The notes: generated by a model from the sequence alone, not told the origin. DNA of 64,000 bases from Bacillota bacterium (GCA_013177945.1 JABLXW010000008.1:1-64000), one strand, 5' to 3'; shown: positions 1 to 64,000, counted from the first letter of the stretch. Numbers and translations are program-made.

Positions 1-2
1 TC

Positions 3-134
3 TACCTGGACATCACCGAAGGAATCGCCAACATCAAAGGGATGATCACCGGCTACGTTCCCGAGGATCTCCACGCCAGGCACAGGAAGCACGCCCCGCC
101 GGCGCCGGGCAAAGGGGTTGCCACGGAAGGGTAA
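3..134 (+). CDS. 3' end of an unidentified protein-coding gene (cut by window edge)
   Basis: An open frame enters from the left edge in phase with base 3 and ends at a TAA at 132-134, giving the last 43 residues of a protein. The tail begins YLDITEGIANIKGMITGYVP and ends in a short basic, Pro/Ala-rich stretch. I do not recognise the family. It points toward the minus-strand genes that follow, so the two units converge. It is called coding because the frame is open to the edge and the residue composition looks protein-like. A chance open frame of this length cannot be excluded. Confidence 0.5.
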   Translation, partial: YLDITEGIANIKGMITGYVPEDLHARHRKHAPPAPGKGVATEG

Positions 135-167
135 AGTGCCCGGCGAGCCGGAGTGGAAACTGCAATA

Positions 168-240
168 ATCTAGTAGGAGGAGCGGCTAGCCCCCGTCCTT
201 TAACCCCACCGTACGTACCGTTCGGTATACGGCAGTTCAC
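168..240 (-). mobile_element. Group II intron remnant: domains V and VI (3' end of the intron)
   Basis: Read on the minus strand, 235-206 folds into a domain V hairpin. An 8-bp lower stem (CTGCCGTA with TACGGTGG, allowing G-U pairs) is followed by a 2-nt CG bulge on the 3' side, a 4-bp upper stem (TACC/GGTA) and a GAAC tetraloop. It is followed by a domain VI-like hairpin and a 3' end near 168 reading CTACTAGAT. These are the usual end signatures of bacterial group II introns. No reverse transcriptase frame lies upstream of it on that strand: the phosphomutase-like gene ends at 419. So this is a truncated or ORF-less copy. I see no gene elsewhere in 135-418. Confidence 0.7.
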
Positions 241-418
241 CAAGCTCCGGTCAAACTTATCAGGCCCTGGGCTTCCCGGCAGGCGTTGCCCAGGGCTCTG
301 TTCACTGGCCCATGAGCCGTTCGCCAGGGTCCCTTACGGGCTGGGCATACTGGTGGGCCGGGTCTGAACCACCGCGATGGATACCTTACCTTAAGCCAAC
401 GGCTACTGCAGCCGAATT

Positions 419-2908
419 CTATTTCGGAAAACTATCGGGAACCGGAGGCCGGCAGATCTCTTCGATCTTCCGGGCATACATCTCCGTCAGGGAATCGGCG
501 ATTTCCTGGCTGAAGGCTTCACTGTAGATCCGGCACCGGGGCTCGTCGGCATCGGGGAGGATGAGCGCCCACCCTTTGGGATGGTGCATTTTAATTCCAT
601 CCAACATTTCCACCTCGCCCTCCCCCGCCTCCTCTGCAAGGGTCCTGAGGACCTTTCCTTTGTCCTCCCAGCTCACCTCAACGTCCCTGCGTGCTGTAGC
701 GAAAGCGGGAATTTCACCCAAAATTTGGGACAGAGGCCGGCGTTTTTCGGCGAGAAATTCCGCGATTACAGCAAGTGTCGCCAGGGCGTCGCCGTAAAGG
801 AGAAACTGGGGGCGGCGCTCCTGGGTGCGGCGCACCTCCTCCTCCAGGAAGGTTTGCATCAGCGCCCAGGGAGCCGTTTTTGTGCGCCGGATCCTGCCCC
901 CCCGGCGCCGTGCCATTTCCTCTACGGCATCAGAGGCTGTCACAGGCAAGGCAAGGGTCGCCTGTTCGTTCCCGCTCAAAACGATCAGGGAAATCAGTGA
1001 AGTAAAGAGATCCTCCCGGACAATGCACCCCTTCTCGTCGACAAGGACAAGTTCTTCGCCGCCCGTATCAAGGACGGCGCCGAAATTCGCCCGCTGCTCC
1101 TTCACCACATCCCCAAACTGCTCGGCTGTCTTCAGCATTTCGGCAAAGGTCTGGGGGTATTTCCGCGGCGCCGCAAAGGTAACGAGCTCGCACCCCAAAG
1201 CCTCCAAGAGGGGAGGAAGCAGGGCGCCCAGCCGCTCGGGATCGTAGTCAACAACAATCCTGATCCGCGCCCGCCTGCAGAGGTCGCGGTCTAAATACTC
1301 CAGCAGGTGGTTGAGGTAGGAACGGCTCACATCAGGCACATATTCGGCAGGGGCAATCCTGGCAAGGGGAACGAAGCGGTATTCCTCCCTGCTCAGCATT
1401 CCTTCCACCTTGCGCTGCTCGCTGCGAGCATAGTCCGCCCCCTGCCCGTTAAGAAAACGAAGGCAGACCTTTTCTCCCCCCTGGTGGCAGATGTGGACCC
1501 CTCCCTGCAGCTGGAGGGCGCGTACTCCGTAGCGGTGCACCGGGAGGGTGAGGCTTCCGAAGTCAACGACACCGACTCCGGTGGACATTAAACCAGCAAG
1601 CACCGCGTTCTTCACCATTTGGGTTCCCGGACTGCCGTCTGTACCTAAAGAAAGCCGGGCCGGCAAACTTACCACAGAACCCAGGGCGGCCCCCAGACGG
1701 GCCGCGAGTTCGGGGCCGACTTCTGTGTTGAGATCCCCGCTGATCCCGCGCGAGCCGAAAACACAGGGCCGGGCATGATTCCCCCAAACCAGGCTGGAGC
1801 GGAGGCGCGTCCCTTTTTCAAGCCATTTCTCCGGCCAGATCTTGACCCCTGGTTTAAGCACACTCCTCTCGCCCACTACCGTCCGGTCTCCGACTGCAGA
1901 ACCCTCCAGCAGAACGGCCCCCATTTTCACCCGTGCCCCAGTCCCCACAACGGCCCCTCGCAGCTCACAACCCTCCCCCAGCCAGGCGCAATCCCAAACC
2001 ACGCTTCTCTTCAGAGAGGCACCCTTCCCTATCCGAACCTCCCGGCCCAACACGGCAAGAGGCCCGATCTGAGCGGCGGGACCGATTACACACCGCTCTC
2101 CAATATATACGGGAGGAGTGATTTGGGCTTTGGGATCGATTTCTGCTTCCCCTTCAACCCAAACACCAGGTGCAACCTCTGTTGCGGGTATTGGAAGTCG
2201 CGTTTTTCCTTCCAGCAGGTCGTAGTGCGCCTGGAGATAGGCCTCGATGTTGCCGACGTCGCACCAGTAGCCCCTCGTTGCGAAGGCATATAAGGGCTTT
2301 CCCGCGGCCAGTAAGCAGGGGTAGAGATCCTTAGAAAAATCCACCATTTTCCCCGGTTCGATAAATTCCAGAATTTCCGGCTCCAGAATGTAAATCCCGG
2401 TATTAACGGTATCGCTGAAAACCTCCCCCCACCCCGGCTTTTCCAAAAAGCGGGTGATTTTTCCCTCTTTGTTGGTCACGACAACCCCATACTCCAGCGG
2501 GCAGGCCACCCTCGTGAGAACCAGGGTGGCGAGGGCCCCTTTTTCCCTGTGGAAGTTCATCGCCTCTTGCAGGTCGCAGTCGGTGAGGGCATCCCCGCTG
2601 ATCACGATAAACGTTTCATCTAAAAAGGACGCAGCGTTTTTCACGCTTCCTGCCGTTCCGAGGGGAGCCTCCTCGATGAAGTACCTGAATCTCACGCCAA
2701 ACTCCTCTCCGGCACCGAAATAGTTTTGGATTTCCTCCGGCAGGTACTGCAGGGTTACCGCAACTTCGTGAATTCTGCACTTGCGCAGCAGACTGACGAT
2801 ATGCTCCATGCACGGGCGGTTTAAAACCGGCACCATCGGCTTCGGCCGCTCGCAGGTGAGGGGCCGGAGGCGGGAACCTTCGCCTCCCGCCATGATCACC
2901 GCCTTCAT
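419..2908 (-). CDS. Sugar-1-phosphate nucleotidyltransferase fused to a phosphomannomutase-like domain
   Basis: This 829-residue protein has three parts. An N-terminal NTP-transferase domain (about 1-235) carries the [11 protein letters not shown] nucleotide loop and an SGD metal motif near 104-106. Left-handed beta-helix hexapeptide repeats cover about 250-370. A C-terminal phosphoglucomutase/phosphomannomutase-like domain covers about 380-829. The family is usually annotated as mannose-1-phosphate guanylyltransferase/phosphomannomutase and supplies activated sugars for polysaccharide synthesis. The mutase half looks degenerate: the place of the usual Ser-His-Asn-Pro nucleophile loop reads [12 protein letters not shown] (469-480), and the metal loop reads LDTGGEEL rather than a DGDxDR type. 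Only the transferase is therefore expected to be active. The ATG at 2908 abuts the upstream glycosyltransferase gene, so the two are probably co-transcribed. The nucleotide and sugar specificity are not visible. Confidence 0.85.
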
Positions 2909-4237
2909 TCAACATCTCCCCCTTGATGCAGAACTTGCCTGGCTTTCGTAGGCCTCCCGGATCAGATACCCCGGCACGGCATACCTCCCGGTGCTGGTAA
3001 TCTCCTCCCGGATCTCCTTCAACTTATTGATTCCTGCAAGCCGGGAATCGGTTTTCCAGGCGCTTGCCTCATAGTCGTCTTTGACCTCGGCGTAAACCTG
3101 CTGCGTCCGGCGCGCGATCTCCCGCCAGGTGTAAAGCTGGTGCAGGTCCCGGTAAGCCCGAACTGCAAGGCAGGATGCGAATTCCGGCTCGTGCAGGAGG
3201 CGCAGGATGCCGTCCGCCAGAGAGTTAGGGTTTCCGGGATAGCACTTCAGGCCGTTCTCTTCGTGCCTGACGATTTCGGAAAGGCCGCCCACATCGGAAA
3301 CGACAACGGGCGTCTTTGCGGCCATCGCTTCCAGAACAACCATTCCGAAGGGCTCGTACAGGCTCGGGAAAACGGCCACGGCAGCCTCCCGGTACAGGCA
3401 GTCGCGGGTCGCGTCGTCAATGTAGCCGGTGAAATAAACTCTCTCGTAAATTCCCAGATCCTTTGCCTTATTCTTTAAATAATCTTCAGCGGGGCCCCGC
3501 CCGGCAACGATAAACTTCACCTTCGGGTAGTAGGACAAGACCTTTGGAATGGCGTCGAGGAGAATGTGGACCCCCTTTTCCTGAACAAGCCTCCCCACGA
3601 AAAAAACGATCTTTTCATCGGGAGCCGCATAAAAATCCCTTGAAATTATCTTTTTCGTTCGCTGGTACCTGCCCAGATCAACCCCGTTTGGGACAACCCG
3701 GATTTTGTCTCCCGGCAACTGAAAGATCCTCTGGAGCTCTTTCTGCATATAATGGCTGCAGACGATGACCCGCCAGGCCTCATAAGTCAGCCACCACTCT
3801 ACATCGCTGATGTAGCGCTGGAGGTCGTTGTGAAGCCCCTGGTTCCGCCCGTATTCGGTGGCATGAATTGTGGCGATCAGCGGAAGTTTATAGGCGTGCT
3901 TAAGGGCGCGCCCCGCGTAGGCAACAAGCCAGTCGTGGGCGTGAATCAGATCGAAGTCGGCGAGGGAATTAACCAGAGACACCGCGTACTCGACCATACT
4001 CAAATTAAGCTGGAGGATCCAGGTCAAAAAGTCCAGGGCAGGAAGGTTGTAAGGATTGACCCGGTAGATGTGCACCCCGTTAACCATCTCTTTTTCCGGA
4101 GCCTCCGGGGCCGCACAGGTGATCAAGTGAACCTCTTCTCCCTCCCGGGCAAGCGCCGTTGTCAAATCGTATACATGCTGGGCAAGACCCCCGACGCTCC
4201 GGGGGGGGAACTCCCAAGAGAGCATGAGTATCCGCAT
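2909..4237 (-). CDS. GT4-family glycosyltransferase, glycogen synthase-like
   Basis: This 442-residue retaining glycosyltransferase begins MRILMLSWEFPPRSVGG, the N-terminal glycine-rich acceptor/donor loop typical of GlgA-like GT4 enzymes. The C-terminal Rossmann half shows GRLVQEKGVHILLDAI and an EPFGMVVLEA segment with the E-x7-E pattern that binds the nucleotide-sugar donor. A longer frame reaches 4345, but the ATG at 4237 has a GAGGAG ribosome site, matches the family start and avoids overlap with the CBS gene. Next to a sugar nucleotidyltransferase and a starch-binding protein, a role in alpha-glucan or envelope polysaccharide synthesis is likely. The exact donor and acceptor are unknown. 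Confidence 0.82.
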   Translation of the reverse strand: MRILMLSWEFPPRSVGGLAQHVYDLTTALAREGEEVHLITCAAPEAPEKEMVNGVHIYRVNPYNLPALDFLTWILQLNLSMVEYAVSLVNSLADFDLIHAHDWLVAYAGRALKHAYKLPLIATIHATEYGRNQGLHNDLQRYISDVEWWLTYEAWRVIVCSHYMQKELQRIFQLPGDKIRVVPNGVDLGRYQRTKKIISRDFYAAPDEKIVFFVGRLVQEKGVHILLDAIPKVLSYYPKVKFIVAGRGPAEDYLKNKAKDLGIYERVYFTGYIDDATRDCLYREAAVAVFPSLYEPFGMVVLEAMAAKTPVVVSDVGGLSEIVRHEENGLKCYPGNPNSLADGILRLLHEPEFASCLAVRAYRDLHQLYTWREIARRTQQVYAEVKDDYEASAWKTDSRLAGINKLKEIREEITSTGRYAVPGYLIREAYESQASSASRGRC

Positions 4238-4292
4238 CTTCCTTGCATCTCCTCGGTAACCTTTAATGGGTTGCAGTGAGATGGGCCAAAAC

Positions 4293-4751
4293 TCAACGCG
4301 CCCGCGCTTCCTTATATTTTTCCTCCAGGACCCTGAAGACGTCAAAACGGGTTACCATTCCCTGGAGTCTTCCCGCTTCCACAACAGGAATCTGGTTGAT
4401 CTTTCTTTCCATTAACAGAGCAACAAGTTTACAGAAGGGAGTATCGATAGGGGCGGTGACCAGATCCCGGCGCATGATCTCCCCAACCTGAATGCGGTTA
4501 ATCCGCTCCAGAACCGCCGCCGGGTCAAGAGACCGCTCCGGGTAAAGCGTGCAGTCAAGAAACCGCACGCAACCGGGAAAGAGTGCGCGCAGGAGGTCGG
4601 CGGAGGTAACGATTCCCAGCAGGTGCCGGTTTTGATCAAGAACAGGGATGCCTCCCTGGCACGTTTCTAAAAAAAGATTAAAAAGAACCGCCCCGGGTTG
4701 ATCGGGAGCAGCAGTGGCGAGCTTGCGGGACATGAAGTCCTTGGCCTGCAA
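4293..4751 (-). CDS. CBS-domain pair protein
   Basis: This 152-residue soluble protein is made almost wholly of two CBS motifs (about residues 1-60 and 92-150). Both end in the usual pattern of a beta strand followed by small residues, as in GIVTSADLLRALFP and GMVTRFDVFRVLEEK. CBS pairs bind adenine nucleotides and usually regulate a partner. No catalytic domain is attached. The start is a TTG with AAAGGAG eight bases upstream. It sits between a CBM protein and a glycosyltransferase on the same strand, so it may be an energy-charge sensor for polysaccharide metabolism, which is inference from context. Confidence 0.85.
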   Translation of the reverse strand: MQAKDFMSRKLATAAPDQPGAVLFNLFLETCQGGIPVLDQNRHLLGIVTSADLLRALFPGCVRFLDCTLYPERSLDPAAVLERINRIQVGEIMRRDLVTAPIDTPFCKLVALLMERKINQIPVVEAGRLQGMVTRFDVFRVLEEKYKEARAR

Positions 4752-4827
4752 AAAAACTTCTCCTTTCGGAAGTATTTTCCCATCGGCACTCCCCTTTTAT
4801 GCATCAGAACTTCGGAAAAGGCAAAGG

Positions 4828-4860
4828 AAATCCCTACGCGCAGAAAACCGGTAGGGATTT
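4828..4860 (-). terminator. Hairpin terminator after the CBM gene
   Basis: A 10-bp perfect inverted repeat (AAATCCCTAC / GTAGGGATTT, 13-nt loop) starts at the stop codon of the CBM gene. On the minus strand it is followed by a pyrimidine-rich stretch (CCTTTGCCTTTTCC). The T-run is imperfect, so it may attenuate rather than fully stop transcription into the CBS gene. Confidence 0.55.
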
Positions 4861-5254
4861 AAACCTGCATTCCTGTATGCACTTCCAGACTCCAGTTGCG
4901 CCCGGCGTTGTTGTCCCAACGGCCGGCATCATCCCGAAAACAGAAATTCAAGCGGCTCTCGTCTTTAACCTCAAAGGTAACCTCCCAGCTCCCGTTGGTT
5001 TTCTCTAGAGGCAAATCGGCAATATACCGCCAGTTGTCGGCGGGCCCGTAACCCATATGCAGGTAAATCTCCCGGGCGCCCGCCCGGGCTAAAGGCCCCT
5101 GATACTTAATGGTGATGTCCTCACCCAGGGTAACCGGAACTGGGGCCACCGTTACTCCCCCCTCCAGTTCCGAAACAGATCTCGCCTTTTTGTTAAGTTC
5201 TTTCCTGGCCGGCCCTCTTTCCGGACAGCAACGCCCTCCACGCCGCCGGAACAT
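4859..5254 (-). CDS. Stand-alone CBM25/CBM53-type starch-binding protein
   Basis: This 131-residue protein has a very basic Arg/Cys-rich N-terminus (FRRRGGRCCPERG) followed by one carbohydrate-binding module. Family-type segments are PVTLGEDITIKYQG, IYLHMGYG..NWRYI and LNFCFRDDAGRWDNNAGRNW. These resemble CBM25/CBM53 domains that bind alpha-glucans through tryptophans. The ATG at 5254 has GAGGAGGTGGAAAG before it, while a longer frame to 5359 lacks such a site. There is no signal peptide and no catalytic domain, so it probably acts in the cytoplasm on glycogen-like polymer. It fits the neighbouring glycosyltransferase and nucleotidyltransferase genes. Confidence 0.8.
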   Translation of the reverse strand: MFRRRGGRCCPERGPARKELNKKARSVSELEGGVTVAPVPVTLGEDITIKYQGPLARAGAREIYLHMGYGPADNWRYIADLPLEKTNGSWEVTFEVKDESRLNFCFRDDAGRWDNNAGRNWSLEVHTGMQV

Positions 5255-5371
5255 CTTTCCACCTCCTCGCTCCTGAACCCTTTCGTGATTTTTGTTGATT
5301 TCTAGCTTTAGTATGCAAAAACTCAAGGGGAAACTATGCCTGGAAACTTGTGCCAACATCCCGCTTGCAGT

Positions 5372-5626
5372 TCAGATAAAAACTTCTACATTTTCTACAT
5401 TGCCGAGTTCGGAGGCGCACTGTAGAATTGCCCCCTCCCCAGGCCCAAGCTGGCCGACCTGGATATCGGGGACAGCCCCGGTGCTACCACGGTCTGAAGC
5501 AGCAAGGGCAACAGGTAACGGGAGGGCTGGTGCCGACGGAAGGCCCGGGCGCGGGGACCCGGCGGGGCAAGTATGCCCGGTCAGTCCACCACGATTTACA
5601 GTAAAAGAATTTAAACCCGAAGACAA
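5372..5626 (-). CDS. Possible small hypothetical protein (84 residues)
   Basis: A minus-strand frame with a TTG start at 5626 is preceded by AGAGGTG six bases upstream. The middle is Pro/Ala-rich. The C-terminal third (DIQVGQLGPGEGAILQCASE, ending NVEVFI) looks more protein-like than a random GC-rich frame. I do not recognise the family. It lies upstream of the CBM gene on the same strand with a 117-bp gap. The alternatives are a chance open frame over a structured GC-rich leader, or a leader for the CBM gene. Confidence 0.3.
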   Translation of the reverse strand: MSSGLNSFTVNRGGLTGHTCPAGSPRPGLPSAPALPLPVALAASDRGSTGAVPDIQVGQLGPGEGAILQCASELGNVENVEVFI

Positions 5627-5709
5627 AAATTTCACCTCTGTCAGTTTCTAGAAAATCGAAGGCACTTGCTACCAGTCAAAAATCCCCCACCTATCTCAAT
5701 TATTTAGAA

Positions 5710-5738
5710 TTGTTCCTCTGTTTTCTCGCTTTTATCAT
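5710..5738 (+). promoter_or_regulatory. Candidate sigma-A promoter of the corrinoid operon
   Basis: A TTGTTC hexamer (5710-5715) and a TATCAT hexamer (5733-5738) are spaced by 17 bp in an AT-rich stretch. They would start transcription near 5745, leaving a leader of about 115 nt before the corrinoid-protein gene. The leader is A-rich and holds no structure I recognise. If the operon is induced by its own AraC-type regulator, the operator should lie near or upstream of this site. Confidence 0.4.
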
Positions 5739-5861
5739 GAAAGATAAAGAAATAAAAGGACCGAAGAAAAATAACTAAAGAGGGGGTGAAGAGAAAAAAG
5801 AATCAAAAAGTCCTTTCCAAACTTGCCTTTAGAAAATACTGAAAAGGGGAGGAAGTTGAAA

Positions 5862-6512
5862 ATGAATGAAGAAAGATTTTTTGAGAAAATTTCTGAGGCC
5901 GTAATTCGCGGAGAAAGCGAAGCCGTTGTCGCAGCAGTGAGGGAAGCCCTCGAGGCAAAGATAGATGCCTTCAGTATTGTCGAAAACGGTCTAACAAAAG
6001 GAATGGACGTAGTTGGCGAAAAATTTGAAAGACAGGAATTTTTTCTGCCGGACCTGCTTATCGCGGCAAACGCTGTAAAGTCGGCCATGGAAATTTTAAA
6101 ACCCCATCTTGCCACACGTTCTGCCGGAAAGGAAGCGGTAGTTGTCATTGGAACCGTTGAAGGAGATATTCACGACATCGGCAAGAACCTCGTTGCCTCA
6201 GCGCTGGAAGCGTCAGGGTTTAAAGTCATCGACCTGGGTGTCAACGTGCCTCCTGCCGAATTCGTTAAAAGCGTGAAGGAATACAACCCGGATATAGTAG
6301 CCTGTTCCGCTCTCATTACGGCAACGATGGTAAATATAAAAGATGTTATTAATGCACTAAAAGAGGCCGGTGTGAGAGATAAAGTCAAAATTATGGTAGG
6401 AGGAGCGCCTCTTTCCAGGGAATTTGCCGAAAGCGCCGGAGCCGATTACTACGGACGAACGGTCCGGGATGCAGTCGTTATTGCGAAAAATATCGTGGGG
6501 GAGGGGAACTGA
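5862..6512 (+). CDS. Methyltransferase corrinoid protein (MtbC/MtvC family)
   Basis: This 216-residue cobamide carrier shuttles a methyl group between two methyltransferases. A four-helix cap (about 1-85) is followed by a Rossmann-like B12-binding domain. The DxHxxG motif is D102-I-H104-D-I-G107, with His104 the expected lower cobalt ligand. SALITATM and GGAPLS segments that line the nucleotide tail follow. The ATG at 5862 has AGGGGAGGAAG upstream, while the longer frame from 5823 has no site. It is the first gene of the operon and is followed within 2 bp by the UroD-type methyltransferase. Its substrate partner is inferred from context only. A close relative of the whole protein is fused to the kinase at 11170. 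Confidence 0.93.
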   Translation: MNEERFFEKISEAVIRGESEAVVAAVREALEAKIDAFSIVENGLTKGMDVVGEKFERQEFFLPDLLIAANAVKSAMEILKPHLATRSAGKEAVVVIGTVEGDIHDIGKNLVASALEASGFKVIDLGVNVPPAEFVKSVKEYNPDIVACSALITATMVNIKDVINALKEAGVRDKVKIMVGGAPLSREFAESAGADYYGRTVRDAVVIAKNIVGEGN

Positions 6513-6513
6513 A

Positions 6514-7686
6514 ATGAAAATGACCCCAAGAGAACGGGTGCTTCGTGCTATTGAGGGCAAAAGTGTAGACAGAACACCGGTAGATTTCGGCGGTTTTATC
6601 TCCGGGATTGTAGAAGGCTCCAAAAATAAAATTGCCGAAGGGCCCCCTTATGGAATCAGGGCCCTGTACGAATATTGCGGCATCGAAGATTATGAAGAGC
6701 CGGTTATTTCGCCGATTCTTAGTGATGTCGCAAACATCGATGAACGCCTTCTCGTCAGGCTCGGTGCCGACATCAGACATGTTTTTACAGGGTCGCACCC
6801 GGTGGAAAAACTCCCCAACGGAAATTTGCGCGATATGTGGGGTATTATCTTGCAGCCAGCGGGATTTTACTGCAGTGTACCTGACCCGCTCACCCCGCTT
6901 CGAAGCGCCACAACGATAAAAGAGATTGAGGAATACCCTTACTGGCCCGATCCGAAAGATCCTGTTTTTCTGGAAGGGGTTCTCGAACAGGTTAAAACAC
7001 TCCGGGAAACCACGGATTACGCAATCACTCTTTTCCCTGGGTACGCAGGCTTAATCTTCCATACATATGCATGGCTTCGTGGATTTGACAACTGGCTCAT
7101 GGATATGCGGCTCAACCAAAAGATATATTTTGCTTTAACTGAAAAAATAACAGAAGTTGCTCTCTCAGTGCTAAAAGAGGTGCTTCCGGTTATAGGCCCC
7201 TATATCGACATCATTCTTTACGCTGACGATATGGGAATGCAAACCCAGCCGTTTATACCCTTAGACATGTACCGCAAGTTCGTAAAACCCTGGACCAAGA
7301 GATGGGTAACTGAAGTCAAGCGCATGGTTCCTCACGTAAAAGTCCTGTACCACTGCTGCGGCTCTATCTTCGATTTCATTCCCGATTTCATTGACTGCGG
7401 CATCGATATTATCAACCCGATCCAGCCTCTCGCCAACAAGATGGAGCCGTGGCGGCTAAAGAAAGAATACGGAGATCGGATCTGCCTGCACGGCGGCATC
7501 GACATCCAGCGCCTGGTAAACTTCGGCACACCCGAGGAAATTAAGAAAAGGGTCAAGGAAACGCTCGCGATTTTTGAAGGCAGCCGCTATATCCTTGCCT
7601 GCTCTCACAACATTGAACCTGAAACTCCCCCGGAAAACATCGTTGCGGTTTTCGACGCCGCAATGGAATACGCCCGGGGAGAGTAA
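6514..7686 (+). CDS. UroD-family corrinoid methyltransferase (methyltransferase I type)
   Basis: This 390-residue protein has the uroporphyrinogen-decarboxylase fold used by MtaA/MtbA and acetogen O-demethylase methyltransferases. The zinc-site pattern is visible as YHCCGS (His280, Cys281/282) and Cys363 in LACSHNIEPETPPEN. HGGID (326-330) is another family landmark. It begins MKMTPRERVLRAIEG at the ATG at 6514, directly after the corrinoid gene's stop, with GGGGGAGGGG as ribosome site. It would demethylate a substrate and methylate the corrinoid protein. With a DHPS-fold enzyme also in the operon, this is most likely the substrate-side methyltransferase. The methyl donor cannot be read from sequence; a methoxylated aromatic is one possibility. 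Confidence 0.88.
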   Translation: MKMTPRERVLRAIEGKSVDRTPVDFGGFISGIVEGSKNKIAEGPPYGIRALYEYCGIEDYEEPVISPILSDVANIDERLLVRLGADIRHVFTGSHPVEKLPNGNLRDMWGIILQPAGFYCSVPDPLTPLRSATTIKEIEEYPYWPDPKDPVFLEGVLEQVKTLRETTDYAITLFPGYAGLIFHTYAWLRGFDNWLMDMRLNQKIYFALTEKITEVALSVLKEVLPVIGPYIDIILYADDMGMQTQPFIPLDMYRKFVKPWTKRWVTEVKRMVPHVKVLYHCCGSIFDFIPDFIDCGIDIINPIQPLANKMEPWRLKKEYGDRICLHGGIDIQRLVNFGTPEEIKKRVKETLAIFEGSRYILACSHNIEPETPPENIVAVFDAAMEYARGE

Positions 7687-7699
7687 AAGGGATTCTACG

Positions 7700-7721
7700 G
7701 GGGCCGGCTGCGGCCGGCCCC
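7700..7721 (+). other. Strong intercistronic hairpin
   Basis: A perfect 9-bp GC stem (GGGGCCGGC / GCCGGCCCC) with a TGCG loop lies in the 59-bp gap between the methyltransferase and the DUF1638 gene. It is followed by TCAAAAAG, not a T-run. It therefore looks more like an mRNA-stabilising or processing element that gives the first two genes higher expression than a simple terminator. Confidence 0.55.
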
Positions 7722-7745
7722 TCAAAAAGTTTCCGGGGGTAAAAA

Positions 7746-8429
7746 ATGGAACAAAAGAATGTCGTACTGGTTATTTGCGAGACCCTGGCTCCGGAAATCG
7801 AAGATAAGGTGCCTCCTCACGTGGAAGTCAACGTAATTGAGTTCGGCCTTCACCTTTTTCCTAAAGAGCTAAATAAAAAACTCCGGGACATCTTAGGCGC
7901 GCTGGACCGCGAAGGAAAGTGGGATTTAATCCTGCTCGGATACGGCCTGTGTTCCGAGGGCGTGGTCGGCTTAAAATCGGAAAAAAGCAAAATCGTGATG
8001 CCCAGGACTGATGACTGCATCGCCATCTTTCTGGGGTCCACCGAGGCGTATAAAAAGGAGTTAACCAGGGACCCGGGAACCTATTACTTAACCAAAGGCT
8101 GGATAGAGCACGGGGAGGACCCTTTATCTATTTCTACGCGCCGCCATCAATGGACAAAAAAATATGATGAACAGACCGCCCAGTGGGTGGCACGTGAAAT
8201 TATGAAAAATTATACGAGAATCGCCCTGATCGACACCGGGACTTACGAATTGAGTCCTTACATAGCTTACGCCAAAAAGGTTGCAGAGACCTTTGATCTA
8301 AAATTTGAAATTATCCCGGGCTCCCTGTTTCTGCTGGAGAAGCTTCTGCACGGGCCCTGGGACGACAATTTCCTTGCGCTGGAGCCCGGCCAGGAGATTA
8401 CCAAAGAAATGTTTTTGCCAAAATATTAA
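7746..8429 (+). CDS. DUF1638 family protein
   Basis: This 227-residue soluble protein matches the DUF1638 pattern. It has an N-terminal VLVICETLAPEI strand, a GYGLCSEGVVGL segment, the PRTDDCIAIFLGS motif and a C-terminal IPGSLFLLEKLL. Its biochemical role is not established to my knowledge. Genes of this family are often found beside corrinoid methyltransferases, and here it sits inside such an operon between the two methyltransferase genes. The conserved cysteines (Cys in YGLCSEG and DDCI) could bind a metal or cofactor, which is inference. The ATG at 7746 has a GGGGG-containing ribosome site. Confidence 0.85.
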   Translation: MEQKNVVLVICETLAPEIEDKVPPHVEVNVIEFGLHLFPKELNKKLRDILGALDREGKWDLILLGYGLCSEGVVGLKSEKSKIVMPRTDDCIAIFLGSTEAYKKELTRDPGTYYLTKGWIEHGEDPLSISTRRHQWTKKYDEQTAQWVAREIMKNYTRIALIDTGTYELSPYIAYAKKVAETFDLKFEIIPGSLFLLEKLLHGPWDDNFLALEPGQEITKEMFLPKY

Positions 8430-8471
8430 ACCGGAATTTAATTAACTTTAATACCTGGAGGTTGATGGTCG

Positions 8472-9266
8472 TTGCTGATTATCGGAGAAAAACTGAACAG
8501 CACAATTCCGCGGGTACGCGAGGCCATTAAGACTAAAGACAGGGCGTTTATTCAGGAACTGGCCCGGCAACAGGTTGCAGCAGGCGCCGAAATGCTCGAC
8601 GTAAACACAGCAATGGGCGTCGAAAACGAGCCCGCCGACATGGAGTGGCTGGTGCGCACGGTGCAGGACGCGGTTGACGTGCCTTTGTGCATCGACAGCA
8701 CAAACCCGGAGGCAATTAAGAGGGCGCTCCAGGCTCACAGAGGAAAGGCAATGGTCAACTCGATCTCGCTGGAAAAACCGCGGTTGGAAGGGATTCTCCC
8801 CCTGGTCCTCGAATACGGCTGTTCTGTAGTTGCCCTGACGATGGATGAAAGAGGGATCCCCGATTCGTCTGCCGACAGAGTCGCGCTGGCCGAACGCTTC
8901 CTGGAAATTGCCGAAAAGACGAACCTGAACCTGGAAGACGTTTACTTTGATCCTTTAGTCCTGCCGCTCGCCGTGAACAATAGAAACGCACTTACATTTT
9001 TTGAAAGCCTTGCAGAAATCAAACAGCGCTTGAAAGCACGCACGATTTCCGGCCTCAGTAACGTCTCCCATTCCCTGCCTAAAAGGAGGTTGATCAACCG
9101 GTACTTTTTGGCGATTTGCATGAGTTTGGGCATGGATGCCGCAATTCTGGATCCGCTGGATCGAAAACTCATGACCGCGGTTGTCACCACCAACCTGTTG
9201 TTAAACAAGGACTTTATGTGCCAGGGATACCTGAAGGCTTACCGTGCAGGATTTTTAGAAGAATAA
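8472..9266 (+). CDS. DHPS-fold methyltetrahydrofolate:corrinoid methyltransferase (MtvA/AcsE-like)
   Basis: This 264-residue pterin-binding TIM-barrel protein resembles AcsE/MeTr and the O-demethylase component MtvA. Landmarks are MLIIGEKLNSTIP, AEMLDVNTA, VNSISLEKPR and the C-terminal GLSNVSHSLPKRRLIN and DAAILDPLDRKLM. It would transfer the methyl group from the corrinoid protein to tetrahydrofolate, feeding the Wood-Ljungdahl pathway. The start is a TTG at 8472 with GGAGGT nine bases upstream. At 264 residues it matches the single-domain family length. Its presence makes the operon a complete donor-to-folate route. Confidence 0.88.
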   Translation: MLIIGEKLNSTIPRVREAIKTKDRAFIQELARQQVAAGAEMLDVNTAMGVENEPADMEWLVRTVQDAVDVPLCIDSTNPEAIKRALQAHRGKAMVNSISLEKPRLEGILPLVLEYGCSVVALTMDERGIPDSSADRVALAERFLEIAEKTNLNLEDVYFDPLVLPLAVNNRNALTFFESLAEIKQRLKARTISGLSNVSHSLPKRRLINRYFLAICMSLGMDAAILDPLDRKLMTAVVTTNLLLNKDFMCQGYLKAYRAGFLEE

Positions 9267-9313
9267 ACGAAAAAATATCATGACTGGCCTTATATTTGTT
9301 GAGGAGGTCTTTT

Positions 9314-11155
9314 GTGAAAAACTTTAAGGTTACCTTTCAACCGGCTAACCTGGAAATAAGTATGCCTGAGGGGGCCACGATCAAGGAGGCCCTCGAAAAC
9401 GGGGGGTTATACTTCGACTTCCCCTGCGGGGGGAGAGGGAAGTGCGGCAAGTGCCGTGTACAGGTTTTAGAGGGGGCGGGTTTACCCACCCCCGTTGAAA
9501 GGGAGCACCTGGAGGAAAGGGAGATCGAAGAGGGGATCCGCCTCGCCTGCATGACCCGGATCCACGGAGACCTGATCGTCCGGCTTCCCTTCGAAAAAAG
9601 GCCGGAAGCAAAGATCCTCCAGATCGCCCCCGAAAAGGATGTAAAACTGCAACCCCGGATTCGCAAAGTCTACGCGGAGGCAGACCTTCCCTCCCTTAAC
9701 GACCAGCGCCCAGACTGGGAGCGTTTAAAGGCGGGTGCGGGGCTAGGTGAACTCTCCATACCCCTTCCCCTGCTCCGCAAACTGCCCCAGATCGCCCGCG
9801 AAACCAGATACCGCATCACCCTGGTGCTGGAGGGAGAAAAGGTCCTCGGCCTCGAAAAATTCGATACAAGGGACAGGCTGCTGGGGATGGCCTTCGATGT
9901 CGGCACTACAACGGTCGTGGGTTACCTCATGGATCTCCGGACCGGCAAGGAATTAAGTGTGGCCTCAACGCTCAATCCCCAAACATCATACGGCGCCGAC
10001 GTCATCTCGCGCATCACCTTTGCGAGCCAGGAAAAAACCGGCCTCGAAAAACTTCACAGGTCGATCGTAACGGCACTGAACGAACTCATCGGTGAAGCTG
10101 TAGAAAGGGCCGGCGCGGCGCGGGAAGACGTATATGCCTTAACTGTTGCAGGGAATACGTGTATGCACCACCTTCTTTTGGGGGTTGATCCGACCTATCT
10201 CGCGCTCTGTCCGTACGTGCCGGTGACGAAAGGGCCGTTGGTGTTCAGCGCGAAAGAACTGGGAATTGAAATCAACGACGGGGGACGAATTTACATGCTT
10301 CCCAACATTGCAGGATTTGTAGGCGCGGACACCGTTGCCGTCATCCTTGCAACAGACCTCGACCGGAGCAGGGAGATCAAGCTCGCAGTCGACATCGGAA
10401 CGAACGGGGAAATCGTCCTCGGCAGCCAGGAAAGACTGCTCGCCTGCTCCGCCGCAGCGGGCCCCGCCTTTGAGGGTGCTCAAATCTCCTGCGGTATGAG
10501 GGGGGCAAAGGGAGCAATTGACCACGTGCGATTCGGAGAGGATCTGGAACTCTCGGTAATCGGAGGAGGAAAGCCTGAAGGGATTTGCGGATCCGGCCTG
10601 ATCGATGTCGTTGCAGGACTCCTCGAGTGCGGCATTGTCGACCAAAGAGGAAAAATCCTCTCCCCCCACGAAATTGCTTCACCAAAAGCCGAAAAATTCA
10701 AAAATAACATCGTTCAGCACGACGGCGCCAACGCCTTTTTGCTTGTCGACGAATCCCAAACAGCCCACGGCGGGCCGATTCTCATTACCCAGCGCGACAT
10801 CCGGGAACTCCAGCTAGCAAAGGGCGCCATTGCCACAGGAATTCAGGTGCTGATGGAGAAGCAGGGGATCGAAACGGCTGAGATCGCAGAGGTCCTCCTG
10901 GCAGGCGCCTTCGGGAACTACCTCAACCCGCGGAGCGCCTGCGCGATCGGCCTCCTTCCCCCGGCGCTGGCAGAAAAAGTAAAAGGGGTGGGCAACGCGG
11001 CCGGAACAGGAGCCAAGGCGGCGCTCCTCTCGTTTGACGAATATCAACGGGCGGCGCTGATTTCCGAATCGGTAGAATATGTAGAACTATCCGCATACCC
11101 CAATTTTAACTCCCTTTTCGCCGGCTCCCTGTCCTTTCCGGTGCCTGGAGATTGA
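9314..11155 (+). CDS. Ferredoxin/ASKHA corrinoid reductive activase (RACE family)
   Basis: This 613-residue protein reactivates corrinoid proteins that slip to the cob(II)alamin state. The N-terminus holds a [2Fe-2S] ferredoxin domain with the cluster pattern CGGRGKCGKC and a later Cys in LACMTRIHG. The C-terminal two-thirds is the ASKHA (DUF4445) domain with phosphate/ATP-type loops AFDVGTTTVVGYL and AVDIGTNGEIVLG, and AGAFGNYL near the end. The GTG at 9314 follows GAGGAGGT by five bases, whereas the frame's earlier TTG at 9296 has no site. It lies between the folate-side methyltransferase and the sensor kinase. ATP-driven reduction is the known role of the family. Confidence 0.92.
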   Translation: MKNFKVTFQPANLEISMPEGATIKEALENGGLYFDFPCGGRGKCGKCRVQVLEGAGLPTPVEREHLEEREIEEGIRLACMTRIHGDLIVRLPFEKRPEAKILQIAPEKDVKLQPRIRKVYAEADLPSLNDQRPDWERLKAGAGLGELSIPLPLLRKLPQIARETRYRITLVLEGEKVLGLEKFDTRDRLLGMAFDVGTTTVVGYLMDLRTGKELSVASTLNPQTSYGADVISRITFASQEKTGLEKLHRSIVTALNELIGEAVERAGAAREDVYALTVAGNTCMHHLLLGVDPTYLALCPYVPVTKGPLVFSAKELGIEINDGGRIYMLPNIAGFVGADTVAVILATDLDRSREIKLAVDIGTNGEIVLGSQERLLACSAAAGPAFEGAQISCGMRGAKGAIDHVRFGEDLELSVIGGGKPEGICGSGLIDVVAGLLECGIVDQRGKILSPHEIASPKAEKFKNNIVQHDGANAFLLVDESQTAHGGPILITQRDIRELQLAKGAIATGIQVLMEKQGIETAEIAEVLLAGAFGNYLNPRSACAIGLLPPALAEKVKGVGNAAGTGAKAALLSFDEYQRAALISESVEYVELSAYPNFNSLFAGSLSFPVPGD

Positions 11156-11169
11156 ACGGAGGGAGAATC

Positions 11170-12960
11170 ATGGGAAGCGCCCCGGCAGCCGGCAAAGACA
11201 TATTCAACGAAATTATTAATGCGGTCATTACAGGAGATTCCTTTAAGATCAAGTTGCTGGTGGAACAAGCGCTGGAAAAAGCCATAAAACCCGAGGCAAT
11301 TATCAAAGAAGGTTTAATTCCAGGCATGGAAACGGTAAGTGCCAAATTCCAGAGTTCCGAATTTTACGTGGTTGACGTGATTGTTGCCGCGAACGCAATG
11401 CAGACCGGGGTCCAGGTTCTTAAAGAAAAATGCTGCAGGGAAAAAGCGTTTGAGGCTGAGAGCCGGGTTGTCATTGGCACCGTGGAAGGGGACATCCACG
11501 ATCTGGGAAAAAACATCGTTGCGCTTACACTGGAGGGAGCAGGATATGAAGTCATCGATCTGGGGGTAGACGTCTCACCGGCTCAGTTTGTTGAGGCCAT
11601 TACAAAATTTCACCCCGATCTTGTCTGCATTTCAGCACTGCTTACGGTTACCATGTTAAATATGCAGGATGTCATCGAAGCAATTAAAGAGGCCGGGTTG
11701 CGGGACAGAGTCAAAATTATCATCGGCGGAGCGCCTGTCACCCAGAGCTTTGCAAACAAGATCGGAGCGGATGCCTACGTAAAATACGGCACAAACGTAG
11801 TGCAAAAAGTAAGGGAGCTTCTCGAGGAAGAAAAGAATAAAAAGAGGTCTTCTCTTAGTTTCTCTTCCTTTGTAAACAGAAAACACCAGGAAATTTTTCA
11901 AAAGCTCTTTGATATTAAACCAGCCTTCATCGACGAGAGCGGTAATGTGATTTTGAAAGGAGAAGATTTTCCCACACCCTGCCGGGAATGCCGGAAATGG
12001 TTTCGGGAACACAGCTTCCGAGAAGAAAACGCGGCAATTCTCCTATGCTCCGGCGGCTTAGCAGTCATTGAAGCCTCAATTGAACTTGATCACGGAAAAA
12101 CAGGAAAAATTAAGTGCGGCCCTTTCAGGTTAAGCACTTCCTCAAAAGACTGCACCCCGGCGATAAAAGAACTATCCCGCCTTGAACTCGAGAGGGTTCT
12201 AGCCGTCGTACGTCTGGTTGGGGAGCAAATTGGACACAAAGCAAGGGAGCGCCTGCTCGAAGCTCAAATTACAGAACAAAGAGAAAGCATCATTCGCTCT
12301 TTAAAATTCCAGGAAGAACTAAGAAATGCTCTCAACGAGGCCAACTACCGTTCCCTGCAGTCGCAGGTAAATCCCCACTTTTTATTCAACAGCCTGAACA
12401 GCCTGGCCCGGCTCGCAATGCTGGAAGAGGCGGAACGAACCGAGAAATTCGCCTACGCTTTATCCAGGACCCTCCGCTACATCCTCCGGAACATTAAGGG
12501 TACGGTAAAAATCGCCGAAGAAATCCAGATGATCCGTGATTACCTCTTCATCCAGCAGGTGCGGTTTTCCGATCGGATCAGCGTTAATCTGGAAATAGAA
12601 GACAGCGTCTCCGAGGGGAGGATCCCCTGCATGGTCCTGCAGCCGATTGTGGAAAACGCCATCATCCACGGCCTGGAACCCCTTGAAGGAAAGGGAAGGC
12701 TTGAGATCTCCGGGAAAAAAGAGGGGCAAACCGTTTTCTTCGAAATAACAGACAACGGCGTTGGCATCCCCCCACACAAGCTGAAAGAAATCTCTCACTT
12801 AAACATAAATCGCTCCGGCCGGGGCCACGCGACGGGCCTGGGTCTTGTCCACGTACACCAGAGGCTTCAGCATTATTTTGGTTCGAATTACGGCCTGGAA
12901 ATCCAGAGCCAGGAGGGCAAGGGTACGTCGGTAAAAATTTACCTCCCTTACATCTGCTAA
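11170..12960 (+). CDS. Soluble histidine kinase with a fused corrinoid-binding module and a PocR-like domain
   Basis: This 596-residue protein has four parts. Residues 1-220 form a full methyltransferase-type corrinoid protein (helical cap plus B12 domain, D108-I-H110-D-L-G113, GGAPVT). Residues about 235-325 resemble a PocR ligand-binding domain, with a C271-x2-C274 pair, LLCSGGL (Cys293) and KCGPFR (Cys316). Residues about 360-450 are the LytS/YesM-type kinase core with phospho-acceptor His403 in SQVNPHFLFNSLNSL. The ATPase domain shows QPIVENA (Asn496), DNGVGIP and TGLGLVHV. No membrane segment is visible. The ATG at 11170 has GGAGGGAG upstream. It is followed by its response regulator and lies in the methyl-transfer operon. 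The corrinoid half closely resembles the catalytic carrier at 5862. Sensing corrinoid methylation or redox state is inferred. Confidence 0.9.
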   Translation: MGSAPAAGKDIFNEIINAVITGDSFKIKLLVEQALEKAIKPEAIIKEGLIPGMETVSAKFQSSEFYVVDVIVAANAMQTGVQVLKEKCCREKAFEAESRVVIGTVEGDIHDLGKNIVALTLEGAGYEVIDLGVDVSPAQFVEAITKFHPDLVCISALLTVTMLNMQDVIEAIKEAGLRDRVKIIIGGAPVTQSFANKIGADAYVKYGTNVVQKVRELLEEEKNKKRSSLSFSSFVNRKHQEIFQKLFDIKPAFIDESGNVILKGEDFPTPCRECRKWFREHSFREENAAILLCSGGLAVIEASIELDHGKTGKIKCGPFRLSTSSKDCTPAIKELSRLELERVLAVVRLVGEQIGHKARERLLEAQITEQRESIIRSLKFQEELRNALNEANYRSLQSQVNPHFLFNSLNSLARLAMLEEAERTEKFAYALSRTLRYILRNIKGTVKIAEEIQMIRDYLFIQQVRFSDRISVNLEIEDSVSEGRIPCMVLQPIVENAIIHGLEPLEGKGRLEISGKKEGQTVFFEITDNGVGIPPHKLKEISHLNINRSGRGHATGLGLVHVHQRLQHYFGSNYGLEIQSQEGKGTSVKIYLPYIC

Positions 12961-12986
12961 ATATTCGCCAAAAAGGAGTGTTCTCG

Positions 12987-14645
12987 TTGTATTCCGTCCT
13001 GCTCGTTGATGATGAAATGCTGGAAAGGCAGGGCTGGAGGCGGATCCTGGAAAAGCACCGCTCCGGCTCCGTACGTGTAATCGGAGAAGCCAGAAACGGG
13101 AGAGAGGCAGTGGAACTGGCTAAAAAGGAGAGGCCAGATCTCGTTTTAATGGATGTAAAGATGCCCGGACTGGATGGAATTAAAGCCGGCAGGTTGATCA
13201 AGGAATTCCTCCCGGGAGTCAAAATCATCGTAATATCCGCGTATGACGAGTTTTCCTACGCCCAGGAAGCGCTCAAGTTCGGCGCGGTGAACTACCTTTT
13301 AAAGCCTGTTCAACCAGCGGAAATGCTCGAAATCGTCGACCAGCAACTCGGCATTCTGGAAAAAGAAAGAAGACAAAAGAAAGAAGAGGAATCGTTCCAG
13401 GCCATGTTCCAGAAAATTATGCCGTACCTCAAAATAGGGTTCATCTTTGAATGGCTGTCAGGAAACGTCAAGCTGGCGGACGAACTCCACGAGAGAGCGG
13501 AATTTCTAGGACTTAAACCCCTCCCCCAATTAGTGATGGTCGTAAACATAGACAACTTCCTCCGGCTAACTGCCGGCCAAAAAGAAATTGAACGCCAAAT
13601 ATTAAAGCAAAAAATATACCAGAAAATAACGGTGCTGGCCGAGGAATATCACCAAAGCCAATGCATTCCCCTTCAGGGCGACAAATACGGGGTGCTGATA
13701 ATGCCGGAGAGGGGCGAAACCCCTGAGAAAGTGCGCCGGCGGGCAGCGCGTCTTGCAGAAACCATCAGGCGCGAAATAGAAAAAGACCCTTTTATTCCTG
13801 CAACAGTAACAATTGGGATCGGCAGAGTCTACACCGAGGGCACCGACCTTCACCTTTCATACCAGGAGGCCCTAAAGGCGCTCGAATACAAACTTTACAC
13901 CGGCGGCAACCAGGTTATCCACATAGATGATGTTTTGCCTTTTGACGAACGGGTGCACTCCTATCCGTTCCCCCTGGAAAGGGAGCTGCTTTCCTGCGTC
14001 AGGATCGGCGACGGCGAACAGGCCCGGTACTGGCTGACCAGGCTCTTGAACGAACTCTTTTCAAAAACCAATAACCACCCGGATCTTCTTAAAACGCGGA
14101 TCCTCGAATTGCTTGTCGTCCTTTCCCGCCAGGCGATCGAAAGTGGAGCCAGTTCGGAAGAGGTCGCCCGGCAAAACTTTAAATACACCCAAGAACTGTG
14201 GCAAAAAGAAGACTTAGGCGAACTCCATGAGTGGATCTTTGCTAAAGTAGAAAACTTGATCAAGCTAGTTCAAAGCGGCCGGGACATGCGCCAGCAGGAT
14301 ATTATGAAAAAGATTCTTGCTTACATTCACAGCAATTACCACCGCGACATCACCCTTGAAGAAGTTGCCGGGGCGGTTTTCCTCAGTCCGTGTTATTTGA
14401 GCCGGATTTTCAAACAAGTACAGGGCGTCAACTTTATCGATTATTTAACCAGTATAAGGCTGGAAAAAGCAAAAGTTCTTCTTCGATCAAGCGGCGAATC
14501 GATTGCCCAGATTGCCGGAAAAGTAGGGTACCAGGACCCTAAATACTTCAGCACCGTCTTCAAAAAACACGAGGGCTGCACCCCAAGCGAATACCGGAGC
14601 CGCCATTTTCCTTTGCAGGACCCGAGTTCGGCAGTTTCTCCCTAA
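12987..14645 (+). CDS. YesN-type response regulator with AraC DNA-binding domain
   Basis: This 552-residue regulator has a receiver domain (1-120) with acidic pocket D8/D9, phospho-acceptor D56 in LVLMDVKMPGLDG, Ser84 and Lys106 (LLKPV). A central region (about 140-430) contains a degenerate GGDEF-like stretch (VTIGIGRVYTEG) common in YesN proteins. The C-terminal AraC double helix-turn-helix (about 440-541) includes ITLEEVAGAVFLSPCYLSR and IAGKVGYQDPKYFS. The TTG at 12987 with AAAAGGAG eight bases upstream is preferred over the GTG at 12978, which overlaps the ribosome site. It is the last gene of the corrinoid operon, is paired with the kinase, and most likely controls the operon itself. 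Confidence 0.9.
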   Translation: MYSVLLVDDEMLERQGWRRILEKHRSGSVRVIGEARNGREAVELAKKERPDLVLMDVKMPGLDGIKAGRLIKEFLPGVKIIVISAYDEFSYAQEALKFGAVNYLLKPVQPAEMLEIVDQQLGILEKERRQKKEEESFQAMFQKIMPYLKIGFIFEWLSGNVKLADELHERAEFLGLKPLPQLVMVVNIDNFLRLTAGQKEIERQILKQKIYQKITVLAEEYHQSQCIPLQGDKYGVLIMPERGETPEKVRRRAARLAETIRREIEKDPFIPATVTIGIGRVYTEGTDLHLSYQEALKALEYKLYTGGNQVIHIDDVLPFDERVHSYPFPLERELLSCVRIGDGEQARYWLTRLLNELFSKTNNHPDLLKTRILELLVVLSRQAIESGASSEEVARQNFKYTQELWQKEDLGELHEWIFAKVENLIKLVQSGRDMRQQDIMKKILAYIHSNYHRDITLEEVAGAVFLSPCYLSRIFKQVQGVNFIDYLTSIRLEKAKVLLRSSGESIAQIAGKVGYQDPKYFSTVFKKHEGCTPSEYRSRHFPLQDPSSAVSP

Positions 14646-14746
14646 GTTTCAGTGCCGCAGAATCCCTGGCCTTAAAACACCCAGGCGAGGCCCGGGAAAT
14701 TGGAGAATGGTGCCGGACCTCGCCAGCTGCCGGGCCAGCGATTTGC

Positions 14747-14770
14747 AAAAGGGCATGGCCCAAAGGGCCC
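14747..14770 (-). terminator. Weak hairpin in the convergent gap
   Basis: GGCCC-AAA-GGGCC (14757-14769) lies in the 171-bp gap where the plus-strand regulator and the minus-strand dehydrogenase gene converge. On the minus strand it is followed by ATGCCCTTTTGC, a poor T-run. It could end transcription of the long minus-strand unit but is not convincing. Confidence 0.3.
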
Positions 14771-14816
14771 ACCCAAAAAGAAAACTCCAAACAGCGCGCC
14801 CCTTTGAGCCGGCGGT

Positions 14817-15818
14817 TCAGAGCTTTTCGGCAATGGCCGCCGCCATTTCCGAGGTTTTCGCGGTTCCCCCCAGATCGTAAGTGAGGGATTTGCCTTCGTT
14901 CAAAACTTCTTCAATAGCCCTCATAATCCGGTCCGCAGCCCCAAGCTCTCCCAAATGCTTCAGCATCATGACTCCGGATAAAATCGTGGCAAGGGGGTTG
15001 ACCTTGTCCATCCCGGCGTACTTTGGGGCGCTCCCGTGAACCGGTTCAAAGACCGCCGCCTCGTCGCCGATGTTCGCGCCCGGCGCAACCCCAAGCCCCC
15101 CGATCAGGCCGGCGCAGAGGTCGGAAACGATGTCCCCGTAAAGGTTGGGCAGAACTAAAACATCAAAATCCGCAGGGCTCTGGACGAGCTTCATGCAGAG
15201 GGCATCGATAATCCGGTCTTCAAACTCGATGTCCGGGTAATCCTTTGCCACTTCCCGGGCGGTTTCCAGGAAGAGCCCGTCGGTGCACTTCATGATGTTG
15301 GCCTTGTGGCCTGCAGTCACCTTTTTCCGCCCCTCCCTCCGGGCGAGTTCAAAGGCGAACCGGACAATCCGTTCGGAGGCGGGGCGGGTGATGATCTTGA
15401 TGCTTTCGGCAGCATCCTTTCCGACCATGTGCTCAACGCCGGCGTACAGATCCTCGGTATTCTCCCGTACGACAACGAGGTCCACCCCTTCATAGCGGCT
15501 CCGGACGTTGGGAAGGTTCCGCGCCGGCCGCACGTTGGCATAGAGGTCAAGCTCCTTCCGCAGGGCAACGTTCACGCTGCGAAAACCGGTGCCCACCGGG
15601 GTTGTGAGAGGGCCCTTTAAAGCAACCTTGTTTCGCCTGATGGACTCCAGTACATGATCAGGCAGGGGAGTGCCGTACTTCGCAATTACACCTTCCCCGG
15701 CTTCCACAACCTCCCATTCGATTCCGACGCCTACGGCGTCGAGCACCAGCCGCGCCGCCCGCGTGACATCAGGGCCCGTCCCGTCGCCCGGAATCAACGT
15801 AACCGTATACTTCCTCAA
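14817..15818 (-). CDS. Isocitrate dehydrogenase-like enzyme (isocitrate/isopropylmalate family)
   Basis: This 333-residue beta-decarboxylating dehydrogenase begins [17 protein letters not shown]. The substrate loop reads [20 protein letters not shown]. The Ser-x-Asn in it is the isocitrate-type signature, unlike the isopropylmalate loop (RLRPEQ type) or the Thermus homoisocitrate loop. The metal-binding [13 protein letters not shown] and the NAD-type GSAPKYAG segments are present. The TTG at 15818 has GAGGAG upstream. It is the last of four genes with a citrate/homocitrate synthase-like enzyme and an aconitase-like pair. Together these could convert oxaloacetate and acetyl-CoA to 2-oxoglutarate. 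Homoisocitrate or isopropylmalate activity remains possible. Confidence 0.8.
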
Positions 15819-15843
15819 AAGTTCTTCACTCCTCGCCCCTATC

Positions 15844-16344
15844 TTAATCTAAATTAAAGGTGCCGTACTTGCGAAAGTGAGGAACCAGACCCCCGTCGGC
15901 AAGAACTTTGAGCATGAAAGGGGGAAGCGGTTTGATCGGGATCTCCTCTTGCTTTGTGAGGTTTTTGATAACCCCCTTTTCCAGATCTACAATCAGTTCG
16001 TCTCCTCCGTCAATCCTGCTGGTGTCACACTCCACCACCGGAAGCCCCGTGTTAATTGCGTTCCGGTAAAAAATCCGGGCAAAGGATGAGGCCAGCACGG
16101 CTCCTACCCCGGCGTGAAGCAGGGCCAGGGGCGCCTGCTCCCGGGAGGAACCGCAGCCGAAATTGCGGCCTGCAACCACAAAATCCCCCGGCTGCACCTT
16201 GCGGGCAAAATCCGGATCCAGGTCTTCCATAACGTGGCGCGCAAGTTCCTTCATGTCCAGTGTTTTAAATTTATACTTCCCCGAGATAATGTAATCAGTG
16301 TTGATGTCATCCCCGAAGCGGTGCGCCCTACCCCGCAGTTCCAC
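15844..16344 (-). CDS. Aconitase/homoaconitase-type small subunit (LeuD family)
   Basis: This 166-residue swivel subunit has the family segments [32 protein letters not shown] and [15 protein letters not shown]. The tetrapeptide after GK at the substrate loop reads YKFK, not the YLRT/YLRM type of classical homoaconitase or isopropylmalate isomerase. Substrate assignment from the loop is therefore open. The GTG at 16344 follows AAGGAGG and overlaps the end of the large-subunit gene by 17 bp, indicating translational coupling. It pairs with the next gene upstream. With an isocitrate-type dehydrogenase following, citrate/isocitrate isomerisation is the most economical reading. Confidence 0.82.
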
Positions 16345-17614
16345 AACCGGAAACCTCCTTGGACAAAAACTCCCTGGGATCTGCTATTTCACCGGCGAGG
16401 GCCGAGGCGGCAACGGTGGCAGGAGAGGCCAGGTAGATAAAGGCCTTGTTATTGGCCATCCGCCCCTTGAAATTCCGGTTTGCGGTGGAAATCACGTTTT
16501 CCCCATCGGCCGGAATCCCGTTGTGGGTGCCAACGCAGGGGCCGCAGCCCGGAGTTACCACCGCAGCACCGGCGCGCACCAGGTCCTGCATCACGCCCTC
16601 CTCCATCGCCTCCAGAAAGACGCGGCGGGAGGCAGGTGCAACGATCAGGCGCACCCCGGGGTGCACCTTTCTTCCCTTCAAGATCCGGGCCGCAATCCGG
16701 AGATCCTCCAGCCGCCCGTTGGTGCAGGTGCCGAGCACCGCCTGCTGGATCGGGGTTCCTGCCACTTCGCTGACAGGAGCTACATTATCCACCCGGTGGG
16801 GCCTTGCCACCTGGGGCTCCAGCCGGCTCACGTCATACTCCAGGACGCGGGCATAGACGGCGTCGGGATCTGCCTTTGCCTCTTCGAAATCTTCCTTTCC
16901 GTGTTCTCTCACCCAGACCCGGACCTTTTCATCTGCCTCCATCAGGCCTGCCTTTGCCCCCATTTCGATCGCCATATTGGCGATGGTGAAGCGCGCCTCA
17001 ACGGAAAGGGCCTGGATGGCCTCTCCCGTATATTCTGCAGCCATATAGGTGGCGCCGTCCGCGGTCACCTGTCCGATCAGATAAAGGATGAGGTCCTTCG
17101 CGTAGACTCCCGGAGGCAGGCGGCCGTGGCAGATGAATTTAATTGTTTCCGGCACCCGGAACCACATCTTCCCGGAAACCAGGGCGGCTGCCAGATCTGT
17201 AGATCCCACCCCGGTGGCAAAGGCGTTCAGGGCACCGTAAGTGCAGGTGTGGGAGTCGGCGCCGATCACCAGGGAGCCCGGCCCCACGTGCCCCTTTTCG
17301 GGGAGGAGCTGGTGGCACACCCCTTCGCCCACGTCATACAGGATCATCCCCTGCTTTCGGGCAAATTCCCGCATCAGGTGGTGGAGGGCCGAAACCCCCT
17401 CCAGCGGGCTGGGAGCGCTGTGATCGATCACAAAAGCGGCCCGCGCCGGGTCGAAAACCCTTTCTCCTCCCATTTCCTCGAAAACACGGATGGCTAAGGG
17501 CGCCGTCCCATCCTGACCCATCACAAAATCAACCGAGGCGACCACGAGATCGTGCGCGTAGGCATCCTGACCGCTTTTCCTGCTCAAGATCTTCTCAGCA
17601 ATCGTCTTTCCCAA
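16328..17614 (-). CDS. Aconitase/homoaconitase-type large subunit (LeuC family)
   Basis: This 428-residue [4Fe-4S] dehydratase subunit carries the three cluster cysteines in LGTCTNGRLEDL and TPGCGPCVGTHNG. DSHTCTYGALNAFATGVGST is the conserved aconitase-superfamily segment. It starts at a TTG (17614) with AGGAGAGGAG upstream. The short form with a separate small subunit is shared by isopropylmalate isomerase, homoaconitase and a clade of bacterial aconitases. No leuA/leuB of leucine type is present nearby, and its partners are a homocitrate/Re-citrate synthase-like enzyme and an isocitrate-type dehydrogenase. It is therefore unlikely to serve leucine synthesis. Confidence 0.85.
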   Translation of the reverse strand: MGKTIAEKILSRKSGQDAYAHDLVVASVDFVMGQDGTAPLAIRVFEEMGGERVFDPARAAFVIDHSAPSPLEGVSALHHLMREFARKQGMILYDVGEGVCHQLLPEKGHVGPGSLVIGADSHTCTYGALNAFATGVGSTDLAAALVSGKMWFRVPETIKFICHGRLPPGVYAKDLILYLIGQVTADGATYMAAEYTGEAIQALSVEARFTIANMAIEMGAKAGLMEADEKVRVWVREHGKEDFEEAKADPDAVYARVLEYDVSRLEPQVARPHRVDNVAPVSEVAGTPIQQAVLGTCTNGRLEDLRIAARILKGRKVHPGVRLIVAPASRRVFLEAMEEGVMQDLVRAGAAVVTPGCGPCVGTHNGIPADGENVISTANRNFKGRMANNKAFIYLASPATVAASALAGEIADPREFLSKEVSGCGTAG

Positions 17615-17627
17615 AAAACTCCTCTCC

Positions 17628-18776
17628 TTAATTCTTGTTCACTGCAATTTTCTTGATTTCGTTGAGATAGTCCTCGTAAATATAAACAAGCTCCTTGTCA
17701 AAGAGGGGGCGCTTGAGTTCTACAGCCGCCTTCCTGACCCGCGCCAAAATGTCGTTTGCTTCTTCCTCGGTCAGGCCTATCCCGTATTCTTCAAACTTTG
17801 CCTTGATCGCATTGGTGCCCGAATGCTTCCCGATCACGATCTGGCGCTCCAGACCCACCTCCTCGGGGCAGAAAACCTCGTAGGTGCGCGGGTTCTTCAG
17901 GGCGCCGTCGGCGTGGATTCCGGATTCGTGGGCAAACATGTTGGAGCCCACGATCGGCTTCCAGGCAGGAAGCTCCCGCTTCGAGGCAAGGGAGACGTAC
18001 TCGGCCAGCTCCCGGAACTTCGCGGTCTTGAAATTCAGATCGATTCCCTGGAGATATTTTAAGGCCATCACCACTTCTTCCAGCGCCGCATTGCCGGCGC
18101 GTTCCCCCAGACCGATGACGGTTACCCCCACCCAGGTGGCACCCGCCCGCACTCCGGCCAGGGCGTTGGCGGTGGCCATCCCGAAGTCGTTGTGGGTGTG
18201 CATTTCGATATCAATCCCGACTTTTTCAATCAGATTCTTTACCCGTTCATAGGTGGTAAAAGGATCGAGAATCCCCACCGTGTCGCAGAAGCGCAGCCGG
18301 TCTGCACCCGCCTCCTTTGCCGCCTGCGCAAATTCCAGCAGAAACTCAGGATCCGACCGGGAGGCGTCCTCGGCATTGACCGAAATGTAAACCCCATGCT
18401 GCTTCGCAAACTCGGTCGCCCTGACCATGCTTTCCAGCACCTTCTGTCTGGTGCTCCGGAGTTTATGCTCAATGTGAATATCGGAGGTAGAGATCGAGAT
18501 CGCGACCGCATCTACCCCGCACTCCAGAGAGGCTTCAATATCCTTGATAACGGCCCGGTTCCATCCCATGATGCTGGCGCGCAGACCCAGCTGGCAGATC
18601 TCCTTAATGGCCTCTTTCTCGTGACCCCCCATTACGGGAATCCCGGCTTCGATCTGGTCAACCCCAATGTCGTCAAGCATTTTCGCAATCCGGATTTTTT
18701 CGTGGTTGGAAAAGACGACACCTGCTGTTTGTTCTCCATCCCGGAGCGTGGTATCCACAATTTTAATATGGTTCAC
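17628..18776 (-). CDS. Homocitrate synthase / Re-citrate synthase-like enzyme (NifV family)
   Basis: This 382-residue Claisen-condensing TIM-barrel enzyme shows the LeuA-family motifs VDTTLRDGEQTAGVVFS, MHTHNDFGMATANALAG and FAHESGIHADG. The DGEQTAG and AGIP forms are typical of NifV-type homocitrate synthases. Re-citrate synthases belong to the same superfamily, so acceptor choice (2-oxoglutarate or oxaloacetate) cannot be told by eye. It lacks the C-terminal leucine-regulatory domain of LeuA. The GTG at 18776 with GGGGAGGGG upstream gives a family-like N-terminus, although the frame is open to 18821. No nitrogenase genes are in the window. The isocitrate-type dehydrogenase downstream favours the citrate reading. 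Confidence 0.82.
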   Translation of the reverse strand: MNHIKIVDTTLRDGEQTAGVVFSNHEKIRIAKMLDDIGVDQIEAGIPVMGGHEKEAIKEICQLGLRASIMGWNRAVIKDIEASLECGVDAVAISISTSDIHIEHKLRSTRQKVLESMVRATEFAKQHGVYISVNAEDASRSDPEFLLEFAQAAKEAGADRLRFCDTVGILDPFTTYERVKNLIEKVGIDIEMHTHNDFGMATANALAGVRAGATWVGVTVIGLGERAGNAALEEVVMALKYLQGIDLNFKTAKFRELAEYVSLASKRELPAWKPIVGSNMFAHESGIHADGALKNPRTYEVFCPEEVGLERQIVIGKHSGTNAIKAKFEEYGIGLTEEEANDILARVRKAAVELKRPLFDKELVYIYEDYLNEIKKIAVNKN

Positions 18777-18780
18777 AGCT

Positions 18781-18855
18781 TCACCCCTCCCCATTGCTGT
18801 CCAAATCCCAAAACCATCCACAGCCAGGATGATTCGACCTTGTAGATTTCTTCAT
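18781..18855 (-). CDS. Possible 24-codon leader peptide before the citrate/homocitrate synthase gene
   Basis: An ATG at 18855 preceded by CCAGGA opens a 24-codon frame rich in Trp, Cys and Asp. It ends in a TGA at 18781-18783 that overlaps the ribosome site of the synthase gene, whose GTG is 5 bases further on. The position suits translational coupling or attenuation. The ribosome site is weak and no clear antiterminator pair was seen, so a chance frame is quite possible. Confidence 0.25.
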   Translation of the reverse strand: MKKSTRSNHPGCGWFWDLDSNGEG

Positions 18856-18884
18856 TCCTGGCCAAAAAACCTTCTGATATAATT

Positions 18885-20324
18885 TTACTGGATTTTCTCC
18901 TTGATTATTTTGTTCACCGCCTGAGGATTGGCCTTACCGCGCGTCGCTTTCATTACCTGCCCGACCAGAAAGGCCAGGGCCTTCTCCTTCCCGCTCCGGT
19001 AGTCCGCCACAACCCCCGGATGGGCGGCAAGCACCTCGTCCACCACCCGCGCCAGCTCTGCTTCATCGCTGATCTGGACGAGGCCCCTCGCCTCGACAAT
19101 TTCGCGCGCCCTCTTCCCGGTCCGGAACATTTCCTCAAAGACGGTTTTCGCGATTTTTCCGCTGATCGTCCCCTCTTTTAAAAGCTCCAGCATCTCGACA
19201 AGGTGAGATGGCGTCAACTTCGTTTCCGCCACTTCGAGGTCCGAGGCCTTCAGGAGCCGCAGAAATTCGCCCATGATCCAGTTGCTGACCGTTTTCGGAT
19301 CCGGGTAGCCGCGCACGCACGCCTCGTAAAAGTCGGCCAGCGGGCGGGAACTCGTAAGCACTCCGGCGTCATAGGAGGGAAGGCCGTATTCCCTGACAAA
19401 GCGCTGCTTCCGGGCCTCGGGAAGCTCGGGCAGCCCTTCCCTGACGCGGGCAATAAAATCAGAGCTGAGCACAATGGGAACAAGATCGGGATCGGGAAAA
19501 TAGCGGTAATCCGAAGCTTCTTCCTTCGTCCGCATCCCTACCGTCGTTCCCTGCTCTTCGTCCCAGGCGCGGGTTTCCCTCACCACCCGGCCCCCCGCTT
19601 CCCAGATTGCGCACTGCCGGGCCATCTCCGCACTGAGGGCGCGGTGCACAGCCCGGAAGGAGTTCATGTTTTTGATCTCCGTTTTCGGATTTAAGACATT
19701 CGTCCCGACAGGGCGCACCGAAATATTCGCATCGCACCGGAGAGAACCCTCTTCCATTTTGCAGTCGGAGACATCGATGTACTGCAAAATGGCCTTCAAT
19801 TTCTCCAGGAAGAGGCGCGCCTCCTCGGGAGACCTCAGATCCGGCTCCGTAACGATCTCCAGCAGCGGCACCCCTGCCCGGTTCGTATCCACCAGAGAGC
19901 AGTCCGCGTCTTCCCCTTCCCCGTGAATCAGCTTCCCGGCGTCCTCCTCCATGTGCACCCTTGTAATTCCAATGCGCCTCTTGACCCCCTCCACCTCCAG
20001 CTCAAGGTAGCCGTTCCGGCAGAGGGGAAGGTCGTACTGGGATATCTGGTAGTTTTTAGGCAGATCCGGGTAAAAGTAATTTTTCCGGTCGAACTTGCTG
20101 AAAGAAGCGATCTCGCAGTTCAAAGCAAGCCCCGTGCGAACGGCATACTCCAAAACAGCCTGATTCAAGACAGGGAGCACGCCGGGAAGCCCCAGGCAAA
20201 CCGGGCAAACGTTGGTATTCGGTTCGCTTCCGAAAACATTGGGGCAGCTGCAGAAAGCCTTCGATTTCGTGCGCAGTTCCACATGAACCTCAAGACCGAT
20301 TACGGCCTCGTATTCGGCCATCAT
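18885..20324 (-). CDS. gatB: Aspartyl/glutamyl-tRNA(Asn/Gln) amidotransferase subunit B
   Basis: This 479-residue protein is the tRNA-binding and kinase subunit of the GatCAB amidotransferase. The N-terminal domain begins [20 protein letters not shown] and contains the Cys-x-Cys...Cys-x2-Cys zinc-type cluster (FCSCPN...VCPVC). The C-terminal YqeY-like tail ends [20 protein letters not shown]. The complex converts Glu-tRNA(Gln) and/or Asp-tRNA(Asn) to the amide form. The ATG at 20324 has GGGGGG upstream. It lies 15 bp after gatA and the length is normal. Confidence 0.96.
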
Positions 20325-20339
20325 TCGTCCCCCCTGTTT

Positions 20340-21851
20340 TCAGGGCCCGGTTTTTTCCACCGGCTCCTGTTCTGGTTCTCCTTTTAAAGGTGGTCTTGCC
20401 AGGTGGTAGGGCGTGCTCTGCTCATAAGCATAGGCTACCCTCAGCAGGGTCCCCTCGCCAAAGGGGGGCGCCATGATTTGCAGCCCGACCGGCAAACCTT
20501 CGACAAAGCCGCAGGGAAGCGAGAGGGCGGGAATCCCCGCCAGGTTGATCGGGATTGTATAGACATCGGAAAGATACATCACCAGGGGATCCCCGGCTTT
20601 TTCCCCAAACCGGAAGGGTGGAGTGGGAGAGGTCGGAGAAACAATCACATCAAACTGCTCAAACAGCCGGTTGAAGTCCTGCCTGATGAGGGTGCGGAGC
20701 TTTAATGCCTTTAAGTAATAGGCGTCGTAATATCCAGAACTCAAGGCATAGGTGCCCAGCATAATTCGCCTCTTCACCTCGGGCCCGAACCCCTCGCTCC
20801 GGGTTCGCATGTACATTTCCAACAGATTATAGTTTCCCCCCTTTTCCGGAGCGGCGCGGTACCCGTAGCGAACCCCATCATAACGCGCCAGGTTCGAACT
20901 GGCTTCAGCCGGAGCAATGATGTAGTAGCAGGGGAGAGCGTATTCTGCATGGGGGAAGGAACACTCCTCCACAACCGCCCCCAAATCCTCCAGCCGGCTA
21001 ATTGCAGCCCGAACCACTTCCCCCACCCGGGGGTCAAGCCCCTTTCCGAAGAATTCCCGGGGCACCCCCACCTTCACGCCCCTGGCTTCCCCGGTAAGGT
21101 AAGAGGTATAATCCGGAACCGGGAAGGGGGCTGATGTGGAATCAAGGGGATCGTGGCCGGCAATCGCATTCAGAACCAGGGCGCAGTCCCGCACATCCTT
21201 TGTAAGGGGGCCGATCTGGTCAAGGGAAGACGCAAAGGCCACCAGTCCGAAGCGGGAAACGAGCCCGTAGGTGGGCTTCAAACCCACAATCCCGCAGAAG
21301 GAGGCCGGCTGCCTGATAGAGCCTCCCGTATCGGAACCTAAAGCATAGACCGCCTCTCCTGCAGCAACGGCCGCAGCCGCCCCTCCACTGGAGCCGCCGG
21401 GCACGTATCCCAGGTGCCAGGGGTTCCGGGTCGGAAAAAAAGCCGAGTTCTCTGTGGAGGAACCCATCGCAAATTCGTCCATGTTCAGTTTCCCGGTGAA
21501 AACCGCCCCTGCGGCGGCCAGCTTTTTCACAACAGTTGCATCGTAGGGAGGGACGAAGTTCTCCAGCATCCGGGAGGAGCAGGTGGTGCGCGTCCCCCGG
21601 GTGCACAGGTTATCCTTCAAACCTGCCGGGATCCCTGCAAGGGGGCCCGGTATTTCCCCTTCCCGCCTTTTCCGGTCGATCTCTTTTGCCGCCTGGTAAG
21701 CTGTTTCCTCTGTAACGGTTACGTAGGCCTGAATCCGGTCCTCCACTTCATAGATCCGGGCAAAAACCGCACGCGTAATTTCCTCTGCGGATGCTTCACC
21801 CTTTTTCAGCATTTCAGCCAGCTGATGAGCCGTTAACTGAAAAAGTTCCAT
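20340..21851 (-). CDS. gatA: Aspartyl/glutamyl-tRNA(Asn/Gln) amidotransferase subunit A
   Basis: This 503-residue amidase-signature protein releases ammonia from glutamine for GatB. The Ser-cisSer-Lys catalytic region is visible as [12 protein letters not shown] (Lys) and [18 protein letters not shown] with [16 protein letters not shown]. The start ATG at 21851 has AAAAAGGAG upstream. It sits between gatC and gatB in the usual C-A-B order. The C-terminal tail ends in a Glu/Pro-rich stretch of little significance. Confidence 0.96.
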
Positions 21852-21868
21852 AAATCCAAAACTCCTTT

Positions 21869-22153
21869 TTAAATGATGCGCGGGACCTTGAAATAACCCG
21901 CCTCCCGCTCCGGGGCATTCCCGAGCACCTCTTCCCGGGGGAGAGATTCTCTTGCTTCGTCAGGCCGGGAAACATTCTGGAGGGGCAGGACGTGGTAGGT
22001 AGGCTCCACGTGAGCCGTGTCCAGACGGTTGATCATCTCTGCATATTCCAAAACAGAACTCAACTGGGCGCGGAACTGCTCTTTTTCTTCTTCACTTAAA
22101 GCAAGGCGCGCAAGGATTGCTACGTGCTCAACTTCCTCCCTGCTTAATTTCAT
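21869..22153 (-). CDS. gatC: Aspartyl/glutamyl-tRNA(Asn/Gln) amidotransferase subunit C
   Basis: This 94-residue small subunit wraps around the GatA-GatB interface. It begins [20 protein letters not shown] and ends with the family's [12 protein letters not shown]. The ATG at 22153 has GGAGGGAAG upstream and gives the normal length, so the frame's extension to 22216 is rejected. It is the first gene of gatCAB, with a good sigma-A promoter just upstream. Confidence 0.94.
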
Positions 22154-22224
22154 TTCACTTCCCTCCCTGGGGGCCGCGGAGAAAAGCCGCGCAATTGTGA
22201 ACCTGAGTGCTATCACATGCCTAA

Positions 22225-22253
22225 ATTATAACAGAAGAGCCAAAACCCCGCAA
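22225..22253 (-). promoter_or_regulatory. Sigma-A promoter of gatCAB
   Basis: TTGCGG (22253-22248) and TATAAT (22230-22225), both read on the minus strand, are separated by exactly 17 bp. Transcription would start near 22218, about 65 nt before the gatC ATG. This splits the long minus-strand run, so gatCAB and probably the citrate-type genes can be expressed separately from ligA and the his genes. Confidence 0.72.
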
Positions 22254-22339
22254 CTTCCGCGCCGGCTCCGCAAGCGGAGGGGCTCTCCGGCAATCTTCGA
22301 GCTGGCTCAAAATGAAGCAAAGAGCCTGCGGCTGCCCGG

Positions 22340-25730
<3,391 letters not shown>

Positions 25731-25844
25731 TTAGTGTCTCTCCATTTTCGGAAGGTTCCGCTAAAATCAGTATCCCCAGTTTCCGGGCGAAACAAAGGGC
25801 CCGGCACAAGTGAAGCCCGGGCGGCCAGCGTCCGGCATGCCGGG

Positions 25845-28070
25845 CTAAACCCGGCGCAAAGGAGCATACTTCACCAGAAGGTGCTTTACCCCCACCTGCT
25901 CGAAGGAAACGATGATTTCCAAATCACCCCCGGGGCCCACCCTGGTTTCCGTAACAACACCCGGTCCGAATTTCGCGTGCTCCACCCGGTCCCCGACCTG
26001 CAGATCCCCCTGCGGCTCAACGTCCCTCTCAGCCGCCTCCAGCAGAGCGCGCCCCGTAAAAACCGGCGGAAGCTTCTCCCTCCGGTCCCGCGCGGGCCGG
26101 CCCTGAACCGGCACCGGACGCACCGGGGCTCCACCCCCAGGCAGGACGGGGTAAAGCAGTTCCTGCGGGATTTCCTGGAGAAAACGCGAGGGCTCGCGGG
26201 GTGTCCCGTTGCCCTGAAGGTAGCGCCGGCAGGCCCAGGAGAAAAAGAGCCTTTCCCGCGCCCTGGTAATTCCAACATAGCAGAGCCGGCGCTCTTCTTC
26301 AAGCTCCTCTTCCTCTCCCAAAGCGTGGGCATGGGGAAAGAGGCCCTCCTCGAGGCCGGTCATGAAGACAACGGGAAACTCCAGACCCTTCGCGGTGTGG
26401 AGGGTCATCAAGACAACCGCGTTCTCCTCCGCCCGGTAGTTGTCGATTTCGGCCACCAGAGCCAGCCGCTCCAGGAATCCAGCCAGAGACCTGTCTTCGC
26501 TTTCCTCGTCGTACTCCCTTGCCACACCTAAAAACTCTTTTAAATTTTCCAGCCTTGTCTCCGCCTCAACGGTCTGCTCCGCCTCCAGCAGGGAGCGGTA
26601 CCCCGTTTCCTCCAGAATTCTTTCGGCGAGCGCGGCAACCGTCAGCTCCTCCTGTTCCTCCCGCCAGCGGTCCACCATTTCGAAAAAGGCCCGCAGCGCC
26701 CGGATGGTGCGCGCCCCCAGGCCGGGAATCTTCTCCGGCTCCCTGAGCACCTCTTCCAGGCTCCTTCCCTCCTGCAGTGCCAGTTCCTCCGCCCGGGCAA
26801 GGGCGGTTTCCCCGATTCCCCGGCGGGGAACGTTTAAAATCCGCCTCAGCGAAATCTCGTCTGCGGGGTTCGCCACGAACCGCAGGTAGGCCAGCAGGTC
26901 CCTGATTTCCTTCCGCTCGTAAAACCTGATTCCCCCGAAAATCCGGTATGGAATCTGGTTTCTGATAAACTCCTCTTCAAAGGCGCGGGATTGGGCGTGG
27001 GTCCTGTAAAAGACTGCAAAATCCCGGTGCTCCAGCCCTTCCTCCCGGCGGAGCTTCTCGAGTGTAGCAAGCACAAACCGCGCCTCGTCCCGCTCGTCTA
27101 CGGCCTGGTAATAATAGACCGGTTCTCCGATTCTGTTGGAGGTCCAGAGGCGCTTTGGCTTCCTCCCCCGGTTGCGGGCAATTACAGAATTCGCCACAGC
27201 CAGGATGCGCTGCGTGGAGCGGTAATTCTGCTCCAGCTTGACGATCCGCGCCTCGGGGTAGTCTTTTTCGAAATCGAGGATATTTCTGATATCGGCCCCC
27301 CGCCACCTGTAAATGCACTGGTCATCGTCCCCGACAACACAGAGATTCCGGTAGCCATCCGCGAGCTGGCGTACGAGGACGTACTGGGCATGGTTCGTAT
27401 CCTGGTACTCGTCCACCATGATGTAGCGGAAACGGTGCTGGTAATTTTCCAGCACATGGGGCTCGGCCCGGAAGAGGGCTACGGTTTGAAAAAGGAGGTC
27501 GTCGAAATCTAAAGCATTTTGCTGCAGGAGCTTCGCCTGGTAACAGGAATAAAGGCGGGCCACCGCCTGCGCCCAGGCATCCCGGGCGTGGAGGGCAAAC
27601 TCCTCGGGCCCCACCAGCTCGTTTTTCAGGCTGCTGATCGCCGCCAGCATGCTCCGGGGCCGGTACTTCCTTTCATCAAGACCGAGTTCCCGAAGGCAGT
27701 TTTTGATCACCGTCAGCTGATCGGCTTCGTCGTAAATGACAAAGTTCCGGTCGTAGGGAAGGTGGCGCACCTCCTGGCGGAGGATGCGCACCGCCAGGGA
27801 ATGAAAGGTGCTGATCCAGACATCGCGCGCCCCGGCGCCCACCAGCTGCTGGACGCGCTGGCGCATCTCGGCAGCGGCGCGGTTCGTAAAGGTAACGGCC
27901 AGAATCCTGAAGGGAGACACCCCTGACCGTAAAAGGTGGGCAACCCTGTAGGTAAGCACCCTTGTTTTTCCACTTCCCGCCCCCGCAAAGATGATCAGAG
28001 GGCCCTCCGTGTGGCGCACCGCCTCCTGCTGAGCCGGATTTAAATCCTCCCAGAAACCCACCTGTATCAC
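25845..28070 (-). CDS. pcrA: ATP-dependent DNA helicase, PcrA/UvrD type
   Basis: This 741-residue superfamily 1A helicase shows all core motifs: LNPAQQEAV (Q motif), GAGSGKTRVLTYRV (Walker A), VDEYQDTNH (motif II), VVGDDDQCIYRWRGA (motif III), QNYRSTQRIL (motif IV), and LMTLHTAKGLEFPVVF and YVGITRARERL (V/VI). The C-terminal tail (VGDRVEHAKFGPGVVTETR) is the Tudor-like domain of PcrA that contacts RNA polymerase in Bacillus. The start abuts hisIE with no gap, so it is co-transcribed with the his genes. Its role is repair, plasmid and conflict processing. Confidence 0.96.
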   Translation of the reverse strand: MIQVGFWEDLNPAQQEAVRHTEGPLIIFAGAGSGKTRVLTYRVAHLLRSGVSPFRILAVTFTNRAAAEMRQRVQQLVGAGARDVWISTFHSLAVRILRQEVRHLPYDRNFVIYDEADQLTVIKNCLRELGLDERKYRPRSMLAAISSLKNELVGPEEFALHARDAWAQAVARLYSCYQAKLLQQNALDFDDLLFQTVALFRAEPHVLENYQHRFRYIMVDEYQDTNHAQYVLVRQLADGYRNLCVVGDDDQCIYRWRGADIRNILDFEKDYPEARIVKLEQNYRSTQRILAVANSVIARNRGRKPKRLWTSNRIGEPVYYYQAVDERDEARFVLATLEKLRREEGLEHRDFAVFYRTHAQSRAFEEEFIRNQIPYRIFGGIRFYERKEIRDLLAYLRFVANPADEISLRRILNVPRRGIGETALARAEELALQEGRSLEEVLREPEKIPGLGARTIRALRAFFEMVDRWREEQEELTVAALAERILEETGYRSLLEAEQTVEAETRLENLKEFLGVAREYDEESEDRSLAGFLERLALVAEIDNYRAEENAVVLMTLHTAKGLEFPVVFMTGLEEGLFPHAHALGEEEELEEERRLCYVGITRARERLFFSWACRRYLQGNGTPREPSRFLQEIPQELLYPVLPGGGAPVRPVPVQGRPARDRREKLPPVFTGRALLEAAERDVEPQGDLQVGDRVEHAKFGPGVVTETRVGPGGDLEIIVSFEQVGVKHLLVKYAPLRRV

Positions 28071-28730
28071 CTACCGGCGCCGCTCCGCCAGTTTCGCCCA
28101 AACCTCGCCGGGGCTTAAGTTGCATTCCGCCAGCAAAACCAGAAGATGGTAGACCAGGTCGGCGGCTTCTTCCGCCAGCTCCTCCCGGTTCCGGTTCTTC
28201 CCGGCAATCACTACTTCCACCGCTTCTTCCCCCAGCTTCTTTGCTATCCTGTCAATTCCCTCCCGGAACAATTTCGCAGTATAGGAGCCTTCGGGCAGAG
28301 TTCGCTGCCGTTCCTTAATCACCGCAAAAAGCTCGTCAACGATCCCCGGGCCGGAACCCCCGTTCAGGGGTTGACCCAGGCAGCGGAAAAAACAGGAGCG
28401 GTATCCTTCGTGACACGCCCCACCTAACTGCTCAACCCTGAAGAGGAGGGCATCCCCGTCGCAGTCGATCCGCACCTCCCGGATGTACTGGTGGTTTCCG
28501 CTGGTCTCCCCTTTCAGCCAGAGGCGCTGCCTGCTCCGGCTGTAAAACCAGGTCCGCCCCGTCCGCAGGGAGCGGAGGAAGGACTCCCGGTTCATATAGG
28601 CAACCATCAAGACCTCACCGGTTGCCGCATCCTGGACTACCGCCGGGATTAAACCGGCTTCGTTGAATTTTACGCAATCCAGCACCGCCTGAATCTCCTG
28701 CTCATCTGTCAAAACCGGCTTCGCCTTCAT
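28071..28730 (-). CDS. hisIE: Phosphoribosyl-AMP cyclohydrolase / phosphoribosyl-ATP pyrophosphohydrolase
   Basis: This 219-residue bifunctional enzyme catalyses histidine steps 2 and 3. The N-terminal HisI domain (about 1-115) includes [18 protein letters not shown], the metal-binding [10 protein letters not shown] and [11 protein letters not shown]. The C-terminal HisE domain (about 125-215) shows GSYTAKLF and the metal-binding [12 protein letters not shown] and [13 protein letters not shown]. It overlaps hisF by 4 bp and is the last his gene of the operon, directly followed by pcrA. Confidence 0.96.
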
Positions 28731-29485
28731 AGCCGCACGGGCACTCCCCTCTCCGCCAGATACTCCTTTGCCTCTCTAATTGTATACTCCCGGTAGTGAA
28801 AGATGGAAGCTGCCAAAACCGCGTCTGCCGCCCCCTGTGTCAAACCCTCCCAGAGGTGCTCCAGGCTTCCGGCACCCCCGGAGGCGATCACCGGAATTCC
28901 TACAGCCGAGCTAACAGCCCGGGTCAAAGCAAGGTCATAGCCGTCCTTCGTCCCATCGCGGTCAAGGCTGGTCAAAAGGATTTCCCCGGCGCCGCGCTGC
29001 TCCACCTCCCGCGCCCAGGCGAGGGCATCCAATCCCGTCCCCCGCCTTCCCCCATGCGTCAGAACCTCCCAGCGGCCGGGGGAGACCTGGCGGGCATCGA
29101 TGGCCACCACAATGCACTGGCTCCCGAACTTCCGCGCCCCCTCCGTGATCAGTTCCGGATTCAGCACCGCTGCGGTATTGATGGCAATTTTATCGGCCCC
29201 CGCCTGGAGCATTTCCCTGATGTCCTCCAGAGTCCGGATCCCCCCGCCGACCGTAAAGGGAATAAAAACGTTTTCCGCCGTCCGCCGCACCACATCCACC
29301 ATCGTCTTCCGCTCTTCAAAGGAGGCCGTAATGTCGAGAAAAACCAGTTCGTCGGCCCCTTCCGCATCGTAAAAAGCGGCCAGTTCCACCGGATCCCCGG
29401 CGTCTCTCAGATCGACAAACTTTATCCCCTTCACAACCCGTCCTGCGTCCACATCAAGACAGGGAATGATTCTTTTCGCCAGCAC
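28727..29485 (-). CDS. hisF: Imidazole glycerol phosphate synthase, cyclase subunit
   Basis: This 252-residue half-barrel-duplicated TIM barrel begins [20 protein letters not shown], with the first catalytic Asp in CLDVDAG. The second, partner aspartate lies in [12 protein letters not shown]. Phosphate-binding repeats include VGGGIRT and IASGGAGS. With HisH it makes IGP and AICAR, the latter linking to the purine genes elsewhere in the window. The start ATG is at 29485, six bases from hisA's stop. Confidence 0.97.
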
Positions 29486-29491
29486 CGAGCA

Positions 29492-30292
29492 TCACTCCCC
29501 GGCTCCTTCTATATTCTTTCCTCCGGTCGTACCTGAGGCCCTACCCCTTGAAAAGGGCGGCCTGTCCCCTTGCGCGATTGCAATGGCTTCTTCAAGCCGG
29601 ATTCTTCCTTCGTAGAGGGCCTTTCCGAGAATTACCCCTTCGACTCCGTCTGCTTCCAGCTCCTGCAGTTTTGCGAGATCCTCGAGGCAGCCGATCCCCC
29701 CGGAGGCGATCACCCGCAAACCGCTCTTCCGGGCAAGCTCCCGGATTGCCTCAAAATTGGGCCCTGCCAGCGTCCCGTCGCGGGCGGTATCGGTAAAAAT
29801 CACCCGCTCTCCGCCCCGCTCCCTGATCTCCCGCGCCACCTCCAGGAAGTGCCTGGCCGTTACCTGCTTCCACCCCCTGACGGCCACAAAACCGTCCCGG
29901 GTGTCGAGGCCCACCACAATCCGCTCTTTCCCGAACTCCCGGCAGGCGGCTTCTACAACCTCCGGGTTCGTAAGGGCAACCGTCCCCAGGACGACCCGCG
30001 CCACCCCGCGGGCGAAGGCGGCCCTGATCTGTTCCAAACTCCGGAGCCCCCCTCCCAGCTGGACAGGCACCGGAACGTGCCTGACAATCTCCTCCACCAC
30101 CTCCAGCTGGCAGGGCTCCCCGGCAAAGGCCCCGTCCAGGTCCACCACGTGGAGCCAGGGCGCCCCCTTTTCCGCCCAGACGCGGGCCGCCGCCACGGGG
30201 TCTGCAGCGTAAACCGTTTCCGCCTCCTCCCTCCCCTGGGTGAGGCGCACGCACCTTCCTTTGCGGAGGTCAACGGCAGGAAAGATCAGCAT
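29492..30292 (-). CDS. hisA: ProFAR isomerase (histidine step 4)
   Basis: This 266-residue HisA-family TIM barrel begins MLIFPAVDLRKGRCVRLTQG, with the catalytic Asp in AVDLRKG. The second acid lies in FTDTARDGTLAGPN, and VIASGGIGC is the phosphate loop. HisA and HisF are paralogues; the AVDL start and TDTxxDGT motif mark this one as HisA. It overlaps hisH by 7 bp. About 20 extra C-terminal residues beyond the usual length run toward hisF and look unstructured. Confidence 0.96.
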   Translation of the reverse strand: MLIFPAVDLRKGRCVRLTQGREEAETVYAADPVAAARVWAEKGAPWLHVVDLDGAFAGEPCQLEVVEEIVRHVPVPVQLGGGLRSLEQIRAAFARGVARVVLGTVALTNPEVVEAACREFGKERIVVGLDTRDGFVAVRGWKQVTARHFLEVAREIRERGGERVIFTDTARDGTLAGPNFEAIRELARKSGLRVIASGGIGCLEDLAKLQELEADGVEGVILGKALYEGRIRLEEAIAIAQGDRPPFSRGRASGTTGGKNIEGAGE

Positions 30293-30897
30293 GCCGCCAC
30301 CAGCCTTCCGAAGTTGGCCAGGACTTCAAGCCCCAGCCGGCTGCTTTTTTCGGGGTGAAACTGGACCCCGAAGAGGTTCCCCCGCGCCACCATGCTCGTA
30401 AACGCGATCCCGTACGCGGTCACCCCGCTGATGACATCCTGGGGAGCAGGGTCCACGTAGTAAGAGTGCACAAAATAAAAATAAGAACGGTCGGGGATCC
30501 CGGTGAAAAGGGGATTGGCCTGCTTTAATTCCACCTGGTTCCAGCCCATGTGGGGAACCTTCACGCGGCCGGGCAGGCGCCGCACCCTGCCCGGAATCAA
30601 ATCCAGGCCCTCGTGCCAGCCCCCCTCCTCACTAAAGCTGAAAAAGAGCTGGAGGCCGAGGCAGATCCCCAGCAGGGGCTTTCCCTGCACCACCGCCTCC
30701 CGCAGGGCGCGGTCCAGCCCCTGGGCGCGGAGGTTCTCCATCGCGTCCCCAAAGGCGCCCACGCCGGGCAAAACGATCCCCCGTGCCTGCTCCAGCTCCT
30801 TCGGGGTCGCAACAATTGCGGCCTGGAATCCCACTTTTTCCAGACCCTTCTGGACGCTCCGGAGGTTCCCCATCCCGTAGTCAACAATGGCAATCAT
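30286..30897 (-). CDS. hisH: Imidazole glycerol phosphate synthase, glutamine amidotransferase subunit
   Basis: This 203-residue class-I amidotransferase begins MIAIVDYGMGNLRSVQKGLE. The triad Cys is in LLGICLGLQLFF, and the His and Glu are in GVQFHPEKSS. PGVGAFGDAM is the conserved oxyanion region. It supplies ammonia to HisF. The ATG at 30897 is preceded by a purine-rich stretch, and the gene lies 21 bp after hisB. Confidence 0.97.
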   Translation of the reverse strand: MIAIVDYGMGNLRSVQKGLEKVGFQAAIVATPKELEQARGIVLPGVGAFGDAMENLRAQGLDRALREAVVQGKPLLGICLGLQLFFSFSEEGGWHEGLDLIPGRVRRLPGRVKVPHMGWNQVELKQANPLFTGIPDRSYFYFVHSYYVDPAPQDVISGVTAYGIAFTSMVARGNLFGVQFHPEKSSRLGLEVLANFGRLVAAC

Positions 30898-30918
30898 CTT
30901 TTCCGTTTCCTCTCCCTG

Positions 30919-31509
30919 TTAAAGTTCCCCCTTCGTCGAGGGAATTCCCGCCTCCCGGTCGCTGCGGGCAACGGCCTCCCGCAGGGCGCGGGCGCACCCC
31001 TTGAAGAGGGCTTCGACGATGTGGTGGGTATTCTGCCCCGCAAGCAGGCGCAGGTGGAGGGTAAGCGCCGCGTGATTCGCAAAGGCACGGAAAAACTCGG
31101 GGACAAGCTCCAGGGGCAAATCGCCTACAGTCCACCCTGCCGCTCTCACATCGTAGGAGAAATAGGGCCTGCCGCTGAGGTCGACGGCAACCAGCACCAG
31201 CGCCTCGTCCATCGGGAGGAGGGCAGAACCGTAGCGGTTGATCCCTTCTTTGCCGCCCAGGGCGCCGCGGAAGACTTCTCCCAGGCAGATCCCGATGTCC
31301 TCCACCGTATGGTGGGCATCAACCTGGAGGTCCCCCTGCGCTTCAAGAAAAAGATCGAAAAGGGCGTGGCGCGCCCAGAGGTGGAGCATGTGGTCCAGGA
31401 AACCGATTCCCGTTCCCCCCTGAAAAACGCCCGTCCCGTCGAGATTCAGCTTCACGCGGACCCGGGTCTCCCCGGTCACCCGCTCCACCTCAGCAGTCCG
31501 CTCCCTCAT
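30919..31509 (-). CDS. hisB: Imidazoleglycerol-phosphate dehydratase
   Basis: This 196-residue manganese enzyme catalyses histidine step 6. The duplicated fold gives two metal-binding halves: GFLDHMLHLWARHA with DAHHTVEDIGI, and an AANHAALTLHL region with GQNTHHIVEALFK. It is the stand-alone bacterial type, with no phosphatase domain. It overlaps hisD by 4 bp. Confidence 0.97.
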   Translation of the reverse strand: MRERTAEVERVTGETRVRVKLNLDGTGVFQGGTGIGFLDHMLHLWARHALFDLFLEAQGDLQVDAHHTVEDIGICLGEVFRGALGGKEGINRYGSALLPMDEALVLVAVDLSGRPYFSYDVRAAGWTVGDLPLELVPEFFRAFANHAALTLHLRLLAGQNTHHIVEALFKGCARALREAVARSDREAGIPSTKGEL

Positions 31510-32804
31510 TCCTCACACCCCTGCAGGCGCCGGAGGCGCAGGGCAACGGCCCGGGCGTGCGCCTCCAGCCCTTCCGCTTCGGCCAGCCTTACGACTTCGG
31601 GGCCCCAGGCCCGGAGGGCCTTCTTCGTCCCGTAGATCAGGCTTGTCCGCTTCAAGAAATCTTCCACGCTGAGGGGAGAGAAAAAGCGCGCCGTCCCCCC
31701 GGTCGGGAGAACGTGGTTCGGCCCCGCCAGGTAGTCCCCAACAGACTCCGGGGTGTTTGCCCCCAGAAAAACCGCCCCTGCATTTTTAATGCGTCCCAGC
31801 CAGGAAAAGGGCTCCTCCAAAAAGAGTTCCAGGTGCTCCGGCGCCAGTTCGTTGGCAAGTTCTACCGCCTCCGCGAGGTCTGCTGTAATCACCGCAGCCC
31901 CGTAAGCGGACAGGGCCTCCCTGGCGATCTCCCGCCTGGGCAGGTCGGCCAGCTGCTTTTCCAGTTCTTCCCGAACCCGGCAGGCAAGCTCCGCGACGGG
32001 TGTCAGCAAAATGGCTGCCGCCCGGGGGTCGTGCTCCGCCTGGGAGAGAAGGTCTGCCGCGATCAGTTCGGGATCTCCGGAGCCGTCCGCAACCACCACA
32101 ATCTCGCTGGGCCCCGCCAGCATGTCGATGTCCACAAGCCCGAAGACCAGGCGCTTGGCAACGGTGACGTAAATGTTTCCGGGCCCTACGATCTTGTCGA
32201 CCCGGGGAATCGTCTCCGTCCCGTAAGCAAGGGCAGCAACAGCCTGGACGCCGCCCACCCTGTAGATTTCGGTCACACCAGACTCGGCCGCGGCCACAAG
32301 GACGAGCGGGGGAACCTCTCCATCGCGCCCGGGAGGAGTGACCATCACGATTTCAGGAACCCCGGCCACCTTTGCCGGAAGGGCGTTCATCAAAACCGAA
32401 GAGGGGTAGGCCGCAGTTCCACCAGGTACGTAAATCCCCACCCGCTTCAGGGGCCGGTAAACCTGGCCCAGGATTTCCCCCTGCGGACCCGGTTCAAACC
32501 AGGTCTGGAAGTGCTGCCTGGCATGGAAGGCAAAAATCCGGTCGCGGGCCAGGCGCAGAGAGGCAAGGAGTTCAGGGGAAACCTTTTCGTAGGCAGCCTG
32601 GATTTCCGCCTCCTGCACCCGCAGTCCTGCGGCGGCAAGGTCGGCGTGATCGAATTTCCGGGTATAGGCCAGAACCGCCTGATCGCCCTGATCCCGGACC
32701 GCCTCGAGGATGGCGCGGACTTCCGGTTCCAGGTCCTCGCCCCGGTGGTTCCGCTCCCGCAGCCGTGATACCAGCTGATCTTTACTCGATACCACCTGAA
32801 ACAT
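31506..32804 (-). CDS. hisD: Histidinol dehydrogenase
   Basis: This 432-residue zinc enzyme catalyses the last two oxidations of histidine synthesis. Landmarks are YVPGGTAAYPSSVLMNALPA, VDKIVGPGNIYVTVAK, DMLAGPSEIVVVAD and SQAEHDPRAAAIL. The ATG at 32804 with AAAGGAG upstream starts the family-like FQVVSSKDQL. A longer frame to 32936 runs back into hisG and is rejected. It overlaps hisG by 23 bp. Confidence 0.96.
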   Translation of the reverse strand: MFQVVSSKDQLVSRLRERNHRGEDLEPEVRAILEAVRDQGDQAVLAYTRKFDHADLAAAGLRVQEAEIQAAYEKVSPELLASLRLARDRIFAFHARQHFQTWFEPGPQGEILGQVYRPLKRVGIYVPGGTAAYPSSVLMNALPAKVAGVPEIVMVTPPGRDGEVPPLVLVAAAESGVTEIYRVGGVQAVAALAYGTETIPRVDKIVGPGNIYVTVAKRLVFGLVDIDMLAGPSEIVVVADGSGDPELIAADLLSQAEHDPRAAAILLTPVAELACRVREELEKQLADLPRREIAREALSAYGAAVITADLAEAVELANELAPEHLELFLEEPFSWLGRIKNAGAVFLGANTPESVGDYLAGPNHVLPTGGTARFFSPLSVEDFLKRTSLIYGTKKALRAWGPEVVRLAEAEGLEAHARAVALRLRRLQGCEE

Positions 32805-33483
32805 TGCTCCTGCTCCTTTCCAGCGCCCCCCGGAGGGCCGCCACGACCGGGGCAAGCCGGTCGTACTTGAGGCGGTAGGCAACCCGGTTGGCCACAAGCC
32901 TCGCGGTGGCCCGGGCGATCTCCACGAGGGGGGCAAGATTATTCTCTTTCAGGGTGCGTCCTGTCGAAACAAGGTCAATGATCACTTCTGCCAGTCCAAC
33001 CAGGGGCGCCAGTTCGATATTTCCGGAAAGCCTGATGATCTCGCCGGGCAAACCCTGGCTGCGCAGAAAACTCTCTGCAACCCGGGGGAACTTTGTGGCC
33101 ACCCGGAGCCGGCCGGAGCGGGCAAGGTATCCGGAGAGCCCTTCCCGAAATTCTCCCTGCTCAAGCTTTGCCGCCGGTACGGCAACCACAAACCTGCAGG
33201 CTCCGAACCCCAGGTCCAGCAACTCGCAGATGTCTTTGCCCTGCTCCAGGATTACATCTTTTCCTGCAATCCCCAGCTCGGCCGCTCCGTACTCAACAAA
33301 GGTGGGAACATCGGCGGCACGGCAAATCAGATAACGCAGACCGGCCTCCTCGTCAACGCAGATCAACCGCCGGCCGTTCTCTGCGAGGGGAACCCGTCCC
33401 AGTCCCGCCTCCTGCAAAAGAGAAACTGCAGGCGAAAAAAGGCGTCCTTTAGGAAGCGCAAAGGTGATGAAATCCCGGTTCAT
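32782..33483 (-). CDS. hisG: ATP phosphoribosyltransferase, short form
   Basis: This 233-residue catalytic subunit catalyses histidine step 1. It begins FITFALPKGRLFSPAVSLLQ and contains the PRPP loop region EVIIDLVSTGRTLKENNL. It lacks the C-terminal regulatory domain of long HisG, so it needs HisZ, which is encoded immediately upstream. The ATG at 33483 with GGGAGAGG upstream is chosen. The frame's earlier start at 33513 is possible but would add ten unlike residues. Confidence 0.95.
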   Translation of the reverse strand: MNRDFITFALPKGRLFSPAVSLLQEAGLGRVPLAENGRRLICVDEEAGLRYLICRAADVPTFVEYGAAELGIAGKDVILEQGKDICELLDLGFGACRFVVAVPAAKLEQGEFREGLSGYLARSGRLRVATKFPRVAESFLRSQGLPGEIIRLSGNIELAPLVGLAEVIIDLVSTGRTLKENNLAPLVEIARATARLVANRVAYRLKYDRLAPVVAALRGALERSRSNVSGGIE

Positions 33484-33569
33484 GAATAAATTAACCTCTC
33501 CCGTCTTTAGCAACCTCGTCCGCGCCTGGAACCTGCACGCCAGGCTCGAAAAGCCTCCACAAATAAAAG

Positions 33570-34739
33570 CTATTCCAGCACCAGGATCTGGGGAACTCCC
33601 TTCCGGGAGGCGTAAGCAATAGACTCTTCCAGGGGAAGACCGGCAACTTCAATTTCCACCGTATTTCCTTCCTGCCTGAGGGCCCTCGCCTTTTTGACAA
33701 TCTCCCGCGGATCTCCCCCGGTGATGAAGTAGTCCGGCGCCTGTTCGTGAAAAGCCGCATCCTTCTCCCGGGCCGCCAGAACCCGCTCAATGTTCAGGGC
33801 AAAACCGGTCGCCGGACAGGGGAAACCGAACCTGGCAAGGAGCTTATCGTACCGTCCCCCTCCGCAGAGGGGATAACCAACCCCCGGTGCATATCCTTCA
33901 AAAACGATTCCCGTATAATAAGTAAGCCCCCGGAGAAGGGTCAGATCGAGATCAACCTGGTCCTGTAATCCGTAATCGGCCAGTCTTTCCCAGACTCTGC
34001 GGAGGGCCGCAAGGCCGAGGGCCGCCCCCCCGCCCCGGATCAGGCCCTCCACCGCCTCCAGCACCTCCACCCCCCCGCGCAGTGAAGGCAGCGCCGTCAG
34101 GGCTTCCTTGCGGTCCGGAGCAAGGGGAGAAGAGGCAACCAGCTGCTCCCAGGTGACAAGATCCTTTTTGCTCAGGGCCAGCTTCGCCTGCTCCAGATCC
34201 GGGGCCGAAAAACCGGCGCCTGCCAGGACCCCGGTGAGAACCTCGACCTGGCCCAGCGTGATCCGGAAATCCTTGATTCCTGCCAGCTTCAGGGCTTCCC
34301 CTGCAAGCCCGATGACCTCGGCGTCGGCCTCGGGGCCCGGGGCACCCAGCAGTTCCACACCTGCCTGGTAAAACTCCCGCTGCTGCCCGGCGTGGTTTTC
34401 CCGCCGGAAAACATTCGCAACGTAGCAGAGGCGCAAAGGGAGGGGCTGCTCTCTTAAGCGCGTGCTCACAAGGCGGGCAATGGGGGTTGTCATATCCGGC
34501 CTGAGCACCATAATTCTCCCCCGGTCGTCAATGAACCGGTAGAGCTGGTCGTGCAGCATTTCCCCCAGCGCCGGAGCCAGCACTTCGTAAAACTCGAAGG
34601 TGGGTGTGATTACCTCCCGATAGCCCCAGGCTTCGAATAATCTCAACAAACCGGCCTCAAGTTCCCGCTTGCGCCGGGCCTCCCCGGGCAGGAGGTCCCT
34701 GACTCCCCCCGGCATCAGAACCATCCCTGAATTTTCCAT
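33570..34739 (-). CDS. hisZ: ATP phosphoribosyltransferase regulatory subunit
   Basis: This 389-residue paralogue of histidyl-tRNA synthetase lacks the anticodon-binding domain. Class II motifs remain as PGGVRDLLPGEA, RPDMTTPIARLV and LTYYTGIVFEGYAPG. HisZ pairs with short HisG in an octamer and mediates histidine feedback. It is the first gene of the operon, 32 bases or so after the likely transcription start. The ATG at 34739 follows GAGGCAGGG. Confidence 0.93.
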   Translation of the reverse strand: MENSGMVLMPGGVRDLLPGEARRKRELEAGLLRLFEAWGYREVITPTFEFYEVLAPALGEMLHDQLYRFIDDRGRIMVLRPDMTTPIARLVSTRLREQPLPLRLCYVANVFRRENHAGQQREFYQAGVELLGAPGPEADAEVIGLAGEALKLAGIKDFRITLGQVEVLTGVLAGAGFSAPDLEQAKLALSKKDLVTWEQLVASSPLAPDRKEALTALPSLRGGVEVLEAVEGLIRGGGAALGLAALRRVWERLADYGLQDQVDLDLTLLRGLTYYTGIVFEGYAPGVGYPLCGGGRYDKLLARFGFPCPATGFALNIERVLAAREKDAAFHEQAPDYFITGGDPREIVKKARALRQEGNTVEIEVAGLPLEESIAYASRKGVPQILVLE

Positions 34740-34777
34740 AAATTTTCCCTGCCTCGGAGATCTTCTGCACTGTGCTC

Positions 34778-34806
34778 ATCATAACAGGAATCTCAACCGT
34801 GGTCAA
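34778..34806 (-). promoter_or_regulatory. Sigma-A promoter of the his operon
   Basis: On the minus strand TTGACC (34806-34801) and TATGAT (34783-34778) are separated by exactly 17 bp. The start would lie near 34771, leaving a leader too short for a T-box, so histidine control is more likely at the enzyme level (HisZ) or by a repressor. No repressor box was recognised. Confidence 0.75.
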
Positions 34807-34822
34807 TACACCCGAACTCCAT

Positions 34823-34852
34823 GCATACTTCCATAGACATTCTCAAATACTA
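34823..34852 (+). promoter_or_regulatory. Possible sigma-G-like promoter before the Hsp20 genes
   Basis: GCATA (34823-34827), an 18-bp gap and AATACTA (34846-34852) resemble the forespore sigma-G pattern, with one clear mismatch in the -10 element. No good sigma-A pair was seen in the same gap. If real, the small heat-shock genes would be expressed in the developing spore. Weak evidence. Confidence 0.28.
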
Positions 34853-34934
34853 GGGGCGTGGGGGTAAAATCTGCATCTATTACGTTCAAAACAAGCAGGA
34901 AAAACGCGAACTTAAGGAGGTCAACCAGGGTTCC

Positions 34935-35489
34935 ATGTACGTGCAGACAATCAATCCTTTGGGAATGGCTGCATCGCCCGCAGTAGGTGCAGCCGGAATG
35001 TTCCAGGCCAGCCCCGTTGCCTATAGCTACACCTTTGCACCGGCAGGTGCGGGGGCCTGGCAAGGGGTTGCGAACCCGGTGTTCTGGGGAGGTATCAATC
35101 CGGCCGCAGGCTGGCAGGCCGTGATCAACCCGGCCCTCACCTGGAGCGCGATCGGCCCCCAGAACGTTTCCTTTATGCCTTCGCCAGGACTCACCCAGCC
35201 GCGGGTAGACCTCTTCGAAACCAACAGCGATGTGGTTGTGGCGGCGGAACTGCCGAACATCAACCCCAACAACCTGAACCTCACCGTAACCGACGACTCC
35301 ATCACCATCAGCGCCAGCACCATCGGAATGCCGGGTATGGGAGCCACCAGCATTTACCGGACGATCTCCCTCCCGACAAACGTCCGGGCCGAACATTGCA
35401 CCGCTTCCTACAACAACGGCATCCTGGAGGTCAGGCTCCCCAAGGCGGATCTCGCAGCAAGGCGGCGCATCCAGGTTACCAGCCGGTAA
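34935..35489 (+). CDS. Hsp20/alpha-crystallin family protein (spore-coat type possible)
   Basis: This 184-residue protein has a hydrophobic, Ala/Gly/Pro-rich N-terminal arm (about 1-85) followed by an alpha-crystallin domain (about 88-184). The domain shows PRVDLFETNSDVVVAAELPN and ends with NNGILEVRLPKADLA, close to the family's NGILxVxLPK motif. The C-terminal I-x-I/V anchor is weak (IQVTSR). The ATG at 34935 follows AAGGAGGT by 13 bases, a rather long spacing. Hsp20 relatives in spore formers include coat proteins such as CotP/CotM. A general chaperone role is the alternative. Confidence 0.82.
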   Translation: MYVQTINPLGMAASPAVGAAGMFQASPVAYSYTFAPAGAGAWQGVANPVFWGGINPAAGWQAVINPALTWSAIGPQNVSFMPSPGLTQPRVDLFETNSDVVVAAELPNINPNNLNLTVTDDSITISASTIGMPGMGATSIYRTISLPTNVRAEHCTASYNNGILEVRLPKADLAARRRIQVTSR

Positions 35490-35541
35490 AGACGGGAAAG
35501 ATTTTGCCCCCACACCTGCTAGGAATAAGGAGGTTGCACCA

Positions 35542-36048
35542 ATGCCATACGAACCCAACTTTAATTTTTTTTCACAACAGCCCGGCCAGGAGCCGAATCC
35601 GGGAAATCAGGCGAAGGGCCAGGAAGCCCCGCCCCGCGAAAATCCGGAGCCCGCGGGGGAACCGGCTCCCGGCTTTCCTCCCGGCTACTTTCCCTACCTT
35701 CAACCCCCGGTTCTGACCTGGCAGCCCCGGATTGATATTTTTGAGGACCACGAAAACATCCTGATCGTTGTCGAGATTCCCGGGGTAAAACCAGAACAGA
35801 TCAGCGTCGAAGGCGCCCCAAACCTGCTGGTGATCCGGGGAGAAGCCAGGCAGGAGGCAACCCAGGGCGAAAGCAGGATGATCCCTCGCTACCGGGAAAG
35901 GAACACCGGGAGTTTCCTCCGCCAAATCCCCCTCCCTCCCCAGCTGAACCTGGACCAGGCTCAGGCAGTTTACGAAAACGGTCTCCTGGAGATAAAAATT
36001 CCCAAAGGGCAAGCCCCGCGGGGCCGGCGCATTGAAGTTCAACATTAA
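35542..36048 (+). CDS. Hsp20/alpha-crystallin family protein
   Basis: This 168-residue protein has a charged, Pro-rich N-terminal arm (about 1-55), very different from the preceding Hsp20, followed by an alpha-crystallin domain. The domain includes PRIDIFEDHENILIVVEIPG, a TGSFLRQIPLP segment and the terminal YENGLLEIKIPKG motif. It lies 52 bp after its neighbour with AAGGAGG before the ATG, so the two are co-transcribed. Together they probably form or modulate sHsp oligomers. Confidence 0.88.
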   Translation: MPYEPNFNFFSQQPGQEPNPGNQAKGQEAPPRENPEPAGEPAPGFPPGYFPYLQPPVLTWQPRIDIFEDHENILIVVEIPGVKPEQISVEGAPNLLVIRGEARQEATQGESRMIPRYRERNTGSFLRQIPLPPQLNLDQAQAVYENGLLEIKIPKGQAPRGRRIEVQH

Positions 36049-36069
36049 GCATTCAGAAATTTCACGATT

Positions 36070-36105
36070 AAAGCTGCTGCAGCAACGCAGGAGCTTTTCT
36101 TTTTG
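36070..36105 (+). terminator. Intrinsic terminator of the Hsp20 pair
   Basis: AAAGCTGCTGC and GCAGGAGCTTT form an 11-position stem with one G-G mismatch and an AGCAAC loop, followed by TCTTTTTG. It lies 22 bp after the second Hsp20 stop codon. Confidence 0.75.
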
Positions 36106-36186
36106 ATTGCCGGCAAATGCCTTCCCGGTGAAGCCAACCCTTACGGCCAACAGCACGACATTTCAACACGCAAGCACAAGGATAAA

Positions 36187-37440
36187 TCAGCGGATCCTAA
36201 CAGGATCGGCCGTCGCCCCGGTCCGCTTGAGCCTGCAGGTCACCTTTACGTCGACTTCCACATGAGGAAACCAGCGGGTGTTCCAGCTGTCCTTCACCTC
36301 CATCCAGACATCGGGCCTTTCCCGGTAGAGCCTGTCCCCCAGGCCCAGGAAATCGCTGCGCAGCTCCTGCGCCCTTTTTACAGCAGCCACTACCTCCCGC
36401 CGGATCGCCCTCTCCTTTTCCCGCTCCAGCATCCGCAAGACCTCTGGCCTGCCGACCGCAAGCCCCTTTTTCATCACACATCAGACAAAACCTTCTTCTT
36501 TAATCTCCACCCGGAAGCGGATGCGGTCTTTTTTCACCTCCGGCTTCACCCTGGTTGTGGCACCGGAAACCACCAGGGAGGCCCAGCTCCCCCGCGCCGG
36601 GGCCGGAACGTTGATGATTCCCCCTTTTACCTTCCCCTGCACCCAGAGCACTCCCCGCGTCTCCCGGGGGCCCAGGAAATCGAGAAGCCGGTCGTCCCGG
36701 AAAACCGCCGCCCCCTTGAAGGCAAGCTCCTTGCTCTCTTCGGCCCCCCTTCCCTCGGCAACCGCGCCCCCCTGCCCCCCGGAACCCCCGCCGGAGACCG
36801 CCTCCCGCATCGGGTAAACCTCGATGGAAGAGGCCACCGGCTCCCGTCCCAGGCTGTTCAAGGCAGTCAGGAAATCCCCCAGCACCACCGGAAAGCGCGT
36901 GGAGGTGTAGGCAGGGCGCCGCTCCAGGATAAATCTGATCCCCGTCCCCGGGATGCGCTCCAGGGCAGGGCGCCCCCTCACCAAAACGTCCTGCGCCCGC
37001 CCCTTTGCCACCAGAACCCAGGTGGAGCGCCGCACCTCCCAGTGCCGGCTGAAGAAGTCCAGGGCAGGCCCCACCCCCTGCCGCGCCAGATCCTCACCCA
37101 AAACGATGGCATGAAGCTGCTTGAAACGCACCCCGCGGGGAGTTACTTCGGAAAACCTTGCCAGGGCCTCGGAAACATTCCGCGCCTCTACGCTCGTTAC
37201 GACAACCGGCGGGCCCTGTCCGGCCGCCCCTCCCTGTCTTAAAGCAAGAACGCGGGGTACCACAACCTGAAAAGAAACCAGTACCCCCTGCGGGCCGGCC
37301 CGGTCAACTCCAACTACCGAAACGAATGCCATCTGTTCTATTTCAAGCCGGCTCCAGCAGCCGCCTGCTGCACACGCCAGAAAAATGAGCAGCAGGCAGA
37401 CATTGAGCGGCACCCTGCCGCGTTCCTTAATTCCCTTCAC
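36187..37440 (-). pseudogene. Spore germination lipoprotein, Ger(x)C family, interrupted by an in-frame TGA
   Basis: From the GTG at 37440 the frame codes for 319 residues: a lipoprotein signal with lipobox-like AAGGC, then WSRLEIEQMAFVSVVGVDRA. It then meets TGA at 36483-36481. The same frame continues for 98 more codons to 36187, giving the normal Ger(x)C C-terminus (AQELRSDFLGLGDRLYRERP...WFPHVEVDVKV), which aligns with the end of the intact gerC at 40502-41674. So this is a single-codon interruption, not a frameshift. It may be a nonsense mutation, a sequence error, a restart at the GTG-ATG two codons on, or (least likely) selenocysteine. The C subunit anchors the germinant receptor outside the spore inner membrane. 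It overlaps gerB by 14 bp. Confidence 0.8.
36446..36464 (-). other. SECIS-like hairpin just after the in-frame TGA
   Basis: Sixteen bases after the TGA, the minus strand forms a 7-bp stem (GGCTTGC / GCAGGCC, one G-U pair) with a GGTCG loop. Bacterial SECIS elements are small hairpins at about this distance whose loop starts with G, as in fdhF with GGTCT. The resemblance may be chance in GC-rich DNA, and the homologous position in the sister gerC is not cysteine. Confidence 0.35.
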
Positions 37441-38554
37441 CTTGTCCGGGCGCCTCCTTTTCAGAAATTCCCTTTTTTCGGGCGAGAGCAAGCAAAAAAA
37501 GAAGGAGGGGAATTCCCGCCTGAACTGTGATCCCAAAGGGGCCCCAGTACCGGGCAAGGAATTCCCGGACGTGGTCGTTGTCCGCAAACTCGAGAATTGA
37601 CAGAGCAACGAGAACCAGTCCGCTGGGCAGGACCAGCGGCCGGTAGTCCTGCAAGCCCAGGGACTGGGCGAAGGCCACCACCGCCGCGTAGTAAATTACC
37701 ATTACCTTTAACCCTACAGCCGCAACCCAGACCCCCACGATAAGGGATTCAATCCGCTCCAGAAAACCAGCAAGGTGCACCGTTTTTGCCAGTTCATAGG
37801 TGGGAAAAACGAGCCGTGCCGTTTCTTCGGCTCCGAATAAAGCGATCACCCCGGCAATCGTCGAGACTCCTGCTGCAACCAGGAGGAAAACGACCTGGAG
37901 GTTGACCCAGTGGGCCTCCTCCGGCCGGCGCAGGCAAGGGAGAAACATCGTAAAAACCATACCTTCCCCAAAAAAGGCAAAGAGGCTCCCCGCGCCCCGC
38001 AAAATGTGGACAAAGGAATGAACCAGCACCGGCTGGAGCTGAAAAAAATCCATCTCCGGAACAGCCAGGGCCAGGGTCACCAGCCCGACAAGGAGGGAGA
38101 AGGGAAAAATAATCTCGTTTACCCTTGCGAAAACCTCAAGTCCCAGGTAAACCCCATATGCAGCCATGATCACCAGCAAAGCATTGAAAACAACGAGAGG
38201 GGTCTCAGGCATTACTGCCGTCACCAGAAGTTCGCCGAACTCCCTGATGATGATGCCGTTCAAGTAAAAGAAAAAAAGGGCCAGCAAGATCCCGAGCGCC
38301 CTTCCCCCCCAGGGGCCCAGCAGTTCTGAAGCATACTCCACAATATTCTTCCCGGGAAAACGCAGGCCCAGGGAAACCACAAGGGCGCCCAGGAGCAGCC
38401 CGAAAAATGCGGCAATAAGCACCGAGGCCCAGGAATCCTGCCCCGCCTCCCGCGCCATCAGAGCAGGAAGAAACAGAATCCCGGTTGCCAGAATCGTATT
38501 GGCAATTAAAAAGGTGGCCTGGCGGGAGGAGATCCTTCCTTTTTCGATGCCCAT
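37427..38554 (-). CDS. Spore germinant receptor B subunit (GerB family)
   Basis: This 375-residue integral membrane protein has about ten hydrophobic segments, a member of the amino acid/polyamine/organocation transporter superfamily. It begins GRISSRQATFLIANTILATG, typical of GerAB/GerKB. The B subunit binds the germinant (for example an amino acid) in spore inner membrane receptors. It follows gerA by 3 bp and overlaps gerC, the normal order A-B-C. The ligand cannot be predicted by eye. Confidence 0.92.
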   Translation of the reverse strand: MGIEKGRISSRQATFLIANTILATGILFLPALMAREAGQDSWASVLIAAFFGLLLGALVVSLGLRFPGKNIVEYASELLGPWGGRALGILLALFFFYLNGIIIREFGELLVTAVMPETPLVVFNALLVIMAAYGVYLGLEVFARVNEIIFPFSLLVGLVTLALAVPEMDFFQLQPVLVHSFVHILRGAGSLFAFFGEGMVFTMFLPCLRRPEEAHWVNLQVVFLLVAAGVSTIAGVIALFGAEETARLVFPTYELAKTVHLAGFLERIESLIVGVWVAAVGLKVMVIYYAAVVAFAQSLGLQDYRPLVLPSGLVLVALSILEFADNDHVREFLARYWGPFGITVQAGIPLLLFLLALARKKGISEKEAPGQGEGN

Positions 38555-38557
38555 TTT

Positions 38558-40195
38558 TCATCCCCCTCCCCCGGCTCTCCCGCTTTCCCGGCGAGGACGG
38601 ACCGGGGGCGGCTCCGGGCGCTGGCCTGAAGCCTGCCGCTCGTAATCCGGGGCGCGGAAGAGGCGCGGCCGGCGCTGGAAGGTCCACCAGGGGGTCCGGA
38701 CAAAGACATCCCGCCACTCCCCGGGCACCGCCGGGGCAAGCGGGTAGAGATAGGGAACCCCAAAGGAGCGCAGAGATGCGAGGTGAAGAAGAAGGATCAT
38801 GAAGCCCCAGAAAACCCCCACCAGCCCGAAAGCACCGGCAAGAAAAAGCATCGGATAACGCAGGACTCTGACGGCTATGGATGCAGAATAATTAGGAATG
38901 AGGAACGAGGCAATGGCAGTAAAAGCAACCACAATCACCATAAAAGGGCTCACGATTCCAGCTGCCACCGCAGCCTGCCCCAGCACAATCGCTCCTACGA
39001 CCCCCACCGCTTGCCCTATCGGGCGGGGCATCCGGATTCCCGCTTCCCGCAAGAAGTCAAAAGCCGCCTCCATCATGAAGGCCTCTACTACCGCGGGAAA
39101 GGGCACCCCTTCCCTGCCGGCTGCCATGCTCAGGGCAAGGCTGGGAGGAATCATTTCCTGGTGAAAGGTCGTCAGGGCAACGTACAAAGAAGGAAGGGAA
39201 AGCGTAAGGAGGAAGGCCGCCCACCGGAGGAGCCTGATAAATCCCGGCCCTTCATAGTAGTCCTCCGGAGATTGAAGAAACTCGCTGAACACAACCGGAA
39301 CGATAAGGGCAAAAGGAGTGCTGTCAACCAGGATCGCCACCCTTCCTTCCAAGAGTGCTCCGGCTACCTTGTCCGGCCTTTCAGTGCGGTCCAGTAAAAC
39401 AAAGGGAGTTCTGTAGTTGTCTCTGATGAAATCCTCAATGTATCCTGATTCCAAAATACCGTCTGTATCAATGGACTGAATCCGCCGCCCCACTTCCTCT
39501 ACAGTAGCGGGATTCGCCAGGCCCTCTATGTACATCACGCAGACATCGGTTTTCGTGAACCGCCCTACACTGTATGACCTGCTCTGAAGCCGGGGAGTTT
39601 TGATGCGGCGCCGCACCAGAGCAGTATTCGTGCGAAGGGTTTCGGTAAAACCCTCGCGGGAACCGCGGACGAAGGCCTCCGCTTCGGGCTCCTCGACACC
39701 CCGGTCCTTCCACCCCTTCGCGTCGACCAGGAGGGCTTTGCTGGCGCCCTCCACAAAAAGGGCAAGGTGCCCTACCAGCACCATATCCAAAACCTTTCCA
39801 ACCCGATCGGCTTCCTTGATATCGGCCGAGGTAACCAGGTAGTTCCGGATGAGTTCAAAGGCGTTTCCCGGCAGGATCTTGCTCCGGTCCTCCCCCAGCG
39901 AGCGGAAAAAGAAGGGCTTAAGCACCGCTTCGCTTACCGCTCCTTTATCCACAAGACCGTCGATAAAAATTAAGACCACCCTGATTTCCTGCCGGGTTCC
40001 CAAGCAGAATTCCCGCGTCACGAGATCAGACGCTTCACCGAAAAGCTCCTTGAACCGCCTTACATTTGTCTCCAAATCGGAGGTTAGGGGTTCTGCTAAA
40101 ATTTCCGGGCCCGGCCGGACTGCGGCCAGTTGCGCCTCCTGCCGGCGCATCTTCAGCGCCGCGGGCTTCAGGGGCTTTTTCAGCTTCCGGAACAA
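38558..40195 (-). CDS. Spore germinant receptor A subunit (GerA family)
   Basis: This 545-residue protein has a large hydrophilic N-terminal half, with family segments VTREFCLGTRQEIRVVLIFI and YIEDFIRDNYRTPF, then four to five membrane helices with RMPRPIGQAVGVVGAIVLGQ and a short basic Pro/Arg-rich tail. GerA subunits form pentameric ion channels in the receptor. A TTG at 40195 with GGAGGT eight bases upstream is preferred over the ATG at 40228, which lacks a site. It is the first gene of the second receptor set, after the small membrane gene. Confidence 0.92.
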   Translation of the reverse strand: MFRKLKKPLKPAALKMRRQEAQLAAVRPGPEILAEPLTSDLETNVRRFKELFGEASDLVTREFCLGTRQEIRVVLIFIDGLVDKGAVSEAVLKPFFFRSLGEDRSKILPGNAFELIRNYLVTSADIKEADRVGKVLDMVLVGHLALFVEGASKALLVDAKGWKDRGVEEPEAEAFVRGSREGFTETLRTNTALVRRRIKTPRLQSRSYSVGRFTKTDVCVMYIEGLANPATVEEVGRRIQSIDTDGILESGYIEDFIRDNYRTPFVLLDRTERPDKVAGALLEGRVAILVDSTPFALIVPVVFSEFLQSPEDYYEGPGFIRLLRWAAFLLTLSLPSLYVALTTFHQEMIPPSLALSMAAGREGVPFPAVVEAFMMEAAFDFLREAGIRMPRPIGQAVGVVGAIVLGQAAVAAGIVSPFMVIVVAFTAIASFLIPNYSASIAVRVLRYPMLFLAGAFGLVGVFWGFMILLLHLASLRSFGVPYLYPLAPAVPGEWRDVFVRTPWWTFQRRPRLFRAPDYERQASGQRPEPPPVRPRRESGRAGGGG

Positions 40196-40252
40196 AATGT
40201 GCTCACCTCCTGCCTCTCCCATTAGCATGAACCGGACCCTTCGAATTTATGT

Positions 40253-40483
40253 TCAGCGGGGGTAAATCAGCCGGCTCAAGGGGCTGAAGATGTATTCCAC
40301 CGCCCGCGTTGGGTTAGGGACGGGAATACCCAGGGCCAGGGCGAGAGCAAGGGCAATCCCGAACAAAAGGAAGCCGCTGAAGGCGGCAAGTTCCCGCCAC
40401 TGTTTCTCACGCACCAGCTTCGGTGCTTCATAAAGGGCAATCCCTGCTCCCAGAAGCAGGATCAGCAAAACATACCAGAACAC
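40253..40483 (-). CDS. Small two-helix membrane protein between the ger sets (candidate D subunit)
   Basis: This 76-residue protein has an N-terminal hydrophobic helix (MFWYVLLILLLGAGIALY), a basic loop (KLVREKQWRE) and a second hydrophobic helix (FLLFGIALALALALGIP). Its position between gerC of one set and gerA of the next, its size and its two-helix topology match the small D subunits described for Bacillus germinant receptors, which modulate receptor function. The identification rests on context and topology only. The start is the ATG at 40483, 18 bp after the upstream gerC. Confidence 0.65.
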   Translation of the reverse strand: MFWYVLLILLLGAGIALYEAPKLVREKQWRELAAFSGFLLFGIALALALALGIPVPNPTRAVEYIFSPLSRLIYPR

Positions 40484-40501
40484 TTTCCATCCTCCTTAAT
40501 G

Positions 40502-41674
40502 CTACATCAGAGGTTCAACAATCAACCCGGTGCGGCGGAGCCGGGCCTTAACGCGGACCTCTACTTCAATCCGGGGAAACCATTGATCCCAGTTCCTTTT
40601 TAAGGTTCTCCACTCCTTTGGGTACTTCCGATGAAAGGCCGCTCCAAAGCCCAGGCAATCGCTGTTTAAAGCCCTGGCGCGCCTTACCGCAGCCAGGATC
40701 TCCTGACGCGTGGCCTCGGCAAACCGCCTCTCCAGGGCGCGAAATTCCGTGGGTTCGTTCAACAGAGCAGGGTAATCCTGCTGGGCAAGGTCTCCTTCTT
40801 CATCAACCTCGACCAGAACCCGGAGGCGGTCATTTAAAACCAGCGGCGTGATTTTCGACCGCGCCCGGACTAAACGCAGAGAAACCTTTTTTTCGGGATG
40901 CTTGGGGCAGGGAACCACAACAGAACCCTCGCCCCGGACTACCCCCCGCAGGAAGAGAAGCCCCCTTGTCTCCCGCTCGTCGAAAAAGCCCACCAGCTTA
41001 TCCTTTTTAAAGATTCCGGTGCCCCGCAGGGAAAAGGCGGCTCGGGGAGGAAGGCTCTTTTCCTGCTGGTTTGCAAGCTGGAGGAGGGGGAGAAAGGGCT
41101 CTTCGTCCTCTGCAGCAAAGGCATCAAGAAACTCGTAGATCCTGACCGGAAAACCTTTAGCCTGCCACCTGATCCCCCGGATCAACCCTTCGATCTGCTC
41201 ACCGGGCATCCTCTCCAGCTCCCCCTCCTCCGGCTGGAGCAGCCGGCGGGCCTCTCCAGGAGCAACAAAGACCCATGTGTTGAGGCGAAGCTCAACAGAG
41301 CGGCTGTAGCGGTCCAGGACCGGGTAAAGGCCGCTCCGGGCCAGGTCTTCCCCAACCACGAGAACCCGGGCGTGAGAGTAGATGGGGTGGCGGGGAATGA
41401 CCAGGCCCAGGTTTCTTACCGCTTCGAAGGGCGTGCTTCCCGAAACCGCGATCGTCCAGACCGGCTTCACCCGGGGCATCGCCCCCCCGGCTCCCCCTGG
41501 CACCGTGATCGCCTGGGGTCTTACAATCTGAACTGTAAGCCAGATCCGGTTCTCTTTCCGGTCCAACCCCATCGCCTGGACAATGGCAATTTCATTGGGT
41601 TCCTTCCGGCTCCAGCACCCCCCGGCCGAAAACAGGATCAGCAGGACTGCTGCAACCAACCCCCCCTTTCTCAC
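40502..41674 (-). CDS. Spore germination lipoprotein, Ger(x)C family
   Basis: This 390-residue lipoprotein has a short signal sequence with lipobox SAGGC, then WSRKEPNEIAIVQAMGLDRK, the conserved GerC N-terminus. The C-terminal domain ends with ALNSDCLGFGAAFHRKYP and QWFPRIEVEVRVKARLRRTG. It is intact and serves as the reference for the interrupted copy at 36187-37440. It overlaps gerB by 4 bp. The C subunit is thought to assist receptor function at the outer face of the inner membrane. Confidence 0.93.
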   Translation of the reverse strand: MRKGGLVAAVLLILFSAGGCWSRKEPNEIAIVQAMGLDRKENRIWLTVQIVRPQAITVPGGAGGAMPRVKPVWTIAVSGSTPFEAVRNLGLVIPRHPIYSHARVLVVGEDLARSGLYPVLDRYSRSVELRLNTWVFVAPGEARRLLQPEEGELERMPGEQIEGLIRGIRWQAKGFPVRIYEFLDAFAAEDEEPFLPLLQLANQQEKSLPPRAAFSLRGTGIFKKDKLVGFFDERETRGLLFLRGVVRGEGSVVVPCPKHPEKKVSLRLVRARSKITPLVLNDRLRVLVEVDEEGDLAQQDYPALLNEPTEFRALERRFAEATRQEILAAVRRARALNSDCLGFGAAFHRKYPKEWRTLKRNWDQWFPRIEVEVRVKARLRRTGLIVEPLM

Positions 41675-42756
41675 CGGCGGTTCCCCCCCGGCAGCGGCAT
41701 CAAGAAGAAAGCGAAGGGCAGCAAAAACTGCAGGGTCACGCTGTAAAAAAACCAGGTCCTGTTGAGAAACTCCGTCAGCTCCACGACATTTCTAGAAACG
41801 AGAATGCTTAACGCTCCCAAAATCAGGCCGAGAGGAAGGACCAGGGTGCGGTAATCCCGGAGACCAAGCAGTTCTGCGCTTCCCAGCACCAGGATGTAAT
41901 GGAGGATACCGAGTTTAACGAGCGCTGCCGTCACCCAAACTGCAACGACAACTACTTCAATCCGGGAGACAATCTCCGCAAGCTCGACAATGCGAGCGAG
42001 GGAGAACGTAGGAAAGACCAGGCTTTTGGTCACCTCCGCCCCGAAGACTGCAAGCGGCCCTGCGATCACAAGCAGGAAAAAAATTGAGGTAATGACAACT
42101 GCCACCGAGAATGACCAGCCTGTTTCTTCAGGCCGGGCGACGAATGGTGCCAGAAAGAGAAGAACGGCCAGCTCGCTGTACCAGCCAAAAGAGGGGAGGC
42201 TTCCCTTGAGAAGGGGAAGCAGGCCGTTTTCCAGGACGGGAAAAAAGTGCCGGGACTCCATGTTTCCGACTGCTAAAATAAAAACCACAGCAACCGAAAA
42301 GAGGACAACAGGGAGCAAAATCTCCGCCAGCCTCCCCAGCACTTCGATTCCCTGCCGGACGGCATAAGAGGAAAGTGCCACCAGCACTACCCCGAAAACA
42401 ACAAGCGGCGTCTCGGGCATAATCGCGATATTGAGAAAATCGCCGAACTCCCGCAAGACGATGGCGGCCAGGTGGGTGTAGAAGAGCAAAAGCAGGCAGG
42501 CCGGGAGCCGGCAAAGAAAGCCGCCCTGCCTCGCGCAGAAACCGGTGGCGGTGGCTCCCTGAAAACGCCTGACGAGCGCCAGGAGCAGGGCGCCCTGGGG
42601 CAGGCTGAATCCAGCGCTGACAAAGGGGACGAGCCAGGCGTCCCTCCCTGCTCCCTTTGCCACGAAACCGGGAAGGAAAAGAAAGACGGTTCCGAAAACC
42701 TGCAGGACGAGAAGAAATGCGAGCTGGCGGCCGGAAATTTTACCTCCTTCGAGCAT
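41671..42756 (-). CDS. Spore germinant receptor B subunit (GerB family)
   Basis: This 361-residue polytopic membrane protein starts MLEGGKISGRQLAFLLVLQ at the ATG at 42756, preceded by GGGGGAGG. The longer frame to 42861 runs into gerA and is rejected. Around ten hydrophobic segments are seen, and MPETPLVVFGVVLVALSSY parallels the other GerB in the window. It overlaps gerA by 17 bp and gerC by 4 bp, indicating tight coupling. It is the expected germinant-binding subunit. Confidence 0.92.
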   Translation of the reverse strand: MLEGGKISGRQLAFLLVLQVFGTVFLFLPGFVAKGAGRDAWLVPFVSAGFSLPQGALLLALVRRFQGATATGFCARQGGFLCRLPACLLLLFYTHLAAIVLREFGDFLNIAIMPETPLVVFGVVLVALSSYAVRQGIEVLGRLAEILLPVVLFSVAVVFILAVGNMESRHFFPVLENGLLPLLKGSLPSFGWYSELAVLLFLAPFVARPEETGWSFSVAVVITSIFFLLVIAGPLAVFGAEVTKSLVFPTFSLARIVELAEIVSRIEVVVVAVWVTAALVKLGILHYILVLGSAELLGLRDYRTLVLPLGLILGALSILVSRNVVELTEFLNRTWFFYSVTLQFLLPFAFFLMPLPGGNRR

Positions 42757-44356
42757 TTCGCCTCCCCCTGCGCCCAGGCCGGAGAGGTTGTGGGGCAGGC
42801 CTCTGCCCCGGCGCCTGGCGCACCAGGTTCTCCTTCCCGACGAAAGCAGGCCGGTGATCAAGCGCCCAGTGAGGAGCGCGAAAGAAAACGTCTCTTAAGC
42901 CCCTGGTAACGCCGGGCGTCAGGGGAGCCAGATAGGGAATGCCAAAGGACCGGAGGGTTGTCAGATGGATGAGAATGCTCATTAGTCCCGCCATCAAACC
43001 GTAAAACCCCAGCATTCCCGAAAGAATCAAGACCGGAAAACGAAGGAGCCGGAAGGTAATCGCCATTGCGTAGCTGGGAATTACGAATGATGCAATCCCC
43101 GTCAGAGCAACAACGACAACCATCAGGGGAGAGACCAGACCGGCCGAGATCGCCGCCTGGCCCACCACCAGTCCCCCAACAATGGAAACCGCCTGGCCGA
43201 CCGGGCGGGGGAGGCGGATGCCTGCTTCCCGGAGCGCCTCGAAAACGAATTCCATCAGCAGGGCCTCCGCGAGGGAGGGAAAGGGAACTCCTTCCCTTGT
43301 CACCAGCACGTTGAACAACATCCGGGCTGGAAGCATTTCGTGGTGAAAGGTGGTCACGGCTACATAGGCCGAAGGGAGGCTTAGCATTGCCAGCAAGGCC
43401 AGAAACCGTAAAATCCGGATCCCGGCGGCAATCGGGTAGCGCTCGTAGTAGTCTTCGGCGGCCTGGAGAAACTGCACCAGGAGGGCCGGAGCCAGGAGAG
43501 CCACCGGGCTCCCGTCGGCAAAGACGGCGACCCTCCCCTCCAGAAGGTCCGCAGCCACCCGGTCCGGCCTTTCGCTGTAGGAGACCTGGGCAAAAGGAGA
43601 CCAGGGGCAGTCTTCGATAAACTCTTCAATTACCCCCGTGTCGATAACCCCGTCCACATCGATGCGGCTCACGCGGGTGCGCACCTCGGCGACGATCTGG
43701 TCCATAGCAACTCCCTCTATATAAACCAGGGCTACCCTCGTCTGGGTGTAGCGACCCAGCAGAAAGGTCTCCTCCCGCAGGGCAGGGGTTCTCAGCCGGC
43801 GCCTGATCAGGGACAGGTTGACGCTCAGGTCCTCGATAAAGGACTCGCGCGGCCCCCGCACCACCCCCTCGGCAACCGGCTCGCTGATGCCCCGCTTCTC
43901 CCACCCTGCAACGGAACAGATCAGCGCTTCCCCGGCTCCTTCCAGGAAAAGGGCGGCGCACCCCCGCGTGATGTGGAGCAGCACCACCCGGGCATCCCGC
44001 TCCCGCCTGATCTCTTCAACAGCAAGGACCCGTTCCTCCAGAAACTGCAGGAGGTCCCGGGGCTGCCAGGGCTGCCGGGAAACTCCGAAAAAGATGGGCT
44101 TAAGCACCTGCTCGTTGACAATCTGGCAGTTCGTGATGCTCTTCAGGTAAAGGAGCGCCCCTTTTACCCCCCGACCGCCGCCCAACCGGAACTCCCGGCT
44201 GGTGAGATCTTCAGTTCCCCCAAGACACTCCTTGAAATAAGTTAAATTTTCCTGGAGAGAAGGGGAAAGGGGCTGAAAAGCTCTTTGGGGCCCCCTGTCC
44301 CGGGACGCGGCGCGGGGCCTCCTGAGCAGCCGCCGCAAGGGTGGCAACATGTGCAT
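42740..44356 (-). CDS. Spore germinant receptor A subunit (GerA family)
   Basis: This 538-residue protein is a paralogue of the GerA at 38558. It has a basic N-terminus, family segments LTSREFRLGGGRGVKGALLY and VIEEFIEDCPWSPF, several membrane helices with RLPRPVGQAVSIVGGLVVGQ, and an Arg/Pro-rich cytosolic tail. The ATG at 44356 has GGGAGTG upstream. It is the first gene of the seven-gene germination cluster. A stronger GGAGGAAGGG site lies further upstream but belongs to an out-of-frame ATG. Confidence 0.92.
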   Translation of the reverse strand: MHMLPPLRRLLRRPRAASRDRGPQRAFQPLSPSLQENLTYFKECLGGTEDLTSREFRLGGGRGVKGALLYLKSITNCQIVNEQVLKPIFFGVSRQPWQPRDLLQFLEERVLAVEEIRRERDARVVLLHITRGCAALFLEGAGEALICSVAGWEKRGISEPVAEGVVRGPRESFIEDLSVNLSLIRRRLRTPALREETFLLGRYTQTRVALVYIEGVAMDQIVAEVRTRVSRIDVDGVIDTGVIEEFIEDCPWSPFAQVSYSERPDRVAADLLEGRVAVFADGSPVALLAPALLVQFLQAAEDYYERYPIAAGIRILRFLALLAMLSLPSAYVAVTTFHHEMLPARMLFNVLVTREGVPFPSLAEALLMEFVFEALREAGIRLPRPVGQAVSIVGGLVVGQAAISAGLVSPLMVVVVALTGIASFVIPSYAMAITFRLLRFPVLILSGMLGFYGLMAGLMSILIHLTTLRSFGIPYLAPLTPGVTRGLRDVFFRAPHWALDHRPAFVGKENLVRQAPGQRPAPQPLRPGRRGRRNARRR

Positions 44357-44446
44357 TCTTCACTCCCGCCGCTTTCATTTCCCTTCCTCCTATTTTTCAA
44401 CCAGCCTCCCCAATTTATACCCGGAACGGCACGGTGCTCCCCCAAA

Positions 44447-44476
44447 ATAAAAAAATCCCCATAACAGAGGATTTTT
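44447..44476 (-). terminator. Intrinsic terminator of the purine/HD operon
   Basis: AAAAATCC and GGATTTTT form an 8-bp stem with a 10-nt loop, followed on the minus strand by TTATTTT. It lies 16 bp beyond the stop codon of the HD-domain gene and separates the purine operon from the germination cluster. The A/T-rich flanks could make it bidirectional. Confidence 0.7.
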
Positions 44477-44491
44477 AAAAAAAGGGGGGGC

Positions 44492-45151
44492 TTAGAGGAG
44501 GCGGGCGCCGTTGATGACCAGCCCGAAGCGGCACTTCAGAAAATTGGCCGCCCTCCGGCAGAGGAGCATCTTGGTCAAAAAGATCTCGAAGTAATCCATC
44601 ACCGAGCAGATGCCGGTGTCAATCTCCAGGTGCATCACGATCTCCCGCCGGTCGGGATTGACCTCCAGAAAGGACCTCACCGCAGCGTAGTTGACCCGGT
44701 CCCTGGTGGTAAAGGAGGCGGCTTCCTCCTTCCGGACCCGGGAGCGGTGGACGTTGGATTTATCGGCAAGGATCACGGCTGCCGCGATGTTGCTCACCGG
44801 CGAGCCGGAGCGTTCTTCGTGGTTGCCGATGGCGGCGATCACCGCCGCCACCTCCTCGGGCGGCATCCCCAGCCGGGTCAAAAGATGGAAGGCAAGCAGC
44901 GCTCCCGTGCGCCCGTGTTCGTACCTGTTCACAATGTTCCCGATGTCGTGCAGGTACCCGGCAATCGCCGCAAGCTCCGCCTCCCGCCGGGGGTAGCCCA
45001 GCACCGTCAGGATGTGATAGCTCAGGCGCGCCACGTGCCGGGCGTGCTCCTGATCGTGGGTAATCGCCCCCATCGTGCCCAGGTACTCGTGGACCTTCTC
45101 CATAATGCTCTGGAGCTCCCGATGGCGCTCAAGATCCTCGAGCTTAAGCAT
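44492..45151 (-). CDS. HD-domain phosphohydrolase
   Basis: This 219-residue soluble protein has a metal-dependent HD domain. HDQEHARHVARLSYHIL supplies the first His-Asp, GYLHDIGNIVNRYEHG the catalytic HD, and AAIGNHEERSG a further His. A later VILADKSNVHRSRVR stretch is shared with HD/HDIG proteins of clostridia. The substrate is unknown; nucleotide or cyclic dinucleotide cleavage are family possibilities. The ATG at 45151 with AAGGGAG overlaps purD by 8 bp, so a link to nucleotide metabolism is plausible. Confidence 0.82.
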   Translation of the reverse strand: MLKLEDLERHRELQSIMEKVHEYLGTMGAITHDQEHARHVARLSYHILTVLGYPRREAELAAIAGYLHDIGNIVNRYEHGRTGALLAFHLLTRLGMPPEEVAAVIAAIGNHEERSGSPVSNIAAAVILADKSNVHRSRVRKEEAASFTTRDRVNYAAVRSFLEVNPDRREIVMHLEIDTGICSVMDYFEIFLTKMLLCRRAANFLKCRFGLVINGARLL

Positions 45152-46445
45152 GCCCTGCACTCCCTTCTCTGGAGAGGGCGCGGTGGGCAATATCCCGCCG
45201 GTAGTGCATCCCTTCAAAGGAGATTTTTTCAACCCCCTCGTAGGTCCGGGCCACCGCCTCTCGAATCGTCTTCCCAAAACCGGTGACTCCGAGCACCCTG
45301 CCGCCTGCAGTAACAAGCCGTCCGTTGATTTTTGCCGTTCCGGCATGGAAAACAAGGAGGTCCAGGGGGACCTTGTCGAGTCCGGAGATTACCTTCCCTG
45401 TCTCGTAAGCACCCGGGTAGCCGCCGGAGGCGAGCACCACGCAGACGCAGGGGCGCTCGTCCCACTCCAGCTCCACTTCCGCCAGCCGCCCCTCCAGGAC
45501 GGCGAGCATCACCTCCACCAGGTCGGTGCGGAGGCGGGGGATAACCACCTGGGCCTCGGGGTCCCCAAAGCGGCAGTTGAACTCCAGTACAAAGGGCCCC
45601 TTTCTGGTGATCATCAGCCCGGCGTAGATCACGCCCTGATACTCCCGTCCTTCCTGAGCAAGCCCCCGGATCAGCGGCTGCAGGATCTCGGCGCAGACCC
45701 GGGCGTGGATTTCAGGTGTGTAAACAGGAGGCGGAGAATAGGCTCCCATCCCGCCGGTATTGGGGCCCCGGTCCCCGTCGAATACCCGCTTGTGGTCCTG
45801 GGAAGCCACCATCGGGAGGACGGTCCTGCCGTCGGTAAAGGCAAGCACGCTGACCTCCTCCCCCTCCAGGCGCTCTTCGATAACTACAGCTTCCCCGGCC
45901 TTTCCAAAAACCTTTTCCTCCATGATGAGGCGCACGGCATCCTCGGCCTCGGTCTGATTTCGCGCCACAATTACTCCCTTTCCCCCGGCCAGCCCGTCCG
46001 CCTTCACCACGCAGGGGCCCGCCAGCTCCCGGACGTGGGCTAAAGCCGCCCTCGCGTCTTCAAAAGTTCGAAAATCCGCCGTTGGAATTCCGTACCTCGC
46101 CATCACCTGCTTGGCAAAGACCTTGCTTCCTTCGATCAGGGCGGCCTCCGCCCGGGGCCCGAAAAGCCTGAGCCCGGCAGCATCGAAACGGTCCCTGATT
46201 CCCGCCACAAGGGGGGCCTCAGGGCCCACCACCGCAAGGTCGATTTTCTCCCGGCGGGCAAAGTTCACCAAACCGTCAAGATCCTCAGCCTTGATGGGAA
46301 CACACTCAGCATCCCGGGCAATCCCGCCGTTCCCGGGAGCGCAGTAAATCTTTGCAACGCGGGGGCTCTGCCTGAGCTTCCAGACCAGGGTGTGCTCGCG
46401 CCCTCCCCCGCCCACCACCAGCACTTTCATCCCCTTACCTGTCAT
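45144..46445 (-). CDS. purD: Phosphoribosylamine-glycine ligase
   Basis: This 433-residue ATP-grasp enzyme catalyses purine step 2. It begins MKVLVVGGGGREHTLVWKL after a short lead. The ATP-grasp core includes VVKADGLAGGKGVIVA and the metal site YAGLMITRKGPFVLEFNCRF. The ATG at 46445 has AAGGA about ten bases upstream; an internal ATG at 46430 would give the classical start and cannot be excluded. It is the last biosynthetic gene of the operon. Confidence 0.97.
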   Translation of the reverse strand: MTGKGMKVLVVGGGGREHTLVWKLRQSPRVAKIYCAPGNGGIARDAECVPIKAEDLDGLVNFARREKIDLAVVGPEAPLVAGIRDRFDAAGLRLFGPRAEAALIEGSKVFAKQVMARYGIPTADFRTFEDARAALAHVRELAGPCVVKADGLAGGKGVIVARNQTEAEDAVRLIMEEKVFGKAGEAVVIEERLEGEEVSVLAFTDGRTVLPMVASQDHKRVFDGDRGPNTGGMGAYSPPPVYTPEIHARVCAEILQPLIRGLAQEGREYQGVIYAGLMITRKGPFVLEFNCRFGDPEAQVVIPRLRTDLVEVMLAVLEGRLAEVELEWDERPCVCVVLASGGYPGAYETGKVISGLDKVPLDLLVFHAGTAKINGRLVTAGGRVLGVTGFGKTIREAVARTYEGVEKISFEGMHYRRDIAHRALSREGSAGHA

Positions 46446-46517
46446 GCCCCACCAATCCTTAATCTTTTCTTTAATTTTCTTCCGTACACTCTCCCGATCC
46501 CTGAAAACCTTCCGTCT

Positions 46518-48140
46518 TCAGTGTTTGAAGTGGCGCCGGCCGGTAAAGACCATCGCCATTCCTGCCTTATCTGCAGCAGCAATCACCTCATCATCCCGGA
46601 CGGAGCCCCCCGGCTGGATGATCGCCGCTACCCCTGCCTTTGCCGCAGCTTCCACGGTATCGGGGAAGGGAATAAACCCATCCGAAGCCAGCACCGCGCC
46701 CCTCGCCTTCGGTCCTGCTTTTTCAAGGGCAATGCGGGCCGCCTCCACCCGGCTCACCTGCCCCCCTCCGATCCCTACCGTTTCTCTTTCCCGGGCCACG
46801 ACAATCCCGTTGGAAAAGACGTGCCTGACAACGATCCAGGCGAAGAAGAGGCCCTGCCACTCTTCTTGCGTGGGTTCCCGTTTTGTTGGAACCCGGCTTT
46901 GCTGCATCAACTCTTCAAAATTATTTTCCACCGCGTCGGGCTCCTGAAGCAGGAAGCCTCCGCTTACCCGCTTCACGTCCAGCTCCCCGCGCAGATCGGC
47001 AAACTCACCCGAACACAGGACGCGCAAATTTTGCCTCTTCCTCAAAACCGTGAGGGCCTCCTCGCTGTACGCCGGAGCAATCACGGCCTCGAAAAAGGTC
47101 TCCGTCAGCGCTTCGGCCGTCTCCCTGTTGACGGTCTGGTTCAGGCCCACCACTCCCCCGTAGGCAGCCACCGGGTCCGCCTCCCGCGCCCTGCGCAGGG
47201 CATCCACCAGATTCGGGGCGCAGGCAACCCCGGAGGGCGTATTGTGCTTGATCACGACCGCAGCGGGAACCTCAAACTCCGAAACAATCCGGAGGGCAGC
47301 ATCAAGATCGAGAATGTTGTTGAAGGAAAGCTCTTTGCCGTGAAACTGGCGGGCGCCCGCAACCCCGTAGGACCTGACGGTTTCTTCCCGGTAAAAGGCC
47401 GCCTCCTGGTGGGGGTTTTCTCCGTAGCGGAGGTCCCCCAGCTTGATCAGAGGGAGCATCAGCCGGGCCGGAAACTTTCGGCCCCCCCGGTTTTCCGTGA
47501 GCCTGAGAGCTTCAATACTATCCTTCGCCTCGATTCCGTAAAGATAATTGGAAATCGCCGCATCGTAAACCGCAGTGTGCCAGAACGCCTCCTGCGCCAG
47601 CTTGAGGCGGGTCGCCAGGCTGACTCCTCCTTTCTCGCGCAGTTCCCTGATTACCTGGGAGTAACGGGTGGGATTGACAACCACCGCCACCCTGAAGAAA
47701 TTTTTGGCAGCGGCCCGAACGAGGGCCGGCCCCCCGATATCGATCTGTTCCAGCGCCTCGGCCAGGGCCACTCCGCTCCGGGCGACGGTTTCCCGGAAGG
47801 GATAGAGGTTTACAACTACGAGATCGATAGGGAGAATCCCCATCTGCTCCAGCTGCGCCCGGTCTTCGGGAAGGTCGCGGGCCAGGATTCCGGCGTGGAT
47901 CCGCGGGTGGAGGGTTTTCACCCTCCCGCCTAAAATCTCCGGAAAACCGGTCAGGTCTTCAACCCGCTCCACCTCCACTCCTGCCTCCGCCAGCGCCCTG
48001 GCCGTTCCGCCGGTGGAAATGATGTGGTAGCCCAGCTCCTTTAAATGCCGGGCGAATTCTTCAATGCCTTCCTTGTCGGAAACGCTGATTAAGGCTCTTT
48101 TCGCCTCTTCTTGCAGTCCGGTGCAGCACCTGCTACCCAA
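46518..48140 (-). CDS. purH: AICAR transformylase / IMP cyclohydrolase
   Basis: This 540-residue bifunctional enzyme catalyses the last two steps to IMP. The N-terminal MGS-like cyclohydrolase domain shows ALISVSDKEGIEEFARHL and TGGTARALAEAGV. The transformylase domain contains ELSFNNILDLDAALRI, VIKHNTPSGVA and the C-terminal MVFTGRRHFKH. The TTG at 48140 with AAAGGAGG upstream fits best. It overlaps purN by 8 bp. Length is slightly above the usual 510-525. Confidence 0.96.
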   Translation of the reverse strand: MGSRCCTGLQEEAKRALISVSDKEGIEEFARHLKELGYHIISTGGTARALAEAGVEVERVEDLTGFPEILGGRVKTLHPRIHAGILARDLPEDRAQLEQMGILPIDLVVVNLYPFRETVARSGVALAEALEQIDIGGPALVRAAAKNFFRVAVVVNPTRYSQVIRELREKGGVSLATRLKLAQEAFWHTAVYDAAISNYLYGIEAKDSIEALRLTENRGGRKFPARLMLPLIKLGDLRYGENPHQEAAFYREETVRSYGVAGARQFHGKELSFNNILDLDAALRIVSEFEVPAAVVIKHNTPSGVACAPNLVDALRRAREADPVAAYGGVVGLNQTVNRETAEALTETFFEAVIAPAYSEEALTVLRKRQNLRVLCSGEFADLRGELDVKRVSGGFLLQEPDAVENNFEELMQQSRVPTKREPTQEEWQGLFFAWIVVRHVFSNGIVVARERETVGIGGGQVSRVEAARIALEKAGPKARGAVLASDGFIPFPDTVEAAAKAGVAAIIQPGGSVRDDEVIAAADKAGMAMVFTGRRHFKH

Positions 48141-48831
48141 CGGGGGGAGCCTCCTTTCGCCAGTCTTTTATTTCTTTCCATTCCTCCACGCAATCCCTGG
48201 GGCGCCGGGGATGGCGCCCCTCCCAGTTGATGAATACCCGCCGCCCCTCGATCCGGAGCCGGCCCTCCGCAAGGAGCTGAAGGGCTGCCGGGTAGGTGCG
48301 GTGCTCCTTCGCCAGGATGCGGGCCGCCAGGGTTTCCGGCGTATCATCCTGGTAAACAGGCACCACCGCCTGGAGGATAATGGGTCCCGTATCCACTCCT
48401 TCATCAACAAAATGCACCGTACACCCGCTGAAGCGCACCCCGTGTTCCAGAGCCCGGCGCTGGGCATCCAGGCCCGGAAAGGCGGGCAAAAGAGCAGGGT
48501 GAATGTTCAGCACGCGCCCGGGAAAGGCCCTCAGGAAAACCGGGGTCAGAACCCGCATAAATCCCGCAAGAGCAACAGCATCCGGCTGAAAGCGCCGCAC
48601 CTCCCGGACAAGGGCCTCATCGAAGGCCTCCCGGCTGGAAAAAAGGGCGGGATCCACAGAGATCGCCGGAATCCCTCTTTCCCGCGCCCGCCGGAAGGCG
48701 GGGGGGTTGAGGCGGTCGCTGAAAACTCCAACCACCTCCGCCTCCAGACCGCCGCTTTCAATTGCGTCTAAAATCGCCTGCAGATTCGTGCCGCGCCCGG
48801 AAACCAGGACGGCAACCCGAAGCTTTTTCAT
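48133..48831 (-). CDS. purN: Phosphoribosylglycinamide formyltransferase
   Basis: This 232-residue folate-dependent enzyme catalyses purine step 3. It begins KKLRVAVLVSGRGTNLQAI. The catalytic Asn/His/Asp region is seen as VLNIHPALLPAFPGL and CTVHFVDEGVDTGPII. The ATG at 48831 with GAGG upstream is chosen; the longer frame to 49035 runs into purM and is rejected. It is slightly longer than usual because of a C-terminal Arg/Pro tail. Confidence 0.96.
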   Translation of the reverse strand: MKKLRVAVLVSGRGTNLQAILDAIESGGLEAEVVGVFSDRLNPPAFRRARERGIPAISVDPALFSSREAFDEALVREVRRFQPDAVALAGFMRVLTPVFLRAFPGRVLNIHPALLPAFPGLDAQRRALEHGVRFSGCTVHFVDEGVDTGPIILQAVVPVYQDDTPETLAARILAKEHRTYPAALQLLAEGRLRIEGRRVFINWEGRHPRRPRDCVEEWKEIKDWRKEAPPVG

Positions 48832-48892
48832 CTTTGTCCTCATTCCTTTACGTTGAAAACGGGTTAAGAGGTTCTGCCTCCAATGCTCACAG

Positions 48893-49948
48893 TTAAGCCA
48901 AGGCAACGCCGGAGCCGGGGCGCACTTCCCCGAGGAAGAAAACCGCTTCACCCATCTCCTGGAGGGCGCGGGCCACCGCCCCTGCTTCCCCCGCCTGGAC
49001 GTACAAAACAAACCCGATTCCCATGTTAAAAACACGGTACATCTCTCCGGTAGAAACCCCTCCCCTGGCCTGGATGAGTTCGAAAATGGGAGGAACCTGC
49101 CAGCTTCCCCGCCGGATCACCACACCCAGGCCCCCGGGGAGCACGCGGGGAAGGTTTTCGAGCATTCCCCCTCCCGTAATGTGGGCGGCCCCCCTCAAAA
49201 CTCCTGGTGGAAACTTTTCCTTTAGAGCAAGCACCGTTTTCACATAGATCCTGGTGGGAATCAGGAGCTCCTCTCCGACGGTGCGGCCCAGCTCCGGAAG
49301 GAAGGTATCGATCTGGTACCCGGCCTCTTCAAAGAGGACGCGGCGCGCCAGGGAATAACCGTTGCTGTGCAGCCCGGCCGAGGCAATTCCGAGAACTGCA
49401 TCACCTGCCTGGATTCTTCCGCCGTCCCAGATCTGATCCCGCTCGACAACGCCAACCGCAAATCCGGCCAGGTCGTACTCCCCTGCCCGGTAAAACCCGG
49501 GCATTTCGGCGGTCTCCCCCCCGATCAGGGCGCAGCCCGCCTCCCGGCAGCCGGCGGCAATTCCTGCCACTATTTCTGCCACCTGTTCGGGAATGAGCCT
49601 GCCGCACGCAAGGTAATCCAGAAAGAAGAGGGGTTCGGCGCCGCAGACCAGAATGTCGTTGACGCACATCGCCACCAGGTCGATTCCCACCGTATCGTGC
49701 TTCCCCATCATCTGGGCAACCCGGAGTTTTGTGCCCACTCCATCGGTGCCGGAGACCAGGACCGGCTCGCGAAAGCGGGCAAGATCCAGCGCAAAAAGGC
49801 CGGCGAACCCCCCGATCCCGCTCAGCACCCCGGGCCTCCTTGTTGTTTCCGCATATCTTTTGATCAGCTCCACAGCCCGGTTCCCGGCGTCGATGTCCAC
49901 CCCGGCGGCCTTGTAAAAAGATTTTTTCTCAGGCTCTTTTTCTCTCAT
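48893..49948 (-). CDS. purM: AIR synthase (phosphoribosylformylglycinamidine cyclo-ligase)
   Basis: This 351-residue enzyme catalyses purine step 5. [19 protein letters not shown] near the start, [27 protein letters not shown] and [14 protein letters not shown] are the family signatures. The ATG at 49948 has AGGTGAGG upstream, while a GTG nine bases earlier has none. It shares ancestry with PurL, encoded two genes upstream. Confidence 0.97.
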
Positions 49949-49972
49949 CAGCCTCACCTGAATTTATCTTTT

Positions 49973-51403
49973 TCATGCGGAGGGAACCTCGATCGGGTAG
50001 CTTCCGTTGAAGCAGGCAACGCAGAAGTTTTCCGGGGCGAGGGGTGCCGCCGCCGCGAAAAGCCCCTCCAGGCTCAGGTAGTTGAGGCTGTCGGCCCCGA
50101 TGAACTTCCGGATTTCGGCCAGGTCGTGCCGGGCGGCAATTAGCTCTCCCCGCCTGGAGGTGTCGATCCCGTAATAGCAGGGATACAGGACCGGCGGCGA
50201 ACTCACCAGCATGTGGACCTCCCGCGCCCCCGCCTCCCGGATCATCTGGACGATCTTGCTGGAGGTGGTTCCCCGTACAATGGAGTCGTCGATCATGATC
50301 ACCCTTTTGCCGGCAAGGACATCCCGGACGGGATTGAGCTTCAACCTCACGCCCAGGTCGCGCATCTCCTGGGTGGGGCGGATAAAAGTGCGCCCCACAT
50401 AGCGGTTTTTGATCAGCCCCTCGCAGAAGGGGATCTGTGTTGCAGCAGAGTAAGCCAGCGCCGCACTCGTTCCCGAATCCGGAACAGGAACCACCAGATC
50501 TGCGTCGATCCGGTGCTCCCGCGCCAGTTCCCGGCCCAGGGCGGACCGGGCCTGGCCGACGCTAAGACCGTCAATCACGCTATCAGGCCGGGCAAAGTAG
50601 ACGAACTCAAAGATGCAGAGGGCGCGCCGGGAGGGTTTGAGGAGGCGCAGGGATGTGATGCCGTTCCGGTCGATGACCACAACCTCTCCCGGCTCCAGAT
50701 CCCTGATGAACTCCGCTCCAATCGTGTCCAATGCACAAGACTCAGAGGCGAGAGCATATCCCCCATCCAGCCGGCCCAGGCAGAGGGGGCGCACCCCGTA
50801 AGGATCCCGGATCCCGTAGAGCCGGTTCTCCGTCATCACCACCAGGGAGTAGGCCCCTTGAATCTCCGCCATCGTCTTTAAAATTGCCTCGGCCAGATTG
50901 TTCTTGCAGGTGCGGGCAAGAATGCTGACAATCAACTCGCTGTCGGTTGTTGATTGAAAAACCGCTCCCGCTTCGGCCAGCTTTTTCCGGAGCGCGGTAT
51001 AGTTGGTTAAATTTCCGTTGTGGCCCAGGGCGAGCATCCCCTCCTGGTAGTGAAAAACAAGGGGCTGGGCATTTTCAATGGTGCTCCCTCCGGTAGTGGA
51101 GTACCGGACATGGCCGATGGCGAGGGGCCCGCGCATCTTCTCAAGGAGGGCCTCCGTGAAGACCTCGCTCACCAGGCCCATGCCCCGGCGGCAGTTGATC
51201 CTTTTCCCGTCGCTTACGGCGATCCCTGCGCTTTCCTGGCCCCGGTGCTGGAGGGCATACAGGCCGTAGTAAGTGAGGCGCGCCGCATCAAGTCCCGGGG
51301 CATAGATGCCGAAAATCCCGCATGCCTCACGGGGTTTATCCCCCTCGAGCACCTGGCCGCAATCTCTGATTATTCCATCATGCCGGCAATGCTCCCCCGC
51401 CAT
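49973..51403 (-). CDS. purF: Amidophosphoribosyltransferase
   Basis: This 476-residue enzyme commits PRPP to purine synthesis. The catalytic Cys is internal ([11 protein letters not shown], about residue 28), so a propeptide must be removed as in Bacillus PurF. The PRPP loop reads [17 protein letters not shown]. Cysteines in PCYYGIDTS and [12 protein letters not shown] match the [4Fe-4S] ligands of the oxygen-sensitive Bacillus type, fitting an anaerobe. It overlaps purL by 34 bp. Confidence 0.97.
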
Positions 51404-53577
51404 CTTTTCTCCATCTCCTCAACTGCCAGATTCACCAGAACCTGTTTTGCTCCTGAATCCTGAATGACAAGACGGCCGCCTCCCACCTCGCCCAGCACAT
51501 GGCAGGGAACCCCCGCATCCCGAGCAGCTTTCTCCACCGCAGGAAGGTTGCGCGGGGTGCAGGTAACGATCACGCGGGACTGGGCCTCCCCGAAAAGGCA
51601 GGCATCCGCCCGTCCCTGGAGAAAAATTTCCGCCCGCGCTCCGGTTCCCCCGGCCATGCAGCACTCGGCCAGGGCAACGGCAAGGCCCCCCTCGGCGCAG
51701 TCGTGGGCCGACTTCACCAGCCCCTCACGCACAAGAATGCGGCAGCAATCCTGAACCGCCTTCTCCCGGGCAAGGTCAATTTCCGGCACGGGGCCTGCCT
51801 CCTGCTCGTGAATCACGGCAAGATACTCGCTTGCCCCAAGGTGCGGCGCAGGCTCCCCGAGCAGAACGATGAGATCACCGGGGTCCCGAAAGGCAAGGGT
51901 GCAGCATTTTTCCACATCGGGCAGGAGGCCCACCATACCCACCACCGGAGTCGGATAAACCGCCTCCCCCTCGGTCTCGTTGTAAAAACTCACGTTCCCG
52001 CTCACCACCGGTATCCCCAGGGCGCGGCAGGCCTCGCTCATCCCTCTGACAACCTCCTGGAACTGCCAGAAAATTTCCGGCTTCTCGGGATTCCCGAAAT
52101 TCAGGCAGTCCGTAACTCCCAGCGGCTCCGCCCCGGTGCAGGACAGATTCCGGGCCGCCTCTGCCACCGCAATCATTCCGCCCCGGTAGGGATCAAGGTA
52201 GCAATAGCGGGAATTCCCATCGGTTGTCAGAGCAATCCCCTTTTTCGTCCCCTTGATCCGGAGGACGGCGGCATCTGCCCCCGGCCTCACAACGGTGTTG
52301 ATCATCACCATGTGGTCGTACTGGCGGTAAACCCATTCCTTGCTGGCCAGGGTCGGACTCTCCAAAAGCCGGCCCAGCACCCGGTTGAAATCACCGGGCA
52401 CCGGCAGGGACTCCACCGGCCAGCTGCGGCGCGTCTCGTAGTACTCAGGAACGCGGGGGGTCCGGTGGTAGACCGGGGCCTGCTCTGTAAGAGCGCGTAC
52501 AGGCACCTCGGCAACGATCTCGCCCCCATCCCGGACCCGGAAAATTCCGTCATCCGTAACCCGCCCGATGACGGCCGCATCCAGGCCCCACTTCCTGAAG
52601 ATCTCCCGGACAGCCTCTTCTTTTCCCCGCTCCGGAATCAAGAGCATCCGCTCCTGGGATTCCGAAAGCATCACCTCGTAGGGGGTCATCCCCTTTTCCC
52701 GCCGGGGGACGAGGGAAACGTCGATCTCCACTCCCGTCCCGGCCCGCCCTGCGGTCTCGGCACAGGCGCTCGTCAACCCGGCCGCGCCCAGGTCCTGGAT
52801 TCCCACCAGATAACCCCCCCGGATTACCTCCAGGCAGGCCTCGATGAGGAGTTTTTCCATAAAGGGGTCCCCGACCTGAACCGCCGGCCGCCGCTGTTCG
52901 CTCTCTTCGCTCAGCTCCACCGAGGCAAAGGTTGCCCCGTGGATTCCGTCCCGGCCCGTTCTCGCCCCCACCAGCATGACCGGGTTTCCGACCCCGGCGG
53001 CCTTCCCCCTTTTGATCTGATCGTGTTCGACAAGGCCGACGCACATGGCGTTGACCAGCGGGTTCGCGGTATAACACGGATGAAAGTAAACCTCGCCGCC
53101 AACCGTTGGGATCCCCAGGCAGTTCCCGTACCCGGCGATTCCGGCAACAACCCCGCCGAACAGGTAGCGCACCCTGGGGTTGTCGAGGCTTCCGAAGCGC
53201 AAAGAATTCAAGAGGGCGATGGGACGCGCCCCCATCGCGAAGACGTCCCGGACGATCCCCCCCACCCCCGTAGCCGCGCCCTGGTAGGGCTCAATGGCCG
53301 AGGGGTGGTTGTGGCTCTCGATTTTGAAAACAACGGCCTGGCCGTCCCCGATGTCCACGATCCCGGCGTTCTCACCGGGGCCCTGCAAAACGCGGGGGCC
53401 CGTCGTGGGAAAGAGCTTGAGCACCGGCCGGGAGTTTTTATAGGCGCAGTGTTCGGACCAGAGGACGGCGAACATCCCCGTCTCAAGGTAATTGGGCTCC
53501 CGCCCCAGCAGTTCGCAGATCCGCTCGTACTCCTCCCGGGACAATCCCATTTCCGCCCAGACCGGGTTTTCAGCCAC
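51370..53577 (-). CDS. purL: FGAM synthase subunit II (small PurL type)
   Basis: This 735-residue synthetase subunit catalyses purine step 4 and needs PurQ and PurS, both encoded just upstream. Landmarks are [46 protein letters not shown] and [17 protein letters not shown]. The GTG at 53577 overlaps purQ by 8 bp. Length fits the small Bacillus type, not the long fused enzyme. Confidence 0.97.
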
Positions 53578-54292
53578 AGGCGACCACCCCTCTTTCCCGC
53601 TCCAGCCCCCACCAGGCCAGGACCGAGAGGAAAAGCCGGCGTCCGTCGGCGTACCCGAGAATTTCTTCTGAACAGCGCTCCGGGTGGGGCATCAAACCCA
53701 GCACGTTCCGCCCCCGGTTGCAGATTCCCGCGATGTTGCCCAGGGAGCCGTTGGGATTTGCCTGGGGGGCGATTTCCCCCGCCGGGGTGCAGTAGCGGAA
53801 GACGACCTGCCCCTCCCGCTCCAGCGCCGCGGCGGTTTCGGGGTCTGCGTAGTAGTTCCCCTCCCCGTGGGCAATGGGCATCCTGATCACTTCCCCCGGA
53901 CGGTACCGGTTGGTGAATGGAGTTTCCGCGTTCTCCACCCGCAGGTAAGCATCCTGGCAGCGGAACTGAAGAGAGTCGTTGCGCCGCATGGCGCCGGGGA
54001 GCAAACCGGCCTCCAGCAGGATCTGAAAACCGTTGCAGATTCCCAGAACCAGGCCTCCCCGCTCTGCAAAATCCGCCACCGCCTCCATCACCGGGGAAAA
54101 CCGGGCGATCGCTCCGGTCCGCAGGTAGTCGCCGTAGGAGAAGCCGCCGGGCAAAATGATGCAGTCGAAGCCGCTCAGGCTTTTCTCTTGATGCCAGATA
54201 TAGGAAACAGGGTGGCCGAGAACCTGGTCGATTACATGGTAGCAGTCCATGTCGCAGTTGGAGCCCGGAAAGACAACCACCCCAAACTTCAT
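53570..54292 (-). CDS. purQ: FGAM synthase subunit I (glutaminase)
   Basis: This 240-residue class-I amidotransferase begins [19 protein letters not shown]. The nucleophile Cys lies in [16 protein letters not shown], and the His and Glu in [26 protein letters not shown] is the oxyanion region. It provides ammonia to PurL. The ATG overlaps the purS stop by 4 bp. Confidence 0.97.
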
Positions 54293-54543
54293 TGAGGAAC
54301 CTCCTCCAGTTCAAAGGTATAATCTTCGATGACGGGGTTGGCAAGGAGCCGGGCGCACATCTCCTGCACTTCTTTTTCCGCCCGGGCGCGGTCGGAGTGG
54401 GCGAGGGAAAGGACAAGGTACTTCCCCACTCTGACCTCGTCAACATTTCTGTAGCCCAGGCTCACCAGCGCCCCCTTCACCGCATTCCCCTGGGGGTCGA
54501 GAATTCCCCTTTTTAGCGTAACATAGATCCGGGCCTGAAACAA
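54289..54543 (-). CDS. purS: FGAM synthase, PurS bridging subunit
   Basis: This 84-residue protein starts [20 protein letters not shown], the typical PurS strand, and ends FELEEVPQ. PurS dimers bridge PurL and PurQ. A TTG at 54543 immediately follows the stop codon of the purB-purC gene, with GGAGGGGAAGTG as ribosome site inside that gene's end. Confidence 0.95.
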
Positions 54544-56616
54544 TTACACTTCCCCTCCTTGCAGCCTTTTCCAGACTTCTTCGTAGGCAGGAATGAGGCC
54601 CCCCAGATCGCGCCGGAAGCGGTCCTTGTCCAGCCTTTCCCGCGTCTCTGCATCCCAAAAACGGCAGGTGTCAGGGGAGATCTCGTCTGCCAGAATCAGC
54701 CTCCCTTTGTGAAATCCGAATTCCAGCTTGAAGTCCACCAGTTCCAGATTCTTTGTCCTCAGGTATGTCCTCAGCACCTCGTTGCAGCGAAGGGCAACCT
54801 CTCTCAAAACCTTTAGCTGCTCCGGAGTTGCCAGGCCCAGCGCCAGGATCTGGTCTTCGGTCACCAGGGGATCATGGAGCTCGTCGCTCTTATAGCAGAA
54901 ATCCACCACCGGGGAAAGGAGATCCTTTCCTTCAGGAAGCCCGAGCCTTTTCGCCATGCTCCCCGCCGCGATATTCCGTACAATCACCTCGAGGGGAAGG
55001 ATCTTCACCCCTCTGACCAGCATTTCCTGCGGGCCCAGCAGCTTCACAAAGTGGGTGGAAATCCCCGCAGCCTCCAGGAGGGCAAAGAGGTGGGCGGAAA
55101 TCAGGGCATTCAGCCTCCCCTTGCCGGGAACCACATCCTTCTTCAGGCCGTCAAAGGCCGTTGCCTCGTCTTTATACTCCATCCAGAAGAGTTCGGGATC
55201 CGAGGTCCGGTAGAGCCTTTTTGCCTTCCCTTCGTAGAGAAAATCCCCTTTTGCCGGATCCCCCTCCTCGCGGGCAGGGACGGCACGCCTCCTTGCGGCC
55301 TCTTCCCACCCGCGGACGGGGGGAGCACCCAACCCCGCCCGCCAGAAAATGTAATCCACTTTTTGCAGATAAGGCCGGCAGTCGAAAAGCCCCTGGATCT
55401 CCTCCTCCGTAAGATGAAGCCTGATATCCGGGTCTCCTTTGACGAGCTCCAGAAAGTCCCCTTCCGGCCAGGCCCGGAGCGCCTGCCGCTGGACCAGGGC
55501 GTAGGCATCCTCCCTGCGGAGGCCCTTCTCCACCAGGGCGAGCAGGAGGCGCTGGCTGAAGATGAGGCCCCGCGTCCGGTTGAGGTTCCTCTCCATCTGC
55601 TCCGGGTAAACCTGCAGCCCCCGGATGACTTCCGTGAACTTCACAATCATGTAGTGGAGGAGGGTGGTGCTGTCCGGAATGATGATCCGCTCCACCGAGG
55701 AGTGGGTGATGTCCCGCTCATGCCAGAGGGAGATATTTTCCAGGGCGGCAAGGGCATTGCCGCGCACGACGCGGGCGAGGCCGCTGATCCGCTCACAGGT
55801 GATGGGATTGCGCTTGTGCGGCATCGCCGAGGAGCCCTTCTGCCCGGCCGCAAAGCCCTCTTCCAGCTCCAGGACCTCGGTCCGCTGGAGGTGCCTGACC
55901 TCGGTGGCAAACTTCTCCAATGAGCTTGCGGTAACCGCAAGGGCTGCCAGGTATTCGGCGTGGCGGTCGCGCTGGAGCACCTGGGTGGAAACCTGCGCCG
56001 GAGCGAGCCCCGTTTTCCGGCAGACGTATTCCTCAACAAAGGGATCGAGGTGGGCGTAGGTCCCCACCGCCCCCGAAAGGCGGCCGACGCTGATCACCTC
56101 CCGCGCCCGCTCCAGGCGCGCCCGCGCCCGGTTCATTTCCACATACCAGAGGGCAAACTTCAGCCCCAGCGTGATGGGCTCGGCATGGACCCCGTGGGTG
56201 CGCCCGATCATGGCCGTATCCCGGTAGGCCTGCGCCTTCGCAGCAAGGGCCTCCTGAAGTTCATCCAGGGCCTTCAAAATAATGTCAAGGGCGTCCCGCA
56301 TCAGGAGAGACAAAGCCGTATCCACAATATCGTAGGAGGTGAGGCCGAGGTGCAGGTACTTCCCCGCCTCTCCAACAGACTCCGCAACGCAGCTGACAAA
56401 GGCGATTACATCGTGCTTCGTGACCTCCTCGATCTCGGCGATCCGCCGCAGGTCGAAACGGGCGCGCGCCCTGATCTCCTCGACAGCTGCGGCGGGAATC
56501 CGGCCCAGCTCGGCCCAGGCCTCGCAGGCAAGGATCTCCAGTTCGAGCCACTTCTGAAAGCGGTTCTCCGGAGCCCAGAGGGCTTTCATTTCCGGTAAAG
56601 TATAGCGCTCCAGCAA
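54544..56616 (-). CDS. Adenylosuccinate lyase - SAICAR synthase fusion (PurB-PurC)
   Basis: This single open frame of about 690 residues holds two enzymes of consecutive purine steps. Residues 1-430 are a PurB-type lyase: [13 protein letters not shown] at the start, [24 protein letters not shown] with the catalytic His, and the flexible-loop signature [11 protein letters not shown] with the catalytic Ser. A linker of about 25 charged residues follows. Residues about 456-690 are a full PurC domain: [27 protein letters not shown] and [20 protein letters not shown]. PurC makes SAICAR, and PurB cleaves it to AICAR and later splits adenylosuccinate. The TTG at 56616 (nine bases after AAGGAGG) is chosen. 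No stop or frameshift separates the halves. Confidence 0.95.
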
Positions 56617-56637
56617 GCTCTGCAACCTCCTTACAGG

Positions 56638-57156
56638 CTAACGGTCGTTGCACAGGAGTTTCTCCTGGAGTTTTTCGGATCTGGCGGCTACCTCCCGGGC
56701 CAGCCCCGCCTTGTAAGCCCGGAACCTTTCCCGCAGGCCGGGATCCTTTAACCCCAGCATCTGAACGGCAAGGAGGGCGGCGTTGCGCGCTCCGTTGATG
56801 GCAACAGCAGCCACCGGAACCCCGGGAGGCATCTGAACGACGGAATAGAGGGCATCTACTCCGCCAAGGGCGCCGCCCTGCAGGGGAACACCGATCACGG
56901 GAAGGGGAGTGTAGGCGGCAAGCACCCCGGGCAGGTGGGCGGCCATTCCCGCACCTGCGATCAGTACTTCAATCCCCCGCCCCTCGGCGTCCCGCGCGTA
57001 TCCTGCGGCCCGCTCCGGGCTCCGGTGGGCCGAGGCAACCGTCACCTCATAGGGAACTCCAAATTCATCCAGGACCCGGGCTGCTTCCTTCATTGCTTCA
57101 AAGTCGGAGTCGCTTCCCAGAACGATCCCAACCCGCGGCCTTTTTTCCGCAGACAC
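56638..57156 (-). CDS. purE: N5-carboxyaminoimidazole ribonucleotide mutase
   Basis: This 172-residue class-I PurE begins RPRVGIVLGSDSDFEAMKEA. ASAHRSPERA and AGAGMAAHLPGVLAAYT with PVIGVPLQGGALGGVDALYS are the active-site segments. PurE class I normally works with PurK, and no purK is visible in this operon. It starts at a GTG (57156). Confidence 0.94.
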   Translation of the reverse strand: MSAEKRPRVGIVLGSDSDFEAMKEAARVLDEFGVPYEVTVASAHRSPERAAGYARDAEGRGIEVLIAGAGMAAHLPGVLAAYTPLPVIGVPLQGGALGGVDALYSVVQMPPGVPVAAVAINGARNAALLAVQMLGLKDPGLRERFRAYKAGLAREVAARSEKLQEKLLCNDR

Positions 57157-57187
57157 CTCTTGACCGACCTTCCTTCCTGCCCAGAAT

Positions 57188-58723
57188 TTACTCCCATTCG
57201 ATGGTTGCGGGAGGTTTGGAGGTGATGTCGTAAAGAACCCTGTTGACGCCCGGCACCTCGTTCACGATCCGGCTAGAGATCCGGGCCAGCACCTCAAAGG
57301 GGAGGCGCGCCCAGTCGGCGGTCATGGCATCCTCGCTGGTGACCGCCCGGACCACAACGGGATGGGCGTAGGTCCGCTCGTCCCCCATCACCCCGACACT
57401 CCTGACGGGAAGGAGCACTGCAAAGAACTGCCAGATCTCCCGATCCAGGCCGGCGCGCCTGATCTCCTCCGTCACAATCCAGTCGGCCTCCCGCACCACC
57501 TCCAGCTTCTCGCGGGTGACTTCACCCAGGACGCGCACCGCAAGGCCGGGGCCCGGAAAAGGCTGGCGCCAGATGATTGCTTCCGGCAGGCCGAGCTCCA
57601 GGCCGACCCTCCTCACCTCATCCTTGAAGAGCCAGCGCAGCGGCTCAAGGAGCTGCAGTTTAAGGTCGGCGGGAATCCCCCCCACATTGTGGTGGGTTTT
57701 AATCACCGCCGCAGTCTGGGTCCCGGACTCAATCACATCGGGGTAAAGGGTGCCCTGCAGGAGAAAACCCACCTCGCCCAGCCGGGCAGCCTCCTCTTCA
57801 AAGACCCGGATGAACTCGCGGCCGATAATCCTGCGCTTTTCTTCGGGGTCCGTGACACCCTGCAGCTTTTCCAGAAACCTCGCCCCGGCATCCACCACAA
57901 CGGTCCGGATCCCCAGGCCGTGAAAAGTTTTTGCGAGGTCCTCCTTTTCCCCTTTGCGGAGCAGGCCGTGGTCGACAAAAATGCAGGTAAGCCGGTCCCC
58001 GACGGCGCGGTGGACGAGAGTGGCGGCAACGGTGGAATCTACTCCGCCGCTCAAGGCTCCGACCACCCTGGCGCTCCCGACGGTCCGCCTGATCTCCTCC
58101 ACCTGCTCGGCCACAAAGGAGGCCGGGGTCCAGTCTCCCCGGCAGCCGCAGATCTCGTAGAGGAAGTGAGCCAGGATCTCCTTCCCCTGGGGCGTGTGGT
58201 GGACCTCGGGGTGGAACTGCACCCCGTAAAGTTTCCGTGCCGGGTCAAACATTGCCGCCACCGGGCTCTGGGAGGTGGCCGCGGCAACCAGGAAACCGGG
58301 CGGGGGGGCCTCGACGCGATCCCCGTGGCTCATCCAGACCGGAATTTCCCGCGGCAGGCCCCGGAAAAGAGCGTCTTCCCGGATCACGGTGAGCCGGGCG
58401 GGGCCGTACTCCCGCTTCTCCCCCCGCTTCACCTTTCCTCCCAGGAGGTGCGCCATCAACTGCATCCCGTAGCAGATTCCCAGAACAGGCACTTCCCCGG
58501 CGAGGAGTGCGGGGTCGCAGCGCGGTGCTCCGGGTGCATAAACACTTGCAGGCCCCCCTGAAAAAACGAGCCCGCGGGGGGTGCGCTCCCGGAGTTCCGC
58601 CCATGTCGCGGTGTACGGGACGATTTCGCAGTAAACCTTCAACTCCCGGATGCGGCGCGCAATCAGCTGGGTGTACTGGCCCCCGAAGTCGACAACAAAG
58701 ACTAAATCCCGTTTTTCTGGCAC
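57188..58723 (-). CDS. guaA: GMP synthase (glutamine-hydrolysing)
   Basis: This 511-residue two-domain enzyme has an N-terminal amidotransferase ([43 protein letters not shown]) and an ATP pyrophosphatase domain with the SGGVDST loop, then the C-terminal dimerisation domain ending KPPATIEWE. The GTG at 58723 with AAAGGGGG upstream is preferred over the long extension to 58948, which lies inside hpt. It overlaps hpt by 22 bp, and places GMP formation in the IMP operon. guaB is not present. Confidence 0.96.
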
Positions 58724-59271
58724 TTCGAGGGCCCCCTTTCTCCCTCTTTTTCCTCCGGCCGGCAAATATAAATCCCCGGCAGGTTGCGGTAGCGCTGGCC
58801 GCAGTCCAGCCCGTAGCCGACCACAAAGTAGTCGGGAATCGTAAAACCGTTGTAATCGGGCTGAATATCCACCCTGCGGCGGTCGGGCTTGTCCAGCAGC
58901 GTGCAGACACGGAGGCTGGCGGGGCCGCGCGCCCGCAGGCAGTCGCACAGGTAATTAAGAGTGAGACCGGTGTCAATGATGTCTTCCACAAGCAGGACGT
59001 GCCGCCCGGCGACACTTTCATCCAGGTCCTTCAAAATCCTGACCACACCTGAACTCTGCGTGGCGTTCCCGTAGCTGGCAACGGCAATGAAATCAACGGT
59101 CACCGGAACTTCAAGCTGGCGCACCAGATCGGCCATAAAGATAAAAGCACCCCGCAGGATGCCGATCACCAGAAGTTCCCTTCCCGCATAATCCCTGTTG
59201 ATCTGCGCGGCCAGCTCCCGGACCCTTGCCTGCACCCGCTCTTCCGGCAGCAAACACTCGAGTTTCTCCAC
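58702..59271 (-). CDS. hpt: Hypoxanthine phosphoribosyltransferase
   Basis: This 189-residue salvage enzyme has the PRPP loop [34 protein letters not shown] near the start and [16 protein letters not shown] near the end. It converts hypoxanthine (and guanine) to the nucleotide. The C-terminus has about 15 extra charged residues that overlap the guaA ribosome site and start. It begins at a GTG (59271) and is the first gene of the purine operon. Confidence 0.94.
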
Positions 59272-59305
59272 AAACCTTCCCCCATCGCTTTCTTAATACA
59301 TACAC

Positions 59306-59320
59306 ATTATACCACAGGAA
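59306..59320 (-). promoter_or_regulatory. Extended -10 promoter of the purine operon
   Basis: TGGTATAAT on the minus strand (TATAAT at 59311-59306) is an extended -10 element. The -35 region is poor (TAGGAG at 17 bp). The start would lie near 59299, giving a leader of about 28 nt, too short for a purine riboswitch. I saw no PurR box. Confidence 0.6.
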
Positions 59321-59366
59321 ACGACAATCTCCTACAGCTGCGTACAGCAATTACCGAACGGACACG

Positions 59367-59444
59367 ATTAGCCGGGTCAAATTGAACGAAGAGGTAATTG
59401 GGCTGACTTCCAAAGAGTTCGGCCTTTTGCTTTCTTTTTTTTAA
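59367..59444 (+). pseudogene. Fragment of an OmpR-family response regulator (winged-helix start)
   Basis: The plus strand here encodes SRVKLNEEVIGLTSKEFGLL before a TAA at 59442. This matches the beginning of the OmpR/PhoB DNA-binding domain (the xVxLNGExVxLTPKEFxLL strand-helix). There is no receiver domain upstream and no remaining winged helix downstream: the frame stops within about 25 residues. It is a decayed remnant between the purine and efflux operons. Confidence 0.6.
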
Positions 59445-59540
59445 TCGCAGGATTTCCCTGACGTTTCTCGCGGTTCCCTCCTGTTAGCCATGACTTGCAA
59501 AACACCCGTTCGTTTTCTCATTCAAAATCTGTTGCGCAAT

Positions 59541-59580
59541 ATAAAACCCCAGGACAGATGCCTCAAAAGTCCCGGGGCTT
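59541..59580 (-). terminator. Intrinsic terminator of the efflux operon
   Basis: On the minus strand AAGCCCCGGGAC and GTCCTGGGGTTT pair over 12 positions (two G-U) with a 13-nt loop, followed by TTATA. It lies 20 bp beyond the stop of the permease gene. Apart from this and the regulator fragment I see nothing in 59312-59599. Confidence 0.78.
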
Positions 59581-59599
59581 GTCAGCGCTCTCCGTTTTT

Positions 59600-60814
59600 T
59601 TACTCAAAACGTAAACATTCGATAGGGTCGGCATTGGCGGCCTTCCGGGCCGGATAATATCCAAAGAAAATTCCCACCAGTGTAGCAAAACCGATGGCCA
59701 GGAAAATGGATCCCGGCGCAACCACCGTAGGCCAGCCGGCTAGCCGGGAAACAACCTTGCTCCCGATAACCCCTGCAACAATGCCTATCAGGCCGCCGAC
59801 CAGGCTTAAGACCAGGGCTTCGATTAAAAACTGGCCCAGGATGGCCCTGCCGGTAGCTCCAACTGCCATCCGGATGCCGATTTCCTTGGTGCGTTCGGTT
59901 ACCGAAACCAGCATGATGTTCATGATGCCAATGCCCCCCACCAGCAGGGAGACAGCCGCCACGCTGGCCAGCATAATGGTCATGATCTTGGTTGTATCAG
60001 CAACTGTTTCCATGACCGCCGTCATATTCTGAACAGTGAAGTCATCCTCCTGCTGGCTGCTAAGGCGGTGCCTCTGTCTCAAAAGGAGAGTTATTTCATC
60101 CTGGACCGTCGCCAGGCTCATCTCGTCCTGGACCTGGACATTAATCAGGCGGACGGTTCTATCACCTGTAAAACGCATCTGGGCGGTCGTAATGGGAATA
60201 TACACCGTATCATCCTGATCAATGCCGCCCATGCCACTGCCCTGGGAGGCCAGGACGCCAATGACTGTAAACTCAAGGTTATTCAGGCGAACAGCAGCCC
60301 CGATGGGATTTGCTCCAGGAGGAAAAAGGTTGGCTGCAACGGTCTGCCCGAGGACGGCCACCAGGGCCGCCCGGGCGACATCTTCGTTGGAGAAAAAGGC
60401 GCCCGATTCTACCCGCAAACTCCTGATTGCCTGGAAAGGGGCCGTTGTTCCAACAGCGGTTGTCGTCCAGGTTTTGCTGCCTGCCGCGGCGGTAACACCC
60501 TGGCTTGTTTCGGGTGCTACGTATTGCACGAGGGGCAGGCCGGCAATGGCCTGGGCATCATCGATGGTAAGGCTGTTGACGGCCCCGCCGGCACCGCGGA
60601 CGGGGCCAAATCCTGCCCCTGGCCTGACAACCAGCAAGTTGGACCCCATGCTGGCAATGCGCGCCGTAACCTGCCTCGTGGCCCCTTCGCCGACAGCAAT
60701 CATGACAATCACAGCCGCCACGCCGATGATAATTCCCAGCATAGTCAACAACGAACGCATTTTATTGGCAACAAGGCCCCGCCAGGCTATTGCCAGAGCT
60801 GATCGAAAGTTCAT
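59600..60814 (-). CDS. MacB-like ABC transporter permease
   Basis: This 404-residue membrane protein has an N-terminal transmembrane helix (LLTMLGIIIGVAAVIVMIAV), a large extracytoplasmic MacB_PCD domain (about 50-240) and three C-terminal FtsX-type helices (SVAAVSLLVGGIGIMNIML...ALVLSLVGGLIGIVAGVIGS). It ends ARKAANADPIECLRFE, the standard MacB tail. MacB-type pumps do not transport through the membrane but drive periplasmic or surface export of peptides, lipids or drugs. It overlaps the ATPase gene by 4 bp. Confidence 0.93.
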   Translation of the reverse strand: MNFRSALAIAWRGLVANKMRSLLTMLGIIIGVAAVIVMIAVGEGATRQVTARIASMGSNLLVVRPGAGFGPVRGAGGAVNSLTIDDAQAIAGLPLVQYVAPETSQGVTAAAGSKTWTTTAVGTTAPFQAIRSLRVESGAFFSNEDVARAALVAVLGQTVAANLFPPGANPIGAAVRLNNLEFTVIGVLASQGSGMGGIDQDDTVYIPITTAQMRFTGDRTVRLINVQVQDEMSLATVQDEITLLLRQRHRLSSQQEDDFTVQNMTAVMETVADTTKIMTIMLASVAAVSLLVGGIGIMNIMLVSVTERTKEIGIRMAVGATGRAILGQFLIEALVLSLVGGLIGIVAGVIGSKVVSRLAGWPTVVAPGSIFLAIGFATLVGIFFGYYPARKAANADPIECLRFE

Positions 60815-61560
60815 AAGCGGCCCTCCTCTTGAGACACGGCTGCCGGTTCTTTTTCCGGCTGCTGCGGCTCTTCAATCACCCTGTCTTCGATGACTATGCC
60901 GTCGCGCAGGCGCACCAGCCGCCGGCAGTAGTCGGCGATGTCGGGCTCATGAGTGACGATAACAATCGTCAATCCCCGCTCCCGGTTTAGATGCTGCAGC
61001 AAGGTCATAATCTCCCTGCTCGTCCGGGTGTCCAGGGCCCCGGTCGGCTCATCGGCCAGGATGGTGTCCGGCTCGTTGATCAGTGCGCGGGCAATGGCCA
61101 CCCGCTGCTGCTCGCCGCCGGAAAGCTGGGTGGGCAGATGCATCTCCCTCCCCTGCAGCCCTACCTGTTGTAAAGCATTCCAGGCCCTGGTCTTCATTTC
61201 CTTGCCGGAAACCCCGGCGTATACCAAGGGCAAAGAGACATTTTCCCATGCCGTTGCATTGCTTAAAAGGTTGAAGCTCTGGAACACGAAGCCGAACCGG
61301 CGATTCCGGATGCAGGCAAGGCTGTCCCGGTCCAGCCTGGTTACATCCTGCCCGTTCAACAGGTAGCGGCCGCTTGTGGGGCGGTCGAGGCACCCCAGGA
61401 TGTGCATCAGGGTGGATTTGCCCGATCCTGAGGGCCCCATAATCGCCGCCATTTCCCCTTTTTGAACGACCAAATCGACGCCCCTTAAAGCGTCCACCCG
61501 GGTGTTGCCGGTTGTATAGACTTTCGTCACTTTCTCAACAAGCATGAGAGGAGCGCTCAT
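60811..61560 (-). CDS. MacB/LolD-type ABC transporter ATP-binding protein
   Basis: This 249-residue ATPase shows Walker A GPSGSGKST, Q-loop FQSFNLL, signature LSGGEQQRVAIARAL, Walker B ILADEPTGALD and the switch His in VTHEPDIADY. It couples with the permease downstream. The ATG at 61560 has GAGGTGGATGAG upstream; the frame's GTG at 61575 lies within the adaptor gene and has no site. It is a separate protein here, whereas in E. coli MacB the ATPase and permease are fused. Confidence 0.95.
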   Translation of the reverse strand: MSAPLMLVEKVTKVYTTGNTRVDALRGVDLVVQKGEMAAIMGPSGSGKSTLMHILGCLDRPTSGRYLLNGQDVTRLDRDSLACIRNRRFGFVFQSFNLLSNATAWENVSLPLVYAGVSGKEMKTRAWNALQQVGLQGREMHLPTQLSGGEQQRVAIARALINEPDTILADEPTGALDTRTSREIMTLLQHLNRERGLTIVIVTHEPDIADYCRRLVRLRDGIVIEDRVIEEPQQPEKEPAAVSQEEGRL

Positions 61561-61562
61561 GA

Positions 61563-63074
61563 CTATCTCATCCACCTCATTGGGGTTCCCGTACGCTGCG
61601 GCATTGGCACCGGCGCCGGCATCGGGGAAGAAGACGTGCTGCTGCTTGCTGCTGATTTACCAGGGGTGCTGGCGCCGATAATCACCTCCTCACCTACCTT
61701 CAGCCCGCTCTTAACCTCAATGTTGCTCTCGTCGCTCAGGCCGGTGACAATACGCCTGACCACCGGCCGCCCCTCTTCCATGACCAGGACTGCAGCCCGG
61801 CTGCCATCATTTGCCGCCTGTCCCGGCTCGCCTTTCCTGCCTTCACCCGGTGTCAGCATTCCTGTTCCCGTCTGGCGGCCGCCCGCTGTTCTCGCCCCAT
61901 CAGCACTGCCACCGCCCGGCGTTTTGCCACCAGTTGCATTGCCTGCACTTGCTGCCCGGTAACTGGCTGCAAAGCTCACCGCCGCCCGGGGCACGGTAAT
62001 CACATTGTCCTTTTGAGCAACAATAATATTGACGCTTGCAGACATGCCGGCTTTAAGGAGGCCGCCGGGGTCAGCCAGGGAGACAACGACGTCGTATAGC
62101 TGGACGTTGGATACCGTTGTCGCCTCCGGAGAAATCCAGGCCACCTCGCCATTAAAGGTCCTCTCCGGAAAAGCGTTGACGGTAAAGGTTGCCTTCTGGC
62201 CAACCTTGACCTGGCTGATATCCGCCTCATTAACCTGAGCCCGCAACTGGAGGCCGGTTGTGATCAGAGTGATGAGACCGGTGCTGCTGTCGGAACTTTC
62301 GCTGCCCCCGCCGCTCGTGCGCTGGCCGGTTTCGCCCCTCACGGCAGCGATGACCCCATCGAAGGGTGCCCGCAGCCGGGCAGAATCAAGATCGTTTTGG
62401 GCCAGCATGAGCTGCGCCCGCGCCGCATCCACCTGGGCCTGGGCAGCGGCTATATCTTCGGGGCGATTTCCGCTTTTTAGTGCTTCGAGGGCGGCTTGAG
62501 CCTGGCGCAATTTGGCGGCAGCCGTGTCGCGGTTGGCAAGGGAATTATCCAGATCGGCCTGGGCAAGGGCCCCTACCTCGAAAAGAGCCTGATCGCGCTT
62601 TAAGGCCTCTTCGGCGCTCTTGTAGGCAACCTGGGCCTGGGCTACATTGGCTTCTGCCTGGGCAATCTCGGTCTCCAGGGGCCCTGCCTCCAGAAGACGC
62701 AGTTTCGCCTCGGCTGCCTTCAAATTGGCTCTTGCCTGAACCACCTGGGCCTCCAGGTCGGACGTGTCAAGGCATGCCAGGAGCTGCCCTTCCTTAACCC
62801 GGTCGCCTGGTTTGACGTATATCTCTTTGATGACACCGCCGGTTTTGAAATTCAGGCCAACGCTTTTCACCGCCTCGATCGTTCCTGTTGCCTTGACGGC
62901 GTTGACGATGCTGCCTTGCCTGACAGGCATGGTGATATAGTTTACCTGACCCTGGCGCCCCCGCCACCACCAGTACCCGGCACCGACAACCAGTACAGCC
63001 AAACAGCCGAGCAATAAATATAACCCTTTACGCCTCTGTTGAGGTTTTAAAAAAGCCGCCGCTTCGGTCGTCAT
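61563..63074 (-). CDS. HlyD/MacA-type efflux adaptor protein
   Basis: This 503-residue protein has an N-terminal membrane anchor (GLYLLLGCLAVLVVGAGYWW) and a biotinyl-lipoyl-like domain (TGGVIKEIYVKPGDRVKEGQ). A long alpha-helical hairpin follows (about 105-230, rich in Ala/Gln/Glu), then beta-barrel domains (LRAPFDGVIAAV, VNAFPERTFNGEVAW). A Gly/Ser/Pro-rich insertion lies around 385-435 and a low-complexity Ser/Pro tail at the end. The hairpin length is suited to contact a TolC-like partner, which is encoded just upstream. The ATG at 63074 has GGGAGGG upstream. Confidence 0.92.
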   Translation of the reverse strand: MTTEAAAFLKPQQRRKGLYLLLGCLAVLVVGAGYWWWRGRQGQVNYITMPVRQGSIVNAVKATGTIEAVKSVGLNFKTGGVIKEIYVKPGDRVKEGQLLACLDTSDLEAQVVQARANLKAAEAKLRLLEAGPLETEIAQAEANVAQAQVAYKSAEEALKRDQALFEVGALAQADLDNSLANRDTAAAKLRQAQAALEALKSGNRPEDIAAAQAQVDAARAQLMLAQNDLDSARLRAPFDGVIAAVRGETGQRTSGGGSESSDSSTGLITLITTGLQLRAQVNEADISQVKVGQKATFTVNAFPERTFNGEVAWISPEATTVSNVQLYDVVVSLADPGGLLKAGMSASVNIIVAQKDNVITVPRAAVSFAASYRAASAGNATGGKTPGGGSADGARTAGGRQTGTGMLTPGEGRKGEPGQAANDGSRAAVLVMEEGRPVVRRIVTGLSDESNIEVKSGLKVGEEVIIGASTPGKSAASSSTSSSPMPAPVPMPQRTGTPMRWMR

Positions 63075-63105
63075 GGCCGCCCTCCCTGAATTTTCCTTGA
63101 ATTTT

Positions 63106-64000
63106 TTAGGTGCCCCCGCCAGAGGCAGCCCAGGGTTTTTCGAAAGCCATTCTTAGATAGGCATGGTTGCGGAGTATTTCTTCAACGGTTTCCTGTGCCT
63201 GGATTACCTCTGCTTCGGCAGCAACCAGCTCCGCCCTGGTGATCATGCCGACAGCAAATTTCACCTGGGCGATACGCAGCTTTTGCTGCGCTGTTTTCAA
63301 TGCTTCCTGGGCCGCGTTGTATTTTTCCTCAAGATTTTTAGCCTGGTAATAAAGACTGCGGGTAACGTTGCCCAGGAGTTCTACGGCGCTGGCCGCATCC
63401 AGTTCTGTCTGGTTGAGTTCTATCTGTCTTACCTCGTACGGTGTGTAGTCACCGCTGAAATACATCATCTCTGCAGCCCACTTCGCCAGGGTTACTTTTT
63501 GTTGGGCAAGCCAGGCGCTGGGGCTTTCTTCGATGACCCGCTGCACTTCATAATCGAGGTCGGCAACTTCTAAAGGCTCGTAGGCAGGCTTATCTGTCAG
63601 CCTCGGCCGCTCATTAGAGCCCAGCCCGACCAGCTGGTTGAAGGCATTGTAGGCATCCTCCAGGTTATGCCTGGCAGCAACCTCATTGCTTTGCGCCTGT
63701 TTCCATTGCATTTCAGCTTCGCTGAGGCTCGAGGGCGATGCCGCGCCATACGCAAGCCGGTTGCGAGTGTTCTGCAGGTTGATCCGAGCCTGCTGGGTCA
63801 ATTTTTCCATGGTGGCCAGTTTCATCTCCGCCACCTGGACATCCCAGTAGCTTTTGCAAACTTTCAGCACCAGGGCGTCCGTAGTCGAAGTCAGGGTTTT
63901 TTTGCTCATCTGCCAGTTGAGATCGGCCGAGAGCAGCCTGTTCCAGCTGGCCTCGATTTCCGGGTCGTAGGTTTCTCCCTCAACAGGGGTAAAGCTCAAG
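63106..64000 (-). CDS. TolC-like outer membrane efflux family protein (5' part beyond window)
   Basis: The 298 or so C-terminal residues visible are almost wholly helical, with Ala/Gln/Glu-rich heptads: LYYQAKNLEEKYNAAQEALK, VKFAVGMITRAELVAAEAEV and, earlier, NLQNTRNRLAYGAASPSSLS. These show the two OEP-family repeats, with the G-x-[IA]-[TS]-xx-[ED]-L landmark in each. TolC proteins form trimeric channels with HlyD-type adaptors. The gene starts beyond the right edge, so a signal peptide cannot be checked. In a clostridial, presumably single-membrane cell the role is unclear; it may extend through the wall. Confidence 0.85.
   Translation of the reverse strand, partial: LSFTPVEGETYDPEIEASWNRLLSADLNWQMSKKTLTSTTDALVLKVCKSYWDVQVAEMKLATMEKLTQQARINLQNTRNRLAYGAASPSSLSEAEMQWKQAQSNEVAARHNLEDAYNAFNQLVGLGSNERPRLTDKPAYEPLEVADLDYEVQRVIEESPSAWLAQQKVTLAKWAAEMMYFSGDYTPYEVRQIELNQTELDAASAVELLGNVTRSLYYQAKNLEEKYNAAQEALKTAQQKLRIAQVKFAVGMITRAELVAAEAEVIQAQETVEEILRNHAYLRMAFEKPWAASGGGT

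Follow-up and report, generated by a model that had tools for sequence, protein, structure and literature searches.

The nearest described system to the one reported here is the mec cassette for dichloromethane, which encodes a PocR histidine kinase, MecA, and a regulator, MecD, together with a separate corrinoid protein, MecB (PMC9768040). The likeness lies in a PocR kinase and its regulator being placed inside a corrinoid methyltransferase cassette with a corrinoid protein of its own, but MecA is described as 430 aa, which is too short to hold PocR plus a carrier domain, and MecB is a separate polypeptide; the kinase described below has a carrier domain and so its identity as a MecA is ruled out. 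Type 1 mlp gene clusters bring together URO-D methyltransferases, a corrinoid protein and a Ram/RACE activator, but as described they have no THF methyltransferase, and a sensor or PocR is not mentioned (PMC10418091). B12-binding domains are found in other signalling proteins, namely the CarH/LitR, AerR/PpaA and photocobilin regulators, but these respond to light by means of AdoCbl or a bilin, have a different cap and are not kinases of methyl-transfer operons. The kinase core and regulator layout of our locus are those of the LytS/YesM-YesN pairs of kinase and RR-AraC regulator, but its kinase lacks a membrane sensor and has two sensory domains in the cytosol, of which one is a corrinoid carrier. 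A carrier-type corrinoid domain is joined to a transcription regulator in one-component AraC-corrinoid proteins of gut Clostridia (L101, L122 and L127, among the matches listed); these have an N-terminal cupin-AraC part, no kinase and the carrier-type P-E cap residues, and theirs would therefore be a separate fusion. In the open-licence papers searched we found no description of a B12- or corrinoid-binding histidine kinase of the present layout, in agreement with the original prediction, which knew of no characterised sensor so built.

The window analysed here, a stretch of 64,000 nucleotides, is a piece of a 2.71 Mb genome in 55 contigs. Seven closely spaced genes run along its + strand from 5862 to 14645, with a corrinoid protein first and a kinase and response regulator last, and the gaps between them are, in order, 1, 59, 42, 53, 14 and 17 nt (from ORF coordinates):

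5862..6512, + strand: stand-alone methyltransferase corrinoid protein, the catalytic carrier, 216 aa (B12-binding_2 and B12-binding, Pfam; TIGR02370, 218.1 bits)
6514..7686, + strand: URO-D superfamily corrinoid methyltransferase, 390 aa (URO-D, 1.7e-34)
7746..8429, + strand: predicted DUF1638 protein, function unassigned (PF07796, 4.8e-43)
8472..9266, + strand: methyl-THF:corrinoid protein methyltransferase, MT2 (PRK07535, 339 bits, cut-off 259)
9320..11155, + strand: RACo/AcsV-type reductive activator of corrinoid proteins (RACo_C_ter, 9.4e-82; Raco_middle, linker and Fer2)
11170..12960, + strand: fused corrinoid-PocR-histidine kinase, 596 aa (ORF, Pfam, alignment of orthologues)
12978..14645, + strand: response regulator, YesN type, 555 aa (receiver PF00072, 6.6e-29; GGDEF_2-like PF17853, 5.6e-14; AraC-type HTH PF12833, 1e-24)

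The URO-D methyltransferase, which among solved structures is closest to a methylcobalamin:CoM methyltransferase (5.9e-8), is presumed to be the substrate-specific MT1. The activator gene, which may alternatively start at 9296, lies in the same operon as the kinase and 14 nt upstream of it, and the kinase itself starts at ATG 11170 with a plausible ribosome site in front. Both of the last two reading frames are present as originally described, and the second, as had been proposed, is the adjacent regulator, with both a receiver and an AraC-type HTH. The kinase is built from the following parts:

11203..11424, + strand: helical cap domain of the corrinoid module, residues 12-85 (B12-binding_2, PF02607, 3.7e-18)
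11464..11808, + strand: B12-binding Rossmann domain, residues 99-213 (PF02310, 1.4e-29)
11491..11508, + strand: cobalt-ligand motif D108-x-H110-x-x-G113 (invariant in 21/21 kinases and 82/82 carriers)
11896..12174, + strand: diverged PocR-like sensory domain, residues 243-335 (Pfam 22.6 bits, borderline; hhalign to PocR profile 94%, 1.2e-7)
12178..12339, + strand: long linker helix, residues 337-390 (AlphaFold model, moderate to low confidence)
12343..12579, + strand: His_kinase domain of LytS/YesM type, residues 392-470 (PF06580, 1.5e-24; H403 phospho-acceptor in QVNPHFLFN, motif invariant)
12631..12948, + strand: HATPase_c domain, residues 488-593 (PF02518, 1.4e-13)

Judged from its sequence, the N-terminal part of the kinase forms a complete corrinoid domain of the methyltransferase type. 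Both corrinoid Pfam domains score over their cut-offs (65.9 bits against 23; 102.8 bits against 32.1), and the DxHxxG, SxL and GG signature with its histidine ligand is kept in all 21 fused kinases that we collected, bearing out the claim of a corrinoid protein with the motif, here at residues 108-113, intact. S155, L157 and GG186-187 are present in every one of these kinases and likewise in the 82 stand-alone carriers used for comparison, and the invariant columns of a 15-row alignment include G103, T104, D108, H110, G113, S155, L157, G186 and G187. T161, a threonine in 19 of the 21, is taken by us to correspond to Ser810 of the His-Asp-Ser ligand triad of MetH, and F60, found in 21/21, occupies the position of MetH F708, the residue touching the cobalt-bound methyl. 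In a full-length AlphaFold model the pLDDT is about 90 at residues 11-230 and below 50 in most of the PocR and H-box region; since the model is good in the corrinoid domain only, the relative placement of the domains was left unused. This part of the model fits the corrinoid-bound Moorella structure 1y80 with an rmsd of 0.6 A over 122 columns at 52% identity, and matches the MttC and 4jgi carriers across the whole module, far ahead of CarH. The domain very probably binds a cobamide.

A domain search recovered the other parts that had been named, the cap, B12-binding, His_kinase and HATPase_c domains all being matched, with PocR just short of its threshold (PF10114, 9.5e-5, 22.6 bits against a cut-off of 23.9). 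Scored together with its in-frame neighbours, the window kinase reaches 26.9 bits for PocR, and the Moorella-type orthologues match this family strongly (2.1e-17, 63.8 bits). In hhalign, a profile built from the six closest fused proteins matches ten PocR kinases plus one PocR-AraC protein at 94% probability (1.2e-7), and the Moorella-type middle domain at 97% (1.6e-11); we read the middle domain as probably PocR because of these orthologue matches and profile comparisons. The PocR-like domain of the window kinase, with cysteines at C271, C274, C293 and C316, is without a segment that holds one cysteine-bearing helix of canonical PocR and retains the C-x-x-G-[LF] motif. The LytS-type kinase core is as first described (His_kinase, 1.5e-24; HATPase_c, 1.4e-13): the H-box, N-box and G-boxes are all present, H403, N496 and D528 are invariant, and the PHFLFN box is common to all 21 fused proteins. 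Against its closest relative, from a second species of the genus, the window protein shows strong purifying selection on its corrinoid and kinase parts and a several-fold higher rate of change in its PocR-like part (dN 0.07 and dS 1.02 for the corrinoid domain; dN 0.26 and dS 0.81 for the PocR-like part).

In the original prediction this domain closely resembled, along its whole length, the catalytic carrier encoded in the same operon (5862-6512). The similarity itself stands, at 49% identity over 192 aa by BLAST and 44% globally, but there is nothing special in it, as other, unrelated corrinoid proteins are equally close or closer (45-49%, and the 52% of Moorella 1y80). Given this lack of special likeness the kinase domain would be no recent copy, and a recent duplication of the operon's carrier is ruled out by the corrinoid-domain tree, where the nearest carriers are others. 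In a free tree of B12 domains the kinases fall into two groups, with the window type apart from the Moorella type; a one-clade test on the corrinoid-domain tree is compatible with a single origin (p 0.67), and a tree of kinase cores puts all fused kinases together (87/70, modest support) and apart from PocR-only kinases. These two results disfavour two independent fusions and lead us to prefer a single fusion event. Unfused counterparts occur elsewhere in the window's genome, which encodes a PocR-only kinase and, immediately next to a separate corrinoid protein, a PocR-AraC regulator of the one-component kind.

We compared the 21 kinase domains residue by residue with the 82 stand-alone carriers. 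The comparison set and the AraC fusions came from 80 corrinoid-protein loci among the matches listed, none of which has a fused kinase. A cap proline near the upper face of the corrin is a proline in 78/82 carriers and absent from every kinase, where it is T, V, M, A or I (V68 in the window kinase). All kinases have a cysteine at 153, as against 14/82 carriers, and the T-T-T-M stretch at 159-162 has drifted in the Moorella-type kinases, with loss of the conserved T159 and M162. The curated TIGR02370 model for working carriers has a cut-off of 215.3 bits, which the operon's carrier passes (218.1) and the fused domain, at 194.3 bits, does not. The kinase has the same complete module of cap and B12-binding domain, DxHxxG, SxL and GG included, as MtvC, MttC, MtgC, MtaC and Moorella 1y80, but it differs from such stand-alone proteins in its fusion to PocR and a kinase core, in the lost proline and in its lower score. 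Because the proline is missing throughout, the fused domain looks specialised relative to the carriers, and our reading is of a domain that would still hold a cobamide but be freed from part of the carrier's job. Docking of a methyltransferase or of RACo on the kinase may have been lost, given that the proline has gone in all of the kinases and M162 and T159 in the Moorella type.

The architecture is not confined to this window. Searching 60 related genomes and then 398 genomes across the phylum, we collected 21 fused proteins in five family groups, which come from 20 of the 398 sampled genomes and one further species of the window's genus, whose protein is 82% identical overall. Recurrence at this number of loci means that the architecture is neither chance nor an assembly chimera, and the spread over five groups with motifs kept indicates that the fusion is an old, conserved protein. 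A homologous response regulator adjoins the kinase in 21/21 loci. The survey of neighbouring genes that had been suggested found methyl-transfer genes, methyltransferases among them, near the kinase in 18 of 19 informative loci, the two other loci ending too near the kinase; at the one exception (G085) the kinase stands between rpoN and glycolytic genes on a 14.7 kb stretch with no methyl-transfer gene. In the window's family the fused kinase adjoins carrier and URO-D genes, and it was not found in Thermacetogenium phaeum, a member of that family. An orthologue is present in Moorella thermoacetica, and the Moorella loci have a carrier gene first, then THF methyltransferase, fused kinase, regulator, RACo and URO-D methyltransferase. 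The largest group of genomes with the fused kinase, all of one genus, is taken to be Moorella because the acsE of one of them (G032) scores 565 bits with the M. thermoacetica MeTr structures across 260 residues. On our own assignment, from its place in the chromosome and its gene order, the Moorella locus would be that of mtvC5 (Mothe_c21700) and mtvA3 (Mothe_c21690), the transcripts of which rise on methanol in a paper that does not mention the kinase (PMC13391211).

We propose a cytosolic two-component system that would regulate the methyl-transfer operon ending with its genes, and control of its own operon is very probable. The carrier-type domain would hold a cobamide whose cobalt has H110 as its lower ligand, PocR would sense a methylated substrate or related small molecule, and the corrinoid domain would signal the state of the cofactor: loaded, oxidised as Co(II), reduced to Co(I) via the operon's RACo, or methylated via its methyltransferase. 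Through the linker helix, a motion of the cap or a shift in the Co-His-Asp-Thr network would reach the kinase core of LytS type, and this would phosphorylate the neighbouring RR-AraC regulator and so adjust expression of the operon. A kinase with two inputs, PocR for substrate and the corrinoid domain for cofactor state or availability, is the most likely arrangement, and a slowly evolving corrinoid domain beside a fast PocR part would be as expected for a varying substrate sensor coupled to a constant cofactor sensor. We think it probable that the corrinoid domain gates the kinase in some form. Whether it would do so by the chemical state of the cofactor, and not by its mere presence, is put forward tentatively, at somewhat under an even chance; we lean slightly this way because a full carrier module with its cap has been recruited and kept, and because enzymes for reduction and methylation are co-encoded. 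In a stronger version the kinase would be a substrate of its own pathway, with its corrinoid domain reduced by RACo and methylated by the operon methyltransferase (or giving up its methyl group to the THF methyltransferase), so that it would serve as a dummy carrier whose methyl-cobalt bond is the signal and methyl flux is read directly. This we regard as rather unlikely, since the domain is no recent copy of the operon's carrier and has lost the cap proline in all 21 proteins.

The facts put forward for sensing of cofactor state may be explained almost as well by sensing of availability, and the two are close. On the latter account the domain would report only whether cobamide is bound and would form an AND gate with PocR, so that both substrate and cofactor are needed. 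The fully conserved cobamide-binding signature agrees with this, as does the fact that, at the cap and the mouth, residues usual in catalytic carriers are relaxed in the kinases. There is no cobalamin riboswitch in the window, yet at least six score above cut-off elsewhere in the genome, and the operon is therefore without the usual B12 control: in its leader no Rfam match was found up to E 5 except one spurious low-complexity match, there is no conservation in relatives and the fold z-score is -1.5, which together rule out a leader riboswitch. A dependence of the expected kind is seen in D. kuznetsovii, which makes hardly any of its methanol methyltransferase system when cobalt and B12 are lacking (PMC5770442). 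It is the altered cap and the missing riboswitch that bring availability close behind state, as a possible reading held at about one chance in three; against it, the recruited domain is of the carrier type and not a simpler B12-binding one, and strong constraint runs along the whole domain, with F60 kept.

Readings that assign the domain little or no cofactor sensing fare less well. It could act as a decoy partner of the operon's methyltransferase or RACo, with docking as the trigger and the cofactor structural or absent, given that its fold is identical to that of the carrier bound by those enzymes and that the genes share one operon. The invariance of every cobamide-binding residue is more than docking alone demands, the cap proline is lost in 21/21 and the domain has not co-varied into a special likeness with its own operon's carrier, which leaves this improbable. 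A tethered, extra catalytic carrier whose fusion has no sensory meaning would account for the carrier type of the domain, and carrier-enzyme fusions do exist (an MtaA-carrier in L029 and an MttB-carrier in L030), but the operon already encodes a carrier that scores above the subfamily cut-off where the fused domain falls below it (218 and 194 against 215), the cap residues differ from those of carriers, and one fusion has been kept with kinase and regulator across five families; we consider it very unlikely. Least probable by far is light sensing through B12, as in CarH or photocobilin. A general fold likeness to the B12 domains of CarH, AerR and photocobilin would speak for it, but the closest structures are methyl carriers and the family occurs in strict anaerobes, within methyl-transfer operons. 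The CarH cap motif for AdoCbl is W-x9-EH, and its absence here, with F60 (F in 21/21) and hydrophobic residues at 70-71 (V70-I71 in the window kinase), rules out identity as a CarH/LitR photoreceptor.

Little has been learned about how anaerobes choose among their dozens of systems for corrinoid-dependent methyl transfer. A 2026 study of chloromethane describes as 'largely unexplored' how Acetobacterium dehalogenans regulates its 26 systems, and states that no regulatory system had been identified for cdm (PMC13222342). The fused-kinase family offers a defined, soluble and testable sensor that is present in Moorella thermoacetica, and it may be a potential biosensor scaffold for methyl donors or cobamides. 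Its layout would be a variation on known kinds, namely B12-based sensors and PocR two-component systems, but there is a real chance that the signal itself is new. The presence of a built-in corrinoid carrier in a sensor kinase of anaerobic, acetogen-type bacteria suggests that the cell may read the state of the cofactor when deciding on production of the pathway, and if sensing of cofactor state is true, then the signal for a histidine kinase would be an organometallic bond, between carbon and cobalt, that metabolism makes.

Among the residues of the corrinoid domain, C153 (numbered as in the window's fused kinase) is a cysteine in all 21 of the kinase corrinoid domains, compared with 14 of the 82 stand-alone carriers, and lies two residues ahead of the conserved corrin-contacting serine. 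A corrinoid module is also found in one-component regulators of gut Clostridia and Lachnospiraceae, at three loci:

L101:6179-7774, AraC-corrinoid regulator
L122:4490-6091, AraC-corrinoid regulator
L127:9056-10657, AraC-corrinoid regulator

These proteins combine an AraC_binding cupin and an AraC HTH with a complete corrinoid carrier module at the C-terminus. Since their carrier-type cap residues are retained, the sequences indicate that a carrier was joined to a regulator a second time, in a separate event.

Two further loci bear on how such systems are arranged:

L032:8998-11089 (on contig 3 of the window's own genome, at roughly 121.0-123.1 kb), PocR-AraC regulator and corrinoid protein
L146:6002-9527 (genome G085), fused kinase and regulator

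At the former, a 461-aa PocR-AraC regulator directly adjoins a stand-alone corrinoid protein of 218 aa, a pair that may be an unfused counterpart following the same logic as the fused kinase. At the latter, the genes are flanked by rpoN and gap/pgk, and methyl-transfer genes are absent from the 14.7 kb stretch around the kinase; this is possibly a rewired system.

Within and beside the operon itself, and in one other genome, are:

Window 5440-5600, non-coding stretch rich in G+C, lying ahead of the operon on its 5' side
Window 7746-8429, DUF1638
L030:865-2973 (genome G010), MttB-family methyltransferase-corrinoid carrier fusion, a single 702-aa protein

On folding, the non-coding stretch forms long hairpins (-83 kcal/mol, z -1.5); an Rfam search gave no match to it, and no conservation was found in relatives.

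DUF1638 recurs in methyl-transfer loci. It adjoins the fused kinase in G051 (L026:18204-18884), comes after the MttB-carrier fusion in G010 and is present again in a methyl-transfer locus on contig 3 of the window's own genome. Its tie to methyl-transfer loci seems to merit study.
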